A stretch of 64,000 nucleotides of DNA. It comes from Bacteroidales bacterium. GTDB taxonomy: Bacteria > Bacteroidota > Bacteroidia > Bacteroidales > F082. Positions 1 to 64,000 of this stretch are shown here, in pieces. The notes below the pieces were generated by a model. That model saw only the letters and a program-made list of their open reading frames with translations. It was not told where the DNA came from and did no database searches. The number at the start of each line of letters is the position of its first letter. Position 1 is the stretch's first letter. The translations under genes were made by a program, and so were the position numbers. The stretch is taken from assembly GCA_017531225.1 (NCBI GenBank), contig JAFXLL010000008.1, positions 95,932 through 159,931 on the forward strand, written 5' to 3'.

Positions 1-287
1 ATGGCCACGATGCCTTTGGCGGTGCAAGCCTCGAGGTCGAGGTTGTCGTAACCGGCGCCGGCGCGGACGACGATCTTCAGGTTCTTGGCATGGTCGATGA
101 CTTCCTTAGTCACCTTGTCGGAACGCACGATGAGAGCGTCGGCGTCGGCCACAGCCTTGTAAAGGTCATTGACATCGGTATATTTTTCCAAAAGAGCCAG
201 TTCATAGCCGTTCTTTTCAACGACTTCGCGGATGCCGTCAACAGCGATCTTTGCGAAAGGCTTTTCAGTAGCAACTAATACTTTCAT
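1..287 (-). CDS. serA: D-3-phosphoglycerate dehydrogenase, N-terminal part (cut by window edge)
   Basis: The reading frame starts at the ATG complementary to 285-287 and runs off the left edge, giving about 95 residues. It begins MKVLVATEKPFAKIAVDGI and continues through ADALIVRSDKVTKEVID and KIVVRAGAGYDNLDL, the N-terminal substrate-binding half of the D-isomer 2-hydroxyacid dehydrogenase family; the RAGAGYDN segment is the usual RxGxGxDN landmark just before the NAD domain. SerA oxidises 3-phosphoglycerate to 3-phosphohydroxypyruvate, the first step of serine synthesis. The gene directly upstream on the same strand is serC, the next pathway enzyme, which supports SerA over other 2-hydroxyacid dehydrogenases. 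The NAD-binding and catalytic His/Glu regions lie outside the window, so I cannot judge completeness. Confidence 0.9.
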   Translation of the reverse strand, partial: MKVLVATEKPFAKIAVDGIREVVEKNGYELALLEKYTDVNDLYKAVADADALIVRSDKVTKEVIDHAKNLKIVVRAGAGYDNLDLEACTAKGIVA

Positions 288-313
288 GTTTTGTTCTTTT
301 ATTGTTGTTAGTG

Positions 314-382
314 GCACCCCTTCGGGGTGCTAGCTCGGTAGGAAAACATTCCCTACCAAGCTAGCATCCGCGGAGCGGATGC
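314..382. repeat. Cluster of three adjacent hairpins between serC and serA
   Basis: Three inverted repeats lie back to back. The first is 314-330 (7-bp perfect stem GCACCCC/GGGGTGC, loop TTC). The second is 330-342 pairing with 352-364 (12 of 13 positions). The third is 364-382 (8-bp perfect stem GCATCCGC/GCGGATGC, loop GGA). They fill most of the 106-base serC-serA intergene. No T tract follows on the minus strand, so a simple intrinsic terminator is unlikely. Either a REP-type dispersed repeat or an RNA element tuning serA relative to serC would fit. Confidence 0.7.
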
Positions 383-393
383 CCGTTTACCAT

Positions 394-1497
394 TTATTTA
401 TTAGCTTTTTCAAAGTCTTGCATGCACTGCACGAGAGCTTCGACGGCCTCGATTGGGCAAGCGTTGTAGAGGCTGGCACGGAAACCACCGACTGAACGGT
501 GACCCTTGATGCCGACCATGCCGCGTTCCTTGGCGAATGCCATGAAAGCGTCTTGCTTGTCCTCGTAACCTGGAGCCATCACCCAGCAGTGGTTCATGAT
601 GGAACGGTCTTCCTTCTCAGCGGTGCCGACGAACATGCTGTTGCGGTCGATCTCTTCGTAGAGCAGGTTGGACTTCTTGGTGTTGATCTTGTTCATAGCC
701 TCGACGCCACCGATGGTGTCCTTCAACCACACGAGGGTCTCGTGCATCATGAAGATAGGCAGTACCGGAGGAGTATTGAACATGGAGATGTTCTTGGCTT
801 CTTCTGCAGCGTGGGTGCGGAAGTCAACCATAGTCGGCAGCGGGTTCATGTAGGCGCGGTCGCCAATGTTGCCGAGGATGTCCTTCTTCACGATGACGAA
901 GGTCACGCCAGCAGGGCCGACGTTCTTCTGAGCGCCACCGTAGATGAGACCGTACTTCTTCACGTCGACGGGACGGCTCATGATATCAGAGCTCATATCA
1001 GCGACGAGCATGATGGGGCAGTCCATATCGTACTTGATCTCAGTACCGTAGATGGTGTTGTTGGTTGTGATGTGGAAGTAGTCGGCATCCATCGGGATGG
1101 TGTAACCTTTAGGAATGTAGGTGTAGGTCTTCTCTTCTGATGAAGCGACGATCTCAACCTTACCGAACAGCTTGGCTTCCTTGGCGGCCTTCTTGGCCCA
1201 GACACCGGTCTGCAGATAAGCAGCCTTGGTCTTCATCAAGTTAGCGGGAACGGTGAAGAACTGGGTGCTGGCACCACCACCGAGGAAGAGAATTTCGTAC
1301 TCGGCAGGGATGTTCAGGAGGTCACGCCACAATTGGCGGGTTTCTTCCATGATGCGCTCCCAACCTGGAGTGCGGTGTGAAATCTCGGCGATGCCGATGC
1401 CAGTGTTGTCGAAATCATAAAGCGCCTTGACGGTGCTTTCAATTGCTTGCTTGGGCAAAACGCATGGACCTGCGTTGAAGTTAAAAGCTTGTTTCAT
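394..1497 (-). CDS. serC: Phosphoserine aminotransferase
   Basis: The 367-residue protein is the normal length for SerC, a PLP enzyme that transaminates 3-phosphohydroxypyruvate with glutamate to give 3-phosphoserine; it also serves in pyridoxal phosphate synthesis in some bacteria. It opens with FNAGPCVLP, the family N-terminal signature, and has [22 protein letters not shown] and the PLP-lysine segment [11 protein letters not shown] with Lys191. The C-terminal [15 protein letters not shown] is the substrate-phosphate-binding end of the family. It lies upstream of serA on the same strand, 106 bases apart with the hairpin cluster between them. A Bacteroidota-type promoter lies upstream at 1565-1572. 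No abnormal feature is seen. Confidence 0.97.
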
Positions 1498-1564
1498 TAC
1501 AAAAAATGATTAAATGTTTTGATTTATAACTAGTTAATTAAGTTTATATACTCTAAAAGTGCTG

Positions 1565-1572
1565 CAAAGATA
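1565..1572 (-). promoter_or_regulatory. Bacteroidota-type -7 element for serC
   Basis: On the minus strand the sequence reads TATCTTTG followed by CAGC, matching TAnnTTTG. It is 68 bases upstream of the serC ATG. No convincing -33 TTTG is visible at 19 bases. Confidence 0.6.
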
Positions 1573-1642
1573 ATAATTAAAACGGTGTGAAAATCCTTTT
1601 TCTCAACAATTTATCTCTTTAGAAAAAAAAACTGAAAAAATG

Positions 1643-1672
1643 TTGCCAGTTCAAAAAAATGTTGTACTTTTG
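1643..1672 (+). promoter_or_regulatory. Promoter of the L31 gene
   Basis: TTG at 1643-1645, a 19-base spacer and TACTTTTG at 1665-1672 match the Bacteroidota consensus TTTG-N19-TAnnTTTG. The L31 ATG is 30 bases downstream. Confidence 0.75.
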
Positions 1673-1701
1673 CACCCTCGAAACTAAAAGGAAAGAAAGC
1701 A

Positions 1702-1971
1702 ATGAAAAAAGACATTCACCCCAAGAATTACCGTCTGGTTGTTTTCAAAGATATGTCCAACGAACAGACCTTCCTGTCACGTTCCACTATCAATACCAAG
1801 GATACCATCGTCTGGGAAGACGGTCAGGAATACCCCCTGGTGAAGCTTGAAATCTCCAGCACATCACACCCCTTCTATACTGGTAAGATGAAGCTCGTCG
1901 ACAGCGCTGGTCGCGTTGATAAGTTCAACAACAAGTACAAGAAGTTCTTCGAAAAGAAGGACGCCAAGTAA
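1702..1971 (+). CDS. rpmE2: 50S ribosomal protein L31 type B (zinc-free form)
   Basis: This 89-residue protein starts [18 protein letters not shown] and contains [12 protein letters not shown], the L31 signature region, ending in a basic [10 protein letters not shown] tail. L31 bridges the large and small ribosomal subunits. There are no cysteines, so it is the C-minus (type B) form that does not bind zinc; in many bacteria that form replaces the zinc form under zinc limitation, but I see no Zur site here and cannot tell whether a second L31 exists. A strong promoter at 1643-1672 and an intrinsic terminator at 2001-2031 make it look monocistronic. Confidence 0.95.
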
Positions 1972-2000
1972 TTGGCTCGGTGTTTTACCAATTCATAGAA

Positions 2001-2031
2001 AGCTCTCGATGCTGATTCGAGGGCTTTTTTT
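2001..2031 (+). terminator. Intrinsic terminator after L31
   Basis: AGCTCTCGA (2001-2009) pairs with TCGAGGGCT (2017-2025), with a G-T pair, followed by a run of T at 2025-2031. It lies 30 bases after the L31 stop codon and just before lon. Confidence 0.8.
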
Positions 2032-2043
2032 GACTTAAATAAG

Positions 2044-4518
2044 ATGCAAGATATGATAGATTCCAATAACGGAGATTTCATCCCAGTCCTCACCATCGAC
2101 GATATCCATCTCGACCAAAACGAGGCGGTGCCGGAGGAACTGCCTATTCTGCCTTTGCGGAACTCGGTACTCTATCCAGGCGTGGTTATTCCCATCACCG
2201 TGGGCCGCGAGAAGTCCATCCAGTTGGTCAAGGAGTATTACAGGAAGAAGAAGCTGATCGGCGTGGTGGCTCAGAAGGATGCGAATGTCGAAGATCCTGG
2301 CATCGCCGACCTCTATCCCGTGGGTACGGCAGCTCAGATCCTCAAGACCTTCCAGATGCCCGACGGCAACCTTACCGTCATCATTCAAGGCAAGAGCCGC
2401 TTTGAACTCGTCGAGATCAAACAACTCGACCCGTATTTCATCGCCGCCGTGCAGCCTTTCCAGGCCTCTGACGAAATCCCCCGCGACCGCAAGTTCAAAG
2501 CGATGATCCAGTCTATCAAGGAACTGGCATCACAAGTCATCTCACGCAACCAACGTCTTCCCGAAGAGGCCGACTTCGCCATCAAGAACATCGACAGTCC
2601 GGTGTTCCTGCTCAACTTCGTGGCAAGCAACGTGGAAGCCGACCTGCCGTCGAAGCAACTCCTGCTGGAATGCACCAACGTGGTGGATATGGCCAACAAC
2701 CTGCTCGGCATCCTGACGACCGCCCAGCAGATGAATGAGCTGAAACAGCAGATCCAAAACAAGGTGAAGAACGACCTTGACAAGCAACAGCGTGAGTTCT
2801 TGCTGAACCAACAGCTGCGCACCATCCAGGAAGAGCTGGGAGGCACTCCCAATGAACACGATATCAAGGAACTGCAGGAGAAGGCCGAGAAAAAGAAATG
2901 GAGCAAGGAAGTGCAAGAGGTCTTCGAGCGTGAGCTCAAGAAACTGGAGCGTACCAACCCCCAAGCAGCAGAATATGGCATTCAGCTCAACTATTTGCAG
3001 TACCTGGTGGATCTTCCGTGGATGGACTATACCAAGGACAACTTTGACCTGAAGCGCGCCCAGCGTATCCTGGATGCCGATCACTATGGTCTCGATAAAG
3101 TCAAGGAACGCATCATTGAGCATCTTGCCGTGCTGAAGCTGAAAAATGACATGAAGGCGCCGATCCTCTGTCTGGTAGGCCCTCCCGGAGTGGGTAAGAC
3201 CTCCCTCGGGAAGTCGATCGCACGTGCCTTGAACCGCAAATATGTGAGGATGTCGCTCGGTGGACTCCGTGACGAGTCCGAACTCCGTGGCCACCGCAAG
3301 ACCTATATCGGTGCCATGCCTGGACGTATCATCCAGAACCTCCGTAAGGTGAAGTCGGGCAACCCCGTGTTTGTGCTCGATGAGATCGACAAGGTCAGCG
3401 GCAACAATATCAACGGCGACCCGCAAGCCGCATTGCTTGAGATTCTCGACCCTGAACAGAACTCCACTTTCTATGATAACTTCATGGAACTGGACTATGA
3501 TCTTTCCAAGATTATGTTCATCGCCACAGCCAACACCCTGTCAACTATTCATCCGGCATTGCTCGACCGTATGGAGGTGATCGACTTGAGCGGCTATCTC
3601 CGCGAGGAGAAATACGAGATTGCCAAACGGCACCTGATTCCCAAGCAGCTCAAGGAACACGGCATGGATGCTAAGCAGATCTCCTTCTCGAAGGACATGG
3701 TGATGCACATCATCGACGACTACACCCGCGAAGCCGGCGTCCGTAACTTGGAACGCCGCATTGCCGACGTGATGCGTGCCCGTGCCAAGGACATCGTGAT
3801 GGATGAAATCAAAGACCGTAGGGTCACTAAGGATGAGTTGCGCAAAGTGTTGGGCGTGCCAATGCATCACGATGAGGACGAAGTGAAGCATGTTATGCCT
3901 GGCGTGGCCACAGGTCTGGCTTGGACATCGGTGGGAGGGGAGATCCTCTCGATCGAGGTGAGCCTCAGCCGTGGCGCAGGTCGTCTCTCATTGACCGGCA
4001 ACCTTGGCGAAGTGATGAAAGAGTCGGCAACAATTGCCTACGAGTTCATAAAGTCACATACAACGTTATTGGATATTAATCCTGATGTGTTTGATGGATG
4101 GAATGTTCACGTTCATGTGCCAGAAGGTGCAACGCCAAAGGATGGCCCTTCAGCGGGTATCACCATGCTCACCGCCCTGACTTCAGCGTTCACCCAACGC
4201 AAGGTGAAGGGACAGCTGGCCATGACGGGTGAGATCACCCTGCGTGGCCGTGTGCTGCCTGTGGGTGGCATCAAGGAGAAGATCCTGGCTGCCAAGCGTA
4301 ATGGCATCACCGACCTGATCCTTTCCGTGGATAACAAACGCGACATCGAAGACATTAAGGAAGACTTCATCAACGGACTGAACTTCCATTATGTCAGCAA
4401 TATGATGGAGGTAGTCAACCTGGCGCTCGAGAAAGAGCAGGATCAGAACGACCTCGACTACAATAGGTATTTGCTCAATTTACGGACGGAAGTCATTGGA
4501 TTTAAAGGCGATAGGTGA
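2044..4518 (+). CDS. lon: ATP-dependent protease Lon
   Basis: The 824-residue protein has the full bacterial Lon layout. The N-terminal substrate-binding LAN domain (about 30-240) starts [14 protein letters not shown], and a coiled linker follows. The AAA+ domain has Walker A GPPGVGKT at 379-386 and Walker B VFVLDEID ending at 449. The C-terminal serine-lysine protease domain has KDGPSAG with catalytic Ser703 and Lys746 in GGIKEK. The Ser-Lys spacing of 43 equals that of the E. coli enzyme. Lon degrades misfolded and regulatory proteins in the cytoplasm. The start is at 2044; ATG 2053 is an alternative three codons in. Its stop codon overlaps or abuts the start of the next lipoprotein gene. 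I see no CIRCE-like heat-shock operator upstream. Confidence 0.97.
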
Positions 4519-4520
4519 AA

Positions 4521-6125
4521 ATGAGAGTTGAGAGATGGGTTTTGTTGTTGATAGGATTCATGTTCCTCACTTCTTGTGGGAAACATGAAGACCCCAACGA
4601 AGGCTTATCCATATTCAAATACAATGAGTCGGGTGGCATTATGACGCTCGACCCGATTTATGCCAAGGACTTGCCTCATATCTGGGCCTGCAACCAACTC
4701 TTCAGCAGCCTGGTGGCCTTCGACGAAGAGATGAACGTGGTGCCACGGGTGGCCAAGTCGTGGGACATCAGCGACGATGGCACCGTCTATACTTTCCACC
4801 TGAGAGACGACGTCTATTTCCATGAAGATGCCTCGATGCCTGAGCCCCGTTGCGTGACGGCAGAGGACTTCCGCTATTCGTTCAACCGTGTGGTCGACAA
4901 ACGCTTAAGCTCACCTGGAGCTTGGGTCTTTGCCATGGTCGACCATGAGGACGGGAACTATGCCTTTCAGGCCATCGACGACTCCACTTTTCAAGTGAAG
5001 CTCTCGAAGCCATTCCCTCCATTCCTCGGCATCCTCTCGATGACCTACGCCTCTGTCGTTCCCAAGGAGGCAGTGGAGTATTATGGCGATGATTTCCGTA
5101 GTCATCCTGTCGGCACAGGCCCGTTCCACTTCCAGTATTGGAACGAAGGCGTGAAGCTCGTTTTCCGCAAGAATCCCCATTACTTTGAAGTAGATGAAAA
5201 AGGGGAGAGGCTACCTTATCTGGACGCCGTTTCCATCAGCTTCTTGATCGATAGACAGGTGGCGTTCTTGGAGTTCGTCAAAGGCAAGTTCGACTTCATG
5301 TCGGGCATCGACGCCCGTTACAAGGATGAGCTGCTGACTTACGACGGCGAGCTGCGTCAGAAGTACGAAGGCAAGATTGACCTGATCACTGGACCTTATC
5401 TAAACACAGAATACATCAGCTTCTTCGTTGATCCCGACGACAGTTTGGGCGTTGACCGAGCACGCGCAATGCGTCAGGCGGTGAACTACAGCATCGACCG
5501 TGACAAAATGCTGCGTTATTTGCGCAATGGCATTGGCATTCCCGGCACGGGCGGCATGATTCCCGATGGTTTGCCTGGCCACAACGATGGCATTGGTTAC
5601 GACTATGACCTGAAGAAAGCACAACGCTTGGTGAGAGATTTCCGTCTGGAAGGCTATCAGCTGAATCTCTCTACTTCGGCTGAATATGCCGATATCGGCA
5701 AGTTTGTGCAAAGTCAGGTGGAGCAAACCGGAATGAAGTGTAAGATGGAGGTAATGCCTCCTGCTACCATCAGGAGTATGAGAGCCAACGGCAGCTTACA
5801 GTTCTTCCGTGCCTCATGGGTGGCCGACTATCCCGATGCCGAGAACTACCTCTCACTGTTCACCACTGCCAACTTTGCGCCTAACGGTCCCAACTATTCC
5901 CATTACTCCAGCAAGCGTTACGATCAGCTGTACAACAAGGCCATGTCGGTTACCGACGACGATGCCCGCGAGCGCTTGTATAGTGAAATGGACAGCCTGA
6001 TGATGCAGGATGCCCCCGTGGTAGTGCTGTTCTACGACGAGGTGCTCCGTTTTGTCAACAGTCGTGTGAAAGGATTGGGATGCAACCCGACGAACCTGCT
6101 GGATCTCCGCAAGGTGACTTTGTAA
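4521..6125 (+). CDS. Peptide/solute-binding lipoprotein of the SBP family 5 (OppA/DppA-like)
   Basis: From ATG 4521 the product is 534 residues; a GTG at 4515 overlapping the lon stop is the alternative start. The N-terminus has a hydrophobic stretch ending FLTSC, a lipobox with Cys19, so it is a predicted lipoprotein. The body matches the family 5 extracellular solute-binding proteins: TLDPIYAKDLPH, ESWDIS-type segment KSWDISDDGTVYTFHLRDDVYFH, the ADFRYSFNRV motif and SHPVGTGPFHFQYW. Such proteins bind oligopeptides or related ligands for ABC import. No Opp/Dpp permease or ATPase gene is nearby, so it is an orphan binding protein here and its ligand cannot be inferred. Confidence 0.9.
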   Translation: MRVERWVLLLIGFMFLTSCGKHEDPNEGLSIFKYNESGGIMTLDPIYAKDLPHIWACNQLFSSLVAFDEEMNVVPRVAKSWDISDDGTVYTFHLRDDVYFHEDASMPEPRCVTAEDFRYSFNRVVDKRLSSPGAWVFAMVDHEDGNYAFQAIDDSTFQVKLSKPFPPFLGILSMTYASVVPKEAVEYYGDDFRSHPVGTGPFHFQYWNEGVKLVFRKNPHYFEVDEKGERLPYLDAVSISFLIDRQVAFLEFVKGKFDFMSGIDARYKDELLTYDGELRQKYEGKIDLITGPYLNTEYISFFVDPDDSLGVDRARAMRQAVNYSIDRDKMLRYLRNGIGIPGTGGMIPDGLPGHNDGIGYDYDLKKAQRLVRDFRLEGYQLNLSTSAEYADIGKFVQSQVEQTGMKCKMEVMPPATIRSMRANGSLQFFRASWVADYPDAENYLSLFTTANFAPNGPNYSHYSSKRYDQLYNKAMSVTDDDARERLYSEMDSLMMQDAPVVVLFYDEVLRFVNSRVKGLGCNPTNLLDLRKVTL

Positions 6126-6149
6126 AGAAATAATCGTATTTTTGTCAAC

Positions 6150-6788
6150 GTGAAATCAAGCATCAACCGTATCGTTAAGTTTGTTTTCGACAGGGTAGTG
6201 GCTCTGTTGGGATTGGTTGTGCTTGCGATTCCGTTGATGGTCATCGCCTTGTTGGTGAAGCTGTCCAATCCGAGGGAAACGGTGCTCTTCACCCAGGTGC
6301 GCGTGGGACTGCATGGCAAGTTGTTCAAGATCCATAAGTTCCGTACCATGACTAACGAGAAGGAAATCACCAACATCGCTTATCCCAACAGGGCTCGCAT
6401 CACGCCAGTGGGAGCCTGGTTGCGCCGATATAAGATCGATGAGTTGCCCGAACTCTGGGATGTGTTGATCGGTAATATGAGCTTTGTGGGTCCACGTCCC
6501 GATGTGCCAGGTTATGCCGACCTACTTGAGGGAGACGATAGGGTAGTGCTCGATATGCGACCAGGTATCACCGGACCAGCTACACTCAAGTATAGCAACG
6601 AGGAGAAACAGATCGAGGATTATGTGAAACAAGCCAAAGCCAACGGCGATCAACGTACTGAGGATGAGATCGCTATTTGGTACAACGATGAGGTGATTTA
6701 TCCCGATAAAGTCAGGATCAATTGCGATTATTATCGGAATTATTCCTTTTTTACGGACCTTAACATCATTTTTAAGACTCTTTTTTAA
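6150..6788 (+). CDS. Polyprenyl-phosphate sugar-phosphate transferase (bacterial sugar transferase, PglC/WcaJ family)
   Basis: The 212-residue protein (GTG start) has one N-terminal membrane helix or re-entrant segment at about 12-38. The catalytic fold follows, with QVRVGLHGKLFKIHKFRTM, KIDELPELWDVLIGNMSFVGPRP and the aspartate-rich DMRPGITGPATLKY. These are the hallmarks of monotopic phosphoglycosyl transferases, which move a sugar-1-phosphate from a UDP-sugar onto undecaprenyl phosphate to start glycan assembly. The length matches the small PglC type, not the long WcaJ type with extra helices. There are no other glycosyltransferase or flippase genes around it, so its glycan is unknown. The gene begins 25 bases after the binding-protein gene. 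Confidence 0.9.
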   Translation: MKSSINRIVKFVFDRVVALLGLVVLAIPLMVIALLVKLSNPRETVLFTQVRVGLHGKLFKIHKFRTMTNEKEITNIAYPNRARITPVGAWLRRYKIDELPELWDVLIGNMSFVGPRPDVPGYADLLEGDDRVVLDMRPGITGPATLKYSNEEKQIEDYVKQAKANGDQRTEDEIAIWYNDEVIYPDKVRINCDYYRNYSFFTDLNIIFKTLF

Positions 6789-6808
6789 AGAGGAATAAAG
6801 ATTTTTGG

Positions 6809-6816
6809 TATTTTTG
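6809..6816 (+). promoter_or_regulatory. -7 element before the MMPL-to-sbcC gene run
   Basis: TATTTTTG followed by CAGC, 26 bases before the ATG at 6842. No good -33 TTTG is visible. It is the only clear promoter-like site before the nine-gene run that follows. Confidence 0.55.
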
Positions 6817-6841
6817 CAGCTTTTAAAAGCGACAATAATAC

Positions 6842-9328
6842 ATGCATAAGATTTTTATTCCCATCTATAATTTCTTCAAGGGCAGACAAGGTTTGATGTA
6901 TATCATCATGACGGTTTCATTTTTGGTGTTTGCCTTTTTCGGTCTTCAACTTCATTTCGAGGAGGATATCACTAAACTTCTGCCTACATCGAGTGTGGAA
7001 AGCCAGCTGGCTTTTGGCTCCATTGGCTTGAAGGACAAGGTCTTCATTCAAGTCACTTCGTCTGGCGAACAGCTCTCTCCCGTAGAAATCGGAGAGATGA
7101 CGGACAGCTTTATTGAGATGTTGTTTGAGAAGGACTCAGCCAATCATTACATCTCCAACATCCTCTACAAGATGGAGCCTGAGATGGCACTCAACGCCTT
7201 GGATTTCGTGCTGGAACATCTCCCTTCATTTGTGGACACTTCCGCTTATCAGGGTATTGCAAAAGCCTTGGAACCCGAGGCTGCTGCCGCTCAGATGCAG
7301 GCCAATTATGACTTGCTGATGAATGATGAGACCGGAGAGATGCTTCAGATGGTGGCATACGACCCGCTTAACCTGAAGGATGCGATCATCGGTGACATGC
7401 TGGAAAGCGCCGTTGGTGGTTATAACATGGTTGACGGCCATTTCTTCTGTGCCGACAGTACCGTTGCCATTGCTTATTTGGCTCCGGCTTTCAAGACGCT
7501 TGATTCCAAGTCCGCTCGCGACTTCTCTCGCATGATGTCCAAGGCGAAGTATGAATTTGAAGAGGCACATCCCGAGGTGAAGGTGCTGGTGCATGGCGAC
7601 CCCATCGGCAGCGTGTCGAACGCCGGCCGTATCCGTACCGACTTGGTGGTGACGGTGGGCATCTCGCTCCTTCTGATTCTCATTCTGCTGGGACTTTGTT
7701 TCAAGAGCTTCTCCTTCTTGTGGAAAATGTTGTTGCCCATTGTTTATGGTACCGTCTTTTCGTTGGCTGTCATCTACTGGTACAGGGGCGAGATGTCGCT
7801 CATGTCGCTGGGCCTTGGTGCTATCGTTTTGGGTGTAGCCATCAGCTATTGCCTCCACGTGATGATCCATCATTTCTTTGTGGGTGATCCCGAGAAACTG
7901 TTGCTCGACGAGTCAACTCCGGTGTTTTTGGGTTGCCTCACCACAGTGGGTGCTTTCTGCAGCTTGCTGCTCACCGATAGCGACTTGCTTCGTGACTTTG
8001 GACTCTTTGCCTCTGTGGCTCTCATAGGAAGCACACTGTTTGCCTTGATATTTTTACCTCACTTCCTGCCCAAGCGTCATGCTGATTCCAGTGGTGTGGT
8101 GTTCCGCCATATCACCCGCCTCAATTCATTGCCTTACGACCGTCGTAAATGGTTCCTTGGATTGATGGTGGCCATCATCATCGTGGGTTGCATCTTCTCA
8201 CCGAATGTCACTTTCGACAGCGATTTGCGCAACTTGGACTTCAACTCGGAAGATGAGCTGGCAAGTGAGGCTTTGTTCAACGCCAAGAACAACGATGGTT
8301 TCGCGCACCAGTATTATGCCACAGTCTCTACTGATTTCGATGAGGCTATCCTTGCCAACCAGTCGTTGATGGTCATCCTCGACTCATTGAAGCAGGCTGG
8401 CATCGTCCATTCTTATACCGACTTGATTCCGAAACTGTTTATCACCCAAGAGGAGCAGGAGCATCGCATCGCTGCTTGGAACGCCTTCTGGACAGAGGAG
8501 CGCAAGCAAGAAACCATGGCTTTGGTGGAGACCAACGCCAAGCAACTCGGCCTCGATCCCAGTATGTTTGCCGATTTCCAATGGATCATCGATTCCGATT
8601 ACGAACCCGCTTCTTTGCTGGAGAGTGGCATCATTCCTGAGAACCTGTTGGGCAACTTCATCGAATGTAATGCCGATGGTCAATACATGGTGTTCACTGA
8701 CGTGGCGCTGTTGTTTGAGGACAAGGATCCCGTTACAGTGGCGCTGATCAACAATCCCAGAACATTCATCCTCGATCCGTTCTATTACTGCAAGGACATG
8801 GTTGAGGTTATTCACGACGACTTCGACATCGCTGTTTGGATTTCGTCGATTTTTGTGCTGGTTATTCTGCTGATTTCGTTCCGCAACATCCTCACCGCTC
8901 TGCTTTCGTTCATCCCGATGGTGGTCAGCTGGTTCATGGTTCAGGGCTATATGGCCTTGATCGGTTTGGAATTCAACCTGATCAACATCATCATTTCCAC
9001 GTTTATCTTCGGCATTGGCGTGGACTACAGCATCTTCATCACCGAAGGCTTACTATCAGAGGCGCGAACGGGCAACCGTGACGTGCTTACATGGCATAAG
9101 GTGGCCATCTTCTTCTCGGCCATCATCCTGGTTATTGTGATTTCTTCCTTGCTTTTCGCAGTTCACCCCGCTATCCGGTCCATCGGGCTCAGCACCCTCA
9201 TCGGAATGGCATCAACCATAATGATATCCTACTCGCTGCAGCCGTTTGCGTTCAGGCAGTTGATGAAGATTCCGGCTTACAAGCGTAGCGTACTTTCGAA
9301 AAAACCATGGAAAAAACAGCAGAATTAG
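6842..9328 (+). CDS. MMPL/RND-superfamily membrane exporter
   Basis: The 828-residue protein has two similar halves. Each has one membrane helix (about 17-36 and about 440-458), a large extracytoplasmic domain, and a block of about five further helices (about 263-410 and 655-810). The helix blocks carry the sterol-sensing-like segments GLGAIVLGVAISY and FIFGIGVDYSIF, typical of MMPL and HpnN-type transporters, which move lipids or other hydrophobic compounds outward using the proton gradient. It is smaller than drug-efflux RND pumps, and no adaptor or TolC partner is adjacent. It overlaps the FakA-like gene by 22 bases and heads a run rich in acyl-chain genes, so a lipid substrate is a reasonable inference. 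Confidence 0.88.
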   Translation: MHKIFIPIYNFFKGRQGLMYIIMTVSFLVFAFFGLQLHFEEDITKLLPTSSVESQLAFGSIGLKDKVFIQVTSSGEQLSPVEIGEMTDSFIEMLFEKDSANHYISNILYKMEPEMALNALDFVLEHLPSFVDTSAYQGIAKALEPEAAAAQMQANYDLLMNDETGEMLQMVAYDPLNLKDAIIGDMLESAVGGYNMVDGHFFCADSTVAIAYLAPAFKTLDSKSARDFSRMMSKAKYEFEEAHPEVKVLVHGDPIGSVSNAGRIRTDLVVTVGISLLLILILLGLCFKSFSFLWKMLLPIVYGTVFSLAVIYWYRGEMSLMSLGLGAIVLGVAISYCLHVMIHHFFVGDPEKLLLDESTPVFLGCLTTVGAFCSLLLTDSDLLRDFGLFASVALIGSTLFALIFLPHFLPKRHADSSGVVFRHITRLNSLPYDRRKWFLGLMVAIIIVGCIFSPNVTFDSDLRNLDFNSEDELASEALFNAKNNDGFAHQYYATVSTDFDEAILANQSLMVILDSLKQAGIVHSYTDLIPKLFITQEEQEHRIAAWNAFWTEERKQETMALVETNAKQLGLDPSMFADFQWIIDSDYEPASLLESGIIPENLLGNFIECNADGQYMVFTDVALLFEDKDPVTVALINNPRTFILDPFYYCKDMVEVIHDDFDIAVWISSIFVLVILLISFRNILTALLSFIPMVVSWFMVQGYMALIGLEFNLINIIISTFIFGIGVDYSIFITEGLLSEARTGNRDVLTWHKVAIFFSAIILVIVISSLLFAVHPAIRSIGLSTLIGMASTIMISYSLQPFAFRQLMKIPAYKRSVLSKKPWKKQQN

Positions 9329-10947
9329 ATAGCTTGACCTTTGCCGCCATGCTCCGTCAAGGGGCTGTGGCGCTGGGAAAAGAGAAGAACACCGTAAACG
9401 ATTTAAACGTGTTTCCCATCCCTGATGGAGACACGGGCGACAATATGCACATGACTTTGAAGGCGGGTTGTGCTGCCCTCAAAGACAATTTAGGAACCCT
9501 TTCAGAGATCTCTGCAGCAGCCTCTTCAGGTATGCTGTTGGGCGCCAGAGGCAACTCGGGCGTTATCCTGTCACGTATTTTCGCAGGACTTGCCAAAGGC
9601 TTGCAAGGCGTGATTGTGGCTGATACCAAGGCTTTCGCAAACGCCATGGCGTCAGCCGTCGCCGAAGCCTATAAAGCCGTTCCCGTTCCTGTGGAAGGCA
9701 CCATCATCACCGTGCTTCGCGAAGGCGCCGCCGGTGCCGATGCCTCAGCCGACCTCAACCATTATTTTGAGACGCTTCTGAGCGCCATGCAGATCTCACT
9801 CGACCATACGCCTGAACTGCTTCCGGTGTTGAAAGACGCTGGGGTGGTTGACAGCGGTGGCGCTGGTTTGCTCTGCATCTTCCAAGGCATGAACGACGCC
9901 CTCTGCGGCCGTATCAGCGAGGAGGAGTTGGCCCCTGCATCAACGCCAACCGCACCTGTGGTGGAGCTCGACAAGTTTGATGAAAACAGCACCCTTGAGT
10001 TTGGCTATTGCACCGAGTTCCTGCTCCGACTGATGCGCTCAAAAATCGACCTGGAGACCTTTGACGAGAAGGTGATCATCGATTACTTGAATCAGATTGG
10101 TGAGTCGGTGGTGGCATTCCGCGAAGGCAGCATCGTAAAGGTGCATGTGCATACCTTCAACCCTGGAGTCATCCTCAACGAGATGCAGAAATACGGCGAG
10201 TTCCTGACCATCAAGATCGAGAACATGTCGTTGCAGCACCACCAGTCGGTGAATCAAAACAACGCATCGTTCAAGAAGCCGCAACAGCCGTATGGCATCG
10301 TGGCCGTGGCTTCAGGTGAGGGATTGATCAACGCCTTCCGTGAACTTGGCACCGATGAGGTGATAGCCGGCGGTCAGACTATGAATCCTTCCACCCAGGA
10401 CTTTTTGGATGCCTTCTCACGCATCAACGCACAGCATATTTTAGTGTTCCCGAACAACTCGAACATCAAGATGGCAGCTGACCAAGCGGCTGAGTTGTAT
10501 GATAAGGCCGACATCCGTGTGATGCCTTCAACCACCATTGGCGAAGGCTACTACGGCGTGGGTTCGGTGGATCGTTCATTGAATGATATCGAGGAAGTCG
10601 TTGAAAGCGTGAACGAAATCATGCAATCCGTGAGCACTGGCATGGTATCCACGGCCATCCGTGATGCGGAAGGCGATGGCGTGACAGTGCATACCGGTAA
10701 TTTTGTCGGCTACTATGGCAAGAAGATCCTTTCGGCTTCCGACAACCGTCTGGAGGCCGCCAAAGCCCTTTGCGAACGCCTCGATGCCGCTTCGCGCGAC
10801 GTGCTGTTGGTGTTCTTTGGACAAGACGTTCCTGAAGAGGAAGCAGAAAAACTCGTTGCTGAACTGACAGCGACTTACAAGAATTTGGAAATTATGTTGA
10901 ACAACGGCACACAGCCGGTTTATGATTATATCTTTGTATTATGTTAG
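9307..10947 (+). CDS. fakA: DAK2-domain protein, fatty acid kinase subunit FakA-like
   Basis: The 546-residue protein starts with a DAK2 nucleotide-binding domain: NDLNVFPIPDGDTGDNM, then GMLLGARGNSGVILSRIFAGLAKGL. Aspartates in the first motif hold the Mg-ATP in this family. The middle and C-terminal parts match the YloV/FakA domain, with KVHVHTFNPGVIL and HILVFPNNSNIKMAADQAAEL. FakA phosphorylates a fatty acid presented by a FakB (DegV-type) protein to give acyl phosphate. The next gene, overlapping by 7 bases, is such a DegV protein, and plsX, which uses acyl phosphate, lies two genes further on. The family call is firm; activity on fatty acids is inferred from that context. Confidence 0.88.
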   Translation: MEKTAELDSLTFAAMLRQGAVALGKEKNTVNDLNVFPIPDGDTGDNMHMTLKAGCAALKDNLGTLSEISAAASSGMLLGARGNSGVILSRIFAGLAKGLQGVIVADTKAFANAMASAVAEAYKAVPVPVEGTIITVLREGAAGADASADLNHYFETLLSAMQISLDHTPELLPVLKDAGVVDSGGAGLLCIFQGMNDALCGRISEEELAPASTPTAPVVELDKFDENSTLEFGYCTEFLLRLMRSKIDLETFDEKVIIDYLNQIGESVVAFREGSIVKVHVHTFNPGVILNEMQKYGEFLTIKIENMSLQHHQSVNQNNASFKKPQQPYGIVAVASGEGLINAFRELGTDEVIAGGQTMNPSTQDFLDAFSRINAQHILVFPNNSNIKMAADQAAELYDKADIRVMPSTTIGEGYYGVGSVDRSLNDIEEVVESVNEIMQSVSTGMVSTAIRDAEGDGVTVHTGNFVGYYGKKILSASDNRLEAAKALCERLDAASRDVLLVFFGQDVPEEEAEKLVAELTATYKNLEIMLNNGTQPVYDYIFVLC

Positions 10948-11810
10948 TGTTTTTTAGCGATACAGATTGCGACATCACTCCCAAGGAGTGTGCCGAATAT
11001 GGCATCAAGATGATCAGCATGCCATACACCGTTGGTGATCAAGTGATTTACCCATACGTCGACTTTGAAGAGTTCGATGACCACAAGTTTTACGATATGC
11101 TGCGTGCCGGCACCATGCCGACTACCAGCGCCATGAGCGAGGAGGCTTATTGCCAGTACTTCGAGCCCGAGTTTCAGGCAGGAAACGACATCCTCTACGT
11201 GCATTTCTCCTCAGGCACTTCCAATACCTTCACCATCATGGGTCAGGCAGTGGACAAGCTTCTTGCAAAATATCCCGAAAGAAAGTTCTATCATATTGAC
11301 ACCTTGGGCATCACCGCTTTGTCCTACAACATCGTGCTTGAATGTGCCGATATGTATAAGGCTGGCAAGACCGCTGAAGAGATTGTGGAATGGGCTAAGG
11401 TTGAAGTGCCTAAGTTCCCCATGTATTTCTTCGCTGACGACCTGAAGTTCTTCCGCCGCAGCGGCCGTGTGAGCGGTCTGGCTGCCACCATGGGAGGCCT
11501 CATCGGTATCCGTCCCATCATCTACCTCAACGACGAAGGTAAGATGGTCTCGATCGGCAAGGAAAAAGGTCGTGCCAAGGCTATCGCTCGTTTGGTGCAG
11601 TATGTGGAAGAACTCGGTGAGGATGTGAAAGCCCACCGTGTGTTGATCGGCCACACCGATTGTCCCGAGATTGTTGAGGAAGCCAAGCGCTTGCTGAAGG
11701 AGAAGTTCGGTGACGATTTGAACATTATGGTCAATGCTGTCAATCCTACCATCGGCAGCCATTGCGGCCCCAATGCCATCGGCATCTGCTTCCACGCAAA
11801 ACATAGATGA
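10941..11810 (+). CDS. fakB: DegV family fatty-acid-binding protein (FakB-like)
   Basis: The 289-residue protein has the DegV fold: an N-terminal SDTDCDIT segment, VGDQVIYPYVDFEEFDDHKFYDML, the conserved TSAMSEEAY region, SSGTSNTFTIM and, near the middle, YFFADDLKFFRRSGRVSG, the usual DegV helix that covers the acyl pocket. The C-terminus has GSHCGPNAIGICF, equivalent to the family His and Gly motif. DegV proteins bind one fatty acid and hand it to FakA for phosphorylation. It overlaps fakA by 7 bases and the following gene by 4, so all three are almost surely translated together. Which chain length it prefers cannot be read from sequence. Confidence 0.9.
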   Translation: MLVFFSDTDCDITPKECAEYGIKMISMPYTVGDQVIYPYVDFEEFDDHKFYDMLRAGTMPTTSAMSEEAYCQYFEPEFQAGNDILYVHFSSGTSNTFTIMGQAVDKLLAKYPERKFYHIDTLGITALSYNIVLECADMYKAGKTAEEIVEWAKVEVPKFPMYFFADDLKFFRRSGRVSGLAATMGGLIGIRPIIYLNDEGKMVSIGKEKGRAKAIARLVQYVEELGEDVKAHRVLIGHTDCPEIVEEAKRLLKEKFGDDLNIMVNAVNPTIGSHCGPNAIGICFHAKHR

Positions 11811-12934
11811 TTATGATTACAGTTGAACAGGTTAAAACCAAAAAACAACAAAAGGAGTTTCTCAACTTCCAGCTGAAACTCTATAAAGGCAATCCATACT
11901 ACGCTCCGCCGTTGTACATGGATGAGAAGAAGATTTTTAGCAAGAACTTCGTGTATAACGACATTTGCGAAAGTGTCTACTTCAACGCCTATAAGGATGG
12001 CGTGATGGCTGGACGCATCTCCGGCATCATCCAGAAGTCAGCCAACCAGAAGTACAACCAGAAGCGGGTGCGCCTATCGAAGTTCGATGTCATTGAGGAC
12101 GAAGAAGTGGCCAGGGCTTTGTTCAAGACCTTGGAAGACTGGACGCTCCAGCATGGCATGGAAGAGGTAGTGGGTCCCTTGGGCTACTCCGACTTGGAGC
12201 GCGAAGGCTTGTTGATTGGCGGTTTTGACCAGCCTGCCACCTTTGAGGAAAACTACAACTATCCATATTATCAGACCTTCTTGGAAAACTATGGTTACCA
12301 GAAGGAAGTGGATTGGTCAGGTAGCAACATCCGTGTTCCCAAGGATTATGACGGCGAGATGCATCGTTTGGCCGAGTTTGTGTTGAAGCGTTACAATCTG
12401 CATATCGGAAAGTCCAAGAATACTAAGGATTTCCTCAAAAAATATGCTGACGGCATCTTTGAACTGCTGGATAAGTCGTATGACATGCTGTATGGCACCG
12501 TGCCTTTCACTGAAGGCATGAAGAAGATGATGATCGAGAACTTCAAGTTGATCATCCGTGTGGAAAATGCAGCTGTGATCCTTGATGAGAACGACAAGAT
12601 GGTGTGTTTTGGCCTGGCATTTCCTGGTATTGCCGATGCCGTTCGTAAATCAGACGGCCATTTGACCCCAGGAGCGCTTATCAGGGTTTTGAAGACCTTG
12701 AGGAAGCCAAGGGTTCTTGACCTTTGCTTGGTGGGTGTTGATCCTGTTTGGTTTAATCGTGGCGTTAGTGTGGTGGTATGCATGGGCTTGATCGACATGC
12801 TTAAGAGAAAGGATATCGAGTATGCCGATACCAACCTTAACCTGGAGGACAATTATCCCATCTTGAATCTCTGGAAACGCTTTGACTCACAAGTGGTCAA
12901 GCATTACCGTTGCTTTGTCAAGAAATTAGTGTGA
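11807..12934 (+). CDS. GNAT-fold acyltransferase-like protein (YghO-like)
   Basis: The 375-residue protein begins MIMITVEQVKTKKQQKEFLNFQLKLY and has NPYYAPPLYMDE, AGRISGIIQKSANQKY, VVGPLGYSDLEREGLLIGGFDQPATF and YYQTFLENYGYQKEVDW. These match, as I recall them, the YghO-like family of large N-acyltransferase-fold proteins, which is distantly related to a bacterial GNAT-type ceramide synthase. No active-site residue can be assigned safely. It overlaps fakB by 4 bases and sits one base before plsX, so its substrate is plausibly an acyl chain on ACP or CoA. An ordinary acetyltransferase of unknown target is the alternative. I am confident of the family resemblance but not of the reaction. Confidence 0.6.
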   Translation: MIMITVEQVKTKKQQKEFLNFQLKLYKGNPYYAPPLYMDEKKIFSKNFVYNDICESVYFNAYKDGVMAGRISGIIQKSANQKYNQKRVRLSKFDVIEDEEVARALFKTLEDWTLQHGMEEVVGPLGYSDLEREGLLIGGFDQPATFEENYNYPYYQTFLENYGYQKEVDWSGSNIRVPKDYDGEMHRLAEFVLKRYNLHIGKSKNTKDFLKKYADGIFELLDKSYDMLYGTVPFTEGMKKMMIENFKLIIRVENAAVILDENDKMVCFGLAFPGIADAVRKSDGHLTPGALIRVLKTLRKPRVLDLCLVGVDPVWFNRGVSVVVCMGLIDMLKRKDIEYADTNLNLEDNYPILNLWKRFDSQVVKHYRCFVKKLV

Positions 12935-12935
12935 T

Positions 12936-13955
12936 ATGATTAAGATATTGATCGACTGCTTCGGGGGCGACCATAGCCCGCAAGCCAATATTGACGGTGC
13001 CTTGGCGGCATTGGCCAAGACCCCGGACTTGTATCTGATTTTTACTGGCGACGAGAAAACCATTAAGGACTATCTCGCTGGGAAGACATACGATACTAAG
13101 CGAGTGGAGATCGTCCACGCTCCCGAGGTTATCGGTTGCGATGAGCGTCCCATCGACGTGATCCGCCTGAAGAAGGAAAGCTCGATGATCAAGGCGGTGC
13201 GTATGTTGCGTGACCGTGACGACATCAACGCCATGGTGAGCACAGGCTCCACAGGTGCCTTGGTGGCTGCGGCTCTGACCCGCATCGGACGTGTGAAAGG
13301 CGTGATCCGCCCAGCGTTTTGCCCCATCCTGCCTACCATGAACGGCGGCATCGTGGGCGTCTGCGACAGCGGCGCCAATGTGGAGGTGACTCCGGAGCAT
13401 CTGCGCCAGTTTGCCATCATGTCGAGCCTCTATATGCAAAAAGTCTATGGCATTGAAAGACCGAGAGTTGCACTGCTAAATGTAGGAAAAGAAGCAGAAA
13501 AAGGTGACGAGATACGACAAAAGGCATACATTTTGCTACAAGAGACCCCTGAAATCAATTTTGTGGGCAATATGGAGAGCCGCGATTTGCTGTCAGGCAG
13601 CTACGACGTGGTGGTGTGCGACGGCTTTTCAGGCAACGTGCTGGTAAAGACCACAGAGGGAACCGCTCTTGAACTGTTGAAGAAGCTGAAGAAAGACATC
13701 TATTCAAGGACTTTGTACAAGATTGGTGCTTTCCTGATGAAGAAGATGTTCGCCGATGAAAAGGAGTTCATGAACTACCAGAACTACGGCGGCAGCGTGT
13801 TGCTCGGGACATCGAAAACGGTGGTCAAGGGACACGGCTCAAGCAAAGCGGTGGCAGTGGAGAAGTGCATCGAACAAGCCTACAAGATGGAGGTCAGCTC
13901 ATTGTCATCGAAGATGGAAGAAATAATTATGAAATACGAACATTACGAGTATTAG
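12936..13955 (+). CDS. plsX: Phosphate acyltransferase PlsX
   Basis: The 339-residue protein starts IKILIDCFGGDHSPQANIDGALAAL, the PlsX N-terminal GGD motif, and has HAPEVIGCDERPIDVIRLKKESSM, NAMVSTGSTGALVAAALTRIGRVKGVIRPAF, LLNVGKEAEKGDE and VVCDGFSGNVLVKTTEG. PlsX interconverts acyl-ACP and acyl phosphate at the membrane face; acyl phosphate is the donor for glycerol-3-phosphate acylation by PlsY. Its usual neighbours rpmF and fabH are not here. Instead it follows FakA/FakB-like genes, whose product would be acyl phosphate, and precedes an ACP gene. A repeated GATAAA-type spacer follows its stop codon. Confidence 0.96.
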   Translation: MIKILIDCFGGDHSPQANIDGALAALAKTPDLYLIFTGDEKTIKDYLAGKTYDTKRVEIVHAPEVIGCDERPIDVIRLKKESSMIKAVRMLRDRDDINAMVSTGSTGALVAAALTRIGRVKGVIRPAFCPILPTMNGGIVGVCDSGANVEVTPEHLRQFAIMSSLYMQKVYGIERPRVALLNVGKEAEKGDEIRQKAYILLQETPEINFVGNMESRDLLSGSYDVVVCDGFSGNVLVKTTEGTALELLKKLKKDIYSRTLYKIGAFLMKKMFADEKEFMNYQNYGGSVLLGTSKTVVKGHGSSKAVAVEKCIEQAYKMEVSSLSSKMEEIIMKYEHYEY

Positions 13956-13983
13956 ATAAAAGATAAGAGATAAAAGATAAAAG
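13954..13983. repeat. GATAAA-rich simple repeat after plsX
   Basis: Thirty bases made of the units AGATAAA and AGATAAG, overlapping the plsX stop codon and ending just before acpP. The same kind of tract occurs at 50543-50570 (inverted) and 62918-62953. Confidence 0.7.
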
Positions 13984-13990
13984 TTCAATT

Positions 13991-14218
13991 ATGTTTGATG
14001 AAGTAAAAGAAATCTTAGCGCGTCAACTAAGAGTATCACCGGAAAAGGTGACCCTTGATGCGCAAATCAAAAAAGACCTCGGCGCCGACTCAGTGGATAT
14101 CCTTCAACTGTTAATGCGCCTTGAAGACGATTACGGCATTGTGATTCCCGATCAGGAATTGGCTAAATTTGAAACCGTTGGCGACGTGGTCGCTTTCTTA
14201 GATAGCTTGAAAAAATGA
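13991..14218 (+). CDS. acpP: Acyl carrier protein
   Basis: The 75-residue acidic protein has the four-helix ACP pattern and the phosphopantetheine site GADSVDIL with Ser34. The usual core ACP motif is DSLD followed by VEL; here Val follows the serine and Leu-Gln-Leu replaces Val-Glu-Leu, so it may be a specialised carrier and not the main fatty-acid-synthase ACP. I cannot check whether another acpP exists elsewhere. It follows plsX by 35 bases and overlaps the LolA-like gene by 4 bases, so it is likely cotranslated with that carrier protein. Confidence 0.93.
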   Translation: MFDEVKEILARQLRVSPEKVTLDAQIKKDLGADSVDILQLLMRLEDDYGIVIPDQELAKFETVGDVVAFLDSLKK

Positions 14219-14739
14219 GACGTTTTGGATTGATGATCGTGGCGATGCTGCTCTCAGTGGTGGCTTTCGCACAAAAGCAATATGATGCAGATTTCACCCA
14301 AACCCGTTTGGTGAAGGTGTCGGGAAAGACCACTACCATGACCGGTCATTTGAATTTTGACGGCGTTGATCACCTGACGATGGACTATACCGATCCTTTG
14401 GGTGAGTTTTTTTACATCTCAGGCAATACGGTGTCATTGAACCTCAATGGTAAGCAGACCATATTGGATGCTTCAAAAGTGAAGATGGTTGGCTTGCAGC
14501 GCTCTACTTTGCTGAACTGCATCTCGGGCAACTGGGAACAGGCCGCTATCGACAATAACGCAGAGACTACAGTTACTGAAAAAGATGGCCTGCGCCATGT
14601 CGTCATCACCGTCAAAGGCAAGGTGCCAAGAGGTGGTTACTCATCGGTGGAGCTGACTTATCGTTTGAAGGACAACGCACTCGTCAAGATGGTGTTGGAA
14701 GAAGCCATTGGCATTATTAACACCTACGAGATGCGCTGA
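14215..14739 (+). CDS. LolA-like outer membrane lipoprotein carrier family protein
   Basis: The 174-residue protein has a cleavable signal peptide (MRRFGLMIVAMLLSVVAFAQ, cut near residue 20) and then a single beta-rich domain: DADFTQTRLVKVSGKTTTMTGHLNF, MDYTDPLGEFFYISGNTVSLNLNG and YSSVELTYRLKDNALVKMVLEE. FTQTR followed by a strand with G-L/H-L is the LolA/LppX beginning. Such periplasmic proteins carry acylated cargo. Together with the adjacent ACP and the MMPL exporter, this suggests lipid export in place of general lipoprotein sorting. It overlaps acpP by 4 bases and sbcD by 1. Confidence 0.8.
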   Translation: MRRFGLMIVAMLLSVVAFAQKQYDADFTQTRLVKVSGKTTTMTGHLNFDGVDHLTMDYTDPLGEFFYISGNTVSLNLNGKQTILDASKVKMVGLQRSTLLNCISGNWEQAAIDNNAETTVTEKDGLRHVVITVKGKVPRGGYSSVELTYRLKDNALVKMVLEEAIGIINTYEMR

Positions 14740-15917
14740 TGAAGATCTTGCATACCAGCGACTGGCATCTGGGTCATTTGTTGTATAACTATGACCGAAG
14801 GGAAGAGCAGCTTTCCATGCTCAACCAGATGACGGCGTTGGTGTGTGAGGAGCAACCCGATGTGTTTCTGTTGGCTGGTGACGTGTACGATACCACCCAG
14901 CCGTCCGCATCCGTGCAAACCCTGTTTTCGGATGCCCTGACCAAGATTCATGAAGCCTGTCCGACGATGCGGATCGTTTGCATCGCTGGAAACCACGACA
15001 GCAGCAGTAAGTTGATGATCTTCCATTCCCCTTGGGAACGGATGAACGTGAGCATGCTGGGCAACGTAAGCCGGGAGGCAGATCCCAATGACTATATAAT
15101 TAAGGTAGGAGACAAGGGCTATGTGGTGGCGGTGCCATACGCTGCCGACCGTAACATGCCTGATGATTTCTTCAAGCGTCTCTCAGTGCAAGTCGACGAG
15201 ATGAATCGTTCGACGCAACTCCCTGTGGTACTGATGGCGCATTTAGCCGTCACGGGTGGTGATTTCAAGGGACATGATAACGCAACAGAGACCATGGTCG
15301 GCGGCATCGACTGCCAAAGTGCCGAGGTGTTTGGCGAAGGCTATGACTACATTGCCTTAGGCCATATTCATCGCACACAGTTCGTCCATGGCACCAACCA
15401 TAAGGCACGCTATTGCGGCACCCCGATCCCTGTCAGCTTCGACGAGGCTATGGGTGACAAGGAACACAGCGTTAGCATTGTGGAATTGGCACAGCATGGT
15501 GATATGCCATCGGTGCGCACAGTAGCGATTGAAGACCCACGACCATTGGTGAATCTGCCCTTGGAAGGCTTTGAAGAATGGGAGACGGTGAGAAAACAGT
15601 TTGAGGAGTTCCCTGACGACATCCCGGCGTATATTCGTCTCAATGTGTTGGTCGAAGGCTATCTGCCAGTGATGGCGAATACTGAGGCTCAGCAGATCGC
15701 ATCACGAAAGCAATGCCGTTTATGCCTGATCAATGCGAAACGCAAAGCGCAGCCAAATCAAAGCAACGGCTATCAGGAGCTGACTACTACCGAGTTCCAA
15801 AAGATGAACCCTGCGGAAGTGGCTAAGATGTACCTTGAAGCCAAAGGGGAATCCTGTGACGAAGAATTAATGGTGCTGTTTAACGAAGTGATGAAAGGGT
15901 TGGACGATGAGGATTAA
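14739..15917 (+). CDS. sbcD: Exonuclease subunit SbcD
   Basis: The 392-residue protein has all Mre11-type metallophosphoesterase motifs: HTSDWHLGH at the start, LAGDVYDTTQPS, IAGNHDSSSKL, MAHLAVTGG and YIALGHIHRTQ. The C-terminal domain with PVSFDEAMGDKEHSV is the DNA-end capping part. SbcD, with SbcC, cuts hairpins, palindromes and blocked DNA ends using Mn. The length is normal. It overlaps sbcC by 11 bases, so the two subunits are made together. Confidence 0.95.
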   Translation: MKILHTSDWHLGHLLYNYDRREEQLSMLNQMTALVCEEQPDVFLLAGDVYDTTQPSASVQTLFSDALTKIHEACPTMRIVCIAGNHDSSSKLMIFHSPWERMNVSMLGNVSREADPNDYIIKVGDKGYVVAVPYAADRNMPDDFFKRLSVQVDEMNRSTQLPVVLMAHLAVTGGDFKGHDNATETMVGGIDCQSAEVFGEGYDYIALGHIHRTQFVHGTNHKARYCGTPIPVSFDEAMGDKEHSVSIVELAQHGDMPSVRTVAIEDPRPLVNLPLEGFEEWETVRKQFEEFPDDIPAYIRLNVLVEGYLPVMANTEAQQIASRKQCRLCLINAKRKAQPNQSNGYQELTTTEFQKMNPAEVAKMYLEAKGESCDEELMVLFNEVMKGLDDED

Positions 15918-18831
15918 ACAGCTGTATATCCATAATATCGCCTCTATCGAGAATGCCTTCATCGACTTCGATGCCGAGCCCTTGAAGAGTAGCGATCTGT
16001 TCCTGATCTCCGGCAAGATCGGCGCAGGTAAATCCACTATCCTTGATGCCATCTGCTTGGCTTTATATGGCACTACACCCCGTGTCAATGCAGGCACACG
16101 TGACCGAATCGATGCCAATGAGGACAACCTATCAGGTCGCGACCCGAGGCAATTTATGCGTCAAAACACAGGTGAGGCAAGCGCCCGACTGGTGTTTGAT
16201 GGCACTGACGGCAATAGCTATGAAGCGGAATGGCATGTGCAGCGTGGCGCCTTGAAGAAAGCCACCTCAGCACTCAGTCCAGATGTATGGACCCTGCATA
16301 ACCTGACATCGGGAGAGGTGTTGATTGGCAGCACCAATAAGGATAAAGGCATCCGTAATGCCGTCGAAAAAGCTGTCGGTCTTGACTTTGAACAATTTTG
16401 CCGCACTACCATATTGGCACAAGGTGAGTTTACCAAGTTCCTGAAGAGCGACGAGAGCGAGAAAGCCGCCATCTTGGAAAAGATTACTGGAACGGAGATC
16501 TTCTCGAGGATCGGCGTAAGGATCTTTGAACGTACCAAAGAGAGACGCGAAAGCCTGAAGGCTGAGACGGAAAAACTCAGTGGCATCACCCTGTTGAGCG
16601 AGGAAGAGATTCAAACGAAAACCGCCAGAAGCCAAGCTATTGCTTCTGAAAACGAAGCTTTGGTCAAAGAGTGGGAACAAGCGGTGGAGGCCCGCCGTGA
16701 CCTGAAAGAGGTAGAAGAACGGCAAACCGAAATCCAACGGCTTGACCAAGAGGTAGAGACCCAACTGAAACCTAACTATGAGGTAGGACTGAAAGGCAAA
16801 CAAGGCTTGGAGCAGCGGATGCAGAGCTTGAAGAGCCAGCAGGAATCCCTCAGTATTAAGATTGAAAACCAACAGAAGAAGGCGTGCGTCTATGAACAGA
16901 GCCAAACCATACTACAACTGTTGCGGTCGATCTACAAGGCACAACAGCAGATTCAGCTGAAACGTCAGGAAGCTCCTAAGGTTGCTTTCAACGAATTGGA
17001 TGCAGTACTGAAAGCCGACGAAGAACGGCTGAAATCCATGAATCTGCCTGGCTTGCGCACACAAAAAGAGACACTCGTCAAGACGGCCAATGAGCTACAG
17101 AACCTGCTGACCCGATTGGATGTCCTGACTAATCAGAGCAAGCAACAAAGTGAGCTTGAACGACAAAACAAAGCCCTTTGGACAGAAGTGGAACAGCTTG
17201 AACAGACTTTGCCCGTGCATCAGGAGAGACTGAAGGCAGGGAAGGAGTTGCTGGCTTCGCTCGAGACCATTAAAAACCTGAGTGCCCAAACTGTCGATCA
17301 ATGGTCGAAACAAATCCGTGCCACTTTGAAGGAAGGCTGTGTTTGTCCCGTCTGCCAACAGACCTTGCAACAGGCGCTGCCCGTGGAATCTGAGTTGGAT
17401 CAAGTCTATCAGGAAAACCTATCTAAATACGAACGTCAGAAGCTGGAAGTGGAAGCCCTGACGGATAAGCTGAATGGCTTAAAAGCCAATGTTGAAGCCA
17501 AAAAGCGCCAACATGGGCAGAACGCTGAGAACCTGGCGAAGTCCAGCGCTGAGCTTCAACGCGAAACACAACGCTTCCTTTCGGATGCCTCAAAACAGGG
17601 CATTCAAACCATGCCTGAAGCGACGGAAAGGTTGAAGCCTTTGAAGCAAGCGAAAGAAGACGAGGCTTATCAGTTAGGCCTTCGCATTACGGAAGCGGAG
17701 CGTTTGGAGCTGCAGGTTAACGAGAAACGGGCACAGCTGAATCAGCTTGCCACTATCGCTGAGTTGGAGAAGAACGTCAACGAGATGTGGCAGGAGGTGG
17801 ATGCCTTGCTTAAGGATCAAGAGTGGTCGGTGGATTGGCATATCGACATGACCTCGTTTGCCAATCAGCTGAAGGAAGAGGCCAAGCAGTTCATGGACAA
17901 CAAGGAACGCGTCAAAGAACTAGACCGTCAGCTGAAAGAGTGTGAGACAACGCTCCAGGAGGTGAAGGAACTCCAGTTGAGGGTCGTGTCAGTGCTGCCA
18001 TCTTGGGGCCTCATCAAAGTGGATGAATCGCAAGACATGGAGCGGATTTCAGCCTATTGGAACGACTTGCTTGCACGATTGAATACCAACCGTCAGCTGA
18101 AGGCGGCGGCTGTGCAGAAAAAACAAGATGCCGAAAAGCGTTTGGCGGCTGTGCAGGTGAACGACACTCCCGAATTGCTCGATAAGAAGATCGCCGACCT
18201 TGATAAGCGCGTCAACGCCTTAAAGGAGGAGCGTGTGGAGATCACCAAGGCGTTGGAGTTGGATGCCAACCAGCGCAAGGACAAGGAGGCACTGCAGCAA
18301 CGCGTCACAGCGTTGACAGAGTCGTATGCCCAATGGAAACGACTCTGCGATCATTTCGGCAGTGCCGACGGTAGCCTGTTCCGAAAGATTGCCCAGAGTT
18401 TCATCTTAGGCAACCTGCTTCATTCCGCCAACAACTATCTGAAGACAATGCATCCTCGTTATTCGCTTGAGGTGGTTCGAGGAACGTTACACCTGTCGTT
18501 GGTGGATGCCTATCAAGGATACGCCACTCGAACTGTCTCCACATTGAGTGGGGGTGAGAGTTTCTTGGTGTCGTTAGCCTTGGCATTGGCCCTGTCGGAT
18601 ATCGGGCAAAACCTTGCTGTCGATACCTTGTTCATCGATGAAGGCTTCGGCTCGCTCAGCGGAGAGGAGTTATCGAATGCCATCAACACGCTTCGTGCCT
18701 TGCATCGTGCCAATGGCCGTCATGTGGGCATCATTAGCCATGTGGACACGGTGAAAGAAAGCATTCCCGTCCAGATTCAGGTGATCCAGGAAGGGAATCA
18801 ATCCAGCAGTATTGTTAGCGTTGTGAGTTAG
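15907..18831 (+). CDS. sbcC: Exonuclease subunit SbcC (SMC-like ATPase)
   Basis: The 974-residue protein is a Rad50-type ATPase. It starts MRIKQLYIHNIASIE, has Walker A GKIGAGKSTILDAI, a coiled coil from about 180 to 760 with the zinc hook CPVC at 480-483, and C-terminal LSGGESFLVSLALAL (ABC signature), LFIDEGFGSL (Walker B) and GIISHVD. The hook joins two molecules so that the SbcCD complex can tether and process DNA ends. It ends two bases from the convergent glucan synthase gene with no visible terminator between them. Confidence 0.96.
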   Translation: MRIKQLYIHNIASIENAFIDFDAEPLKSSDLFLISGKIGAGKSTILDAICLALYGTTPRVNAGTRDRIDANEDNLSGRDPRQFMRQNTGEASARLVFDGTDGNSYEAEWHVQRGALKKATSALSPDVWTLHNLTSGEVLIGSTNKDKGIRNAVEKAVGLDFEQFCRTTILAQGEFTKFLKSDESEKAAILEKITGTEIFSRIGVRIFERTKERRESLKAETEKLSGITLLSEEEIQTKTARSQAIASENEALVKEWEQAVEARRDLKEVEERQTEIQRLDQEVETQLKPNYEVGLKGKQGLEQRMQSLKSQQESLSIKIENQQKKACVYEQSQTILQLLRSIYKAQQQIQLKRQEAPKVAFNELDAVLKADEERLKSMNLPGLRTQKETLVKTANELQNLLTRLDVLTNQSKQQSELERQNKALWTEVEQLEQTLPVHQERLKAGKELLASLETIKNLSAQTVDQWSKQIRATLKEGCVCPVCQQTLQQALPVESELDQVYQENLSKYERQKLEVEALTDKLNGLKANVEAKKRQHGQNAENLAKSSAELQRETQRFLSDASKQGIQTMPEATERLKPLKQAKEDEAYQLGLRITEAERLELQVNEKRAQLNQLATIAELEKNVNEMWQEVDALLKDQEWSVDWHIDMTSFANQLKEEAKQFMDNKERVKELDRQLKECETTLQEVKELQLRVVSVLPSWGLIKVDESQDMERISAYWNDLLARLNTNRQLKAAAVQKKQDAEKRLAAVQVNDTPELLDKKIADLDKRVNALKEERVEITKALELDANQRKDKEALQQRVTALTESYAQWKRLCDHFGSADGSLFRKIAQSFILGNLLHSANNYLKTMHPRYSLEVVRGTLHLSLVDAYQGYATRTVSTLSGGESFLVSLALALALSDIGQNLAVDTLFIDEGFGSLSGEELSNAINTLRALHRANGRHVGIISHVDTVKESIPVQIQVIQEGNQSSSIVSVVS

Positions 18832-18833
18832 CT

Positions 18834-21800
18834 TTAAGCTATCACTTCGTGTTCCTGTCCATCGTCCACGAGGTTGATGACAGTAGGAGCGATGTGTGCA
18901 CTTGGGGTGTTGTAATGGATCACGTAGGTGCTACTGCCGAAGCGGTAACGGATGGTGAAACCTTCCCAGTCGGTGGGCACATGCGGATCGATGGTGAGGG
19001 TGTTGCCTTCCTTGTGGAAGCCGAGAATGTTCTCGATACCGGTCTTGTAAGCCCATGACGCTGATCCCGTGTACCATGTCCAGCCGCCGCGGCCAGGATG
19101 CTGACGGTTGCTGTAGATGTCGGCTGCGATGCAGTACGGTTCCACTTTGTATTTCAGCACATCGGCAAGGGTTTGGGTGCGGTGTATCGGGTTGATCAGC
19201 GAGTAGAGGAAGTAAGCCATGTCGATGCGGCCTTCCTTGAGCTGTGCCATGATGTACCACATGGCGCCGTGGGTGTACTGACCGCCGTTCTCGCGGACGC
19301 CTTCAGGATATTGCATGATGTATCCTGGATCGTCGGTGGAGTGCTTGAATGGAGGCGTGAGCAGTTGGATGATCTCATGGGCACGGTTGACCAAGCGGCT
19401 GTCGGTCTCACGGAAGATGGACTGTTTCTGCTCAGGTGTAGCGACATCGGTGAGGATGCTCCATGCCTGGGAGATGAGGTCGATCTGACACTCGGTGTTG
19501 TTGCGTGAACCCATGGGGTTGCCGTTGTCGAAGAAGGCGCGGAGGAACCAGTAACCGTCCCAAGCATTGTCTTGCAAAGCCTTGACGAGGCGGTTGCGGA
19601 ACTGGCTCAGCTCTTCGCAGTAGCTGAGATCGGCATCAGGTATCTTCTGGGTGAGTTCTTCCATCTTGGGCAACAGGTCGCAGAGGAAGAAGGCCACCCA
19701 CACGCTCTCACCCTTGTTGCCGATGCCGACGCGGCTCATGCCGTCGTTCCAGTCACCGCAGCCCATCAGCGGCAGGCCGTGGGCACCGATACGTCCCATG
19801 GAACGGTTGACGGAACGGCGTAGATGTTCGAACAGCGTGGCTTTATTGTCGGATGCCGAGTAATTCAGGCAGCGTTCGGCTTCGTTAGGAGCGAGTTGAT
19901 CGGCTTGGCAGAACGGCACCTCTTCCATAAGGATGTTGAGGTCGCCTGTGACCTTGATGTATTGGTAAGTGACATAAACGAGCCACAGGTAGTCGTCGCT
20001 GAAGGTAGTGCGGGCGCCGAGTTTAAGGCTCTCATGCCACCAGTGCAGCACATCGCCTTCGGGGAACTGATGTGCGGCGTGGTCGAGGATCTGACGACGG
20101 GCGTAGTCGGGATCGCTGTAAAGGCAACTCATCACGTCCTGAAGCTGGTCGCGGAAGCCAGTGGCACCGCCCACTTGGTAGAAGCCAGCGCGTGCATAGA
20201 GGCGTGAGGCATACACTTGGTACAGGTACCAGCGGTTCAACATATAGTTGAGCGACTTGTCGGGCGTTTCCACTTGGATGTGACCAAGTTTCTCGTCCCA
20301 GAAATGGGTCACGGCATCGAATTCCTTGTAAATATCAGCAGTGCTATAGGTAGCCGGTGCCATATTGCGATCCTCGATGACGGCGATGACGAAATCAACC
20401 TCACGCACCCCCTTGGCCGGGATATGCACCTTCATGCCAAGACGTTTGCGGTTCGGGAACTTGAGTGAATAGTCGTATTGCTTCTCAGGATCATCCTCGC
20501 ACAAGGCGGTGAGTTGTACCCATGTGTCGCGATACAGATCGTGATAGACGTTGCGGACAAAGATGCTGTTTGAGTTCTCGTCCCATTCAGAGTAGAGGTA
20601 ACGTGCCGTCTTTTCCTCGGTGGTGCCCATCACGAGTTTATACACCATGTCGAGTTGGAGCTCGGTATCTTCGTTGGTCTTGTTCTCAATCTTGATTTGA
20701 TAGTACTTCTCAAGGCGTTCGGTAGCCACAAACACACGTACCTTGACGTTGAGTTCGTCGTATTGGGCATCGAAAGAGGAGAAGCCTTGACCGTGGCGTG
20801 CCGTGGCCGGGACGAATTGTTTCTTGTTGATGAGCAGCATCTCCGAAGCGTTGTCGCGGACAATGTCGTTGCTCCAGCCCGTGAGCTTGAACTGCTGGGC
20901 GTTGTAGGCAAAAGTGAATCCTGCCATGGTGGAGCTGACGATGCAGCCGAATCTTGGGTTGGCGATGACGTTGACCCAAGGCATCGGCGTGTTGGTGTTG
21001 GTGACCACGTAGTCGCGACCGACGTTGTCGAAACCGCCGTATTGGTTGTAGAAGTCGAGGGTGCTCCAAACGTGGAACTGGGCGCTGGGCTTCATCACCG
21101 GGTATTCCACCTTGTCCTGATACTGCTGGTTGGCAGCCTCGAGGTTTTGCAACTGCTGTTCGATGCGTTCATGGTCGTTGAAGTCGATGCGTGCCACGGT
21201 GCGGAGCAGGATGCGCTCTTCCTCACTGATTTCATTGCCGTTGAGGATGAACACCTGTCCAGTTTGTTCGTGCGTAGCCCACAGATGCTCGGTGTTGGCC
21301 ATGTTACGGATGAAGTGGGTGAGGCCGTCGTGGTTGTTGCCAGGCACGTCGTTGATGAAGACGAGGTCTAGCACCAGACCGTGTACCTTATAATATTCGA
21401 AGGCGCGAAGCATCTCCTTGGCGAAGCCTGACTTATCGATGTCGTCGATTTCCATCAGCACGATGGCGTGGTCGCCGCTGATGCCGAAGCGCCACAGGCC
21501 GCTCTGAGAGAGTCTGTTCTTGGCCAGGACTTCTTGGCGTTTGTTACCGAAGGTGGCTGTCTGGAGGATGTATTTCGAGATGCTGTTGTAGAGGCGCATC
21601 TGTGAGCCTTTCAATAGCGACATGTCAGTGCGCATGTTGTTGAACACCGAGGCTTTCTTGAAAGCATCTTCAACGTCAACAGCATTCTGATACTGATCCA
21701 CAAGATGGAAGAGCTGCTCCTTGGCTCTTGCGAAGCCAGTGATGATGAAAGCGGAGACGGCTTTACCAGCTGGGACGTGAATGCGTCGGCGCATGCTCAT

Positions 21801-24800
21801 GATGGGGTCGAGGGTGGTGCCGACGGTGTTGCTCAAAGTACGGTGGTTGTCGATGACATGGGCGTGTCGGATGCTGCCGCCGCGGCCTAAGAACTTGATT
21901 CTTGAGGTCTCGTAACTCACCAAGTTGTTCTGATTGTCGGTTTCTTCTTTATCTACAAAGAGCTTATGGATGACGTAATCATAGCCTTCATTTTCAATTT
22001 GTGAAGGCTTGCTGAAGATCAAGGACTCGTGATCGCTGTCGTACTCACTGAATATCTTCATGCTGTTGAAGACACGGTGTCCGGCATCGACGTCACGTGG
22101 AGCCATCACCACTTCGCCGTAGCTAGTGATTTCCAAATCGACATCAAGCTGGCTGTTGTTAGTGAAAGTGATCCTGCGGATCTCAGCGAAATAGTCCTTT
22201 AACACCGTGATCTCCGTCTTGGTCTCAATGTCGTCATCGACACGCATGAAGCTGATCTTGTCGGAAGCGAAGCTTACCCTATATTGCGATGGCATCACGT
22301 CGAGAGGAGAGTATGTGTTACACCAGAGCTTGTCGTCGCGGAGGTTACGGATATACAAATAGGTGCCGTAATGGTCGGCCGTGATTTTGCGGTAACGGTT
22401 GACGAGAATCTTGCGGTAGCGTGAGAAACCTGAGCCTCGGTCGTTGAGCAGCACGGTATAATGACCATTGCTGACCACGCCGATTTCGGGAACGGTGGCA
22501 ATGCCGTCATAGTCGCGGGCATCGCTCTCAGTCTGTACCTTGGAATATTGGTAACGCTTGTATTGCGTGACTTTCAAGTCGATGTAAGGCTGAACCTGAG
22601 CCTTCTCCTTGAGCAGCGTCTCCATGGATTTGAAGACGGGTTCTTGCATGAAGTAGCGCTGCAGGCAATGGTCGCCGAGGTAGTTGGCGAGTGAGGCCAG
22701 AATCATACCTTGATGGTGGGCGTAATGGGCGACTACCGGCACGTGGTCGTCCTCGTCGTAGCTCTCATAGAAGCCCATGTCGTCATACATGTTGAGGCTC
22801 TTAAAGCGTTGTAGGTTGTCGTAAACGGCACGGTCGTTGACGCTGATCGATAACAACGAGCTGTAAGGTGAAATCACGATGCGGTCAGGGGTGGTGTTCT
22901 GGAACTTCAAGTATGGCACACCGAAGGCGTGATACTTATAGTTCTTGGCATCGTCCAGCTCGTTGTAGGCGGTCTCAGAGATACCCCAAGGTAAGGCATC
23001 ATTGATGTTTTTGATGAATGCGCGCTGTGCCCTAACGGCGAAGCTATAGGTCTCGTCCATGAGGGTGTGCTTGTAGGTGGGCAGGAAGATGAGCGGCATG
23101 AAGTACTCGAACAGGGTGCCATACCACGATGCCACGCCTTTGTAGCCTTTGTATTGGACCAAGGTTTTATCGAGGCAGAACCAATGCTTGTATGGCGCAT
23201 CGCCTTGTGCGATGGTGAGGAAGCTGGTGAGACGAGCCTCGGAGGCGAAGTTGTTGTAATGGTAGGGCAGGAGGGCATGGGCACCATAGTCGTAGCCGAT
23301 GCTGAACACATCGAGTTCAGGATTGTAGAGCTTGGAGAAATCCGTCTCCTCAATCAGTTTCTGAATCCGATCATGCAAATCGGTGTTTTGGTTCGCTTGG
23401 GCGAAGGCTTTGGCCACATAGAGACATGCTACGAAGTTGCCACTGTCGCAGGTAGAGATGAAGAAGTTCGGCAGCGTCTTCAGCGTGTTGATGTGATACC
23501 AGTTGAAGAGGTGACCATTCCATTTCTCCAGCTTCTCGACGGTGTCGATGATATGGCCGAGTCGCTCAATGGCTTCTTCTTCGGTAATGAAACCGAGTTC
23601 TGAAGCGGAAATGATGGAGGTGATGGAGTAGCCGATGTTGGTTGGCGAGGTCTTGTAGTCGGCTTTCTTCTGACGGTTGAGTTGATAGTTGTCAGGGATG
23701 AGGTAATGGGTATCCTCTGTGATGAGGGTATCGAAGAAATGCCATGTGTCCTTGGCGAGTTGGCGGATCTCCTCAGTCTCTTTGGTGTTGAGTTTTTTCT
23801 TGTCTTGGAATTTCTTGCCCAGCCAGAACATCAGGAATGGCGCACCGCACCAAGAAATGACGCAGAAGAGCATTGCCAGCAGGGCAAGCGTGTTCACAGG
23901 GTTCGAGACATAGAGGAAGATCAAGATAGCTGAAGCCACATAGTTGAACCAGAATTTGCCGATGTAGTCGCCGAGGGTGCCTTTGGTGCTCTTTGCAGCT
24001 TCGTCACTGGTGATCCAGTTGAGCAGGTTTTTGTGGCTGAACCACATGCGATAACAAGCACGAACCAAGGCATCGGTATACATCCAAGCCTCTTTGGGAA
24101 GCAATGCAAATTGAACCAATGAGCGGTTGATGATCACATTGAAGCCACGCATCAATGTGGCGTAGTAGTGGTAGCGTTTGCCGAAACGAGGCAAAGTGGT
24201 GATCTGTCCTAAGATAAAGAATACGATAGGGCTGGCCACGGCAATCAGTGCCACTAAGAGGAACCATGCGGGGTGGAACCATGTGAGGCTACTGAAGCCG
24301 ACGTATAGGATCACCATTAAGGCCAAACTCAACACGGAACGGCGCAGATTGTCGAAGATCTTCCAGCGACCGATGGTGTTCACCTGATTCTTTACCTTAA
24401 CGCCTTGCTCGTTGCGTACTTTGTTGAACAGCCAGCTGATGATCTGCCAGTCGCCACGGGTCCAGCGGTGGTGACGCTTGGCGTCGTCGATATAATTGGA
24501 CGGGTTGTCGTCAAATAATTCCAAGTCGTTGATCAAGCCGCAGCGGATGTGGCAGCCTTCAATCAAGTCGTGGCTGAGGATGAGGTTCTCGGGGAAAGTA
24601 CCTTTTAGCACTTTTTGGAACACCTTCAGGTCGTAGATGCCTTTACCGCAGAAGCTTCCTTCGTTGAAGATGTCTTGATACAGCTCAAACGAAGCGGTGG
24701 TATAGACGTCGAGGCCGCCGAGACCGGCAAACAGCTGGGCGTAGCGGCTCTTGTTGGTGACTTCCACATCCACGTTGACGCGAGGCTGCATGATGCCGTA

Positions 24801-26399
24801 GCCAGCATTGACACGCTTGCCGTCGGGCGACAGCTGCGCACGGTTCAAAGGATGTGCCATGGCGCCGATGAGCTTCTGGGCGGAATAGAGCACCAACTCA
24901 GTGTCGGTATCCAAGGTGATGATGAACTGGATGGGAGGCACAGCGCCTTCGAGCCAGCGGGTGATGGTCTCGCAACGGAAACGTTTCTGTCGCTCACCCT
25001 CCGTAGTGTTGCCTAAAACCAAGTCGTTGAAATGCAGAATGGCGCCACGCTTGCGCTCGTAGCCAAGCCAGCAGTTTTCGCCGTCGCTCCAAGCACGTTT
25101 TCTATAAACGAAATTGAAGATGGGAGCACCGTATTTCTTATTCAGTTCTTCGACTTTAGCCAGACCCGCCTGTGCCACTTCATCGTCCCAAGGCATGTCT
25201 TCATTAGGACCTGCCGCAGCATCACCGATGAGGGTGTAGAAGATGTTTTGTGGACGGCTCTCCAAGCGCTGACCTTCGCTGGCACGGTTGATATTGGAGA
25301 GGTAATAGATCTCCAACTGTTCGAGCAACTCGATGGTTCTGGCTTTGTTCTTTAAAATGGTTGGCATGATGACCATGGTGGCGTATTCCTTAGGAATCAA
25401 GCCGTCCTTGAACTTGATCTTGAAGGTGTTGACGGGCTTGTGAATCTTATAAAGCAGCTGGTTGAACAGGTCGATGACGATTTGGCTCATTGGCACCCAC
25501 ATGATGATGGTCAGCAGTACCGTGAGAGCGCTAAAGCCTTGCTTGGAGGTGGCCCACCATGCGAATCCTAAGGCCAGTCCAAGGGTGAGCAGCACCACGA
25601 TCCACACGTACCAGTGGGCACGGGCGTTCCATTTCTTGGGAGGGAATAGTTGCCAGCCCACATGCTCGCCTTTTTCGTCGGCCTTGGCTACCAACGCTTT
25701 CACGAAGTCGTGTTCCTTGACTCTATGCTTCTTACACTGTCGAGTGATCATGGCACGGTAGTCGTCCTTGGTGCGGTCGTACATCTCGTCGTACATACCG
25801 GCCTTCTCAGCTTTCAGCATCTGCTCGGAATAGCTCACGGTGTCGATCAGTTCCGATACAGGAAGTTTGGTCATCTTCTTCAACGAATTGAAGAGATTCA
25901 TCATCATTAGGTTCTGCTGGGCTGCCACGTTCAGCTTATCCATGTTGGCCATGGAACTGTCAGTGGGGGAGTAGTGGTAGGCGTTGCTGGTCTTCAGCTG
26001 TGTGCAGAGCTCGGCCAACTCCTTGAGCAGGATACACTTCATTAATGGAAGCAGGGCGCATACTTCGGGGTAGGACAGGTAATCCTTGTTATTCTCCTGT
26101 TCCTGAAGCAGGTAGTTGAAAAACATACCCTTGTCGATCTGGTAATGGCAACGTGTCAGAAACTCGCGGAGCATCGACTCCAGATGTTTCATCCGCTCGC
26201 CTTCGAGCTTCTTGAAACTCCTGCTTTGCAAGTCGATCTTCAGCACTTTCTCCTGCTCGCTGATCATGTAGTAGTTGTCCAAGACCCATTCGTTGGTGCT
26301 GCCCACAAGGCGTTGCGACTTGGTCTCTTCTACAAGTAACAGGTAGTAGTCCGTGATGATTTTTATGCTGTCCTTAAAGATGCGGTAGGTGCTTTTCAT
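18834..26399 (-). CDS. ndvB: Cyclic beta-1,2-glucan synthase-like protein (GT84 / glucoamylase-like / GH94; NdvB-like)
   Basis: The 2521-residue protein is one continuous frame. An N-terminal helical region (about 1-265) is followed by membrane helices at about 272-290 and 295-318. A glycosyltransferase domain (about 370-660) has DTDTE with Asp497 and Asp499 and HRWTRGDWQ near 650. More membrane helices lie at about 690-740 and 840-900. A glucoamylase-like region (about 900-1330) contains TNIGYS and SGNFVACLY. Two GH94-type beta-sandwich and helical-barrel parts follow, with GCGDWNDGM placing the probable general acid at Asp2219. In NdvB these modules start, extend, trim and close cyclic beta-1,2-glucans made from UDP-glucose and exported to the periplasm. 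Length is slightly under the usual 2800. It follows the radical SAM gene by 19 bases. Family clear; product inferred. Confidence 0.88.
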   Translation of the reverse strand: MKSTYRIFKDSIKIITDYYLLLVEETKSQRLVGSTNEWVLDNYYMISEQEKVLKIDLQSRSFKKLEGERMKHLESMLREFLTRCHYQIDKGMFFNYLLQEQENNKDYLSYPEVCALLPLMKCILLKELAELCTQLKTSNAYHYSPTDSSMANMDKLNVAAQQNLMMMNLFNSLKKMTKLPVSELIDTVSYSEQMLKAEKAGMYDEMYDRTKDDYRAMITRQCKKHRVKEHDFVKALVAKADEKGEHVGWQLFPPKKWNARAHWYVWIVVLLTLGLALGFAWWATSKQGFSALTVLLTIIMWVPMSQIVIDLFNQLLYKIHKPVNTFKIKFKDGLIPKEYATMVIMPTILKNKARTIELLEQLEIYYLSNINRASEGQRLESRPQNIFYTLIGDAAAGPNEDMPWDDEVAQAGLAKVEELNKKYGAPIFNFVYRKRAWSDGENCWLGYERKRGAILHFNDLVLGNTTEGERQKRFRCETITRWLEGAVPPIQFIITLDTDTELVLYSAQKLIGAMAHPLNRAQLSPDGKRVNAGYGIMQPRVNVDVEVTNKSRYAQLFAGLGGLDVYTTASFELYQDIFNEGSFCGKGIYDLKVFQKVLKGTFPENLILSHDLIEGCHIRCGLINDLELFDDNPSNYIDDAKRHHRWTRGDWQIISWLFNKVRNEQGVKVKNQVNTIGRWKIFDNLRRSVLSLALMVILYVGFSSLTWFHPAWFLLVALIAVASPIVFFILGQITTLPRFGKRYHYYATLMRGFNVIINRSLVQFALLPKEAWMYTDALVRACYRMWFSHKNLLNWITSDEAAKSTKGTLGDYIGKFWFNYVASAILIFLYVSNPVNTLALLAMLFCVISWCGAPFLMFWLGKKFQDKKKLNTKETEEIRQLAKDTWHFFDTLITEDTHYLIPDNYQLNRQKKADYKTSPTNIGYSITSIISASELGFITEEEAIERLGHIIDTVEKLEKWNGHLFNWYHINTLKTLPNFFISTCDSGNFVACLYVAKAFAQANQNTDLHDRIQKLIEETDFSKLYNPELDVFSIGYDYGAHALLPYHYNNFASEARLTSFLTIAQGDAPYKHWFCLDKTLVQYKGYKGVASWYGTLFEYFMPLIFLPTYKHTLMDETYSFAVRAQRAFIKNINDALPWGISETAYNELDDAKNYKYHAFGVPYLKFQNTTPDRIVISPYSSLLSISVNDRAVYDNLQRFKSLNMYDDMGFYESYDEDDHVPVVAHYAHHQGMILASLANYLGDHCLQRYFMQEPVFKSMETLLKEKAQVQPYIDLKVTQYKRYQYSKVQTESDARDYDGIATVPEIGVVSNGHYTVLLNDRGSGFSRYRKILVNRYRKITADHYGTYLYIRNLRDDKLWCNTYSPLDVMPSQYRVSFASDKISFMRVDDDIETKTEITVLKDYFAEIRRITFTNNSQLDVDLEITSYGEVVMAPRDVDAGHRVFNSMKIFSEYDSDHESLIFSKPSQIENEGYDYVIHKLFVDKEETDNQNNLVSYETSRIKFLGRGGSIRHAHVIDNHRTLSNTVGTTLDPIMSMRRRIHVPAGKAVSAFIITGFARAKEQLFHLVDQYQNAVDVEDAFKKASVFNNMRTDMSLLKGSQMRLYNSISKYILQTATFGNKRQEVLAKNRLSQSGLWRFGISGDHAIVLMEIDDIDKSGFAKEMLRAFEYYKVHGLVLDLVFINDVPGNNHDGLTHFIRNMANTEHLWATHEQTGQVFILNGNEISEEERILLRTVARIDFNDHERIEQQLQNLEAANQQYQDKVEYPVMKPSAQFHVWSTLDFYNQYGGFDNVGRDYVVTNTNTPMPWVNVIANPRFGCIVSSTMAGFTFAYNAQQFKLTGWSNDIVRDNASEMLLINKKQFVPATARHGQGFSSFDAQYDELNVKVRVFVATERLEKYYQIKIENKTNEDTELQLDMVYKLVMGTTEEKTARYLYSEWDENSNSIFVRNVYHDLYRDTWVQLTALCEDDPEKQYDYSLKFPNRKRLGMKVHIPAKGVREVDFVIAVIEDRNMAPATYSTADIYKEFDAVTHFWDEKLGHIQVETPDKSLNYMLNRWYLYQVYASRLYARAGFYQVGGATGFRDQLQDVMSCLYSDPDYARRQILDHAAHQFPEGDVLHWWHESLKLGARTTFSDDYLWLVYVTYQYIKVTGDLNILMEEVPFCQADQLAPNEAERCLNYSASDNKATLFEHLRRSVNRSMGRIGAHGLPLMGCGDWNDGMSRVGIGNKGESVWVAFFLCDLLPKMEELTQKIPDADLSYCEELSQFRNRLVKALQDNAWDGYWFLRAFFDNGNPMGSRNNTECQIDLISQAWSILTDVATPEQKQSIFRETDSRLVNRAHEIIQLLTPPFKHSTDDPGYIMQYPEGVRENGGQYTHGAMWYIMAQLKEGRIDMAYFLYSLINPIHRTQTLADVLKYKVEPYCIAADIYSNRQHPGRGGWTWYTGSASWAYKTGIENILGFHKEGNTLTIDPHVPTDWEGFTIRYRFGSSTYVIHYNTPSAHIAPTVINLVDDGQEHEVIA

Positions 26400-26418
26400 T
26401 TATTATGGAGTGTTGTTG

Positions 26419-27492
26419 TTATCCTTGAATCATGTTGTATTGACAGACTTGGAGTTTGCCTTCGCCGTCGCGCAGGTGGAAGCCGTTGCCTTGGCAATAG
26501 CGCCACATCTTGCAATGGGCGCATTGGTCGGTCTTCATCCATTTACGGTCGCGATAGACGTTGAATCTGTTTTGCCACACCTTCCAGAAGCTATCTTGGT
26601 AGATGTTGCCTTGATGGTAGTCGCTGCGGATGCTGAGGCAGCCCGAGATGGAGCCGTCGGCGAGGATGGATGCCACGTTGATGCCGGCGCTGCACGAGTA
26701 GTAGTGGTTGCGCACTTCGCCTTCGTATCTTCCTAAGAAGCCGTCGCAGCCGTAGTCAGCGCGGATCTTGCCTTCGAGCCTTGTCTGTTTGATGAATTCC
26801 ATCATTTGAACGAATTGCTCGTTGGAGAGTTTTAGCTCGGGCTCGTTGGCGGCGCGACCGAAGGGAAACACCGTGAACAGGCGCCACCGCTTGATGCCCA
26901 ATGAGATGAGGTAATCGCGGAACTTCGGCAGGTATTGGATGGTGCGTTGGTTGACGCAGGTGATGACATCCCAGGTGAGATCAGGGTGTTGCTTGAGCGC
27001 TTCCACGGCGACGAGTACGTTCTTGAAACTGCTGGAGTTGCCGCGCATCCAGTTATGGTCCTCTTCAAAGCCGTCGAAGCTGACGGCGATGGACTTCAAG
27101 CCGGCGTCAACGTATTCGTTGAGTTTTTGCGGGGTGAGCAGCATCCCGTTGGATACCATGCCCCACACGAAGCCGCGTTGGGAGATGGCTTTGCCACATT
27201 CTGCCAGGTCGGGGCGCACGGTGGGCTCGCCGCCAGTGGTGATGACCATCACCTTGGCGGGGTCTTCGTGCAGCTTGATTTCATCAAGCACGCCGACAAA
27301 GTCGGCGAGGGGCATGTCATCCTTCTCGGAGAGCATGCGACAGTCGGAGCCACAGTGCACACAGTTGAGATTGCACCGAAGGGTACATTCCCAAAACAGC
27401 TGGTGCAGTTCGTGCTCTTCGATCCGGTCTTGCAGCGTGGCGCGGTTGAGTTCGAGCATCAGCCTTTTATATAGGCCGAGCTTCTCACTCAT
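26419..27492 (-). CDS. Radical SAM/SPASM enzyme (TIGR04133-like), partner of the adjacent lipoprotein
   Basis: The 357-residue protein has the radical SAM cluster CNLNCVHC (Cys40, Cys44, Cys47), GGEPTVRPDL (SAM-binding GGEP) and LTWDVITCVNQRT. The C-terminal SPASM region has CSAGINVAS, a GCLSI segment, and CAHCKMWRYC with Cys324, Cys327, Cys333 and a last Cys350, enough for auxiliary iron-sulfur clusters. Such SPASM enzymes modify peptides or proteins. As I recall, the Bacteroidota family TIGR04133 is encoded next to a small lipoprotein, and here the upstream 95-residue lipoprotein gene overlaps this one by 8 bases. The modification made is unknown. An anaerobic enzyme acting in the cytoplasm before export of its partner is the simplest model. 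Confidence 0.85.
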   Translation of the reverse strand: MSEKLGLYKRLMLELNRATLQDRIEEHELHQLFWECTLRCNLNCVHCGSDCRMLSEKDDMPLADFVGVLDEIKLHEDPAKVMVITTGGEPTVRPDLAECGKAISQRGFVWGMVSNGMLLTPQKLNEYVDAGLKSIAVSFDGFEEDHNWMRGNSSSFKNVLVAVEALKQHPDLTWDVITCVNQRTIQYLPKFRDYLISLGIKRWRLFTVFPFGRAANEPELKLSNEQFVQMMEFIKQTRLEGKIRADYGCDGFLGRYEGEVRNHYYSCSAGINVASILADGSISGCLSIRSDYHQGNIYQDSFWKVWQNRFNVYRDRKWMKTDQCAHCKMWRYCQGNGFHLRDGEGKLQVCQYNMIQG

Positions 27493-27772
27493 TCTCTAAT
27501 TCCTTGATTTGTTGCTTGATGCTTTCAGCTTCTTCTCTCAGTCTTCTGGTCTCCTCGCCGTATTGTTTGATGATCTCAGGAGAGCCATAAACACAGGCTC
27601 CTTCACGGCGTTGGATGATGTTGTTGATGGAGTCGAGCTGTTGGGTGAGTTGGACGACTTTTTGATGCTTTTCTTCCTTGTCCTTGTTGACTTTGTTCTG
27701 GGTGGTGCAGCCCACGATGAAAGCCAGTCCTGACAACAGGCCGATCCATACGTTTCTAACGACTTTCTTCAT
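27485..27772 (-). CDS. Small lipoprotein, candidate substrate of the radical SAM enzyme
   Basis: The 95-residue product has a hydrophobic N-terminus and lipobox IVGC with Cys22, so it is a predicted lipoprotein. A charged coiled coil (about 28-57) follows, then a short break REGACVYGSPEII at 56-68 containing Cys60, Tyr62, Gly63 and Pro65, then a second helix (about 69-94). The break is the only non-helical, aromatic/cysteine-containing part, and it is the obvious target or recognition site for the overlapping radical SAM gene. I recognise it as the lipoprotein type paired with TIGR04133-like enzymes. The function of the mature protein is unknown. It starts two bases after the deaminase gene stop. 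Confidence 0.75.
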   Translation of the reverse strand: MKKVVRNVWIGLLSGLAFIVGCTTQNKVNKDKEEKHQKVVQLTQQLDSINNIIQRREGACVYGSPEIIKQYGEETRRLREEAESIKQQIKELENE

Positions 27773-27774
27773 AA

Positions 27775-28254
27775 TTAATATTCTGTTTTATCTGTTTTTT
27801 CTGTCCAAAGTTTAAAGGAACTCAGTGCCTCTTCGTTGAGCATGTGGATGAATGGCACGGAGCGGCGGTCGATGGGCTTGTCGAGTTCTTCGTAGATGAA
27901 GTCATCGGCAAAGTCGATGTCGCGCGCGTCCTTTTTGGTGTTGCCGTAGTACACGCAGCGGAGGTGAGCCCAATAGATGGCGCCGAGGCACATGGGGCAG
28001 GGCTCGCATGAGGTGTATATCACGCAATCGGAGAGGTCAAAAGTGCCCAACTTGCGGCATGCCAGACGAATGGTATTCACCTCGGCGTGGGCGGTGGGGT
28101 CGTTGTCGATGGTGACACTGTTGGAACTACCTGCGATGATCTCACCGTTCCTCACGATGACGGCGCCGAAAGGCCCTCCGCCGTTCCGAACGCTCTCGTC
28201 GGCAAGACGGATGGCCTCGCGCATGAATGTCTTATCTTGTTCAGTAACAATCAT
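27775..28254 (-). CDS. guaD: Guanine deaminase-like nucleobase/nucleoside deaminase
   Basis: The 159-residue protein has the cytidine-deaminase-fold zinc site: HAE at 56-58 (His56 ligand, Glu58 proton shuttle) and PCPMC with Cys86 and Cys89. The C-terminal part, DIDFADDFIYEELDKPIDRRSVPFIH, closely follows that of the B. subtilis GuaD type of guanine deaminase, whose swapped C-terminal end closes the active site; tRNA adenosine deaminases lack it. The reaction would be guanine to xanthine plus ammonia. It overlaps the flavodoxin-like gene upstream by 4 bases and is followed after two bases by the small lipoprotein gene. No purine-uptake or xanthine-use genes are seen here. Confidence 0.85.
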   Translation of the reverse strand: MIVTEQDKTFMREAIRLADESVRNGGGPFGAVIVRNGEIIAGSSNSVTIDNDPTAHAEVNTIRLACRKLGTFDLSDCVIYTSCEPCPMCLGAIYWAHLRCVYYGNTKKDARDIDFADDFIYEELDKPIDRRSVPFIHMLNEEALSSFKLWTEKTDKTEY

Positions 28255-29084
28255 TGTCTTTGTCTAACTACTTGGGTGAATTCAGGGGCTTGACCGTCCA
28301 TTACGTTGACATAAACCTTCATTTGGCCCGCTGGAGGCATGTCTGGGGCATCCTCACGAGGAAGGTCGACGGCGACAAACAAGTATTCGGTGCCACCGAG
28401 AATGGCGCGTGAGCAGAAATACTCAGCCTTGGCATGTATCATCGGGTAGTCGCCAACAGCCGCGTTGAAGATGGCTTCTTCGGTTTCGGTCACAGGTTTC
28501 ATTTCGTTGAAGTCTTCCAATCTGACGAAGTCACCCTCGATGAATTGGTTTTCTTTCAGGAATTGGTCGACCTCATTGGGCATGGCCGCCAAACGTGCTG
28601 CACGGATACCGAAACCCGTGGGTATTCTTGAGTTAGGCAGTTTCCTAACCAAGTCTTGAACGCTTGAGGATAAACCGCCGCTGCCGAAGGTGCAGAAGGG
28701 GACAACGGTCTTGCCGCTCAGGTCGATCTGATCCAACAAGGAAGCAATAGGTGGAGCGTATGTGCCGAACCACACAGGGTAGCCGATGAAGATGGTTTCG
28801 TACTTTTGGAGATTGGCTTTGATGGGTTTGATTTCAGGGATAATACCATTTTTGCGCTCCTGAAGACAGCGGTCGACGGTAGCTTCGAAGTCGCCATCGT
28901 ATGGGTTCACGACGACGATCTCTTCCAAGTCGGCATTCATCCGTTTGGCGATCTCCTGAGCCACGGCCTTGGTGTTTGAAGTCTGAGAATAATAGAGTAC
29001 AAGAGATTTTGGTTTCTTGGGTCCACATGACACGGCGACCATCGTTACTGTCGCAAGGACCAACATGAATTTCAATGCTTTCAT
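28251..29084 (-). CDS. Flavodoxin-like lipoprotein
   Basis: The 277-residue protein starts with a hydrophobic signal ending AVSC (Cys20), a slightly loose lipobox, so it is probably an exported lipoprotein. A flavodoxin fold follows, with LVLYYSQTSNTKAVAQEI, the FMN phosphate-binding loop, then FIGYPVWFGTYAPP and VVPFCTFGSGGL for the two flavin-flanking loops. About 100 extra residues (175-277) form a separate C-terminal part with FNAAVGDYPMIHAKAEYF that I cannot assign. Flavodoxins carry electrons in the cytoplasm, so an exported one is unusual and would need flavin in the periplasm. It heads the five-gene run ending in the glucan synthase and overlaps the deaminase gene by 4 bases. Confidence 0.83.
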   Translation of the reverse strand: MKALKFMLVLATVTMVAVSCGPKKPKSLVLYYSQTSNTKAVAQEIAKRMNADLEEIVVVNPYDGDFEATVDRCLQERKNGIIPEIKPIKANLQKYETIFIGYPVWFGTYAPPIASLLDQIDLSGKTVVPFCTFGSGGLSSSVQDLVRKLPNSRIPTGFGIRAARLAAMPNEVDQFLKENQFIEGDFVRLEDFNEMKPVTETEEAIFNAAVGDYPMIHAKAEYFCSRAILGGTEYLFVAVDLPREDAPDMPPAGQMKVYVNVMDGQAPEFTQVVRQRQ

Positions 29085-29167
29085 AATGAATTGTGTTTTG
29101 TTGTATTTTGATACTAATTTAAAGTTGTAAAATTACAAAAAAATACGATTTCCAATTCAAAAAACGC

Positions 29168-29175
29168 TATTTTTG
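29168..29175 (+). promoter_or_regulatory. -7 element for the hotdog thioesterase
   Basis: TATTTTTG followed by CGGC, 37 bases before the ATG at 29213. No clear -33 box is present at the expected distance. Confidence 0.55.
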
Positions 29176-29212
29176 CGGCCAATTAAAAATTAAAAAAGTA
29201 AAATCCTGATTT

Positions 29213-29620
29213 ATGAACACTTACAAGCACGAGGTTAAATACTACGAGTGTGACCGAATGGGCATCACACACCATTCCAACTACGTTCGCATCATGGAAG
29301 AGGCCCGCGTGGACTATCTCGACCAGTTGGGATACGGCTTTGACCGTATCGAGGCCGAGGGCGTCGTGTCGCCAGTGATTTCCATTAGTTGCAACTACAA
29401 ACGTCCGACCACGTTTAAGGATGTCATTGAAGTGGAGGTGAGCATCAGTAACATGCAGGATCTCAAGTTTGAATTTACTTACACGATGCGAGTGGGCGAT
29501 AAAGTCGTATGCGTCGGACAGAGCACGCATTGCTTTACGGAAAACGGCAAGCCTGTTGTCATCGCAAGAAGGTTGCCAGAGCTGTTTGAGAAGATCCAAA
29601 ACGGCAAAAATGCGGTCTGA
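29213..29620 (+). CDS. Acyl-CoA thioesterase, YbgC/FadM hotdog family
   Basis: The 135-residue protein has the single hotdog fold and the family motif DRMGITHHSNYVRIMEEARVDYLDQLGYG, where the first Asp of the D-x-x-G-x-x-H-x-x-x-Y-x-x-x-x-E pattern is retained (here DRMGITHHSNYVRIMEEAR), and a C-terminal strand TQ-like GQSTHCFT. Such enzymes hydrolyse acyl-CoA or acyl-ACP. It is monocistronic, between divergent and unrelated genes. A second hotdog gene lies at 38302. Substrate is unknown. Confidence 0.85.
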   Translation: MNTYKHEVKYYECDRMGITHHSNYVRIMEEARVDYLDQLGYGFDRIEAEGVVSPVISISCNYKRPTTFKDVIEVEVSISNMQDLKFEFTYTMRVGDKVVCVGQSTHCFTENGKPVVIARRLPELFEKIQNGKNAV

Positions 29621-29648
29621 AACGCCGTCGAGTTAAGTCGGTTTTGTG

Positions 29649-29656
29649 TAACTTTG
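29649..29656 (+). promoter_or_regulatory. -7 element for the outer membrane barrel gene
   Basis: TAACTTTG followed by CAGC, 19 bases before the ATG at 29676, giving a very short leader. No -33 TTTG is seen. Confidence 0.55.
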
Positions 29657-29675
29657 CAGCAACTAATTTTTATTT

Positions 29676-32285
29676 ATGAAAAGATCGTTTTTGTATAGAG
29701 CATTGTTGTTAACGACACTTGTGATGTCGGCAGTTTTTTGTGAAGCTCAGTTCCCAGGGGGTAGACCTCCCGGAGGCCGTCCACCTGGAGGCCGTCCACC
29801 TGGAGGCCGTCCGCCTTTTGGCGACAACAGAGGTGATTGGAATCAGAATCAAAACAATACCCCTATCAAACAGAAGAAAAAAGTCAGGGCAGGGGATACC
29901 TTTACCGTGGTTGGATTGCTGCGCGATGCCAAGACCGGCGAGTTTTTGCCCTATGTGAACCTGGCAGTGCTCGACTCCATCGATTCGACCTTCGTGAAAG
30001 GCGGTATCAGCGATATCAATGGCCGTTTTGAGCTTACAGAAGTGCCTCAGGGCGCTTTCCTGCTTCGCGTGTCGGCCATCGGCTATGAGAATTTCGTGAA
30101 GCCGTTCCATGTCTCCAATAATACCGACCTTGGGACGCTTAACCTCCAGTCGGGCATGATCTCGCTTGGCGAGGTTACCGTGAGCGCCGAACGCCCGATT
30201 TACGCCATGGATGGTGAGAAGCTCGTTTACAACGTCACCGAAGACCCTTCTATTCAAACAGGTACCACCGAGGATGCCTTGCAGAATGCCCCAGGTGTGG
30301 AAGTCGATGTGGAAGGCAATATCACGTTAAGAGGTGTGTCGAGCGTAGAGATCTGGATCAACGACAAGCCTTCGAAGCTTACCGAGGAGAACCTGAAGAC
30401 CTATCTCCAGACGCTTCCAGCCAACGCCATCGCCCGTATCGAGACCATCACCAACCCCTCAGCCAAGTATGCCACGGATGCCGAGGCGGTGATCAATATT
30501 GTGACTTCGGCCCACATCAAGAGCAATCAGTTTGTGAGCTTCGGCGTGAACGGCTCTAACCAGCCTTTCGTGTCACCTTGGGTCAGCTATATGTGGAAAA
30601 AGGAAAAACTGAGCATTAACCTGTTCGCCTCAGGTCGTTACAGCGATAGGCTTAACACCGTTGAGGGATGGGAGATGACCCGCCAAAAGACCGATACAGA
30701 AGGCGTGTACGACACTGTTTGGTACAAGACTTCCTCTCAAAATGAGGACAACCGCAGAATCAGCGGAAACTTCTTTGCGAATGTCGATTACGAAATCGAC
30801 TCCATGAGCGATATCTCTGTTGACGCAGGCGGTTTCTACAACAACAGCAAAAACTATAGCAGCCGTCTAGAGGATTGGGAGTTTTACATCCCTGTCGACA
30901 GTGTCTCAAGCTATAGCATCGGCGACACCACCAGAGGCCAGTCGGGCTTTGGTCACTTTGGCGTCGACTACACCAAGAAGTTCGATGAGAAAGGCCATAA
31001 TCTTCGCATTGGCGTGAACTCCAGAATCTCGAAAAACGCTAGTAAGCAGTGGTACAACCGTTTCTACGACGTTTACAAAGACCGTGACGAGAACCGCTAT
31101 CTGCTGACTGACCAGTTCAATTACGGCGTCAGCTTGGATGCCCGTTACAACCGTCCTTACAGCGATGATGGCGAACTCAGCTATGGCTTGCGTGCCGATC
31201 ATCAGCAGCATAACAACGACTATCAGCGCTATTATTCCAACGACGGAGGCTTGAATTACGATAGCATCGACGTGCTTCGTACCTACCATTTCAATGGCAG
31301 TGAGACCAGCGTGAACGCTGACGTCAACTGGACTCACCGCTGGGGTGGATTCACGCTGAGCACAGGCGTGGGCGGCGGTGGCGACCGTGTGTTTTACGAT
31401 TACATCAGTGAAATGCCATTTGCCGATAGGAATACCTTGTTCTTCTGGAATGTGCGCCCCTCTATCCATCTGACATACCGTACCGAAGATATGCATAACT
31501 TCAAACTGAACTACTCGTTGCGCATGTCGCATCCCGACGAGGATCAGATCAGCACTTACCGCAGATATGGAGAACAGAGCTATTCAACAGGTAATCCTAA
31601 TGGCTTGAAGAACGGCTTTACCCACAATATGGAGGCAGGTTGGCAGAAGTTCTTCGATAGTTTCGGCAATGTGGGCGTTGAGGCCTACGGTAGTTTGAGC
31701 ACCAACTTGATTGATGATTTGAGGGAATCTGAGTACGATGAGTACCTGAACGATTTCGTTACCTATACCGTTCCTTACAACTTAGGTTCCTCATGGCGTT
31801 ATGGCACTTCGGTCAACATGACTTACCGTCCTTCGGGATTCTTCAATGTGAGACTCTTTGCCAACCTGTATAACTATGGTTATCGTTGGAATGGCGAGAC
31901 TAACGAGAAATGGTCATACAGCATCCGTATCAATGCTTGGGCGAAGATTTTCAACCAGTTGCAGCTGACGGCTTCGGCTAATTACAGATCTCCCACGATT
32001 GGCTTGATGAGTGAGAGCAAGGCGCGTTATTACCTGAATATTGGCGCTCGTAGTGATTTCTTCAAGCGCCGTTTGTCGGTGTTTATCAATGTGCAGGACA
32101 TCTTTAACTGGGGAGCCAAGATTGGTTCAGGTTCGAGCAATACCAACCCCTTGTATCTCTCCGACAGCACCCGAAAGATGTTGAACAGCCGTTATATCTC
32201 GGCTGGTATTACCTTGCGTTTCGGTAAGATGGAGCTCGAGCAGCGTGCTAAGGAGGGCGATACAGAAGCCGGTGATTCCTTATAA
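29676..32285 (+). CDS. Outer membrane beta-barrel receptor with carboxypeptidase-regulatory-like domain and GGRPP repeat
   Basis: The 869-residue protein has a signal peptide (cut near AQ at 25), then four tandem GGRPP units (28-47) and a basic linker. A CarboxypepD-regulatory-like domain follows (about 70-160), with FTVVGLLRDAKTGEFLPYVNLAVLDS. A plug-like region has EDALQNAPGVEVDVEGNITLRGVSSVEIWINDKP, and a large barrel of beta-strands ends in the aromatic residues GITLRFGKM. This matches the outer membrane beta-barrel (OMP_b-brl) relatives of TonB-dependent receptors; a TonB box is not clear. No SusD partner is adjacent. The cargo is unknown. The proline-glycine-arginine repeat is unusual for such a protein. 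Confidence 0.85.
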   Translation: MKRSFLYRALLLTTLVMSAVFCEAQFPGGRPPGGRPPGGRPPGGRPPFGDNRGDWNQNQNNTPIKQKKKVRAGDTFTVVGLLRDAKTGEFLPYVNLAVLDSIDSTFVKGGISDINGRFELTEVPQGAFLLRVSAIGYENFVKPFHVSNNTDLGTLNLQSGMISLGEVTVSAERPIYAMDGEKLVYNVTEDPSIQTGTTEDALQNAPGVEVDVEGNITLRGVSSVEIWINDKPSKLTEENLKTYLQTLPANAIARIETITNPSAKYATDAEAVINIVTSAHIKSNQFVSFGVNGSNQPFVSPWVSYMWKKEKLSINLFASGRYSDRLNTVEGWEMTRQKTDTEGVYDTVWYKTSSQNEDNRRISGNFFANVDYEIDSMSDISVDAGGFYNNSKNYSSRLEDWEFYIPVDSVSSYSIGDTTRGQSGFGHFGVDYTKKFDEKGHNLRIGVNSRISKNASKQWYNRFYDVYKDRDENRYLLTDQFNYGVSLDARYNRPYSDDGELSYGLRADHQQHNNDYQRYYSNDGGLNYDSIDVLRTYHFNGSETSVNADVNWTHRWGGFTLSTGVGGGGDRVFYDYISEMPFADRNTLFFWNVRPSIHLTYRTEDMHNFKLNYSLRMSHPDEDQISTYRRYGEQSYSTGNPNGLKNGFTHNMEAGWQKFFDSFGNVGVEAYGSLSTNLIDDLRESEYDEYLNDFVTYTVPYNLGSSWRYGTSVNMTYRPSGFFNVRLFANLYNYGYRWNGETNEKWSYSIRINAWAKIFNQLQLTASANYRSPTIGLMSESKARYYLNIGARSDFFKRRLSVFINVQDIFNWGAKIGSGSSNTNPLYLSDSTRKMLNSRYISAGITLRFGKMELEQRAKEGDTEAGDSL
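29757..29816 (+). repeat. Tandem 15-bp repeat coding for GGRPP
   Basis: Four in-frame 15-base units (type ggaggccgtccacct) encode GGRPP four times. The last copies differ by single bases. Because the unit is a multiple of three, slippage would change the repeat count without breaking the frame. Confidence 0.85.
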
Positions 32286-32288
32286 TGA

Positions 32289-33200
32289 TTAACCGATCAG
32301 ACTCGCGGCTGTCTTGGCTGCGAGTCTGGCGTTGTTAAGCACTAACTGGATGTTGGAGGCGAGGCTGTCGCCACCAGTGATATCCTTGATTTTAGCTAAT
32401 AGAAATGGCGTTGTCTCCTTGCCGTGGATGCCGCGTTGCTGGGCCTCGGCGACGGCTTCGTCGATGGCTTTGTTGATGCGTTCGGGATCCATGGAATATT
32501 GTTCGGGAATGGGGTTGGTGACGAGCATGCCGCCGCCGAGGCCCATCTCTTGTTTCGCTTTGAAGATGGAGGCCAGTTCTTCGGGACTATCCACTCGATA
32601 ATCTACCTTGAAGCCGCTTTTACGGGTGTAGAAGGCGGGGAGTTCATCGGTGCCGTAGCCAATGACGGGCACGCCTTTGGTCTCAAGGTATTCGAGTGTC
32701 AGGCCGAGGTCGAGGATGGACTTGGCACCGGCACAGATGACCATGACGGGTGTGCGCGCCAGCTCTTCGAGGTCGGCGGAGATGTCCATGGTGGTCTCAG
32801 CGCCGCGATGCACGCCGCCGATGCCGCCAGTGGCAAAGACCTTGATGCCAGCCATAGCGGCGATGATCATCGTCGTGGTGACGGTGGTGGCACCGTCTTG
32901 CCCACGTGCTACAAGCACGGGCAAGTCACGGCGCGATGCCTTGGTGACGGCAGTGCCTTTCTTGCCAAGATACTCGATCTCCTCAGGGGTCAGTCCAGCC
33001 TTCAGTCTGCCGCCGATGATGGCGATGGTGGCGGGTGTGGCGCCGCCTTCGCGGATGGTCTGTTCCACTTTAAGAGCCGTCTCCACGTTCTGTGGATAAG
33101 GCATGCCGTGTGAGATGATGGTCGATTCGAGTGCCACCACGGGCTTGCCTGCCTTTAAGGCGATATCCACTTCTGGGGAGAGGTCAAGATAATTCTTCAT
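32289..33200 (-). CDS. psuG: Pseudouridine-5'-phosphate glycosidase
   Basis: The 303-residue protein has the PsuG pattern: VALESTIISHGMPYPQN, GGATPATIAIIGGRLKAGLT, TTTMIIAAMAGIKVFATGGIGGVHRGAETTMDISADL, ICAGAKSILDLGLTLEYLETKGVPVIGYGTDELPAFYTR and NPIPEQYSM. It reversibly splits pseudouridine 5'-phosphate into uracil and ribose 5-phosphate. The kinase gene upstream overlaps it by 17 bases, completing the pseudouridine degradation pair. No pseudouridine transporter gene is adjacent, which is often present in other bacteria. Confidence 0.95.
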   Translation of the reverse strand: MKNYLDLSPEVDIALKAGKPVVALESTIISHGMPYPQNVETALKVEQTIREGGATPATIAIIGGRLKAGLTPEEIEYLGKKGTAVTKASRRDLPVLVARGQDGATTVTTTMIIAAMAGIKVFATGGIGGVHRGAETTMDISADLEELARTPVMVICAGAKSILDLGLTLEYLETKGVPVIGYGTDELPAFYTRKSGFKVDYRVDSPEELASIFKAKQEMGLGGGMLVTNPIPEQYSMDPERINKAIDEAVAEAQQRGIHGKETTPFLLAKIKDITGGDSLASNIQLVLNNARLAAKTAASLIG

Positions 33201-34044
33201 AGCGTTGCTTCAGTTGCTTGTTGACGGTTTCGGGACATTCGGCGGTGATCATCGCGAGCTTCAAGCCGATGCGCGCGGCTTCTTCGATGGAGGCTTGAGG
33301 GCCAGCCAAGGCGATGCCGGCCATCAGGGCGTCGCCTGAGCCGTTGGTGTTGACCACTTGGCAGGGGAGGGCGTCGAAATGCGTCATCTTGCCTTTCTCA
33401 TAAACGTCTACGCCTTCTGCACCTTTGCTGACAAACCGACGGCCGATGCCATCGATTTCACCGATGATTTCGTTTTCCAGCTTATTGCACTTCAACGTAT
33501 GGATGTGCTTTTTTGCCGAAAGGGACAATGCGAGGCGAACCTTCGGCGCCTTGGCGCCTGAAACGGCGTCAACATAGAGTGGGGCGTAGGCGTGGTCGAT
33601 CAGGAAAGCCAGGCTCTCGGCAGGGATGTTGGTGTCGGCGATGAAGGCATCGACAGGGCCCACTTTCTGAAGCTTGGTGGCAATCCACTCAGGGGTGATG
33701 CCGTCAACGGAGACCATGTCTGACACACCGCCAATCATCTCGCCGTCGCAGTTGTTGATGCTGAGGAAGCAGGAACGGGTGCCTACGGGAGCCGCGTCGC
33801 TGAGGCTAATGTCGACCTTGGCCTTACGGCAAACGTCTGCAGTGAACCACCCGAAGGTGTCGCCTCCGAAGAGGCCCAAAAAGATGGTTTGGTTACCCAG
33901 CAGAGCGAGGCTGTGAGCGATGTTTCGCGCCACGCCTCCCGCCATCAAACGTACGGTTCCTGGGTTGGAGTCGTTAGGCACGAATTGATTGAAGGTTGTC
34001 GCTATGATATCGGCGTTAGCGCCGCCAATGATACAGAATCTCAT
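33184..34044 (-). CDS. psuK: PfkB-family kinase, probable pseudouridine kinase
   Basis: The 286-residue protein is a ribokinase-type kinase: CIIGGANADIIATTFNQF at the start, GTVRLMAGGVARNIAHSLALLG, and the C-terminal catalytic NTNGSGDALMAGIALAG, with the Asp of GSGDA as base. Immediate overlap with psuG makes pseudouridine the likely substrate, phosphorylated at the 5' position. Without that neighbour, another nucleoside or sugar kinase would be equally possible. Its promoter at 34071-34101 is close to the consensus. Confidence 0.9.
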   Translation of the reverse strand: MRFCIIGGANADIIATTFNQFVPNDSNPGTVRLMAGGVARNIAHSLALLGNQTIFLGLFGGDTFGWFTADVCRKAKVDISLSDAAPVGTRSCFLSINNCDGEMIGGVSDMVSVDGITPEWIATKLQKVGPVDAFIADTNIPAESLAFLIDHAYAPLYVDAVSGAKAPKVRLALSLSAKKHIHTLKCNKLENEIIGEIDGIGRRFVSKGAEGVDVYEKGKMTHFDALPCQVVNTNGSGDALMAGIALAGPQASIEEAARIGLKLAMITAECPETVNKQLKQRYEELS

Positions 34045-34070
34045 GGTATGGGTGTTTTGATTATTCGGGA

Positions 34071-34101
34071 CAAAATTACGAGTTTTGTATGAAATAACAA
34101 A
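34071..34101 (-). promoter_or_regulatory. Promoter of psuK-psuG
   Basis: On the minus strand TTTG (34098-34101), a 19-base spacer and TAATTTTG (34071-34078) match the consensus exactly. The TTTG lies in the 3' flank of the tRNA-Arg terminator hairpin, so terminator and promoter share sequence. Confidence 0.8.
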
Positions 34102-34126
34102 GCCCTGCTCATAGAACAGGGCTTTT
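34101..34126. terminator. Terminator hairpin after tRNA-Arg
   Basis: AGCCCTG (34101-34107) pairs with CAGGGCT (34116-34122). On the plus strand a T run follows; on the minus strand, where the tRNA is transcribed, the flank reads TTTG with fewer Ts. It can work in the tRNA direction and forms part of the psuK promoter. Confidence 0.7.
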
Positions 34127-34134
34127 TGATTTCG

Positions 34135-34208
34135 TGATCCGGTTGGGATTCGAACCCAAGACCCACAGCTTAGAAGGCTGTTGCTCTATCCAGCTGAGCT
34201 ACCAGACC
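34135..34208 (-). tRNA. tRNA-Arg, anticodon TCT
   Basis: On the minus strand a 74-base cloverleaf is formed: acceptor GGTCTGG with CCGGATC and discriminator A, D-arm TAGCTCAGCTGGATAGAGCA, anticodon loop CTTCTAA (anticodon TCT at 34172-34174, reading AGA), and T-arm with GGTTCGAATCC. No CCA is encoded. Promoter and terminator-like sites flank it. Confidence 0.97.
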
Positions 34209-34223
34209 ATCGTTTTCCGGCTG

Positions 34224-34252
34224 CAAAATTACATATTTTTTTCTTTTGTCAA
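34224..34252 (-). promoter_or_regulatory. Promoter of tRNA-Arg
   Basis: On the minus strand TTG (34250-34252), an 18-base spacer and TAATTTTG (34224-34231) followed by CAGCC. It lies 16 bases from the tRNA 5' end. Confidence 0.75.
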
Positions 34253-34305
34253 GCCTTTTTTGCATAGAATTTTGCATTTTTGCAAAGATTATTAACCACT
34301 TTGAG

Positions 34306-35466
34306 ATGAAGTACAATTTCGACAAGATCATTCCACGTGCCAATACCAACTGTGTGAAATATGACCTCCGCAAGGCCGTGTTCGGCAATCCTGACGTGCT
34401 GCCTATGTGGGTGGCCGACATGGATTTCGAGACTCCCGACTTTGCCCGTGAGGCCGTCATGAACAGGGCGATGCATCCCGTTTACGGCTATCACTTTAAG
34501 GACGAGCCTTATTTTAATGCCATTCAGGGATGGCTTTTAAGGAGACATCAATGGGAGGTACCGACGGAATGGATGTCGTTTGTTCCTGGCGTGGTGTGCG
34601 GTTTCAATATGGCCGTGCTGGCGTTTACCAAGGAGGGAGACGAGGTCATCATCCAGTCGCCAGTGTACCCGCCGTTCCACCATGCCGTGAGCGAGCATGG
34701 ACGCAAGTTGGTGTACAATTCACTGAAGATCGGCGCTGGAGGCTATGAGATGGATTTTGAACTTCTTGAACAGCAAGCCAAGACCGCCAAGATGCTGATT
34801 TTGTGCAATCCTCACAATCCAGTGGGCCGTTGCTGGACAAGGGAAGAGTTGCAACGGGTGAGCGAGATTTGCCTAAAGAACGATGTGCTGGTGATCTCCG
34901 ATGAGATCCATTGCGACTTGGTGCTGCCAGGCTTTAAGCATACGCCATATGCTACTTTGGGCGAGGAGGCGGCGCAGCATTGCATCGTGTTCCATGCGGC
35001 CAGCAAAACCTTTAATTTAGCGGGTTTGGCTACTTCCACGGCCATCATTCCCAACAAAGAGTTGCGCGAGGCTTATGTGCATTATGTAGAGGCACTGGAA
35101 GCTCATTTGGGCAACATCTTCGGCAAAGTGGCCACGCAGGCCTCCATGGAACAGGGGGATGAGTGGCTCGGACAGTTGCTCGACTATGTTCAGGGTAATA
35201 TCGACTATGTGTCTGATTTCTTGAAGGCTAATCTTCCGAAGGTTCGGTTCTTCAAGCCTCAGGCTACTTACATGATGTGGCTCGATTTCAATGGCTATGG
35301 CCTCTCGGAAGAGGAACTCTGGCAGAAGATGACGCAAGAAGCCCAATTAGGTTTCAATCGTGGTTCAGATTTCGGACAGGAAGGGAAGGGATTCTTCCGG
35401 ATTAATTTAGCCTGCCCGAAGGCTACGGTGGAGGAGGCGATGAAAAGATTAACAACAGTATTTTGA
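34306..35466 (+). CDS. patB: PLP-dependent C-S lyase, MalY/PatB family
   Basis: From ATG 34306 the product is 386 residues, as usual for this family; a longer frame reaching back to 34246 enters the promoter region of the tRNA. It starts MKYNFDKIIPRANTNCVKYD and contains MWVADMDFETPDF, PVYGYHFKDEPYFNAI, FVPGVVCGFNMAVLAF, the PLP-holding SDEIHCDLVLPG and the lysine segment HAASKTFNLAGL. MalY/PatB enzymes split cystathionine or cysteine-type C-S bonds to pyruvate, ammonia and a thiol. Substrate is uncertain; a general class II aminotransferase role is the alternative. Confidence 0.88.
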   Translation: MKYNFDKIIPRANTNCVKYDLRKAVFGNPDVLPMWVADMDFETPDFAREAVMNRAMHPVYGYHFKDEPYFNAIQGWLLRRHQWEVPTEWMSFVPGVVCGFNMAVLAFTKEGDEVIIQSPVYPPFHHAVSEHGRKLVYNSLKIGAGGYEMDFELLEQQAKTAKMLILCNPHNPVGRCWTREELQRVSEICLKNDVLVISDEIHCDLVLPGFKHTPYATLGEEAAQHCIVFHAASKTFNLAGLATSTAIIPNKELREAYVHYVEALEAHLGNIFGKVATQASMEQGDEWLGQLLDYVQGNIDYVSDFLKANLPKVRFFKPQATYMMWLDFNGYGLSEEELWQKMTQEAQLGFNRGSDFGQEGKGFFRINLACPKATVEEAMKRLTTVF

Positions 35467-38244
<2,778 letters not shown>

Positions 38245-38263
38245 GTCAATTGCTTTTATCGTA

Positions 38264-38271
38264 CAAAAATA
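38264..38271 (-). promoter_or_regulatory. -7 element for the membrane protein-ligA pair
   Basis: TATTTTTG on the minus strand, 20 bases before the ATG complementary to 38242-38244. It lies only 13 bases from an opposing -7 element, so the two promoters are back to back. Confidence 0.55.
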
Positions 38272-38283
38272 CGATTTATTTTG

Positions 38284-38291
38284 TAAATTTG
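38284..38291 (+). promoter_or_regulatory. -7 element for thioesterase and beta-galactosidase
   Basis: TAAATTTG on the plus strand, 11 bases before the first ATG (38302) and 20 before the second (38311). The short distance favours the later ATG or a leaderless message. Confidence 0.5.
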
Positions 38292-38301
38292 CCTTTTAAA
38301 C

Positions 38302-42413
<4,112 letters not shown>

Positions 42414-42423
42414 AATTTTCAAT

Positions 42424-43674
42424 TTACCAATCGACTGCTTGACGTTGCACCGGCATCGTCATGCATCGGGCACCGCCGCCTCCGCGTGAGAGCTCGTTGC
42501 CCTCAAAGGTGACCACGCATTTCTTATAGCTGTTCAAGTTGACCTTGCCGTTGTACACATCGGCAGCCTTAAGCACCTCAAATCCAGCGTCGTTGATGGC
42601 CTGGATGGTATGTGTGTTGCGGGCGTAGCCGAGGAACTTGCCAGGGGCGAAGCAGAAGAAGTTGGTGCCACTGTGCCATTGTTCACGTGCTGGGAAGAAG
42701 CTGTCGCCTCCGCCACCGCAGAAGATGGGCTCTACGGGCACACCTAACTTGTTGAGTGCCACCACCAAATTGGGTTCTTCCTGTCCGACAGCCTTCTGTC
42801 CGTCGACAGTGATATGGAAGGTCTTGTACTGACTGCCCATGATCACAGGCTCGTAGGCCATGCAACGGTCCACGTCGAGCATGGTGAACACCATGTCGAG
42901 ATGGATGAACGACTCGGGAGTCAGAGGTAACTCTTGGAAAATCAAGTGTTTGACACCAGGCTTGGTCTTCAGATGCTCAACCAAAGCATTGATGCCGTGC
43001 ATGTTGGTGCGTGCGCTCATGCCGCTCAGCACGATGTCGTCACGGACAATATGGATGTCGCCGCCTTCCATGATGCCAGGTTCGGTGGCGCTGTATTTCA
43101 TCGCTGGGTTGATGACCTCGCCGTCAAACAAAGGATGGCATTTGTAGATGGTCTCCAGGATCATGGTCTCGCGGGCGCGCACCTTGGTAGCCATGTTGCT
43201 GATCATGAGGTTGTCGAACATGGTGAACGACGCGTCTCTCATGAAAAACAGGTTGGGCAAAGGCAGCAGCGAGAAGTAGTCCTCGTCGATGGTGGTGATA
43301 TCCTTCAGGTGAATGCCTTCGATGAGGGCCTTGGCGAGGGTCGGGGCGTCCATCGACTTCATGTAATCGGTCAGATAGGTGACATTTTCGGCCTTGCAGA
43401 TGCGGTCGACAAGGTTGTTCTTGACAGATTCGTTGCGAAGGATGTCGGTTAAAAGATCACTGATTTCGTGGACTTTAGCCACTTTTTGGAGCACGCCTTT
43501 GAAGTATTTGTGCTCGTTTTGTGCGACTTGCAGGTTAAGGATGTCGCTGTATAAGTAATGATGAGCCGTTTCTGGAGTCATGTTCTCCAGTTCGGGGCCC
43601 GGGGTATGTACCAATACGTGTTCCAACTTACCGATTTCGGAGTTGACACATACGGTTACTCGGTCTGAATCCAT
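42424..43674 (-). CDS. arcA: Arginine deiminase
   Basis: With the start at MDSDRVTVCVNSEIGKLEHVLVHTPG (ATG complementary to 43672-43674), the product is 416 residues, the family size; a longer frame to 43767 adds a stretch that overlaps the previous gene and the promoter and is unlikely. Motifs are PNLFFMRDASF, MEGGDIHIV, LDMVFTMLDVDRCM, CGGGGDSFFPAREQWHSGTNFFCFAPGKF and, at the C-terminus, RGGGGARCMTMP with the nucleophile Cys404. It converts arginine to citrulline and ammonia. No arcB or arcC is adjacent. The arginase-family gene is the only other arginine-type enzyme nearby. Confidence 0.95.
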   Translation of the reverse strand: MDSDRVTVCVNSEIGKLEHVLVHTPGPELENMTPETAHHYLYSDILNLQVAQNEHKYFKGVLQKVAKVHEISDLLTDILRNESVKNNLVDRICKAENVTYLTDYMKSMDAPTLAKALIEGIHLKDITTIDEDYFSLLPLPNLFFMRDASFTMFDNLMISNMATKVRARETMILETIYKCHPLFDGEVINPAMKYSATEPGIMEGGDIHIVRDDIVLSGMSARTNMHGINALVEHLKTKPGVKHLIFQELPLTPESFIHLDMVFTMLDVDRCMAYEPVIMGSQYKTFHITVDGQKAVGQEEPNLVVALNKLGVPVEPIFCGGGGDSFFPAREQWHSGTNFFCFAPGKFLGYARNTHTIQAINDAGFEVLKAADVYNGKVNLNSYKKCVVTFEGNELSRGGGGARCMTMPVQRQAVDW

Positions 43675-43699
43675 AAAAAATGTTTTAGAAATTTGGCTG

Positions 43700-43730
43700 C
43701 AAAGGTACGAAAAGTTTTGAATCGGGTCAA
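43700..43730 (-). promoter_or_regulatory. Promoter of arcA
   Basis: On the minus strand TTG (43728-43730), a 20-base spacer and TACCTTTG (43700-43707) followed by CAGCC. It overlaps the 3' end of the upstream editing-protein gene, so arcA can be transcribed separately from uvrA. Confidence 0.75.
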
Positions 43731-44221
43731 TACAATTCAAGAAATTCGTAAGTGTTCCCCATCGCATCTAAGAACTTGATGAAGTCCTCGTTCTTGATGA
43801 CGATGGTGGCGGTGTTGTCGTTGGGATGGAAGCTCAGACGTTCGGCGTTGCGTAGGTTTTGGTCAATGAAAACATGCACGTGATGCTCCTCGTCGTTGAT
43901 CAAGCCGAAGGGAGAGACGCTGCCGGGTTTCAGGCCGAGATACTTGTCCATGCGGGCCTCTGAAGCGAAGCTTAACTTGCCCTGATGCAGACGATGCTCC
44001 AAATCGTGGATGTCCATCTGATGCATGCACTCGAACAGCACCAAATAATGCTTGTTGCCCTTGTGGTTCCTGAAAAACAGATTCTTACAATGGGTAGAAT
44101 CGAATTCCTTCCAATAATTGATGGCCTCCTCGATAGTTGGAATAGGCGGATGGAAATGGATGTCGAATTCGATGCCAAGGGATTTCAAAGTGTCAACAAC
44201 CTTCTGCTGACGCTCGCTCAT
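43727..44221 (-). CDS. Prolyl-tRNA editing protein (PrdX/ProXp-ala, YbaK-fold)
   Basis: From the ATG at 44221 the product is 164 residues; an upstream ATG at 44248 that would overlap uvrA by 14 bases is the alternative. It has FDIHFHPPIPTIEEA, CKNLFFRNHKGNKHYLVLF, LSFASEARMDKYLGLKPGSVSPFGLIND and HVHVFIDQNLRN, the PrdX/ProXp-ala pattern: the lysine-rich NLFFRN-K segment and the GS-V-SPFGL loop. It removes alanine wrongly attached to tRNA-Pro. It stands alone, not fused to ProRS. Ala-specific activity is inferred from the family. Confidence 0.88.
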   Translation of the reverse strand: MSERQQKVVDTLKSLGIEFDIHFHPPIPTIEEAINYWKEFDSTHCKNLFFRNHKGNKHYLVLFECMHQMDIHDLEHRLHQGKLSFASEARMDKYLGLKPGSVSPFGLINDEEHHVHVFIDQNLRNAERLSFHPNDNTATIVIKNEDFIKFLDAMGNTYEFLELY

Positions 44222-44234
44222 TTCATGGGTAATA

Positions 44235-47030
44235 TTATCTGAGTGCATGTGCTGTATAGGATTTATCGCATTTCATTAAGTCTTCAGGTGTGCCTTCAAA
44301 AACGATCTGACCGCCTTCGTTGCCGCCTTCTGGACCGAGGTCAATGATCCAGTCGGCAGAGCGGATGACGTCAAGGTTATGTTCGATGACAATGAGCGTA
44401 TGGCCGTTGTTGATCAGGGCTTGGAACGAGTCGAGAAGCTTGCTCACATCATGGAAATGCAAGCCTGTGGTTGGCTCGTCGAAGATGAACATGGTGGGCT
44501 TCTCCACGCTGCCTTTCACGAGGAAATAGGCCAACTTCACGCGTTGTGCCTCGCCGCCTGAGAGGGTACTCGAGGGCTGACCGAGCTTCAGGTAACCCAA
44601 ACCTACATCTTGCAAAGGCTTGAGCCTGTTGATGATACGACCAACCACTGGGCTGTTGCGTTCGCTGGACGTGTTGAAAAACTCGATGGCCTGGTTGACG
44701 GACATGTTGAGGATGTCGGAGATGTCCTTGCCGTCGTATTTGATCTCTAAAACTTCTTCCTTGAAACGGGTGCCATGGCAAACTTCGCAAGGAAGATAGA
44801 TGTCGGCCATGAACTGCATCTCGATTTTGGTGACGCCTTCGCCTTCGCAGTTGTCGCAACGGCCTCCAGGCATATTGAACGAGAAGTAAGCGGGCTTGAT
44901 GCCGCGTAGCTTGGCCAACTTCTGGTCAGCAAAGAGCTGTCGGATTTCGTCGTAAGCCTTCAGATAAGTGACGGGGTTGGAACGTGAAGACTTGCCAATG
45001 GGATTCTGGTCGATGAACTCCACGGCTTTGATCTGTTCTAAGCTGCCTTCCAGTTCATTGAAGCTGCCGCATTTGTCAGCTGTCTCGCCCAAATGGCGAC
45101 GTAAGGCAGGGAAGAGGATGTCTTTCACCAAGGTGGATTTTCCAGAGCCGCTTACGCCAGTGACCACGGTCAAGACATTGAGCGGGAACTTCACGTCGAT
45201 GTTCTTCAGGTTATGCTGGCTGGCACCGGCTACGGTGATGAAGTTGTTCCAGCTACGGCGATGGGTCGGGATGGCGATTTTTCGGACGCCTGTAAGATAT
45301 TGTCCCGTAAGGCTTTCCGGACATTTGGCGATGTCTTCGTAGCTGCCTTGGCAAACCAACTCGCCACCGAACTCGCCTGCCAACGGACCGATGTCGATAA
45401 TGTGGTCGGCACTGCGGATGATTTTTTCGTCGTGTTCCACCACGATGACAGTATTGCCGATGTCGCGAAGGCGTCTTAGCACCTTGATCAATCGGTCGGT
45501 GTCGCGCGGATGCAGGCCGATGCTGGGTTCGTCCAGGATATAGGTAGATCCCACCAGGCTGCTGCCTAACGAAGTGGCTAAGTTGATGCGTTGCGACTCG
45601 CCGCCGGAGAGCGTGTTCGAGAGTCGGTTCAGGGTTAGATAGCCCAAGCCGACATCCAGCAGGAACTCCAGTCGGTTGTTGATCTCAATAAGTAGGCGAG
45701 AAGCGATCTTCTGGTCGGTTTCATCCAGCTTCAGTTCATCGAAAAAGCGTTTCAACTCGTCCAAAGGCATCAGCACCAGGTCGGTGATGCTCTTGCCGCC
45801 CACTTTCACGTATTGAGCCTCCTTTTTCAGGCGTGAGCCGTGACATTCAGGGCAGACCGTCTTACCGCGGTAACGTGACATCATCACGCGATATTGAATC
45901 TTATACGAATTGGCTTCCACCATCTGGAAGAAAGCGTTGATGCCTTCAAAATACTCGTTTCCGGTCCATAACAGCTGCTTCTGTTCCTCGGTGAGTTCGA
46001 AATAGGGCTTGTGGATGGGGAAGTTGAAGTAATGTGCCGATTGGACCAATGCATCTTTCCATTCGCTCATCTTATCGCCTCGCCAGCAGGCTACGGCGTT
46101 TTCGTAGATCGATAGGCTTTTGTTCGGGAATACCAGATCAGGATCGATGCCGATGACGCTGCCGAAGCCTTGGCAGGTAGGGCAGGCGCCGTAGGGGTTG
46201 TTGAAGGCGAACAGGTTGACGCTGGGCGTTTCAAATACCATTCCGTCGGCCTCGAAACGCGAGGAGAACTCGGCGGTACTGCGTTTTCCGTTGGTCTCTG
46301 CCACAATCTGGCAACTTTCCTTGCCTTCGTAAAATGCGGTCTGCACCGAGTCGGATAGTCGGCTGACCTCGTCACGGATCTCTGCGTTGACCTTCACACG
46401 GTCGATGAGCAGCATTACCTGGTCTTTGGCTTTGATTTTGCCCTGCAGATAGTCCTCAATCCTGATGATTTCGCCATTGACCATCACGCGGTAGAAACCC
46501 TGTTGCATCAAGATGCTGAGATGCTCTTCGATGGTGCGGTTTTCGGGCAGGGTGATGGGGGCGATGATATAGGCGGTCGAGCCAATGGGTAGATTGAAGA
46601 TGTGTTCCACCACGTCGCTCACCTGATGTTTCTTGACTTGTTGTCCCGAGATGGGGGAGATGGTCTTGCCGATGCGGGCGAAGAGCAGCTTGAGGAACTC
46701 GTAGATCTCGGTGCTGGTGCCCACGGTGGAGCGTGGGTTGTGGGTGTTCACCTTCTGCTCGATGGCGATGGCTGGCGAGAGTCCCTTGATGCTTTCTACA
46801 TCGGGCTTGTTCAGGCGGCCCATAAACTGCCGCGCATACGAGCTCAGGCTCTCCACATAGCGCCGTTGCCCTTCGGCGTATAGGGTGTCAAACGCCAATG
46901 ACGACTTGCCGGAGCCCGACAATCCCGTGATGACCACAAGTTGGTTTTTGGGGATGTCTAGGCTCAAGTCCTTCAGGTTGTTGACCTTGGCGTGACGGAT
47001 GCTGATATGTGATATTTCTTTGTTTCTCAT
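44235..47030 (-). CDS. uvrA: Excinuclease ABC subunit UvrA
   Basis: The 931-residue protein has two ABC ATPase halves: the first Walker A GLSGSGKSSLAFDTLYAEGQRR and the second GVSGSGKSTLVKDILF; signatures LSGGESQRINLAT and LSGGEAQRVKLA; and zinc fingers CPTCQGFGS..CPECHGSRL and CDNCEGEGV..CEVCHGTR. UvrA scans DNA for damage and loads UvrB. Length is normal. It follows the arginase-family gene with a 4-base overlap, so the two are likely co-expressed. Confidence 0.98.
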   Translation of the reverse strand: MRNKEISHISIRHAKVNNLKDLSLDIPKNQLVVITGLSGSGKSSLAFDTLYAEGQRRYVESLSSYARQFMGRLNKPDVESIKGLSPAIAIEQKVNTHNPRSTVGTSTEIYEFLKLLFARIGKTISPISGQQVKKHQVSDVVEHIFNLPIGSTAYIIAPITLPENRTIEEHLSILMQQGFYRVMVNGEIIRIEDYLQGKIKAKDQVMLLIDRVKVNAEIRDEVSRLSDSVQTAFYEGKESCQIVAETNGKRSTAEFSSRFEADGMVFETPSVNLFAFNNPYGACPTCQGFGSVIGIDPDLVFPNKSLSIYENAVACWRGDKMSEWKDALVQSAHYFNFPIHKPYFELTEEQKQLLWTGNEYFEGINAFFQMVEANSYKIQYRVMMSRYRGKTVCPECHGSRLKKEAQYVKVGGKSITDLVLMPLDELKRFFDELKLDETDQKIASRLLIEINNRLEFLLDVGLGYLTLNRLSNTLSGGESQRINLATSLGSSLVGSTYILDEPSIGLHPRDTDRLIKVLRRLRDIGNTVIVVEHDEKIIRSADHIIDIGPLAGEFGGELVCQGSYEDIAKCPESLTGQYLTGVRKIAIPTHRRSWNNFITVAGASQHNLKNIDVKFPLNVLTVVTGVSGSGKSTLVKDILFPALRRHLGETADKCGSFNELEGSLEQIKAVEFIDQNPIGKSSRSNPVTYLKAYDEIRQLFADQKLAKLRGIKPAYFSFNMPGGRCDNCEGEGVTKIEMQFMADIYLPCEVCHGTRFKEEVLEIKYDGKDISDILNMSVNQAIEFFNTSSERNSPVVGRIINRLKPLQDVGLGYLKLGQPSSTLSGGEAQRVKLAYFLVKGSVEKPTMFIFDEPTTGLHFHDVSKLLDSFQALINNGHTLIVIEHNLDVIRSADWIIDLGPEGGNEGGQIVFEGTPEDLMKCDKSYTAHALR

Positions 47031-48058
47031 TTACTTGCGACTCCACATAAATGGAATAACACTCTGGCGCCTACGTTGCCGTCCCAGTCGCCGCCGTCGG
47101 GTGATGGGGAGACCTCGCATAGGTCGAAGCCGATGATGGTCTTGCCTGCCTCGCGGATCTTGTTGAGCAGGTACATCAGCTCTTCGTATTCCATGCCTCC
47201 GGGGACTGGTGTGCCTGTGTTGGGGCACAGCTTCGGGTCGAGTGCGTCAATGTCGATGGAGATATAAACTTTCTCTGGCAGAGCGTCGATCATCTCTTCC
47301 ACGATGTCCTTCCAGCAGGCGCCTTCATACATGCGGCGACGGTTGTCGCGGTCGAAAAACACTGAGATGCGGTCGGGTTGACTGAAGGCTAATGCCTTTT
47401 CTTGATGGCAATAGTCGCGGATACCCACCTGTACCAGATGCTTCACATTGTTAAACTTCATGGTGTTGAAGAAGATGGAGGCGTGTGAGTACTTGAATCC
47501 CTCGAAAGCGTCACGCAGGTCCATGTGGGCGTCGGCGTGCAGGATACCGTATTCCACACCTTGTTCATGGAGGTACTGGTGATAGGCGAGGGGACAGCTA
47601 TGGTCGCCACCCAACAGGCCGACTACTTTGCCTTTGCCCTTCCAATAGGCGATACGCACACGCAGCCATTCGTTTTTCTTTTCCGTTGCGGCTTCAATGC
47701 GTTTATAAAGCGCTGCATATTTCTCCGGCTCATCGTCGATGGTGCCTTCGTAAAGCGCGTTGATGATGTCTTCGCTCAAAGGTGCCAACTCATCGTGCAG
47801 TTCGCGGAGCTCCTTGGGGAATTCGTCCATCCAGATGCCTTTTTGCCACAGGTCGGGATAGTCGTGGTGGCAAAGATCCACTTGCATGGATGCTTCCATG
47901 ATGGTGGCGGGTCCGTCCACTGTGCCACGGTTGTAGCTGGTAGTCAGTTCCCATTCCACAGGAATGATTATGATTTGTGCCTCTTCGGCAGTGCATGGCA
48001 GACCGTAGATGCCAGAATCGGCTACAGCGGCTGCGTTGGGATCAAAAGTATTTTCCAT
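47027..48058 (-). CDS. Arginase/agmatinase family ureohydrolase
   Basis: The 343-residue protein has the binuclear-manganese motifs of the ureohydrolase superfamily: GLLGGDHSCPLAYH, ILHADAHMDLRDAFEG, SIDIDALDPKLCPNTGTPVPGG. The last motif and the Asp/His set favour agmatinase, formiminoglutamase or guanidinobutyrase rather than arginase proper. An acidic insertion with LSEDIINALYEGTIDDEPEKY near 95-125 is seen in Bacteroidota members. Substrate is not settled from sequence. It sits upstream of uvrA with a 4-base overlap, and has its own promoter at 48078-48109. Confidence 0.87.
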   Translation of the reverse strand: MENTFDPNAAAVADSGIYGLPCTAEEAQIIIIPVEWELTTSYNRGTVDGPATIMEASMQVDLCHHDYPDLWQKGIWMDEFPKELRELHDELAPLSEDIINALYEGTIDDEPEKYAALYKRIEAATEKKNEWLRVRIAYWKGKGKVVGLLGGDHSCPLAYHQYLHEQGVEYGILHADAHMDLRDAFEGFKYSHASIFFNTMKFNNVKHLVQVGIRDYCHQEKALAFSQPDRISVFFDRDNRRRMYEGACWKDIVEEMIDALPEKVYISIDIDALDPKLCPNTGTPVPGGMEYEELMYLLNKIREAGKTIIGFDLCEVSPSPDGGDWDGNVGARVLFHLCGVASK

Positions 48059-48077
48059 AGCGTTTGTTCAAGGTGTG

Positions 48078-48109
48078 CAAAGATACAGCTTCTGTCGAAC
48101 CCTTGCAAA
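48078..48109 (-). promoter_or_regulatory. Promoter of the ureohydrolase-uvrA pair
   Basis: On the minus strand TTTG (48106-48109), a 20-base spacer and TATCTTTG (48078-48085), 20 bases from the ATG. Confidence 0.75.
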
Positions 48110-48235
48110 TTTTCCACAAAATTCCTCAAATGTGTCAAGTTGTGGAATTGGTTCCACAATTTTCCACACTTTATAAAATAGGTAGAAATTCATTAAAATA
48201 TTGATTATTAAATGTTTAAATAATTTGGCACAGAT
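48110..48235. other. TTCCACA motif cluster beside an AT-rich tract
   Basis: Two TTTTCCACA words (48110-48118 and 48160-48168) and an 8-bp inverted repeat TTGTGGAA/TTCCACAA (48140-48159) lie within 60 bases. TTTTCCACA fits the relaxed DnaA box TTWTNCACA. An A/T-rich stretch with little G or C follows at 48169-48231. The two flanking genes diverge. This could be a DnaA-type or regulator-binding site; nothing else in the gap is gene-like. Confidence 0.45.
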
Positions 48236-48264
48236 TTCGCTAAAGGAGTGACAAAATTTCGATC

Positions 48265-49125
48265 ATGAAAAAGCTTCACATCATAACGGTTTCAATGCTT
48301 CTTGCAACAGCTTTCACTTCATGCGTGGTGAGCTCCTCAAAATATGAGGCTTTGCAAGCTGAACGTGACTCTCTTGCCAATGTGGCCGCTACCGTGACCA
48401 CCGACTTTGAGTCGTCATTGCGTACCATCAACGAAATTGAGATGGCATTGCAGACCGTCCGCGAAGCTGAAGGCATCATGATGATGGAAAATCAGGAAGG
48501 CAACAGCAGTTACGCTGAGGCTCAGATTGAGGCTATCGACCGCACCATCCAGCAAAACAAGGCTAAGATTGCTGAGTTGGAACAGCAGTTGGCTGCAGCA
48601 GGCTCCAAGTCGAAAGAACTCAATACCACCATCAATCGCCTGAAGAACGAATTGAACGAAAAGGATACCTATATTAATAATCTCCGTGAGGAACTGAACA
48701 TCAGCAAGGCTCAGGTAGCTGAACTCTCTGAATCGGTGGAGATCTTGAATGCCAATATCGACAATCTGAATGTTCAAAACGCAAAACAACAGGCCACGAT
48801 CAGTCAACAGGATGCTGCGCTGAACACCGTTTATTACATCGCTGCCACTGCGGAGAAACTTGCAGCCAATCACATGATCAACCAAGGCGGTCTGTTCACA
48901 CCCGACCAAGTCACTGGCAACATTGACATGAGCATGATGACCGTCGCTGATAAGCGTGATTTGAAGGTGCTTCCCCTGAACTCAAGAAAAGCAAAAATTT
49001 TGACAAATCATCCAGAAAGTAGTTACCAGTTAACAAAGGATGACGATAAAAATCTCTCTCTCGTGATCGTCGATCCAAACGCTTTTTGGAGTATATCTAA
49101 TTATTTGATTATATCCATCAAATAA
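48265..49125 (+). CDS. Coiled-coil surface lipoprotein (Cbp1-like)
   Basis: The 286-residue protein has a lipobox FTSC (Cys20) and is then largely one long coiled coil (about 28-185), rich in E, K, L, Q and N (KIAELEQQLAAAGSKSKELN and LKNELNEKDTYINNLREEL). A small C-terminal globular part (about 190-286) follows, with VYYIAATAEKLAANHMINQGGLF and KILTNHPESSYQL. This layout and the N-terminal region resemble Bacteroides collagen-binding adhesin-type proteins (Cbp1), but identity is not proven. A ribosome binding site AAGGAG lies at 48243-48248. A terminator follows. Confidence 0.78.
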   Translation: MKKLHIITVSMLLATAFTSCVVSSSKYEALQAERDSLANVAATVTTDFESSLRTINEIEMALQTVREAEGIMMMENQEGNSSYAEAQIEAIDRTIQQNKAKIAELEQQLAAAGSKSKELNTTINRLKNELNEKDTYINNLREELNISKAQVAELSESVEILNANIDNLNVQNAKQQATISQQDAALNTVYYIAATAEKLAANHMINQGGLFTPDQVTGNIDMSMMTVADKRDLKVLPLNSRKAKILTNHPESSYQLTKDDDKNLSLVIVDPNAFWSISNYLIISIK

Positions 49126-49151
49126 ATTCTGCTCGTTTTCAATTTTTACGA

Positions 49152-49189
49152 AAGCCTTGCTTCTCCCCGTTGCGAGGCTTCTTTTTTTT
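49152..49189 (+). terminator. Intrinsic terminator after the coiled-coil lipoprotein
   Basis: AAGCCTTGC (49152-49160) pairs with GCGAGGCTT (49172-49180) with one G-T pair, followed by a T run at 49182-49189. The right arm also holds the TTG of the following promoter. Confidence 0.8.
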
Positions 49190-49198
49190 ATATCTTTG
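49170..49198 (+). promoter_or_regulatory. Promoter of the sigma-54-type regulator
   Basis: TTG (49170-49172), an 18-base spacer and TATCTTTG (49191-49198) followed by CAGC. It overlaps the preceding terminator, with the ATG only 18 bases downstream. Confidence 0.7.
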
Positions 49199-49215
49199 CA
49201 GCAGAATTTCATGTT

Positions 49216-50541
49216 ATGAAACACACGATCCTGATTGTCGAAGATGATGCCGCTTTTGGAGTAATGCTCCAGACTTGGCTGCGAAAGAACGACTACGACG
49301 TTGTTCTGGCTACTCAATATGCACAGGCTAAAAAGGAGATTACCACCAAAAAGATCGACCTGATCTTGACCGACTTGCGTCTTCCCGACGGAGACGGCAT
49401 CCTGCTGATGACATGGGTCAGGGAGCAGCTCAAGAGCCGTGTGCCTTTCATCGTGATGACAGGATACGCCGAGGTGCAGACCGCTGTGTCGGCCATGAAA
49501 CTGGGCGCTTTCGACTATCTTAAGAAACCCATCAACCCGAGCCTCCTGGAAGAAAAGATCACAGCGGCGCTCGAGACCGGTCAGGAGGAAGAAGAGCTTT
49601 TCCGTCCCAAGAAGGTGATGGTCAAAGGCAGCAGTGAAGCCATCAAGCGGCTTTACAAGCATGTGGAGCTGGTGGCACCAACCAAGTTCTCAGTGCTTAT
49701 CCTTGGCGAGAGCGGCACAGGTAAGGAATACATCGCGGAGATGATCCACGAGTGCAGCCCCCGTCGCGACAATCCGTTTATTGCCGTTGACTGCGGAAGT
49801 CTCTCCAAAGAGCTGGCTCCCAGTGAGCTGTTCGGACATCTGAAAGGCTCGTTCACTTCGGCCATTGCCGACAAAAAAGGCGTTTTCGAGCAAGCCAAAG
49901 GCGGAACCGTGTTTCTTGATGAGGTAGGCAACCTGCCTTACGAGGTGCAGATGCAGCTGCTGCGTTCCTTGCAGGAGCAGAAGGTGAGACCCGTGGGTTC
50001 GGCGGTCGATATCAATGTGGATGTGCGCATCGTGGCCGCTACCAATGAGAATATCGAGAAAGCCATTGAGCAGGGTAAGTTCCGTCAGGATCTGTATCAC
50101 CGTATCAATGAGTTCACCCTGCAGGTGCCTCCGTTGCGTGAGCGTATTGAAGACTTAGAAGAGTTCGTTACCTTCTTTGTCGCCCAAGCCAACGAGGAAT
50201 TGGGAAAGGAGATCAAGGGCGTTTCGCCTAAGGCGATAGCACAGATGAAACAGATGCCTTGGACTGGCAACCTACGCGAGCTGCGTAATGTGATTCGTCG
50301 TTGCGTGCTGTTTGCCGAAGGCGATTACATCGAGGCTGAGGATCTCCCAGTTTTCCCTGAAACGATAGAAAAACCAACCGTTTCGAACGATGACTATGCC
50401 TTGCGTCCAGGCAATGAGCGTGAGCAGATCGAGGCAGCACTGGCTAAGGCGCGTGGCAACAAGACCGTGGCGGCGCGTTTGCTTCAAATCGATAGGAAAA
50501 CCTTATATAATAAGATGCATCAGTTAGGCCTCGAGCTTTAA
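49216..50541 (+). CDS. Sigma-54-dependent response regulator (NtrC/AtoC type)
   Basis: The 441-residue protein has an N-terminal receiver domain (phospho-acceptor Asp53, ILTDLRLPDGDG), a linker, an AAA+ domain with Walker A GESGTGKE (164-171), FGHLKGSFTSA where the sigma-54-contacting loop is GSFTSA (211-216) in place of GAFTGA, and GGTVFLDEVG (229-238). A Fis-type helix-turn-helix lies at the C-terminus (GNKTVAARLLQIDRKTLYNKM). It would activate genes with -24/-12 promoters. It converges on the hybrid histidine kinase gene, the probable partner, though the pair is not proven. Confidence 0.92.
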   Translation: MKHTILIVEDDAAFGVMLQTWLRKNDYDVVLATQYAQAKKEITTKKIDLILTDLRLPDGDGILLMTWVREQLKSRVPFIVMTGYAEVQTAVSAMKLGAFDYLKKPINPSLLEEKITAALETGQEEEELFRPKKVMVKGSSEAIKRLYKHVELVAPTKFSVLILGESGTGKEYIAEMIHECSPRRDNPFIAVDCGSLSKELAPSELFGHLKGSFTSAIADKKGVFEQAKGGTVFLDEVGNLPYEVQMQLLRSLQEQKVRPVGSAVDINVDVRIVAATNENIEKAIEQGKFRQDLYHRINEFTLQVPPLRERIEDLEEFVTFFVAQANEELGKEIKGVSPKAIAQMKQMPWTGNLRELRNVIRRCVLFAEGDYIEAEDLPVFPETIEKPTVSNDDYALRPGNEREQIEAALAKARGNKTVAARLLQIDRKTLYNKMHQLGLEL

Positions 50542-50542
50542 C

Positions 50543-50570
50543 TTTTATCTCTTATCTTTAATCTCTTATT
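50543..50570. repeat. GATAAA-type simple repeat between regulator and kinase genes
   Basis: On the plus strand it is TTTATCTCTTATCTTTAATC-like, the inverse of the tracts at 13954 and 62918. The kinase stop codon (complement of 50566-50568) lies inside it. Confidence 0.65.
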
Positions 50571-52866
50571 CTATCCCGTATTTTTCGGATAACAATTCAA
50601 TTAAGTCATCGGCTTGTGCCATGAACTGGATGGCATCGTCTTTCCATTCAGGATAGGCATCGGCGCCTTGGCCTCTGGACTCATTCATCTTGGATAGGAA
50701 GGGGATAGCCTTTTCCTGCTGGAGTTGGATGAACATGGGGAGCATCTTGTGGCAGAGGCCGTGGGCAGTGACAAAGTCGTCGTTTTCCACACATTCGTTC
50801 AAAGCCACCAGATGGTCGGCGGTCGACTGGGCAAAGACGGTAAGGATGCCTCGGATGGCTTCCTCGTCGCCGCCCATCATGTCGCACAGCTGGGTGAAGT
50901 CGGTGAAAGAGCTCTCTGTGGCATGCTCCTCTTCCATAAAGTGGCGGCCGAACATGCCTTCCAAATCCTGTAGGTTGAACGGTTTCTGCAGGAATCCGTC
51001 GAAGCCTTCCTCTTTGGCTTTGGCGGTGTCGTAGTCCATGCGTGCCGTCATGAGGTACACAGGCTTGCTGGGATCGGCTTGCTTGAAGAGCTTCAGGATG
51101 TCGTTGCCCGTCAAGGCGCCCATCTCGCGGTCGGTCAGGACGTAGTCGAAGGTGTCGATATGTAGCAGCGCTTCGTCGATGTCGTTTTTCGAGCGGCAGA
51201 TCATCACTTGGTGGCCAAGTCTCTTGACCATGTTACTCACCACGTTCAGAAGGGTGTCGTCGTCGTCGATGATCAAGATGCGTTGCTGTGCCACCTGTTC
51301 GGCTGTTGAGACACTCTCGGCGGGACGGTCTTGGCTATCAACGTTTTCGATGATCTCAATCTCCACAGGGATCTTGACGGTGAACAAACTTCCTTTGCCC
51401 ACCTGCGACTCCACTTCGATGGTACCTCCCAACAGGTCGACGAAACCTTTCACCACGGAGAGGCCGTAGCCGCTGCCTTCAGAGATCTTGCTGCCGCTGT
51501 CGGTTCTGACAAAAGGCTTGAAGATTTCATCCAGCTTGTCGTTAGGGATGCCGATGCCGGAGTCCTGCACGCGGAACACCAGACTTCCCATCTCGAAGCT
51601 CGCCTTGAATCCGATGCTGCCCTCGATGGTATATTTGATGGTGTTGGAAATCAGATTGCTGATGATCTGCTTGATCTTCAGTTGGTCGGAATTGGCAAAA
51701 AGACTCGACCTGATCTCGTTTTTGAAGTCGAACGCAAGGTCCTTCTTGTGGGCGATGGGCTCGAACATCGAAGCCGTTTCTTCGCACAATTGTTTCACGT
51801 TGAAAGGCTCTTTCTCCACCTGAAGCATACCCTGTTCCAGTCGTGAGAACTCCAGCAGATTATTCAGCAGGTCGAGGATGTGGTCGGCAGACTTTTGGAT
51901 GGAGGCGGCTTCTTTTTCGTTGCCGGTATTGTCCATCAGCTCGAGGTTACCCAAGATAGAGGTCAGCGGGCTCTTGATGTCGTGTGAGACCGACAGGAGC
52001 ATCTTGTGACGGCTCTCCATCAGTTCTTCGGTCTTCTTTTTGGCCTCTTCGGCATCGGCACGGGCTTTTTCGGCCGCTTTTCTGGCTCGGAATCCCTTGC
52101 TCACGTCGCTGAGAATCATGATGACAAAGATGACGATCAGGATGAGGACGCCGCCGCCGATATAGGTTGACGCGGTCAGATGTTCGTTGATGATGTTTTC
52201 GCTGATTTCCATCTCCAACTTGGTGGATTCTAGGATTTCTTCGTTCAGTGCCAACAGCAGGTCCGCGATTTCCTCTGAAAGATGGTTGTCGTCAATGATC
52301 AACTCAGCGGTCTTTTTCTCGTATTCCTTGATGCGTTTCTTGTACTCCAGTCTTGCCTTGTCTGAAAGGAGTTTCAGGTCACTCACGATGTTCACCGAGT
52401 CGTTGGTGATCATGTCAGGGGAGAAGTCCTGCAACTTGGCATCAATCTCAGCCAAGGGGTCGTAATAATAGAATTGTCGCGACAGCACATAGCTGATCTG
52501 TCCCTTACGTAGGATGAGCCTTTCCACTTCCCTGATTCTATGCTCGTTTTGCTCGGTGGGTAGGAGGGCGAGGATGGTATCGGCGCACACGCTGATTTCC
52601 TTGTTCAGTATGCTAAAGCGCTTCAGGTGTTCGGGATTGTCGGTAAAAGCGAAAAGGTTGGCCTCAGACTGTGCTTCGTGAACCAGCTGGGTAAACCGGT
52701 TGGTGTAGTTGAGCGCATCGTTCTGAATGTTGATGTTGATACGTTGGTTCTGGATGGATCCCTGCAATTTGAAGATATAATAGAACATGGCACCGCACAT
52801 TGCGATGATAAAAAGGTTGGTAACCACCACCTTCCAACTCGTTCTTCCTTCAAAAGACCTGCTCAT
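50566..52866 (-). CDS. Hybrid sensor histidine kinase with receiver and HPt domains
   Basis: The 766-residue protein has membrane helices at about 13-32 and 237-257 framing an extracytoplasmic helical sensor. A coiled linker and the dimerisation domain with SVSHDIKSP (phosphorylated His295) follow. The HATPase domain has LISNTIKYT, VQDSGIGIP and GSGYGLSVVKG. A receiver domain has Asp579 in LTDREMG, and a C-terminal HPt domain has His706 in GLCHKMLP. It can pass phosphate His-Asp-His to an outside regulator. The adjacent sigma-54-type regulator is the obvious candidate. The signal sensed is unknown. Confidence 0.93.
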   Translation of the reverse strand: MSRSFEGRTSWKVVVTNLFIIAMCGAMFYYIFKLQGSIQNQRININIQNDALNYTNRFTQLVHEAQSEANLFAFTDNPEHLKRFSILNKEISVCADTILALLPTEQNEHRIREVERLILRKGQISYVLSRQFYYYDPLAEIDAKLQDFSPDMITNDSVNIVSDLKLLSDKARLEYKKRIKEYEKKTAELIIDDNHLSEEIADLLLALNEEILESTKLEMEISENIINEHLTASTYIGGGVLILIVIFVIMILSDVSKGFRARKAAEKARADAEEAKKKTEELMESRHKMLLSVSHDIKSPLTSILGNLELMDNTGNEKEAASIQKSADHILDLLNNLLEFSRLEQGMLQVEKEPFNVKQLCEETASMFEPIAHKKDLAFDFKNEIRSSLFANSDQLKIKQIISNLISNTIKYTIEGSIGFKASFEMGSLVFRVQDSGIGIPNDKLDEIFKPFVRTDSGSKISEGSGYGLSVVKGFVDLLGGTIEVESQVGKGSLFTVKIPVEIEIIENVDSQDRPAESVSTAEQVAQQRILIIDDDDTLLNVVSNMVKRLGHQVMICRSKNDIDEALLHIDTFDYVLTDREMGALTGNDILKLFKQADPSKPVYLMTARMDYDTAKAKEEGFDGFLQKPFNLQDLEGMFGRHFMEEEHATESSFTDFTQLCDMMGGDEEAIRGILTVFAQSTADHLVALNECVENDDFVTAHGLCHKMLPMFIQLQQEKAIPFLSKMNESRGQGADAYPEWKDDAIQFMAQADDLIELLSEKYGIE

Positions 52867-52873
52867 TATTTCG

Positions 52874-52881
52874 CAAAATTA
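52874..52881 (-). promoter_or_regulatory. -7 element for the histidine kinase
   Basis: TAATTTTG on the minus strand, 8 bases from the kinase ATG, so the leader would be very short. No -33 box seen. Confidence 0.45.
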
Positions 52882-52902
52882 CTATTAAATCTGAAAAAAA
52901 TG

Positions 52903-52910
52903 TATTTTTG
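52903..52910 (+). promoter_or_regulatory. -7 element for the nucleotidase lipoprotein
   Basis: TATTTTTG followed by CAAG, 18 bases before the ATG at 52928. The -33 region is poor. Confidence 0.5.
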
Positions 52911-52927
52911 CAAGAAATTTCAACAAT

Positions 52928-54376
52928 ATGAAACGCGTATTTTTTGTCCTATGGAGTGTTTTGCTGGTCGCAATAGGCTTCTGCTCTTGCGAGAATGTCG
53001 CAGAACAATCCGCGGGTAACGATAAAAACGCCGTTGTCGCTGTAGTCTCGGTAAACGATATGCATGCAGCCATTGATTTGATGCCTCAGTTTGCCGCTAT
53101 GCTTGACAGTTTGCGGGGCGTTTATCCTGATCTGCTGGTGTTTTCGGCAGGTGACAACCGTACAGGCAACCCGATCAACGACCAGTACGAACCTGCCAAC
53201 TACCCAATGATCGCTTTCATGAACAAGTTGTGCTTTAACCTAACTACGGTAGGCAACCACGATTGGGATGGAGGCGTGAAGTCACTTCAAAAGAACATCG
53301 AGGATGCCGATTTTCCGTTCCTCTGTGCCAATGTTGAGATCCCGGCGGGAATGGGCTTGGATATCAAGCCTTATGAAATCATTGAAAACCAAGGATTAAA
53401 AGTTGCTGTGATAGGATTGGTGGAGGTTGGTGCCAAAGGTATCCCGTCAACCTATCCTGGGTATCTCAAAGGTGTCAAGTTTAAGAAAGGTATGGAGGTT
53501 TTACCCGATTACCAATCCCTTAGGGATCAAGCGGATGTCTATATCCTGCTTTCACACCTGGGTTATGAAGACGATCTGGAAGTGGCAGAACGTTTCCCAA
53601 TGTTTAATGCCATTCTTGGTGGACATTCGCATACCCTGGTTCAAACCCCTACAAAGCATAACGGCGTGATGGTCACCCAGGCAGGCTCGAATCTGAAGAA
53701 CGCCAGCCTCACCTTGTTTATGTTCAGGAAAGGCAAGCTCGTCGATGTGGTTTCGAAGACGCTCGATGTGCAGCACTTCAAGAAAAAGAACGCCGAAGTG
53801 CAGGCTATGCTTGACGAATTCAACAACAACAAACACTTCAGCGTGGCGCTGGCAAAGGCAACCACCAACTTCGACTCGAAAGAGGAACTTGGATGCATGT
53901 TCACTGACGCCATCAGGACCATAAGTGGCGCTGATTTTGCTTTCCAAAATGCCGGCGGCATCAGACTGGATCACCTCAAAAAAGGTCCCATCACCATCAA
54001 GGATGTGTATAGCATCGATCCGTTTAACAACGATGTGGTGGTGTTCAGGATGACGGGTGAACAACTGGAGCGTTTCATTATGGAGAGTTATAAGAAAAAT
54101 GGCCGTCATCCATCGTATGTGTCAGGTATGACCTACATCCTAAAGACGGACTCTGAGGGGTATCCTCAATCGGTCGACATCAAGCCTAATAAAGGCCGTT
54201 TCTCGAAAACCGCTACCTATTTGGTGGCCATGAACAGCTATATGGCTTCAACGGTTCGTTTTGAGAGCCTTGACGATGGCGAGAGCCGGAATATGACTAC
54301 CGAGGAAATGGTCATGAAGTTCCTCAAGAATAAAAAGAATGTGTCATACAATGGTACTCGTCGTGCCTTCCATTAA
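52928..54376 (+). CDS. UshA-like 5'-nucleotidase/metallophosphatase lipoprotein
   Basis: The 482-residue protein has a lipobox GFCSC (Cys21) and the metallophosphoesterase domain: VVSVNDMHAAI, FSAGDNRTGNP, TTVGNHDWDGG, LLSHLGYEDD, LGGHSHT. The 5'-nucleotidase C-terminal domain follows with DFAFQNAGGIRLDHLKKGPITIKDVYSIDPFNNDVVVFRMTG. In the usual enzyme the first metal motif is N-D-x-H (here NDMH); this form is intact. It would remove phosphate from nucleotides or related phosphoesters at the cell surface or periplasm. It precedes the aldose epimerase gene by 26 bases. Confidence 0.9.
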   Translation: MKRVFFVLWSVLLVAIGFCSCENVAEQSAGNDKNAVVAVVSVNDMHAAIDLMPQFAAMLDSLRGVYPDLLVFSAGDNRTGNPINDQYEPANYPMIAFMNKLCFNLTTVGNHDWDGGVKSLQKNIEDADFPFLCANVEIPAGMGLDIKPYEIIENQGLKVAVIGLVEVGAKGIPSTYPGYLKGVKFKKGMEVLPDYQSLRDQADVYILLSHLGYEDDLEVAERFPMFNAILGGHSHTLVQTPTKHNGVMVTQAGSNLKNASLTLFMFRKGKLVDVVSKTLDVQHFKKKNAEVQAMLDEFNNNKHFSVALAKATTNFDSKEELGCMFTDAIRTISGADFAFQNAGGIRLDHLKKGPITIKDVYSIDPFNNDVVVFRMTGEQLERFIMESYKKNGRHPSYVSGMTYILKTDSEGYPQSVDIKPNKGRFSKTATYLVAMNSYMASTVRFESLDDGESRNMTTEEMVMKFLKNKKNVSYNGTRRAFH

Positions 54377-54402
54377 GAAATAATAAGCAAAATAATAAAT
54401 CC

Positions 54403-55524
54403 ATGAAGAGAGTATTCGTTTTGGCTGCCATCGCAATGATGCTGGCAAGCTGTGGAAAGACCAAGGTGCAGCTTATTGATGCTGCCAATTTCAACAAGGA
54501 AGTGGATGGAAAGCAGGTGTCGCTTTACACCCTGCACAATGGCGACATTACCATGCAAGTCACCAACTACGGTGGCCGTGTGGTGGCATTGTGGACCCCC
54601 GACCGTAAGGGTAACATGGGCGACGTCGTCTTGGGCTACGACCATATCGACAAGTATCTGAACAACACTGGTGATCGCTATTTAGGCGCTGTGGTGGGTC
54701 GTTGCGCCAACCGTATCGCCGATGCTTCGTTCACCTTGAATGACACCGAGTATCAGCTGTCTAAGAACGATGGCGAAAACACCCTTCATGGCGGCGAGCT
54801 TGGCACCGATAGAGTGGTTTGGGATGTGATGAATGCCAACGATACCGCTATGGTGATGCATGTGGTGCTTCCTGACGGTCAGGATGGCTTCCCGGGCAAC
54901 ATGGATATCACCATGACCTATACCTTGACTCAAGATAATGAGTTTCGCATCGACTATCAGGCTACTACCGACCAGCCTACGCTTTGCAACCTCTCGCATC
55001 ATAGCTTCTTCAACCTGAAAGGCGAGGGCAACACCATTCTCGACCATGAGCTCACTATCAACGGAAAAGTACTGGTTATCGTGGATGAAGAGCTTATCCC
55101 GACAGGAAACTTCATGATGGTGAAAGACACCCCGTTTGACTTCACTGAAGGACATAAAATCGGCGACAACATCAATGCCGACCACATCCAGCTGACCATG
55201 GGTCACGGATACGATCACTGCTATGTCATTAATGGTGCCTTGAATGGCAAGATGGTGAATGACGCTACACTTTACGAGCCCAAGAGCGGCCGATTCATGG
55301 AAGTGTATAGCGACCAAATGGGCTTGCAGTTTTACAGCGGCAACTTCTTTAATGGCGAAGCCCAAGGCAAATGGGGCAAACATATCTATCGCGGAGCCAT
55401 AGCTTTGGAAACCCAGAACTTCCCTGATGCCATCCATCAGGATAACTTTAGTGTGAAGCCCATCCTCAATCCTGGTGAGCAATACACCCAAACCTGCATC
55501 TATAAGTTTGGCGCAAAGAAGTGA
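54403..55524 (+). CDS. galM: Aldose 1-epimerase lipoprotein
   Basis: The 373-residue protein has a lipobox LASC (Cys17) and the GalM fold with TNYGGRVVALWTPDRKGNMGDVVLGYD, YLGAVVGRCANRIADASFTLND, NTLHGGE, the catalytic His in NLSHHSFFNLKGEG, and HGYDHCYVIN, plus the Glu of IALETQNFPDAIHQ. It interconverts alpha and beta hexopyranoses. Export to the outer membrane or periplasm fits a sugar-scavenging role, and the secreted beta-galactosidase is 12 kb upstream. It overlaps the ABC-F gene by 4 bases. Confidence 0.93.
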   Translation: MKRVFVLAAIAMMLASCGKTKVQLIDAANFNKEVDGKQVSLYTLHNGDITMQVTNYGGRVVALWTPDRKGNMGDVVLGYDHIDKYLNNTGDRYLGAVVGRCANRIADASFTLNDTEYQLSKNDGENTLHGGELGTDRVVWDVMNANDTAMVMHVVLPDGQDGFPGNMDITMTYTLTQDNEFRIDYQATTDQPTLCNLSHHSFFNLKGEGNTILDHELTINGKVLVIVDEELIPTGNFMMVKDTPFDFTEGHKIGDNINADHIQLTMGHGYDHCYVINGALNGKMVNDATLYEPKSGRFMEVYSDQMGLQFYSGNFFNGEAQGKWGKHIYRGAIALETQNFPDAIHQDNFSVKPILNPGEQYTQTCIYKFGAKK

Positions 55525-57305
55525 ACTACCTCAGCGTTGACGGTATCTCCAAGTCGTATGGCATCAAGACCTTGTTCTCCGATGTCACTTTTGGCATTGA
55601 GAAAGGCGACAAAACCGCGCTGATTGCCTCGAACGGTTCGGGAAAATCGACGCTGCTCAGGATCATCGTGGGCCGCGAGTCGATGGATAGCGGCACGGTG
55701 ACCTTCGCCAACGATATCCGTGTGGGCTATCTGGAACAACTTCCCCAGTATGATCCCGAGATGACCATTCGTGAGGTCATCGCACAAGGGCATTCCGACT
55801 TGGACTCTGTGGAGACTTTGACCTACGAGCAACGCCTCATCCAGATGCTTACCCGTTTCGAGCTGACGGATCTTGATTTGAAGATCGGGAGCCTCTCAGG
55901 AGGACAGGTGAAGCGGCTGGCTTTGGCTATGGTGCTGCTTGATGATCCTGATCTGCTGATCCTCGACGAGCCCACCAACCACCTCGATGTGGAGATGGTG
56001 GAGTGGCTGGAGAAATACCTCTCACAGTCAAGTGTCACCCTGCTGATGGTCACCCACGACCGCTATTTCCTTGATCGGGTGTGCAACAAGATCCTGGAGC
56101 TGTACCAAAGCGTGATCTATACTCATTACGGCAACTTCGACTATTACGTCAGAAAGAGTACGGAGAGAGAAGTGGCCAAGCGCGCCACCGCTGCCAAGGC
56201 GGCGTCGCAGCTTCGCCGCGAGCTGGAGTGGATACGATCCACTCCGCAGGCGCGCACTGGCAAGTCTAAAAGCCGCATCGACGCCTTCTACGACCTCAAG
56301 GAGAAAGCACACTACCAGGAAACCGACGACAAACTGCAGTTCGGCCTCCAAGCCCAACGCCTCGGCGGCAAGATCCTGGAGATGTACAACGTCACCAAGA
56401 CCTACGATGACCTCGCCGTGCTTCGCGACTTCGACTATGTATTCAAGCGTGGCGAGCGCATCGGCCTCATCGGCAAGAACGGGGTGGGGAAGTCCACCTT
56501 TCTCAACTTGATCACCCGACATATCGCTCCCGATAGCGGCAAGATCATCGTCGGCGATACCGTCACCTACGGCTACTACCGTCAGGAAGGCATCCAATTC
56601 GACGAAAACAAGACCGTTATCGACGCCATCCGCGACATCGCCGAGGTGCTGCATTACGGCAAGGATCAGGTCTATACGGCAGACCAACTGCTGGCGCACT
56701 TCATGTTCCCTTATAAGATGCACCATCAGCCCATCGCGCTGCTCTCAGGTGGAGAAAAACGTAGGCTTTATCTGCTCACGGTGCTCGTCTCCAACCCCAA
56801 CTTCCTCATCCTCGACGAGCCCACCAACGACCTCGACCTGCTCACGCTGCAAAAACTCGAAGACTTCCTGAAAGCCTACAAAGGCTGCCTGTTGGTGGTG
56901 TCGCACGACCGTTTCTTTATGGATGAAGTGGTAGATCAACTCTTCGTGTTTCAGGGCGATGGCAAGGTGAAAGGCTTCATGGGAAACTATTCCCAATACA
57001 AGGACTACCTCAAGGAAAAAGAACAGCTGGAACGCCAACAGCAAACCACCCGAAAAGTGGAGGAGGAGCCTACCAAAAAAACGGTACGTGAGAAGAAAAA
57101 ACGTTCTTTCAAGGAAGAACGTGAGTTTGCCCAGCTGACAACGGACATTGCCGCTTTGGAAGCCGAAAAAGAGCAGATCCATCAGGAGATGGCCAATGTG
57201 ACGGATTACCAGCAACTTCAGGATATGGGCAGTCGCTTGCAAGAGATCAAAGACCTCCTCGACGAAAAGGAATTGCGCTGGCTCGAACTCGATGAATGGT
57301 CCTGA
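55521..57305 (+). CDS. ABC-F family ATPase (Uup-like)
   Basis: The 594-residue protein (GTG start) has two ABC domains with no membrane helix: Walker A SNGSGKSTLL and KNGVGKSTFLNL, signatures LSGGQVKRLALA and LSGGEKRRLYLL, and Walker B LLILDEPTNHLD and FLILDEPTNDLD. A linker and a C-terminal basic coiled coil (about 510-585, KEKEQLERQQQ) follow, the Uup-type ending. ABC-F proteins act on the ribosome or, for Uup, on DNA and the ribosome. It is not an importer or exporter. Confidence 0.92.
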   Translation: MNYLSVDGISKSYGIKTLFSDVTFGIEKGDKTALIASNGSGKSTLLRIIVGRESMDSGTVTFANDIRVGYLEQLPQYDPEMTIREVIAQGHSDLDSVETLTYEQRLIQMLTRFELTDLDLKIGSLSGGQVKRLALAMVLLDDPDLLILDEPTNHLDVEMVEWLEKYLSQSSVTLLMVTHDRYFLDRVCNKILELYQSVIYTHYGNFDYYVRKSTEREVAKRATAAKAASQLRRELEWIRSTPQARTGKSKSRIDAFYDLKEKAHYQETDDKLQFGLQAQRLGGKILEMYNVTKTYDDLAVLRDFDYVFKRGERIGLIGKNGVGKSTFLNLITRHIAPDSGKIIVGDTVTYGYYRQEGIQFDENKTVIDAIRDIAEVLHYGKDQVYTADQLLAHFMFPYKMHHQPIALLSGGEKRRLYLLTVLVSNPNFLILDEPTNDLDLLTLQKLEDFLKAYKGCLLVVSHDRFFMDEVVDQLFVFQGDGKVKGFMGNYSQYKDYLKEKEQLERQQQTTRKVEEEPTKKTVREKKKRSFKEEREFAQLTTDIAALEAEKEQIHQEMANVTDYQQLQDMGSRLQEIKDLLDEKELRWLELDEWS

Positions 57306-57376
57306 ATCGCCATTATTCCCGTTTGAGTTACCCAAACTATTCTTTGAAATGGCCAGTATCATCAAAGAAATAGTGC

Positions 57377-57384
57377 TATCTTTG
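57377..57384 (+). promoter_or_regulatory. -7 element for the efflux operon
   Basis: TATCTTTG followed by CATC, 27 bases before the ATG at 57411. The -33 site is unclear. Confidence 0.6.
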
Positions 57385-57410
57385 CATCTTATTAATAAAG
57401 ACGTGGAGAT

Positions 57411-58718
57411 ATGCGCAGGAATCGTTTGAAACCGCTTTTTATCTTATTGATAATCAGTTTATTTATTGTTGAAGCCAAAGCCCAGGAACCCTTAAAGATC
57501 ACCTTGGACCAAGCCTTGGAGATCGCTTTGTCGGAGAGCAGCACCATCAAAATCGCCAACATGACGGTAGAGAAGAGCGGCTATGCTAAAAAAGGCAGTT
57601 ACGCATCGCTTTATCCGAACATCAGCGTAAGCGGATCGTACCAGCGCACCTTGCTGAAACAGGTGATGGTGATGGATATGGGCGGTCAGGCCATGGAGAT
57701 CAAGGTGGGTCGCGATAACAACATCAGTGCTTCAGCTTCGGCCAGTATGCCTTTGGTGAATGCCTCGCTTTGGGAGAGCCTGAAACTCTCGGCACTCGAT
57801 GTGGAGCTGGCAGTGGAACAGGCCCGTTCCTCGAAGGTGTCGATGATCTCACAGGTCAAGCAGGCTTTCTATGGCGTGCTGTTGGCTAAGGAGTCGCTCA
57901 ATGTGATGAATCAGGTGTATGAAAACGCTTGCGAGAATTACGAGAAAACCCTGCAACGCTTCAACGTGGGTAAGGCTTCAGAGGTAGAGAAACTCCGTGC
58001 CCAGGTGAACATGATGAGCGCCGAACCCAATGTTTCAAGCGCCGAGAACTTAGTGTTCCTCGCTACTTGGCAGCTGAAAGCCGTGATGGGTCTCGACCTT
58101 AATACCGAAATAGAGACGGTGGGCGACTTGAACGACTATACCAACGAATTGCTCACACCTTACGTCAGTGAGGAAGACATCAGCAACAACAGCTCGTTGC
58201 TCCAACTCGACATCCAGTCGCGTATGCTTGAGTCGAACCTCCGCATGCAGAAAAAGCAATACATCCCAACGCTGGCAGCAAGCATCAACTACAACTATAG
58301 CGCCATGGGCGATGACAAGTTGAGTTGGTTCCCCTCGTCGAATGCCGCCTTAAGCCTTAGCATCCCGGTGTTTGATGGCTTCCAGAAGCATTACAACATC
58401 AAGCAAACCAAGATTGGCATGGATATGCTCGATGTGCAGCGTATCGATACCGAGCGTCAGATCCGCATCGCCATCCGTAACTATAACGACCAGATTGCCC
58501 TTTGCGTGAAGAACTACACTGCCGCCAACGCCACAGTGGAGATTGCAGAGAAGAGCTATCAGATCTCACAGAAGATGTATGAAGTGGGGAAGGCCACCCA
58601 GGTGGAACTGAATGATGCTCAGGTGGCTTTGGAACAAGCCCAACTGACAAAGGCTCAGGCCATCTATAACTTCATGGTGGCTAAGGCATCACTTGACGAA
58701 CTGATTGGAAAAGAATAA
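57411..58718 (+). CDS. TolC-family outer membrane efflux protein
   Basis: The 435-residue protein has a signal peptide (through about 24, AKAQ) and two repeats of the outer membrane efflux domain, each with long helices and strands: ITLDQALEIALSESSTIKIANM, LLAKESLNVMNQVYENACENYEKTLQRFNVGKASEVEKLRAQVNM and LSLSIPVFDGFQKHYNIKQTKIGMDM. It forms the exit channel for the adaptor and pump encoded next, 16 bases apart from the adaptor. Confidence 0.93.
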   Translation: MRRNRLKPLFILLIISLFIVEAKAQEPLKITLDQALEIALSESSTIKIANMTVEKSGYAKKGSYASLYPNISVSGSYQRTLLKQVMVMDMGGQAMEIKVGRDNNISASASASMPLVNASLWESLKLSALDVELAVEQARSSKVSMISQVKQAFYGVLLAKESLNVMNQVYENACENYEKTLQRFNVGKASEVEKLRAQVNMMSAEPNVSSAENLVFLATWQLKAVMGLDLNTEIETVGDLNDYTNELLTPYVSEEDISNNSSLLQLDIQSRMLESNLRMQKKQYIPTLAASINYNYSAMGDDKLSWFPSSNAALSLSIPVFDGFQKHYNIKQTKIGMDMLDVQRIDTERQIRIAIRNYNDQIALCVKNYTAANATVEIAEKSYQISQKMYEVGKATQVELNDAQVALEQAQLTKAQAIYNFMVAKASLDELIGKE

Positions 58719-58733
58719 AATAAATATCAAAAT

Positions 58734-59756
58734 ATGAAATACTCAAAGATTTTCTTTTTCGCCGTGGCTTCAGCCCTGTTGATGGCTGGCTGTGGCTCAA
58801 AGACCAACGAAAACGCTGCCGGCAAGCCTCAGACCGCTCCCGTGGTCACCGTGGTTACCGCACAAGCTGAGGATGTGGATGTTACCAATACCTTCACCTC
58901 TAATGTCGAGCCGTATGCGATCAACAACATCGTGTCGCAGACCGCCGGCCGTATTGTAAGCATCAATGCCGAGGTGGGCGACCGTGTTAGCAAAGGCCAG
59001 CTGCTGGCTAAGATGGATGACGTCAACATGGCTAAGACCCGTTTGCAGTATGTCAACGACTCCGTTGAACTGGAACGTTTGACCAAGCTGTACAACATCG
59101 GTGCTCTTGCCCAAGCCGACTACGATTTGGCCAAGTTGTCGTTGGAAATCAATAAAAAGACCTATAGCAACTTGGTGGAGAACACCTACCTGCGTAGTCC
59201 CATCAACGGTGTGGTGACCGCTCGTAACTACGACAAGGGCGACATGTATTCCATGACCCAGCCCATCTTTGTGGTGGAGCAGATTGTCCCCGTGAAGATG
59301 CTGATCAACATCTCTGAGAGCCTCTTTACACAAGTGAACAAGGGCATGGAGTTCGACATCGCCGTCGATGCCTATCCCGACATGGTCTTCAAAGGCAAGG
59401 TCAACCTGATTTATCCAACCATCAGCTCCGCCACACACACTTTCCCGGTGGAGGTGATCTATCAAAATACGGATCAGAAGCTGCGTCCTGGCATGTTTGC
59501 CCGTGTGACGGCAACCTTCGGCACCAACCATCATGTGGTGGTTCCCGATATTGCCGTGGTCAAGCAACAGGGATCGGGTGAGCATTTCATCTATGTGCTC
59601 AATGCCGACAATACCGTCACCTATACCAAGGTGGAACTCGGTCGCCGCTTGGGTAACCGTTATGAAATTGTTTCTGGCATCAACGAAGGTGACCAAATCG
59701 TCACTGAAGGTCAAGCCAGACTGAAGAACGGTACGGCTGTCACTGTAAAAAACTGA
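58734..59756 (+). CDS. RND efflux periplasmic adaptor (membrane fusion) lipoprotein
   Basis: The 340-residue protein has a lipobox MAGC (near Cys21) and the HlyD-type order: barrel-sandwich half with NIVSQTAGRIVSINAEVGDRVSKGQLLAKMD, a helical hairpin with LTKLYNIGALAQADYDLAKLSLEI, the second half with LRSPINGVVTARNYDKGDM, then the beta-barrel (PVEVIYQNTDQKLRPGMFARVTATFG). It connects the pump to TolC. It lies between the TolC and pump genes in one transcription unit. Confidence 0.93.
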   Translation: MKYSKIFFFAVASALLMAGCGSKTNENAAGKPQTAPVVTVVTAQAEDVDVTNTFTSNVEPYAINNIVSQTAGRIVSINAEVGDRVSKGQLLAKMDDVNMAKTRLQYVNDSVELERLTKLYNIGALAQADYDLAKLSLEINKKTYSNLVENTYLRSPINGVVTARNYDKGDMYSMTQPIFVVEQIVPVKMLINISESLFTQVNKGMEFDIAVDAYPDMVFKGKVNLIYPTISSATHTFPVEVIYQNTDQKLRPGMFARVTATFGTNHHVVVPDIAVVKQQGSGEHFIYVLNADNTVTYTKVELGRRLGNRYEIVSGINEGDQIVTEGQARLKNGTAVTVKN

Positions 59757-59788
59757 CTTCTTTCTTCTGACTTCTAACTTCGATCAAA

Positions 59789-62700
59789 ATGAGTTTACAA
59801 AGAACTGCAGTCAATAATCCGGTGACGACGGCACTCGTTTTTGTTGCCATCGCCATCTTCGGCATATTCTCCCTGATGAACCTCTCCATCAACCAATTGC
59901 CCAACATGGAGACTAACTTCATCATGGTGATGACTTCCTATCCGGGAGCCAGTGCCGCCGATATCGAGACCAATATCTCCAAAACCCTTGAGAATACCCT
60001 CAATGCCGTTCCTGATCTGAAACACCTTTCATCCACCTCACGTGAGAACACCTCTGTGCTTTCCTTGGAGTTTGAAAGCGGCATCGACATTGAGACGGCT
60101 ACCAACAACGTGCGCGACAAGATCGACATGGTGCGAAACTACTTGCCCGACGGCGCCACTAACCCTGTTCTGTTCAAGTTCAACGCCGAGGATATGCCTA
60201 TCATGCTTCTCAGTGTGACGGCTGAAGAGAGTTTGGCGGCTTTGGACAAGATCATCGAGGACCGCATCACCACTCCTTTGGCTCGTGTGAGCGGCGTGGG
60301 TACGGTTTCCGCCAACGGTGCGCCGAAGCGTGAAATCCAGGTCTACGTCGACCCGAACAAGTTGGAGGCTTACAACCTGACTTTGGAAAGCATCTCCAAT
60401 ACCTTGGCTACCGAGAACCGCAACGTGCCTGCTGGCTATATCGACATCGGCTCCAACAGCTACAGCCTTCGTATCCAGAAAGAATTCACTTCCGCCAAGG
60501 AGATGGAAGACGTCATCGTTGGTTCACGTGGTAATGCGCCTATCTATCTGCGTGATGTGGCCACCGTCATCGACGGCTCTGAGGAACGCATCCAGGAGTC
60601 TTACAGCAACGGCCGTCAAGGTGCTACCATCATCATCCAAAAGCAGACTGATGCCAACGCCGTTAACGTCATCAAGGGCATCAAGAAACAGCTGGCAGCT
60701 ATTGAGCACACCTTGCCTTCGGATGTCAAAGTGAACATCATCGTGGACGGATCCACATCCATTCAAAACACCATCAATAACCTGCGTGACACCATCTTCA
60801 TTACCTTCATCTTGGTGATGCTGGTCGTGTTCGTCTTCCTGGGCCGTTGGCGCGCCACCTTCATCATCGTGCTGGCCATCCCGATTTCATTGCTGGCTTC
60901 GTTGATTTATCTGTATGCTACTGGCAATACTTTGAATATCATCTCTATGTCGTCACTGACCATCGCCATCGGTATGGTTGTGGACGATGCCATTGTGGTC
61001 TTGGAGAACATTACCACCCATATCGAGCGTGGCTCAAGGCCTAAGGAGGCTGCTGTACACGCCACCCAAGAGGTGCAGCTGTCCGTTATCGCCTCTACCT
61101 TGACCATGTTGGCCGTGTTCCTGCCGCTGACCATGATTAAGGGTACCACAGGTGTGATGTTCAAGCAGTTGGGTTGGATCGTATCCATCATCATGATTGT
61201 GTCTACCATCGGTGCCTTGACTTTGGTGCCGATGATGTGCTCCAAGATGTTGGTGATGAACCCTCACCAGAGCAAGTTCCACAAAGCCCTGTTTACTCCT
61301 ATCAACAAGGGCTTGGATGCCATCAGCAACGGCTATGCCCGCCTCATCAAATGGTGTCTTGGTCATCGTATCGTTATCATTCTCGGAATGTTGGTGCTGT
61401 TTGTCCTTTCAGTTGTCCTGCTCGCACCGACGCTGAAGACTGAGATGATGCCTAAGTTGGACGAAGGCCGTTTGAGCATCAATATTGAACTGCCTACAGG
61501 TACCGGACAAGACGTTACTGGCGCCTTTGCCAAGAGCCTCGCTGAAGACTTTATGGCTATCCCCGAAGTGAAGATCTGTAACTACAGCTTCGGTCAGGCC
61601 GACTCTGACAATGCCTTTGCCTCGATGAGAAGCAATGGTACGCACATCATGTCGTTCAACCTGCGCCTTGGTACCAAGACTGAACGCCGCAAGGCTGGTT
61701 TGCGCAAGACTAGTGAGGTGGCCGATGAGATTCGTGCCAAGCTCAACGCCATGCCTGAAATCAAGAAAGCCAACGTCAACGAAGGCGGTGGCGGCATGGG
61801 CGGTATGAGTACAGTGCAAGTCGAGGTCTATGGCTATGACTTCGGTACCACTGACAATGTGGCCAACGAAATCGCTCATAAACTCCGTGAAAGAGGTATC
61901 TTGCAAGTCATCGTCAGCCGTGATGAATACACGCCTGAATACCAGATCGACTTCGACCGTGAGAAGCTCGCCTTAAACGGCTTGAACAGCACCACGGCAG
62001 CCACCTACGTCAAGAACCGCATCAATGGTTCGGTCGGTTCCTACTACCGTGAAGACGGCGAGGAATATGACATCCGCGTGCGTTACGCCCCTGAGTTCCG
62101 TAAGAGCGTCGAAGACATTGAAGATATCAAGATTTATAACAGCTACGGACAACCTGTCCGCGTCGGCGATCTCGGCGAGGTGGTTGAATCATTGACCCCG
62201 CCTCAGATCCAGCGTAAGGACCGTGAACGTTTGGTCAGCGTCACCGCCGTCGTCGGTAAGGGCATGGTGCTGAGTGACGTGGTCAAGATATGCGAGGAAG
62301 TCATCGAAGACACTGAAATCCCCTCTGAAATCATGACCAAAATCGCTGGTGACTACGAGACCCAACAGGAGATGTTCGGCGACCTGCTTACCTTGCTCGT
62401 CCTCATCATCATCTTGGTTTACATCGTGATGGCATCACAGTTCGAAAACCTGATGAAACCTTTCGTTATCATGTTCTCCGTGCCATTCACCTTCACCGGT
62501 GTGTTGCTCGGTCTTTGGGCCACTAACACCGCCTTGGGTGCCATGGCTTTCGTCGGCGTCTTGATCCTGATGGGTATCGTCGTGAAGAACGGTATCGTTC
62601 TTATCGACTACACCACCTTGCTCGAAGAGCGTGGTGTAGAGGTGAAGGAAGCCACCGTGCAAGCTGCTCGTTCCCGTCTGCGTCCTATTTTGATGACCAC

Positions 62701-62923
62701 ACTTACCACCGTTTTGGGTATGATCCCGTTGGCCATCGGTCGTGGCGAGGGTGCCGAGATGTGGAATGCCTTGGGTGTCACCGTTGCATGGGGTCTTACC
62801 GTTTCAACATTAATCACCTTATTATTAATACCGGCGTTGTATTGCTCTTTGGAGACCCGTGCGGTGCGTCGTAAGCAGCGTAAGGCCGAAAAGGCATTGA
62901 CGGCGACGGAGAATATTAGATAA
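59789..62923 (+). CDS. RND efflux pump permease (HAE-1/AcrB family)
   Basis: The 1044-residue protein is full length. It has one membrane helix at the start (about 10-28), the large periplasmic porter and docking domains with KVNIIVDGSTSIQNTI, the block of helices from about 335 with GMVVDDAIVVLENI (equivalent of the proton-relay Asp pair), and a second half with VVLLAPTLKTEMMPKLDEG and YIVMASQFENLMKPFVIMFSVPF, ending RLRPILMTTLTTVLGMIPLA. It pumps hydrophobic or amphipathic compounds out with the adaptor and TolC-like protein. Substrate is unknown. A small PII-like partner gene follows after 30 bases. Confidence 0.95.
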   Translation: MSLQRTAVNNPVTTALVFVAIAIFGIFSLMNLSINQLPNMETNFIMVMTSYPGASAADIETNISKTLENTLNAVPDLKHLSSTSRENTSVLSLEFESGIDIETATNNVRDKIDMVRNYLPDGATNPVLFKFNAEDMPIMLLSVTAEESLAALDKIIEDRITTPLARVSGVGTVSANGAPKREIQVYVDPNKLEAYNLTLESISNTLATENRNVPAGYIDIGSNSYSLRIQKEFTSAKEMEDVIVGSRGNAPIYLRDVATVIDGSEERIQESYSNGRQGATIIIQKQTDANAVNVIKGIKKQLAAIEHTLPSDVKVNIIVDGSTSIQNTINNLRDTIFITFILVMLVVFVFLGRWRATFIIVLAIPISLLASLIYLYATGNTLNIISMSSLTIAIGMVVDDAIVVLENITTHIERGSRPKEAAVHATQEVQLSVIASTLTMLAVFLPLTMIKGTTGVMFKQLGWIVSIIMIVSTIGALTLVPMMCSKMLVMNPHQSKFHKALFTPINKGLDAISNGYARLIKWCLGHRIVIILGMLVLFVLSVVLLAPTLKTEMMPKLDEGRLSINIELPTGTGQDVTGAFAKSLAEDFMAIPEVKICNYSFGQADSDNAFASMRSNGTHIMSFNLRLGTKTERRKAGLRKTSEVADEIRAKLNAMPEIKKANVNEGGGGMGGMSTVQVEVYGYDFGTTDNVANEIAHKLRERGILQVIVSRDEYTPEYQIDFDREKLALNGLNSTTAATYVKNRINGSVGSYYREDGEEYDIRVRYAPEFRKSVEDIEDIKIYNSYGQPVRVGDLGEVVESLTPPQIQRKDRERLVSVTAVVGKGMVLSDVVKICEEVIEDTEIPSEIMTKIAGDYETQQEMFGDLLTLLVLIIILVYIVMASQFENLMKPFVIMFSVPFTFTGVLLGLWATNTALGAMAFVGVLILMGIVVKNGIVLIDYTTLLEERGVEVKEATVQAARSRLRPILMTTLTTVLGMIPLAIGRGEGAEMWNALGVTVAWGLTVSTLITLLLIPALYCSLETRAVRRKQRKAEKALTATENIR

Positions 62924-62953
62924 GAGATAATAGATAAAAGATAAGAGATAAAG
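62918..62953. repeat. GATAAA/GATAAG simple repeat after the pump gene
   Basis: Thirty-six bases of AGATAAG, AGATAAA and AGATAAT units, covering the pump stop codon and reaching the start codon at 62954. Confidence 0.7.
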
Positions 62954-63247
62954 ATGAAAGCGATATTGATCACATATAATCAGGCCTATTATGATGAGAT
63001 TGCCGCCATTTTGAATCAGAATGGGGTGAAAGGCTATACTGAATGGAATGAAATCAAGGGTCATGGCAGTGTGACGGGTGAGCCGCATTTGGGCACCCAT
63101 GCTTGGCCTACCTTGAACAACGCTGTCATATCAGTGATGGAAGATGATAGGGTAGACGGTGTTCTCCGCGAGTTGCAGGAACGCGATAAAAAGGCTCCTG
63201 AACTGGGTTTGCGGGCATTTGTCTGGTCCATTGAAAAAATGATTTAA
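62954..63247 (+). CDS. PG0541-like PII-fold transporter-associated protein
   Basis: The 97-residue protein has the ferredoxin-like alpha-beta order of PII-type proteins: KAILITYNQAYYDEIAAILNQ, VKGYTEWNEIKGHGS, a T-loop-like stretch with GEPHLGTHAWPTLNNAVISV and DDRVDGVLRELQERDKKAPELGLRAFVWSI. As I recall, similar small proteins are common directly after RND pump genes in Bacteroidales (PG0541 family). It may sense a nucleotide or metal and gate the pump, but no ligand is shown. It is 30 bases after the pump gene. Confidence 0.75.
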   Translation: MKAILITYNQAYYDEIAAILNQNGVKGYTEWNEIKGHGSVTGEPHLGTHAWPTLNNAVISVMEDDRVDGVLRELQERDKKAPELGLRAFVWSIEKMI

Positions 63248-63250
63248 TTT

Positions 63251-63281
63251 TTTGTTGTTTTTCTGATTTTGATTATATTTG
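63251..63281 (+). promoter_or_regulatory. Promoter of the YegP-like gene
   Basis: TTTG (63251-63254), a 19-base spacer and TATATTTG (63274-63281), a full match to the consensus. It separates this gene from the efflux operon. Confidence 0.85.
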
Positions 63282-63333
63282 CCAACGGAAAACTTTATTC
63301 AATCAACTATTAATACTTAAATAAGGAAAGAAA

Positions 63334-63669
63334 ATGGGTAAATTTGTTATCACACTCAGAAAGAACGGCGAATTCCAGTTCAACTTGAAGGCTACCAATG
63401 GCCAGAACATTCTTACAAGCGAAGGCTACACCACCAAGTCAGCCTGCATGAACGGTATTGAATCAGTGAAGAAAAACTGCAAGGTCGAGGCACGTTTCGA
63501 TAAGAAGGTGGCTTCGAATGGCAAGCCTTTCTTCAGCCTGAAGGCTACCAATGGCCAGGTTGTTGGTTCAAGCCAAATGTATGCCAACGAAAAGAACATG
63601 CTTAACGGCATTGCTTCAGTCATGAAGAATGCTCCAGAGGCACCTATCGTTGACATGACTGCTGAATAA
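63334..63669 (+). CDS. YegP family protein (two DUF1508/UPF0339 repeats)
   Basis: The 111-residue protein is two copies of the same 50-residue unit: FVITLRKNGEFQFNLKATNGQNILTSEGYTTKSACMNGI and ARFDKKVASNGKPFFSLKATNGQVVGSSQMYANEKNMLNGI. This is the DUF1508 pattern (F-x-L-K-A-x-N-G-x), a small beta-rich protein of unknown function with a stress link in some bacteria. It has its own strong promoter and terminator. Confidence 0.93.
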   Translation: MGKFVITLRKNGEFQFNLKATNGQNILTSEGYTTKSACMNGIESVKKNCKVEARFDKKVASNGKPFFSLKATNGQVVGSSQMYANEKNMLNGIASVMKNAPEAPIVDMTAE

Positions 63670-63696
63670 GTAGTTAGAGAAAAGGAGACGGAAAGA

Positions 63697-63726
63697 AGAG
63701 ACCTGCTTAGGTGGGTCTCTTTTTTT
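63697..63726 (+). terminator. Intrinsic terminator after the YegP-like gene
   Basis: AGAGACC (63697-63703) pairs with GGTCTCT (63714-63720), followed by seven Ts (63720-63726). Confidence 0.9.
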
Positions 63727-63790
63727 GCGTTTATAAAATACTGATAATCAATGGTGAGAAAAATTTTTGAAAAAAAAAGTGAAAAAAGGC

Positions 63791-63820
63791 TTGCGGGAAT
63801 GAAAAAAGGTTGTACCTTTG
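63791..63820 (+). promoter_or_regulatory. Strong promoter of a probable rRNA operon
   Basis: TTG (63791-63793), a 19-base spacer and TACCTTTG (63813-63820) followed by CAGCC, with an A/T-rich run just upstream resembling an UP element. Confidence 0.8.
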
Positions 63821-64000
63821 CAGCCGTTTTCGACCACACGGAAGAGGGGAAGAAGAGAGGGGAGGTCGAGAGTTCTTTGAAAGCTTGAGGCCAGCATAAG
63901 AAGCAAGAAGTCGAGCGGGGCCGCCGAGTAGGCGGGGACCGCCGGTAAGGAACAAGGAATCATAGCGGAGCCCTAAAACAGGAAAAAGAAAAAGTACAAC
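63821..64000 (+). ncRNA. Leader of a probable ribosomal RNA operon (16S gene lies beyond the window)
   Basis: After the promoter there is no coding frame worth keeping. The segment AGTTCTTTGAAAGC (63870-63883) and the final AAGTACAAC are like the run-up to 16S rRNA in this phylum, which is normally followed by the 16S start. The 16S rRNA itself is not in the window, so this rests on leader resemblance only. Several GC-rich inverted segments (around 63918-63947) suggest a structured leader. Confidence 0.65.

Follow-up and report, generated by a model that had tools for sequence, protein, structure and literature searches.

A conserved YGxP site in lipoproteins paired with TIGR04133 radical SAM/SPASM enzymes of Bacteroidales: a candidate target of splicease-like maturation

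What does a radical SAM/SPASM enzyme do to a small lipoprotein whose gene overlaps its own? The question is raised by two genes on the minus strand of the window, the whole 64,000-nucleotide stretch of Bacteroidales DNA that was analysed. The enzyme is encoded at 26419..27492 (357 residues) and the lipoprotein at 27485..27772 (95 residues), and the two reading frames share 8 bases (27485..27492), as the initial annotation of this DNA had described. The lipoprotein begins with a signal peptide (27707..27772) that carries the lipobox IVGC and runs through Cys22, which was also correctly annotated. That annotation went on to propose that Cys60 is crosslinked by the enzyme. We suggest instead, with a probability of about 0.55, that the enzyme is a splicease-like maturase that acts on lipoproteins before their export. 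The sequence comparisons described below suggest that part of a tyrosine is cut from the backbone to leave a reactive ketone, rather than that a cysteine crosslink is formed.

Among named records, the nearest are metagenome assemblies of Bacteroidales, many of them from rumen and gut. A deaminase and a flavodoxin-like lipoprotein are encoded upstream of the pair on the same strand (window 27775-29084). These two genes were rejected as parts of the system, since they are found in only 11 and 5, respectively, of the 135 loci scanned, some of which are short and some duplicates.

The enzyme and its cysteines

The enzyme scores 552.9 bits against the TIGR04133 model, for which the curated cut-off is 425, and is thus a member of that family. 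The highest score against any other model is 119.6 bits, for TIGR04053. TIGR04103, which we take to be the same as IPR026482, the PlpX-type splicease, gives 119.4 bits, far under its curated cut-off of 725, and the heme b synthase model gives a similar 115.8 bits. The Pfam Radical_SAM and SPASM models both score over their cut-offs. The pairing of a TIGR04133-type enzyme with a small lipoprotein, which the initial annotation had pointed out, therefore holds for these adjacent genes. The lipoprotein itself was not matched by the model of its named partner family, TIGR04134 (cut-off 39.8 bits), in a scan at E ≤ 0.1, and its membership of that family was rejected.

The CxxxCxxC motif of the SAM-binding cluster is present as annotated (C40, C44, and C47; 27352..27375), but the full set of SPASM cysteines is not. 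A canonical SPASM domain has seven cysteines, while the window enzyme has six, C267, C285, C324, C327, C333, and C350 (26443..26694), and the last cysteine of CX2CX5CX3C is Gly337. Among 17 aligned TIGR04133 sequences, position 337 is Gly in 14 and Ala in 3, and the other six cysteines are invariant (17/17). The missing cysteine is kept in all 14 sequences of the TIGR04103/GDL side. Cys249 is found in all 17 TIGR04133 sequences, and our guess is that it might replace the lost SPASM cysteine.

The conserved site of the lipoprotein

Residues 56-68 of the lipoprotein, REGACVYGSPEII, include Cys60, Tyr62, Gly63, and Pro65. In an alignment of 25 coil-type lipoproteins such as this one, our proposed substrate, the invariant residues include Cys22, Tyr62, Gly63, and Pro65 (25/25), together with Glu66, so the segment around Tyr62 is indeed a conserved feature. 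The same alignment does not bear out the expectation that Cys60 would be equally fixed, with Cys at this place in 20 of the 25. The conserved site can be written as XYGxP, here Val61-Tyr62-Gly63-Ser64-Pro65 (27578..27592).

A larger set gives the same picture. Coil units recognised by their flanks number 110, in 79 distinct relatives, and contain Tyr-Gly in 109 cases and Tyr-Asp in one; a looser pattern, with duplicates counted, gives 146 and 1. The place of Cys60 in the 110 units is occupied by Cys in 70, Ala in 28, Val in 5, Ser in 4, Arg in 2, and Thr in 1. SPASM enzymes form thioether and C–C links, and cysteine is the commonest residue at this place in both sets, as would be expected if Cys60 were joined to a neighbouring residue in the way first proposed. 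However, the 40 units with other residues stand beside the same enzyme family, and this makes Cys60 a very improbable half of a crosslink. A conserved acceptor cysteine, as for Cys-thioether maturation of the sactipeptide or ranthipeptide kind, was not found in either the 25 aligned lipoproteins or the 110 units.

We also collected 147 distinct lipoproteins of the coil and other kinds, picked for holding YGxP, which provide 235 motif contexts. The X residue of XYGxP is Val in 122, Leu in 40, Ile in 32, Cys in 23, and others in 18, and the −2 position is Cys in 97 and Ala in 60, a tally that includes the lipobox Ala of ACYG lipoproteins. One copy of the motif is present in 78 of these proteins, two in 50, and three in 19, and it is thus repeated in 69 of the 147. 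The Tyr codon is TAC in 58 and TAT in 44 of 102 distinct DNA stretches (L001-L110), and the Gly and Pro codons are variable, which shows that the constraint acts on the protein. Two XYGxP DNA patterns are not enriched in the window's own genome, where they gave 9 and 11 matches and the reversed-pattern controls gave 29 and 9. By eye, the only lipoprotein-like matches among these 20 are those in the window lipoprotein and in the lipoprotein of the C9 paralogue, and one match (L215) lies in no ORF.

The association of YGxP with the enzyme was examined for 109 distinct enzymes by a motif-blind rule, which takes, whatever its content, the longest of the ORFs that end where the enzyme starts. Such an ORF exists for 107 enzymes, and 104 of these adjacent ORFs contain YGxP (a kinase described below is counted among them), against a background of 61 occurrences in 244,300 residues from 625 other ORFs at these loci. 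The counts are not independent events, since many of the loci are closely related. At the three exceptions, the genome has an unlinked YGxP lipoprotein on another contig (L029 and L172, genome G004), the partner reads EYGVR, with the Pro absent (L116), or the end of a CYGTP lipoprotein gene lies 704 bases upstream (L143). The two enzymes with no such ORF have a partner downstream, with CEYGTP (L114), or three YGxP lipoproteins upstream (L127). An earlier tally, in which 84 of 84 adjacent ORFs had the motif, is weaker evidence, since the picker favoured YG-bearing ORFs.

The TIGR04133 enzyme is rare across the phylum, being found in 3 of 395 evenly drawn genomes, with the window's own included. 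Co-occurrence was followed in 61 genomes, most of them from one genus. The coil lipoprotein is present in 28 of 28 genomes with a coil-type enzyme (a first-clade match of ≥545 bits, with G049 left out for its TIGR04134 partner) and in 0 of the 33 others, the groups having been defined after the partners were seen. When any enzyme match over the family cut-off is counted, it is present in 28 of 35 genomes with the enzyme and 0 of 26 without. Two further genomes (G013 and G023) were rejected as carriers; their weak matches are to the signal peptide only, and the proteins are really small LYGPP and IYGPP lipoproteins.

YGxP is also found in other scaffolds, in copies at unlinked sites, and in tandem arrays, such as a row of six lipoprotein genes (L179). 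A search of 393 genomes for TIGR04134 gave 57 over the cut-off, and YGxP is present in all 30 of the loci fetched, in 29 by script and in L240 by its correct ORF, which has two motifs. The enzyme regex matches in 28 of these 30 loci; L242 has a variant of it, and L246 has no enzyme among the ORFs listed. The X residue is mostly Glu in the TIGR04134 lipoproteins (21/29), whereas it is mostly Val, Leu, or Ile in the coil kind. One TIGR04134 lipoprotein (L113) has a carboxypeptidase-regulatory-like domain. In a second clade of TIGR04133, the enzyme was recognised by regex in 18 of 20 regions fetched (not L144 or L145). Each of these 18 encodes, upstream of the enzyme, a lipoprotein containing ACYG[TSAV]P, in which the lipidated Cys is itself the X of XYG. 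The window's own genome has a second TIGR04133 enzyme (C9:202388-203422, L126), with a 65-residue lipoprotein that contains MQACYGTP. A TIGR04133 and TIGR04134 pair, with SCYGMP, was also seen outside Bacteroidota, on plasmid pTS1 of Treponema saccharophilum (L112).

Substrates need not be lipoproteins, judging from one locus (L030, 1192-3860, genome G027), where neither of the two proteins that flank the TIGR04133 enzyme is a lipoprotein. One is a Ser/Thr kinase whose C-terminal linker contains two YGPP sites, and the other is a 96-residue protein that also has YGPP. Two other loci (L042 and L065) have an extra protein of 88 or 89 residues, with TYGCP or VYGCP and no evident signal peptide. 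Since such different proteins, all beside one enzyme, have YGxP in common, it is the probable site of the enzyme's action. Could it instead be an unmodified docking or sorting signal, with the enzyme modifying another protein? The motif does occur shortly after the lipidated Cys in the TIGR04134 and short lipoproteins, as a sorting signal might. However, in the coil lipoproteins it is in mid-protein, it is often repeated, it occurs in a kinase linker and other non-lipoproteins, and the coil lipoprotein tracks the enzyme among genomes. We consider a docking or sorting signal improbable.

Relationship to the spliceases

XYG is the site of the PlpXY splicease, which is spliced with loss of C8H9NO, and the tags given in passages of PMC10533398 include PIRPLYGLPI. 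XYG is likewise the splicease substrate in portions of PMC11002830 and PMC10373908, and in the former PlpX is given as IPR026482 and PlpY is described as a truncated RRE. Since the fixed pattern at our site is the documented splicease substrate XYG, excision of tyramine would fit it better than a thioether or C–C bridge.

The likeness to PlpXY extends to several features. The window enzyme is also a SPASM radical SAM enzyme, the lipoprotein has an XYG site (VYGSP), YGxP is found in one published tag, several sites may occur in one substrate, and a TIGR04103 enzyme falls on the TIGR04133 side of the tree. However, the proposed substrate is a lipoprotein, TIGR04133 is short of one SPASM cysteine, and the score of 119 bits compares with a TIGR04103 cut-off of 725. 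No RRE partner resembling PlpY was recognised in family scans of the neighbours, in which there was no RRE model, and a PlpY-like single-sequence query of the window's own genome, a weak test with one query, gave a best E of 0.32. Family scans of the window lipoprotein gave no match to a Nif11 or NHLP leader, and it has a lipoprotein signal peptide instead. We have not filed the system as TIGR04103/PlpXY because of these results for the model score, the RRE partner, and the leader.

Two other known systems are similar in part. The TIGR04133/TIGR04134 pair, which NCBIfam lists as hypothetical equivalogs, shares with the window the TIGR04133 enzyme, an adjacent lipoprotein gene, and YGxP in both kinds of lipoprotein, but the lipoprotein of the window is not matched by TIGR04134, and X is mostly Val, Leu, or Ile in its kind, compared with mostly Glu. 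The GDL-motif maturase TIGR03913, with DUF1843 peptides, also falls on the TIGR04133 side of the tree, and several of its peptides contain xYG. However, these peptides are short and come in twos or threes, Tyr is sometimes followed by Ala or Met, and no YGxP was seen in them.

A tree of 39 sequences was made from 17 TIGR04133, 14 TIGR04103/GDL-side, and 8 outgroup enzymes; it covers no sactipeptide, ranthipeptide, or other SPASM maturases, and the ingroup was partly picked through TIGR04103 matches. TIGR04133 and the TIGR04103/GDL side share one side of a branch with support of 95/97, and this becomes 100/98 after dropping three long outgroups and seven TIGR04133 sequences. In the reduced tree, in which outgroups are few and four are still long, TIGR04133 is sister to the whole TIGR04103/GDL side, but with support of 84/76 this is not firm. 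The alternative that joins TIGR04133 with the AhbD-like, TIGR04053, and NirJ sequences, a grouping chosen with the first tree already known, is disfavoured in the reduced set at a p-AU of 0.0135. In the first tree, a narrower clade of TIGR04133, Nostoc, and GDL alone was not recovered, and with a p-AU of 0.202 is not rejected. Trp203 is present in 31/31 ingroup sequences compared with 1/8 of the outgroup, and Thr178 in 31/31 compared with 2/8. The TIGR04133 stem is long, with 2.34 and 2.14 changes per column in the two trees.

This long stem and the lost SPASM cysteine would permit divergent chemistry, and the conservation of YGxP would also fit if another radical reaction centred on Tyr, such as epimerisation, crosslinking through Tyr, or removal of its side chain, left the backbone unspliced. 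We regard such chemistry as possible but unlikely. The X, −2, and +2 positions vary widely, so the only constant crosslink partners near Tyr are Gly and Pro, and XYG is already known as a splicease motif. The splicease-like reading is supported by the gene pairing, the near-invariant Tyr, Gly, and Pro, the independence from Cys60, the varied scaffolds, and the tree grouping.

Proposed reaction, role, and other candidate substrates

In the splicease-like mechanism that we propose, the enzyme would work in the cytoplasm on the X-Tyr-Gly-x-Pro sites of prolipoproteins. Tyramine would be excised from the backbone at YG, and the predicted site in the window lipoprotein lies within the peptide EGACVYGSPEIIK. 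The lipoprotein would then be exported, cut at Cys22, and lipidated.

What might the function of such a modification be? Spliceotide products are protease inhibitors, according to parts of PMC11117315. This reported inhibition by spliced peptides, together with the varied X residue, is the basis for our guess of an anchored protease trap, in which ketoamide sites that inhibit proteases would be displayed on the envelope; we hold this role to be doubtful. A broader proposal is tentative, and we think it has less than an even chance of being right in full. It is that envelope lipoproteins encoded in Bacteroidales, and on at least one Treponema plasmid, carry one to several backbone α-keto-β-amino acids, installed by a splicease family that uses neither a RiPP leader nor an RRE partner. 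For the second clade, the homologated residue would be the N-terminal Cys that is lipidated, giving a new lipoprotein N-terminus, and the ketoamides, with X as Val, Leu, or Ile, Glu, or Cys, would be anchored electrophilic traps, for example for proteases.

The YGxP result suggests for the named TIGR04133/TIGR04134 pair a single reaction that can be tested and for which a mass shift is predicted. If the proposal is true, backbone-ketone chemistry extends to lipoproteins in the envelope of a dominant order of gut bacteria, and reactive ketones could be put into proteins for labelling by enzymes that are independent of a RiPP leader. A product of TIGR04133/TIGR04134 was not found in the papers searched under these identifiers or the NCBIfam pair names, though the family may already be in Scott et al. 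2022. The words lipoprotein and splic- are absent from passages of the Bacteroidales RiPP survey PMC10352776.

Among the 14 TIGR04103/GDL-side enzymes, a plausible nearby xYG protein was found for 8 (L111, L118, L119, L120, L146, L147, L149, and L151) and not for 6 (L125, L148, L150, L152, L153, and L156), and so a uniform splicease identity of this side is not established. One Nostoc plasmid encodes a TIGR04103 enzyme (853 bits, cut-off 725) after a Nif11 precursor whose C-terminus reads ALYGLPPELF and before a 71-residue protein. DUF1843-type peptides beside GDL-type maturases (L118, L120, L146, and L147) have xYG, xYA, or xYM near the N-terminus and are loosely splicease-like. Possible precursors beside TIGR04103-like enzymes are a 35-residue ORF with PVMYGTGV on an Agathobacter rectalis plasmid (L119) and a 165-residue ORF with RLLYGTPP (L149, genome G285). 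A 214-residue protein (L151:2955-3599, genome G298), which neither Pfam nor NCBIfam models match at E ≤ 0.01, is encoded beside another TIGR04103-like enzyme (218 bits). A chagasin-like N-terminal domain was considered for it and rejected, with no Pfam match and structure matches at chance level only. With its six KYGYP repeats, in which X is Lys, this protein may be a splicease substrate with several sites.
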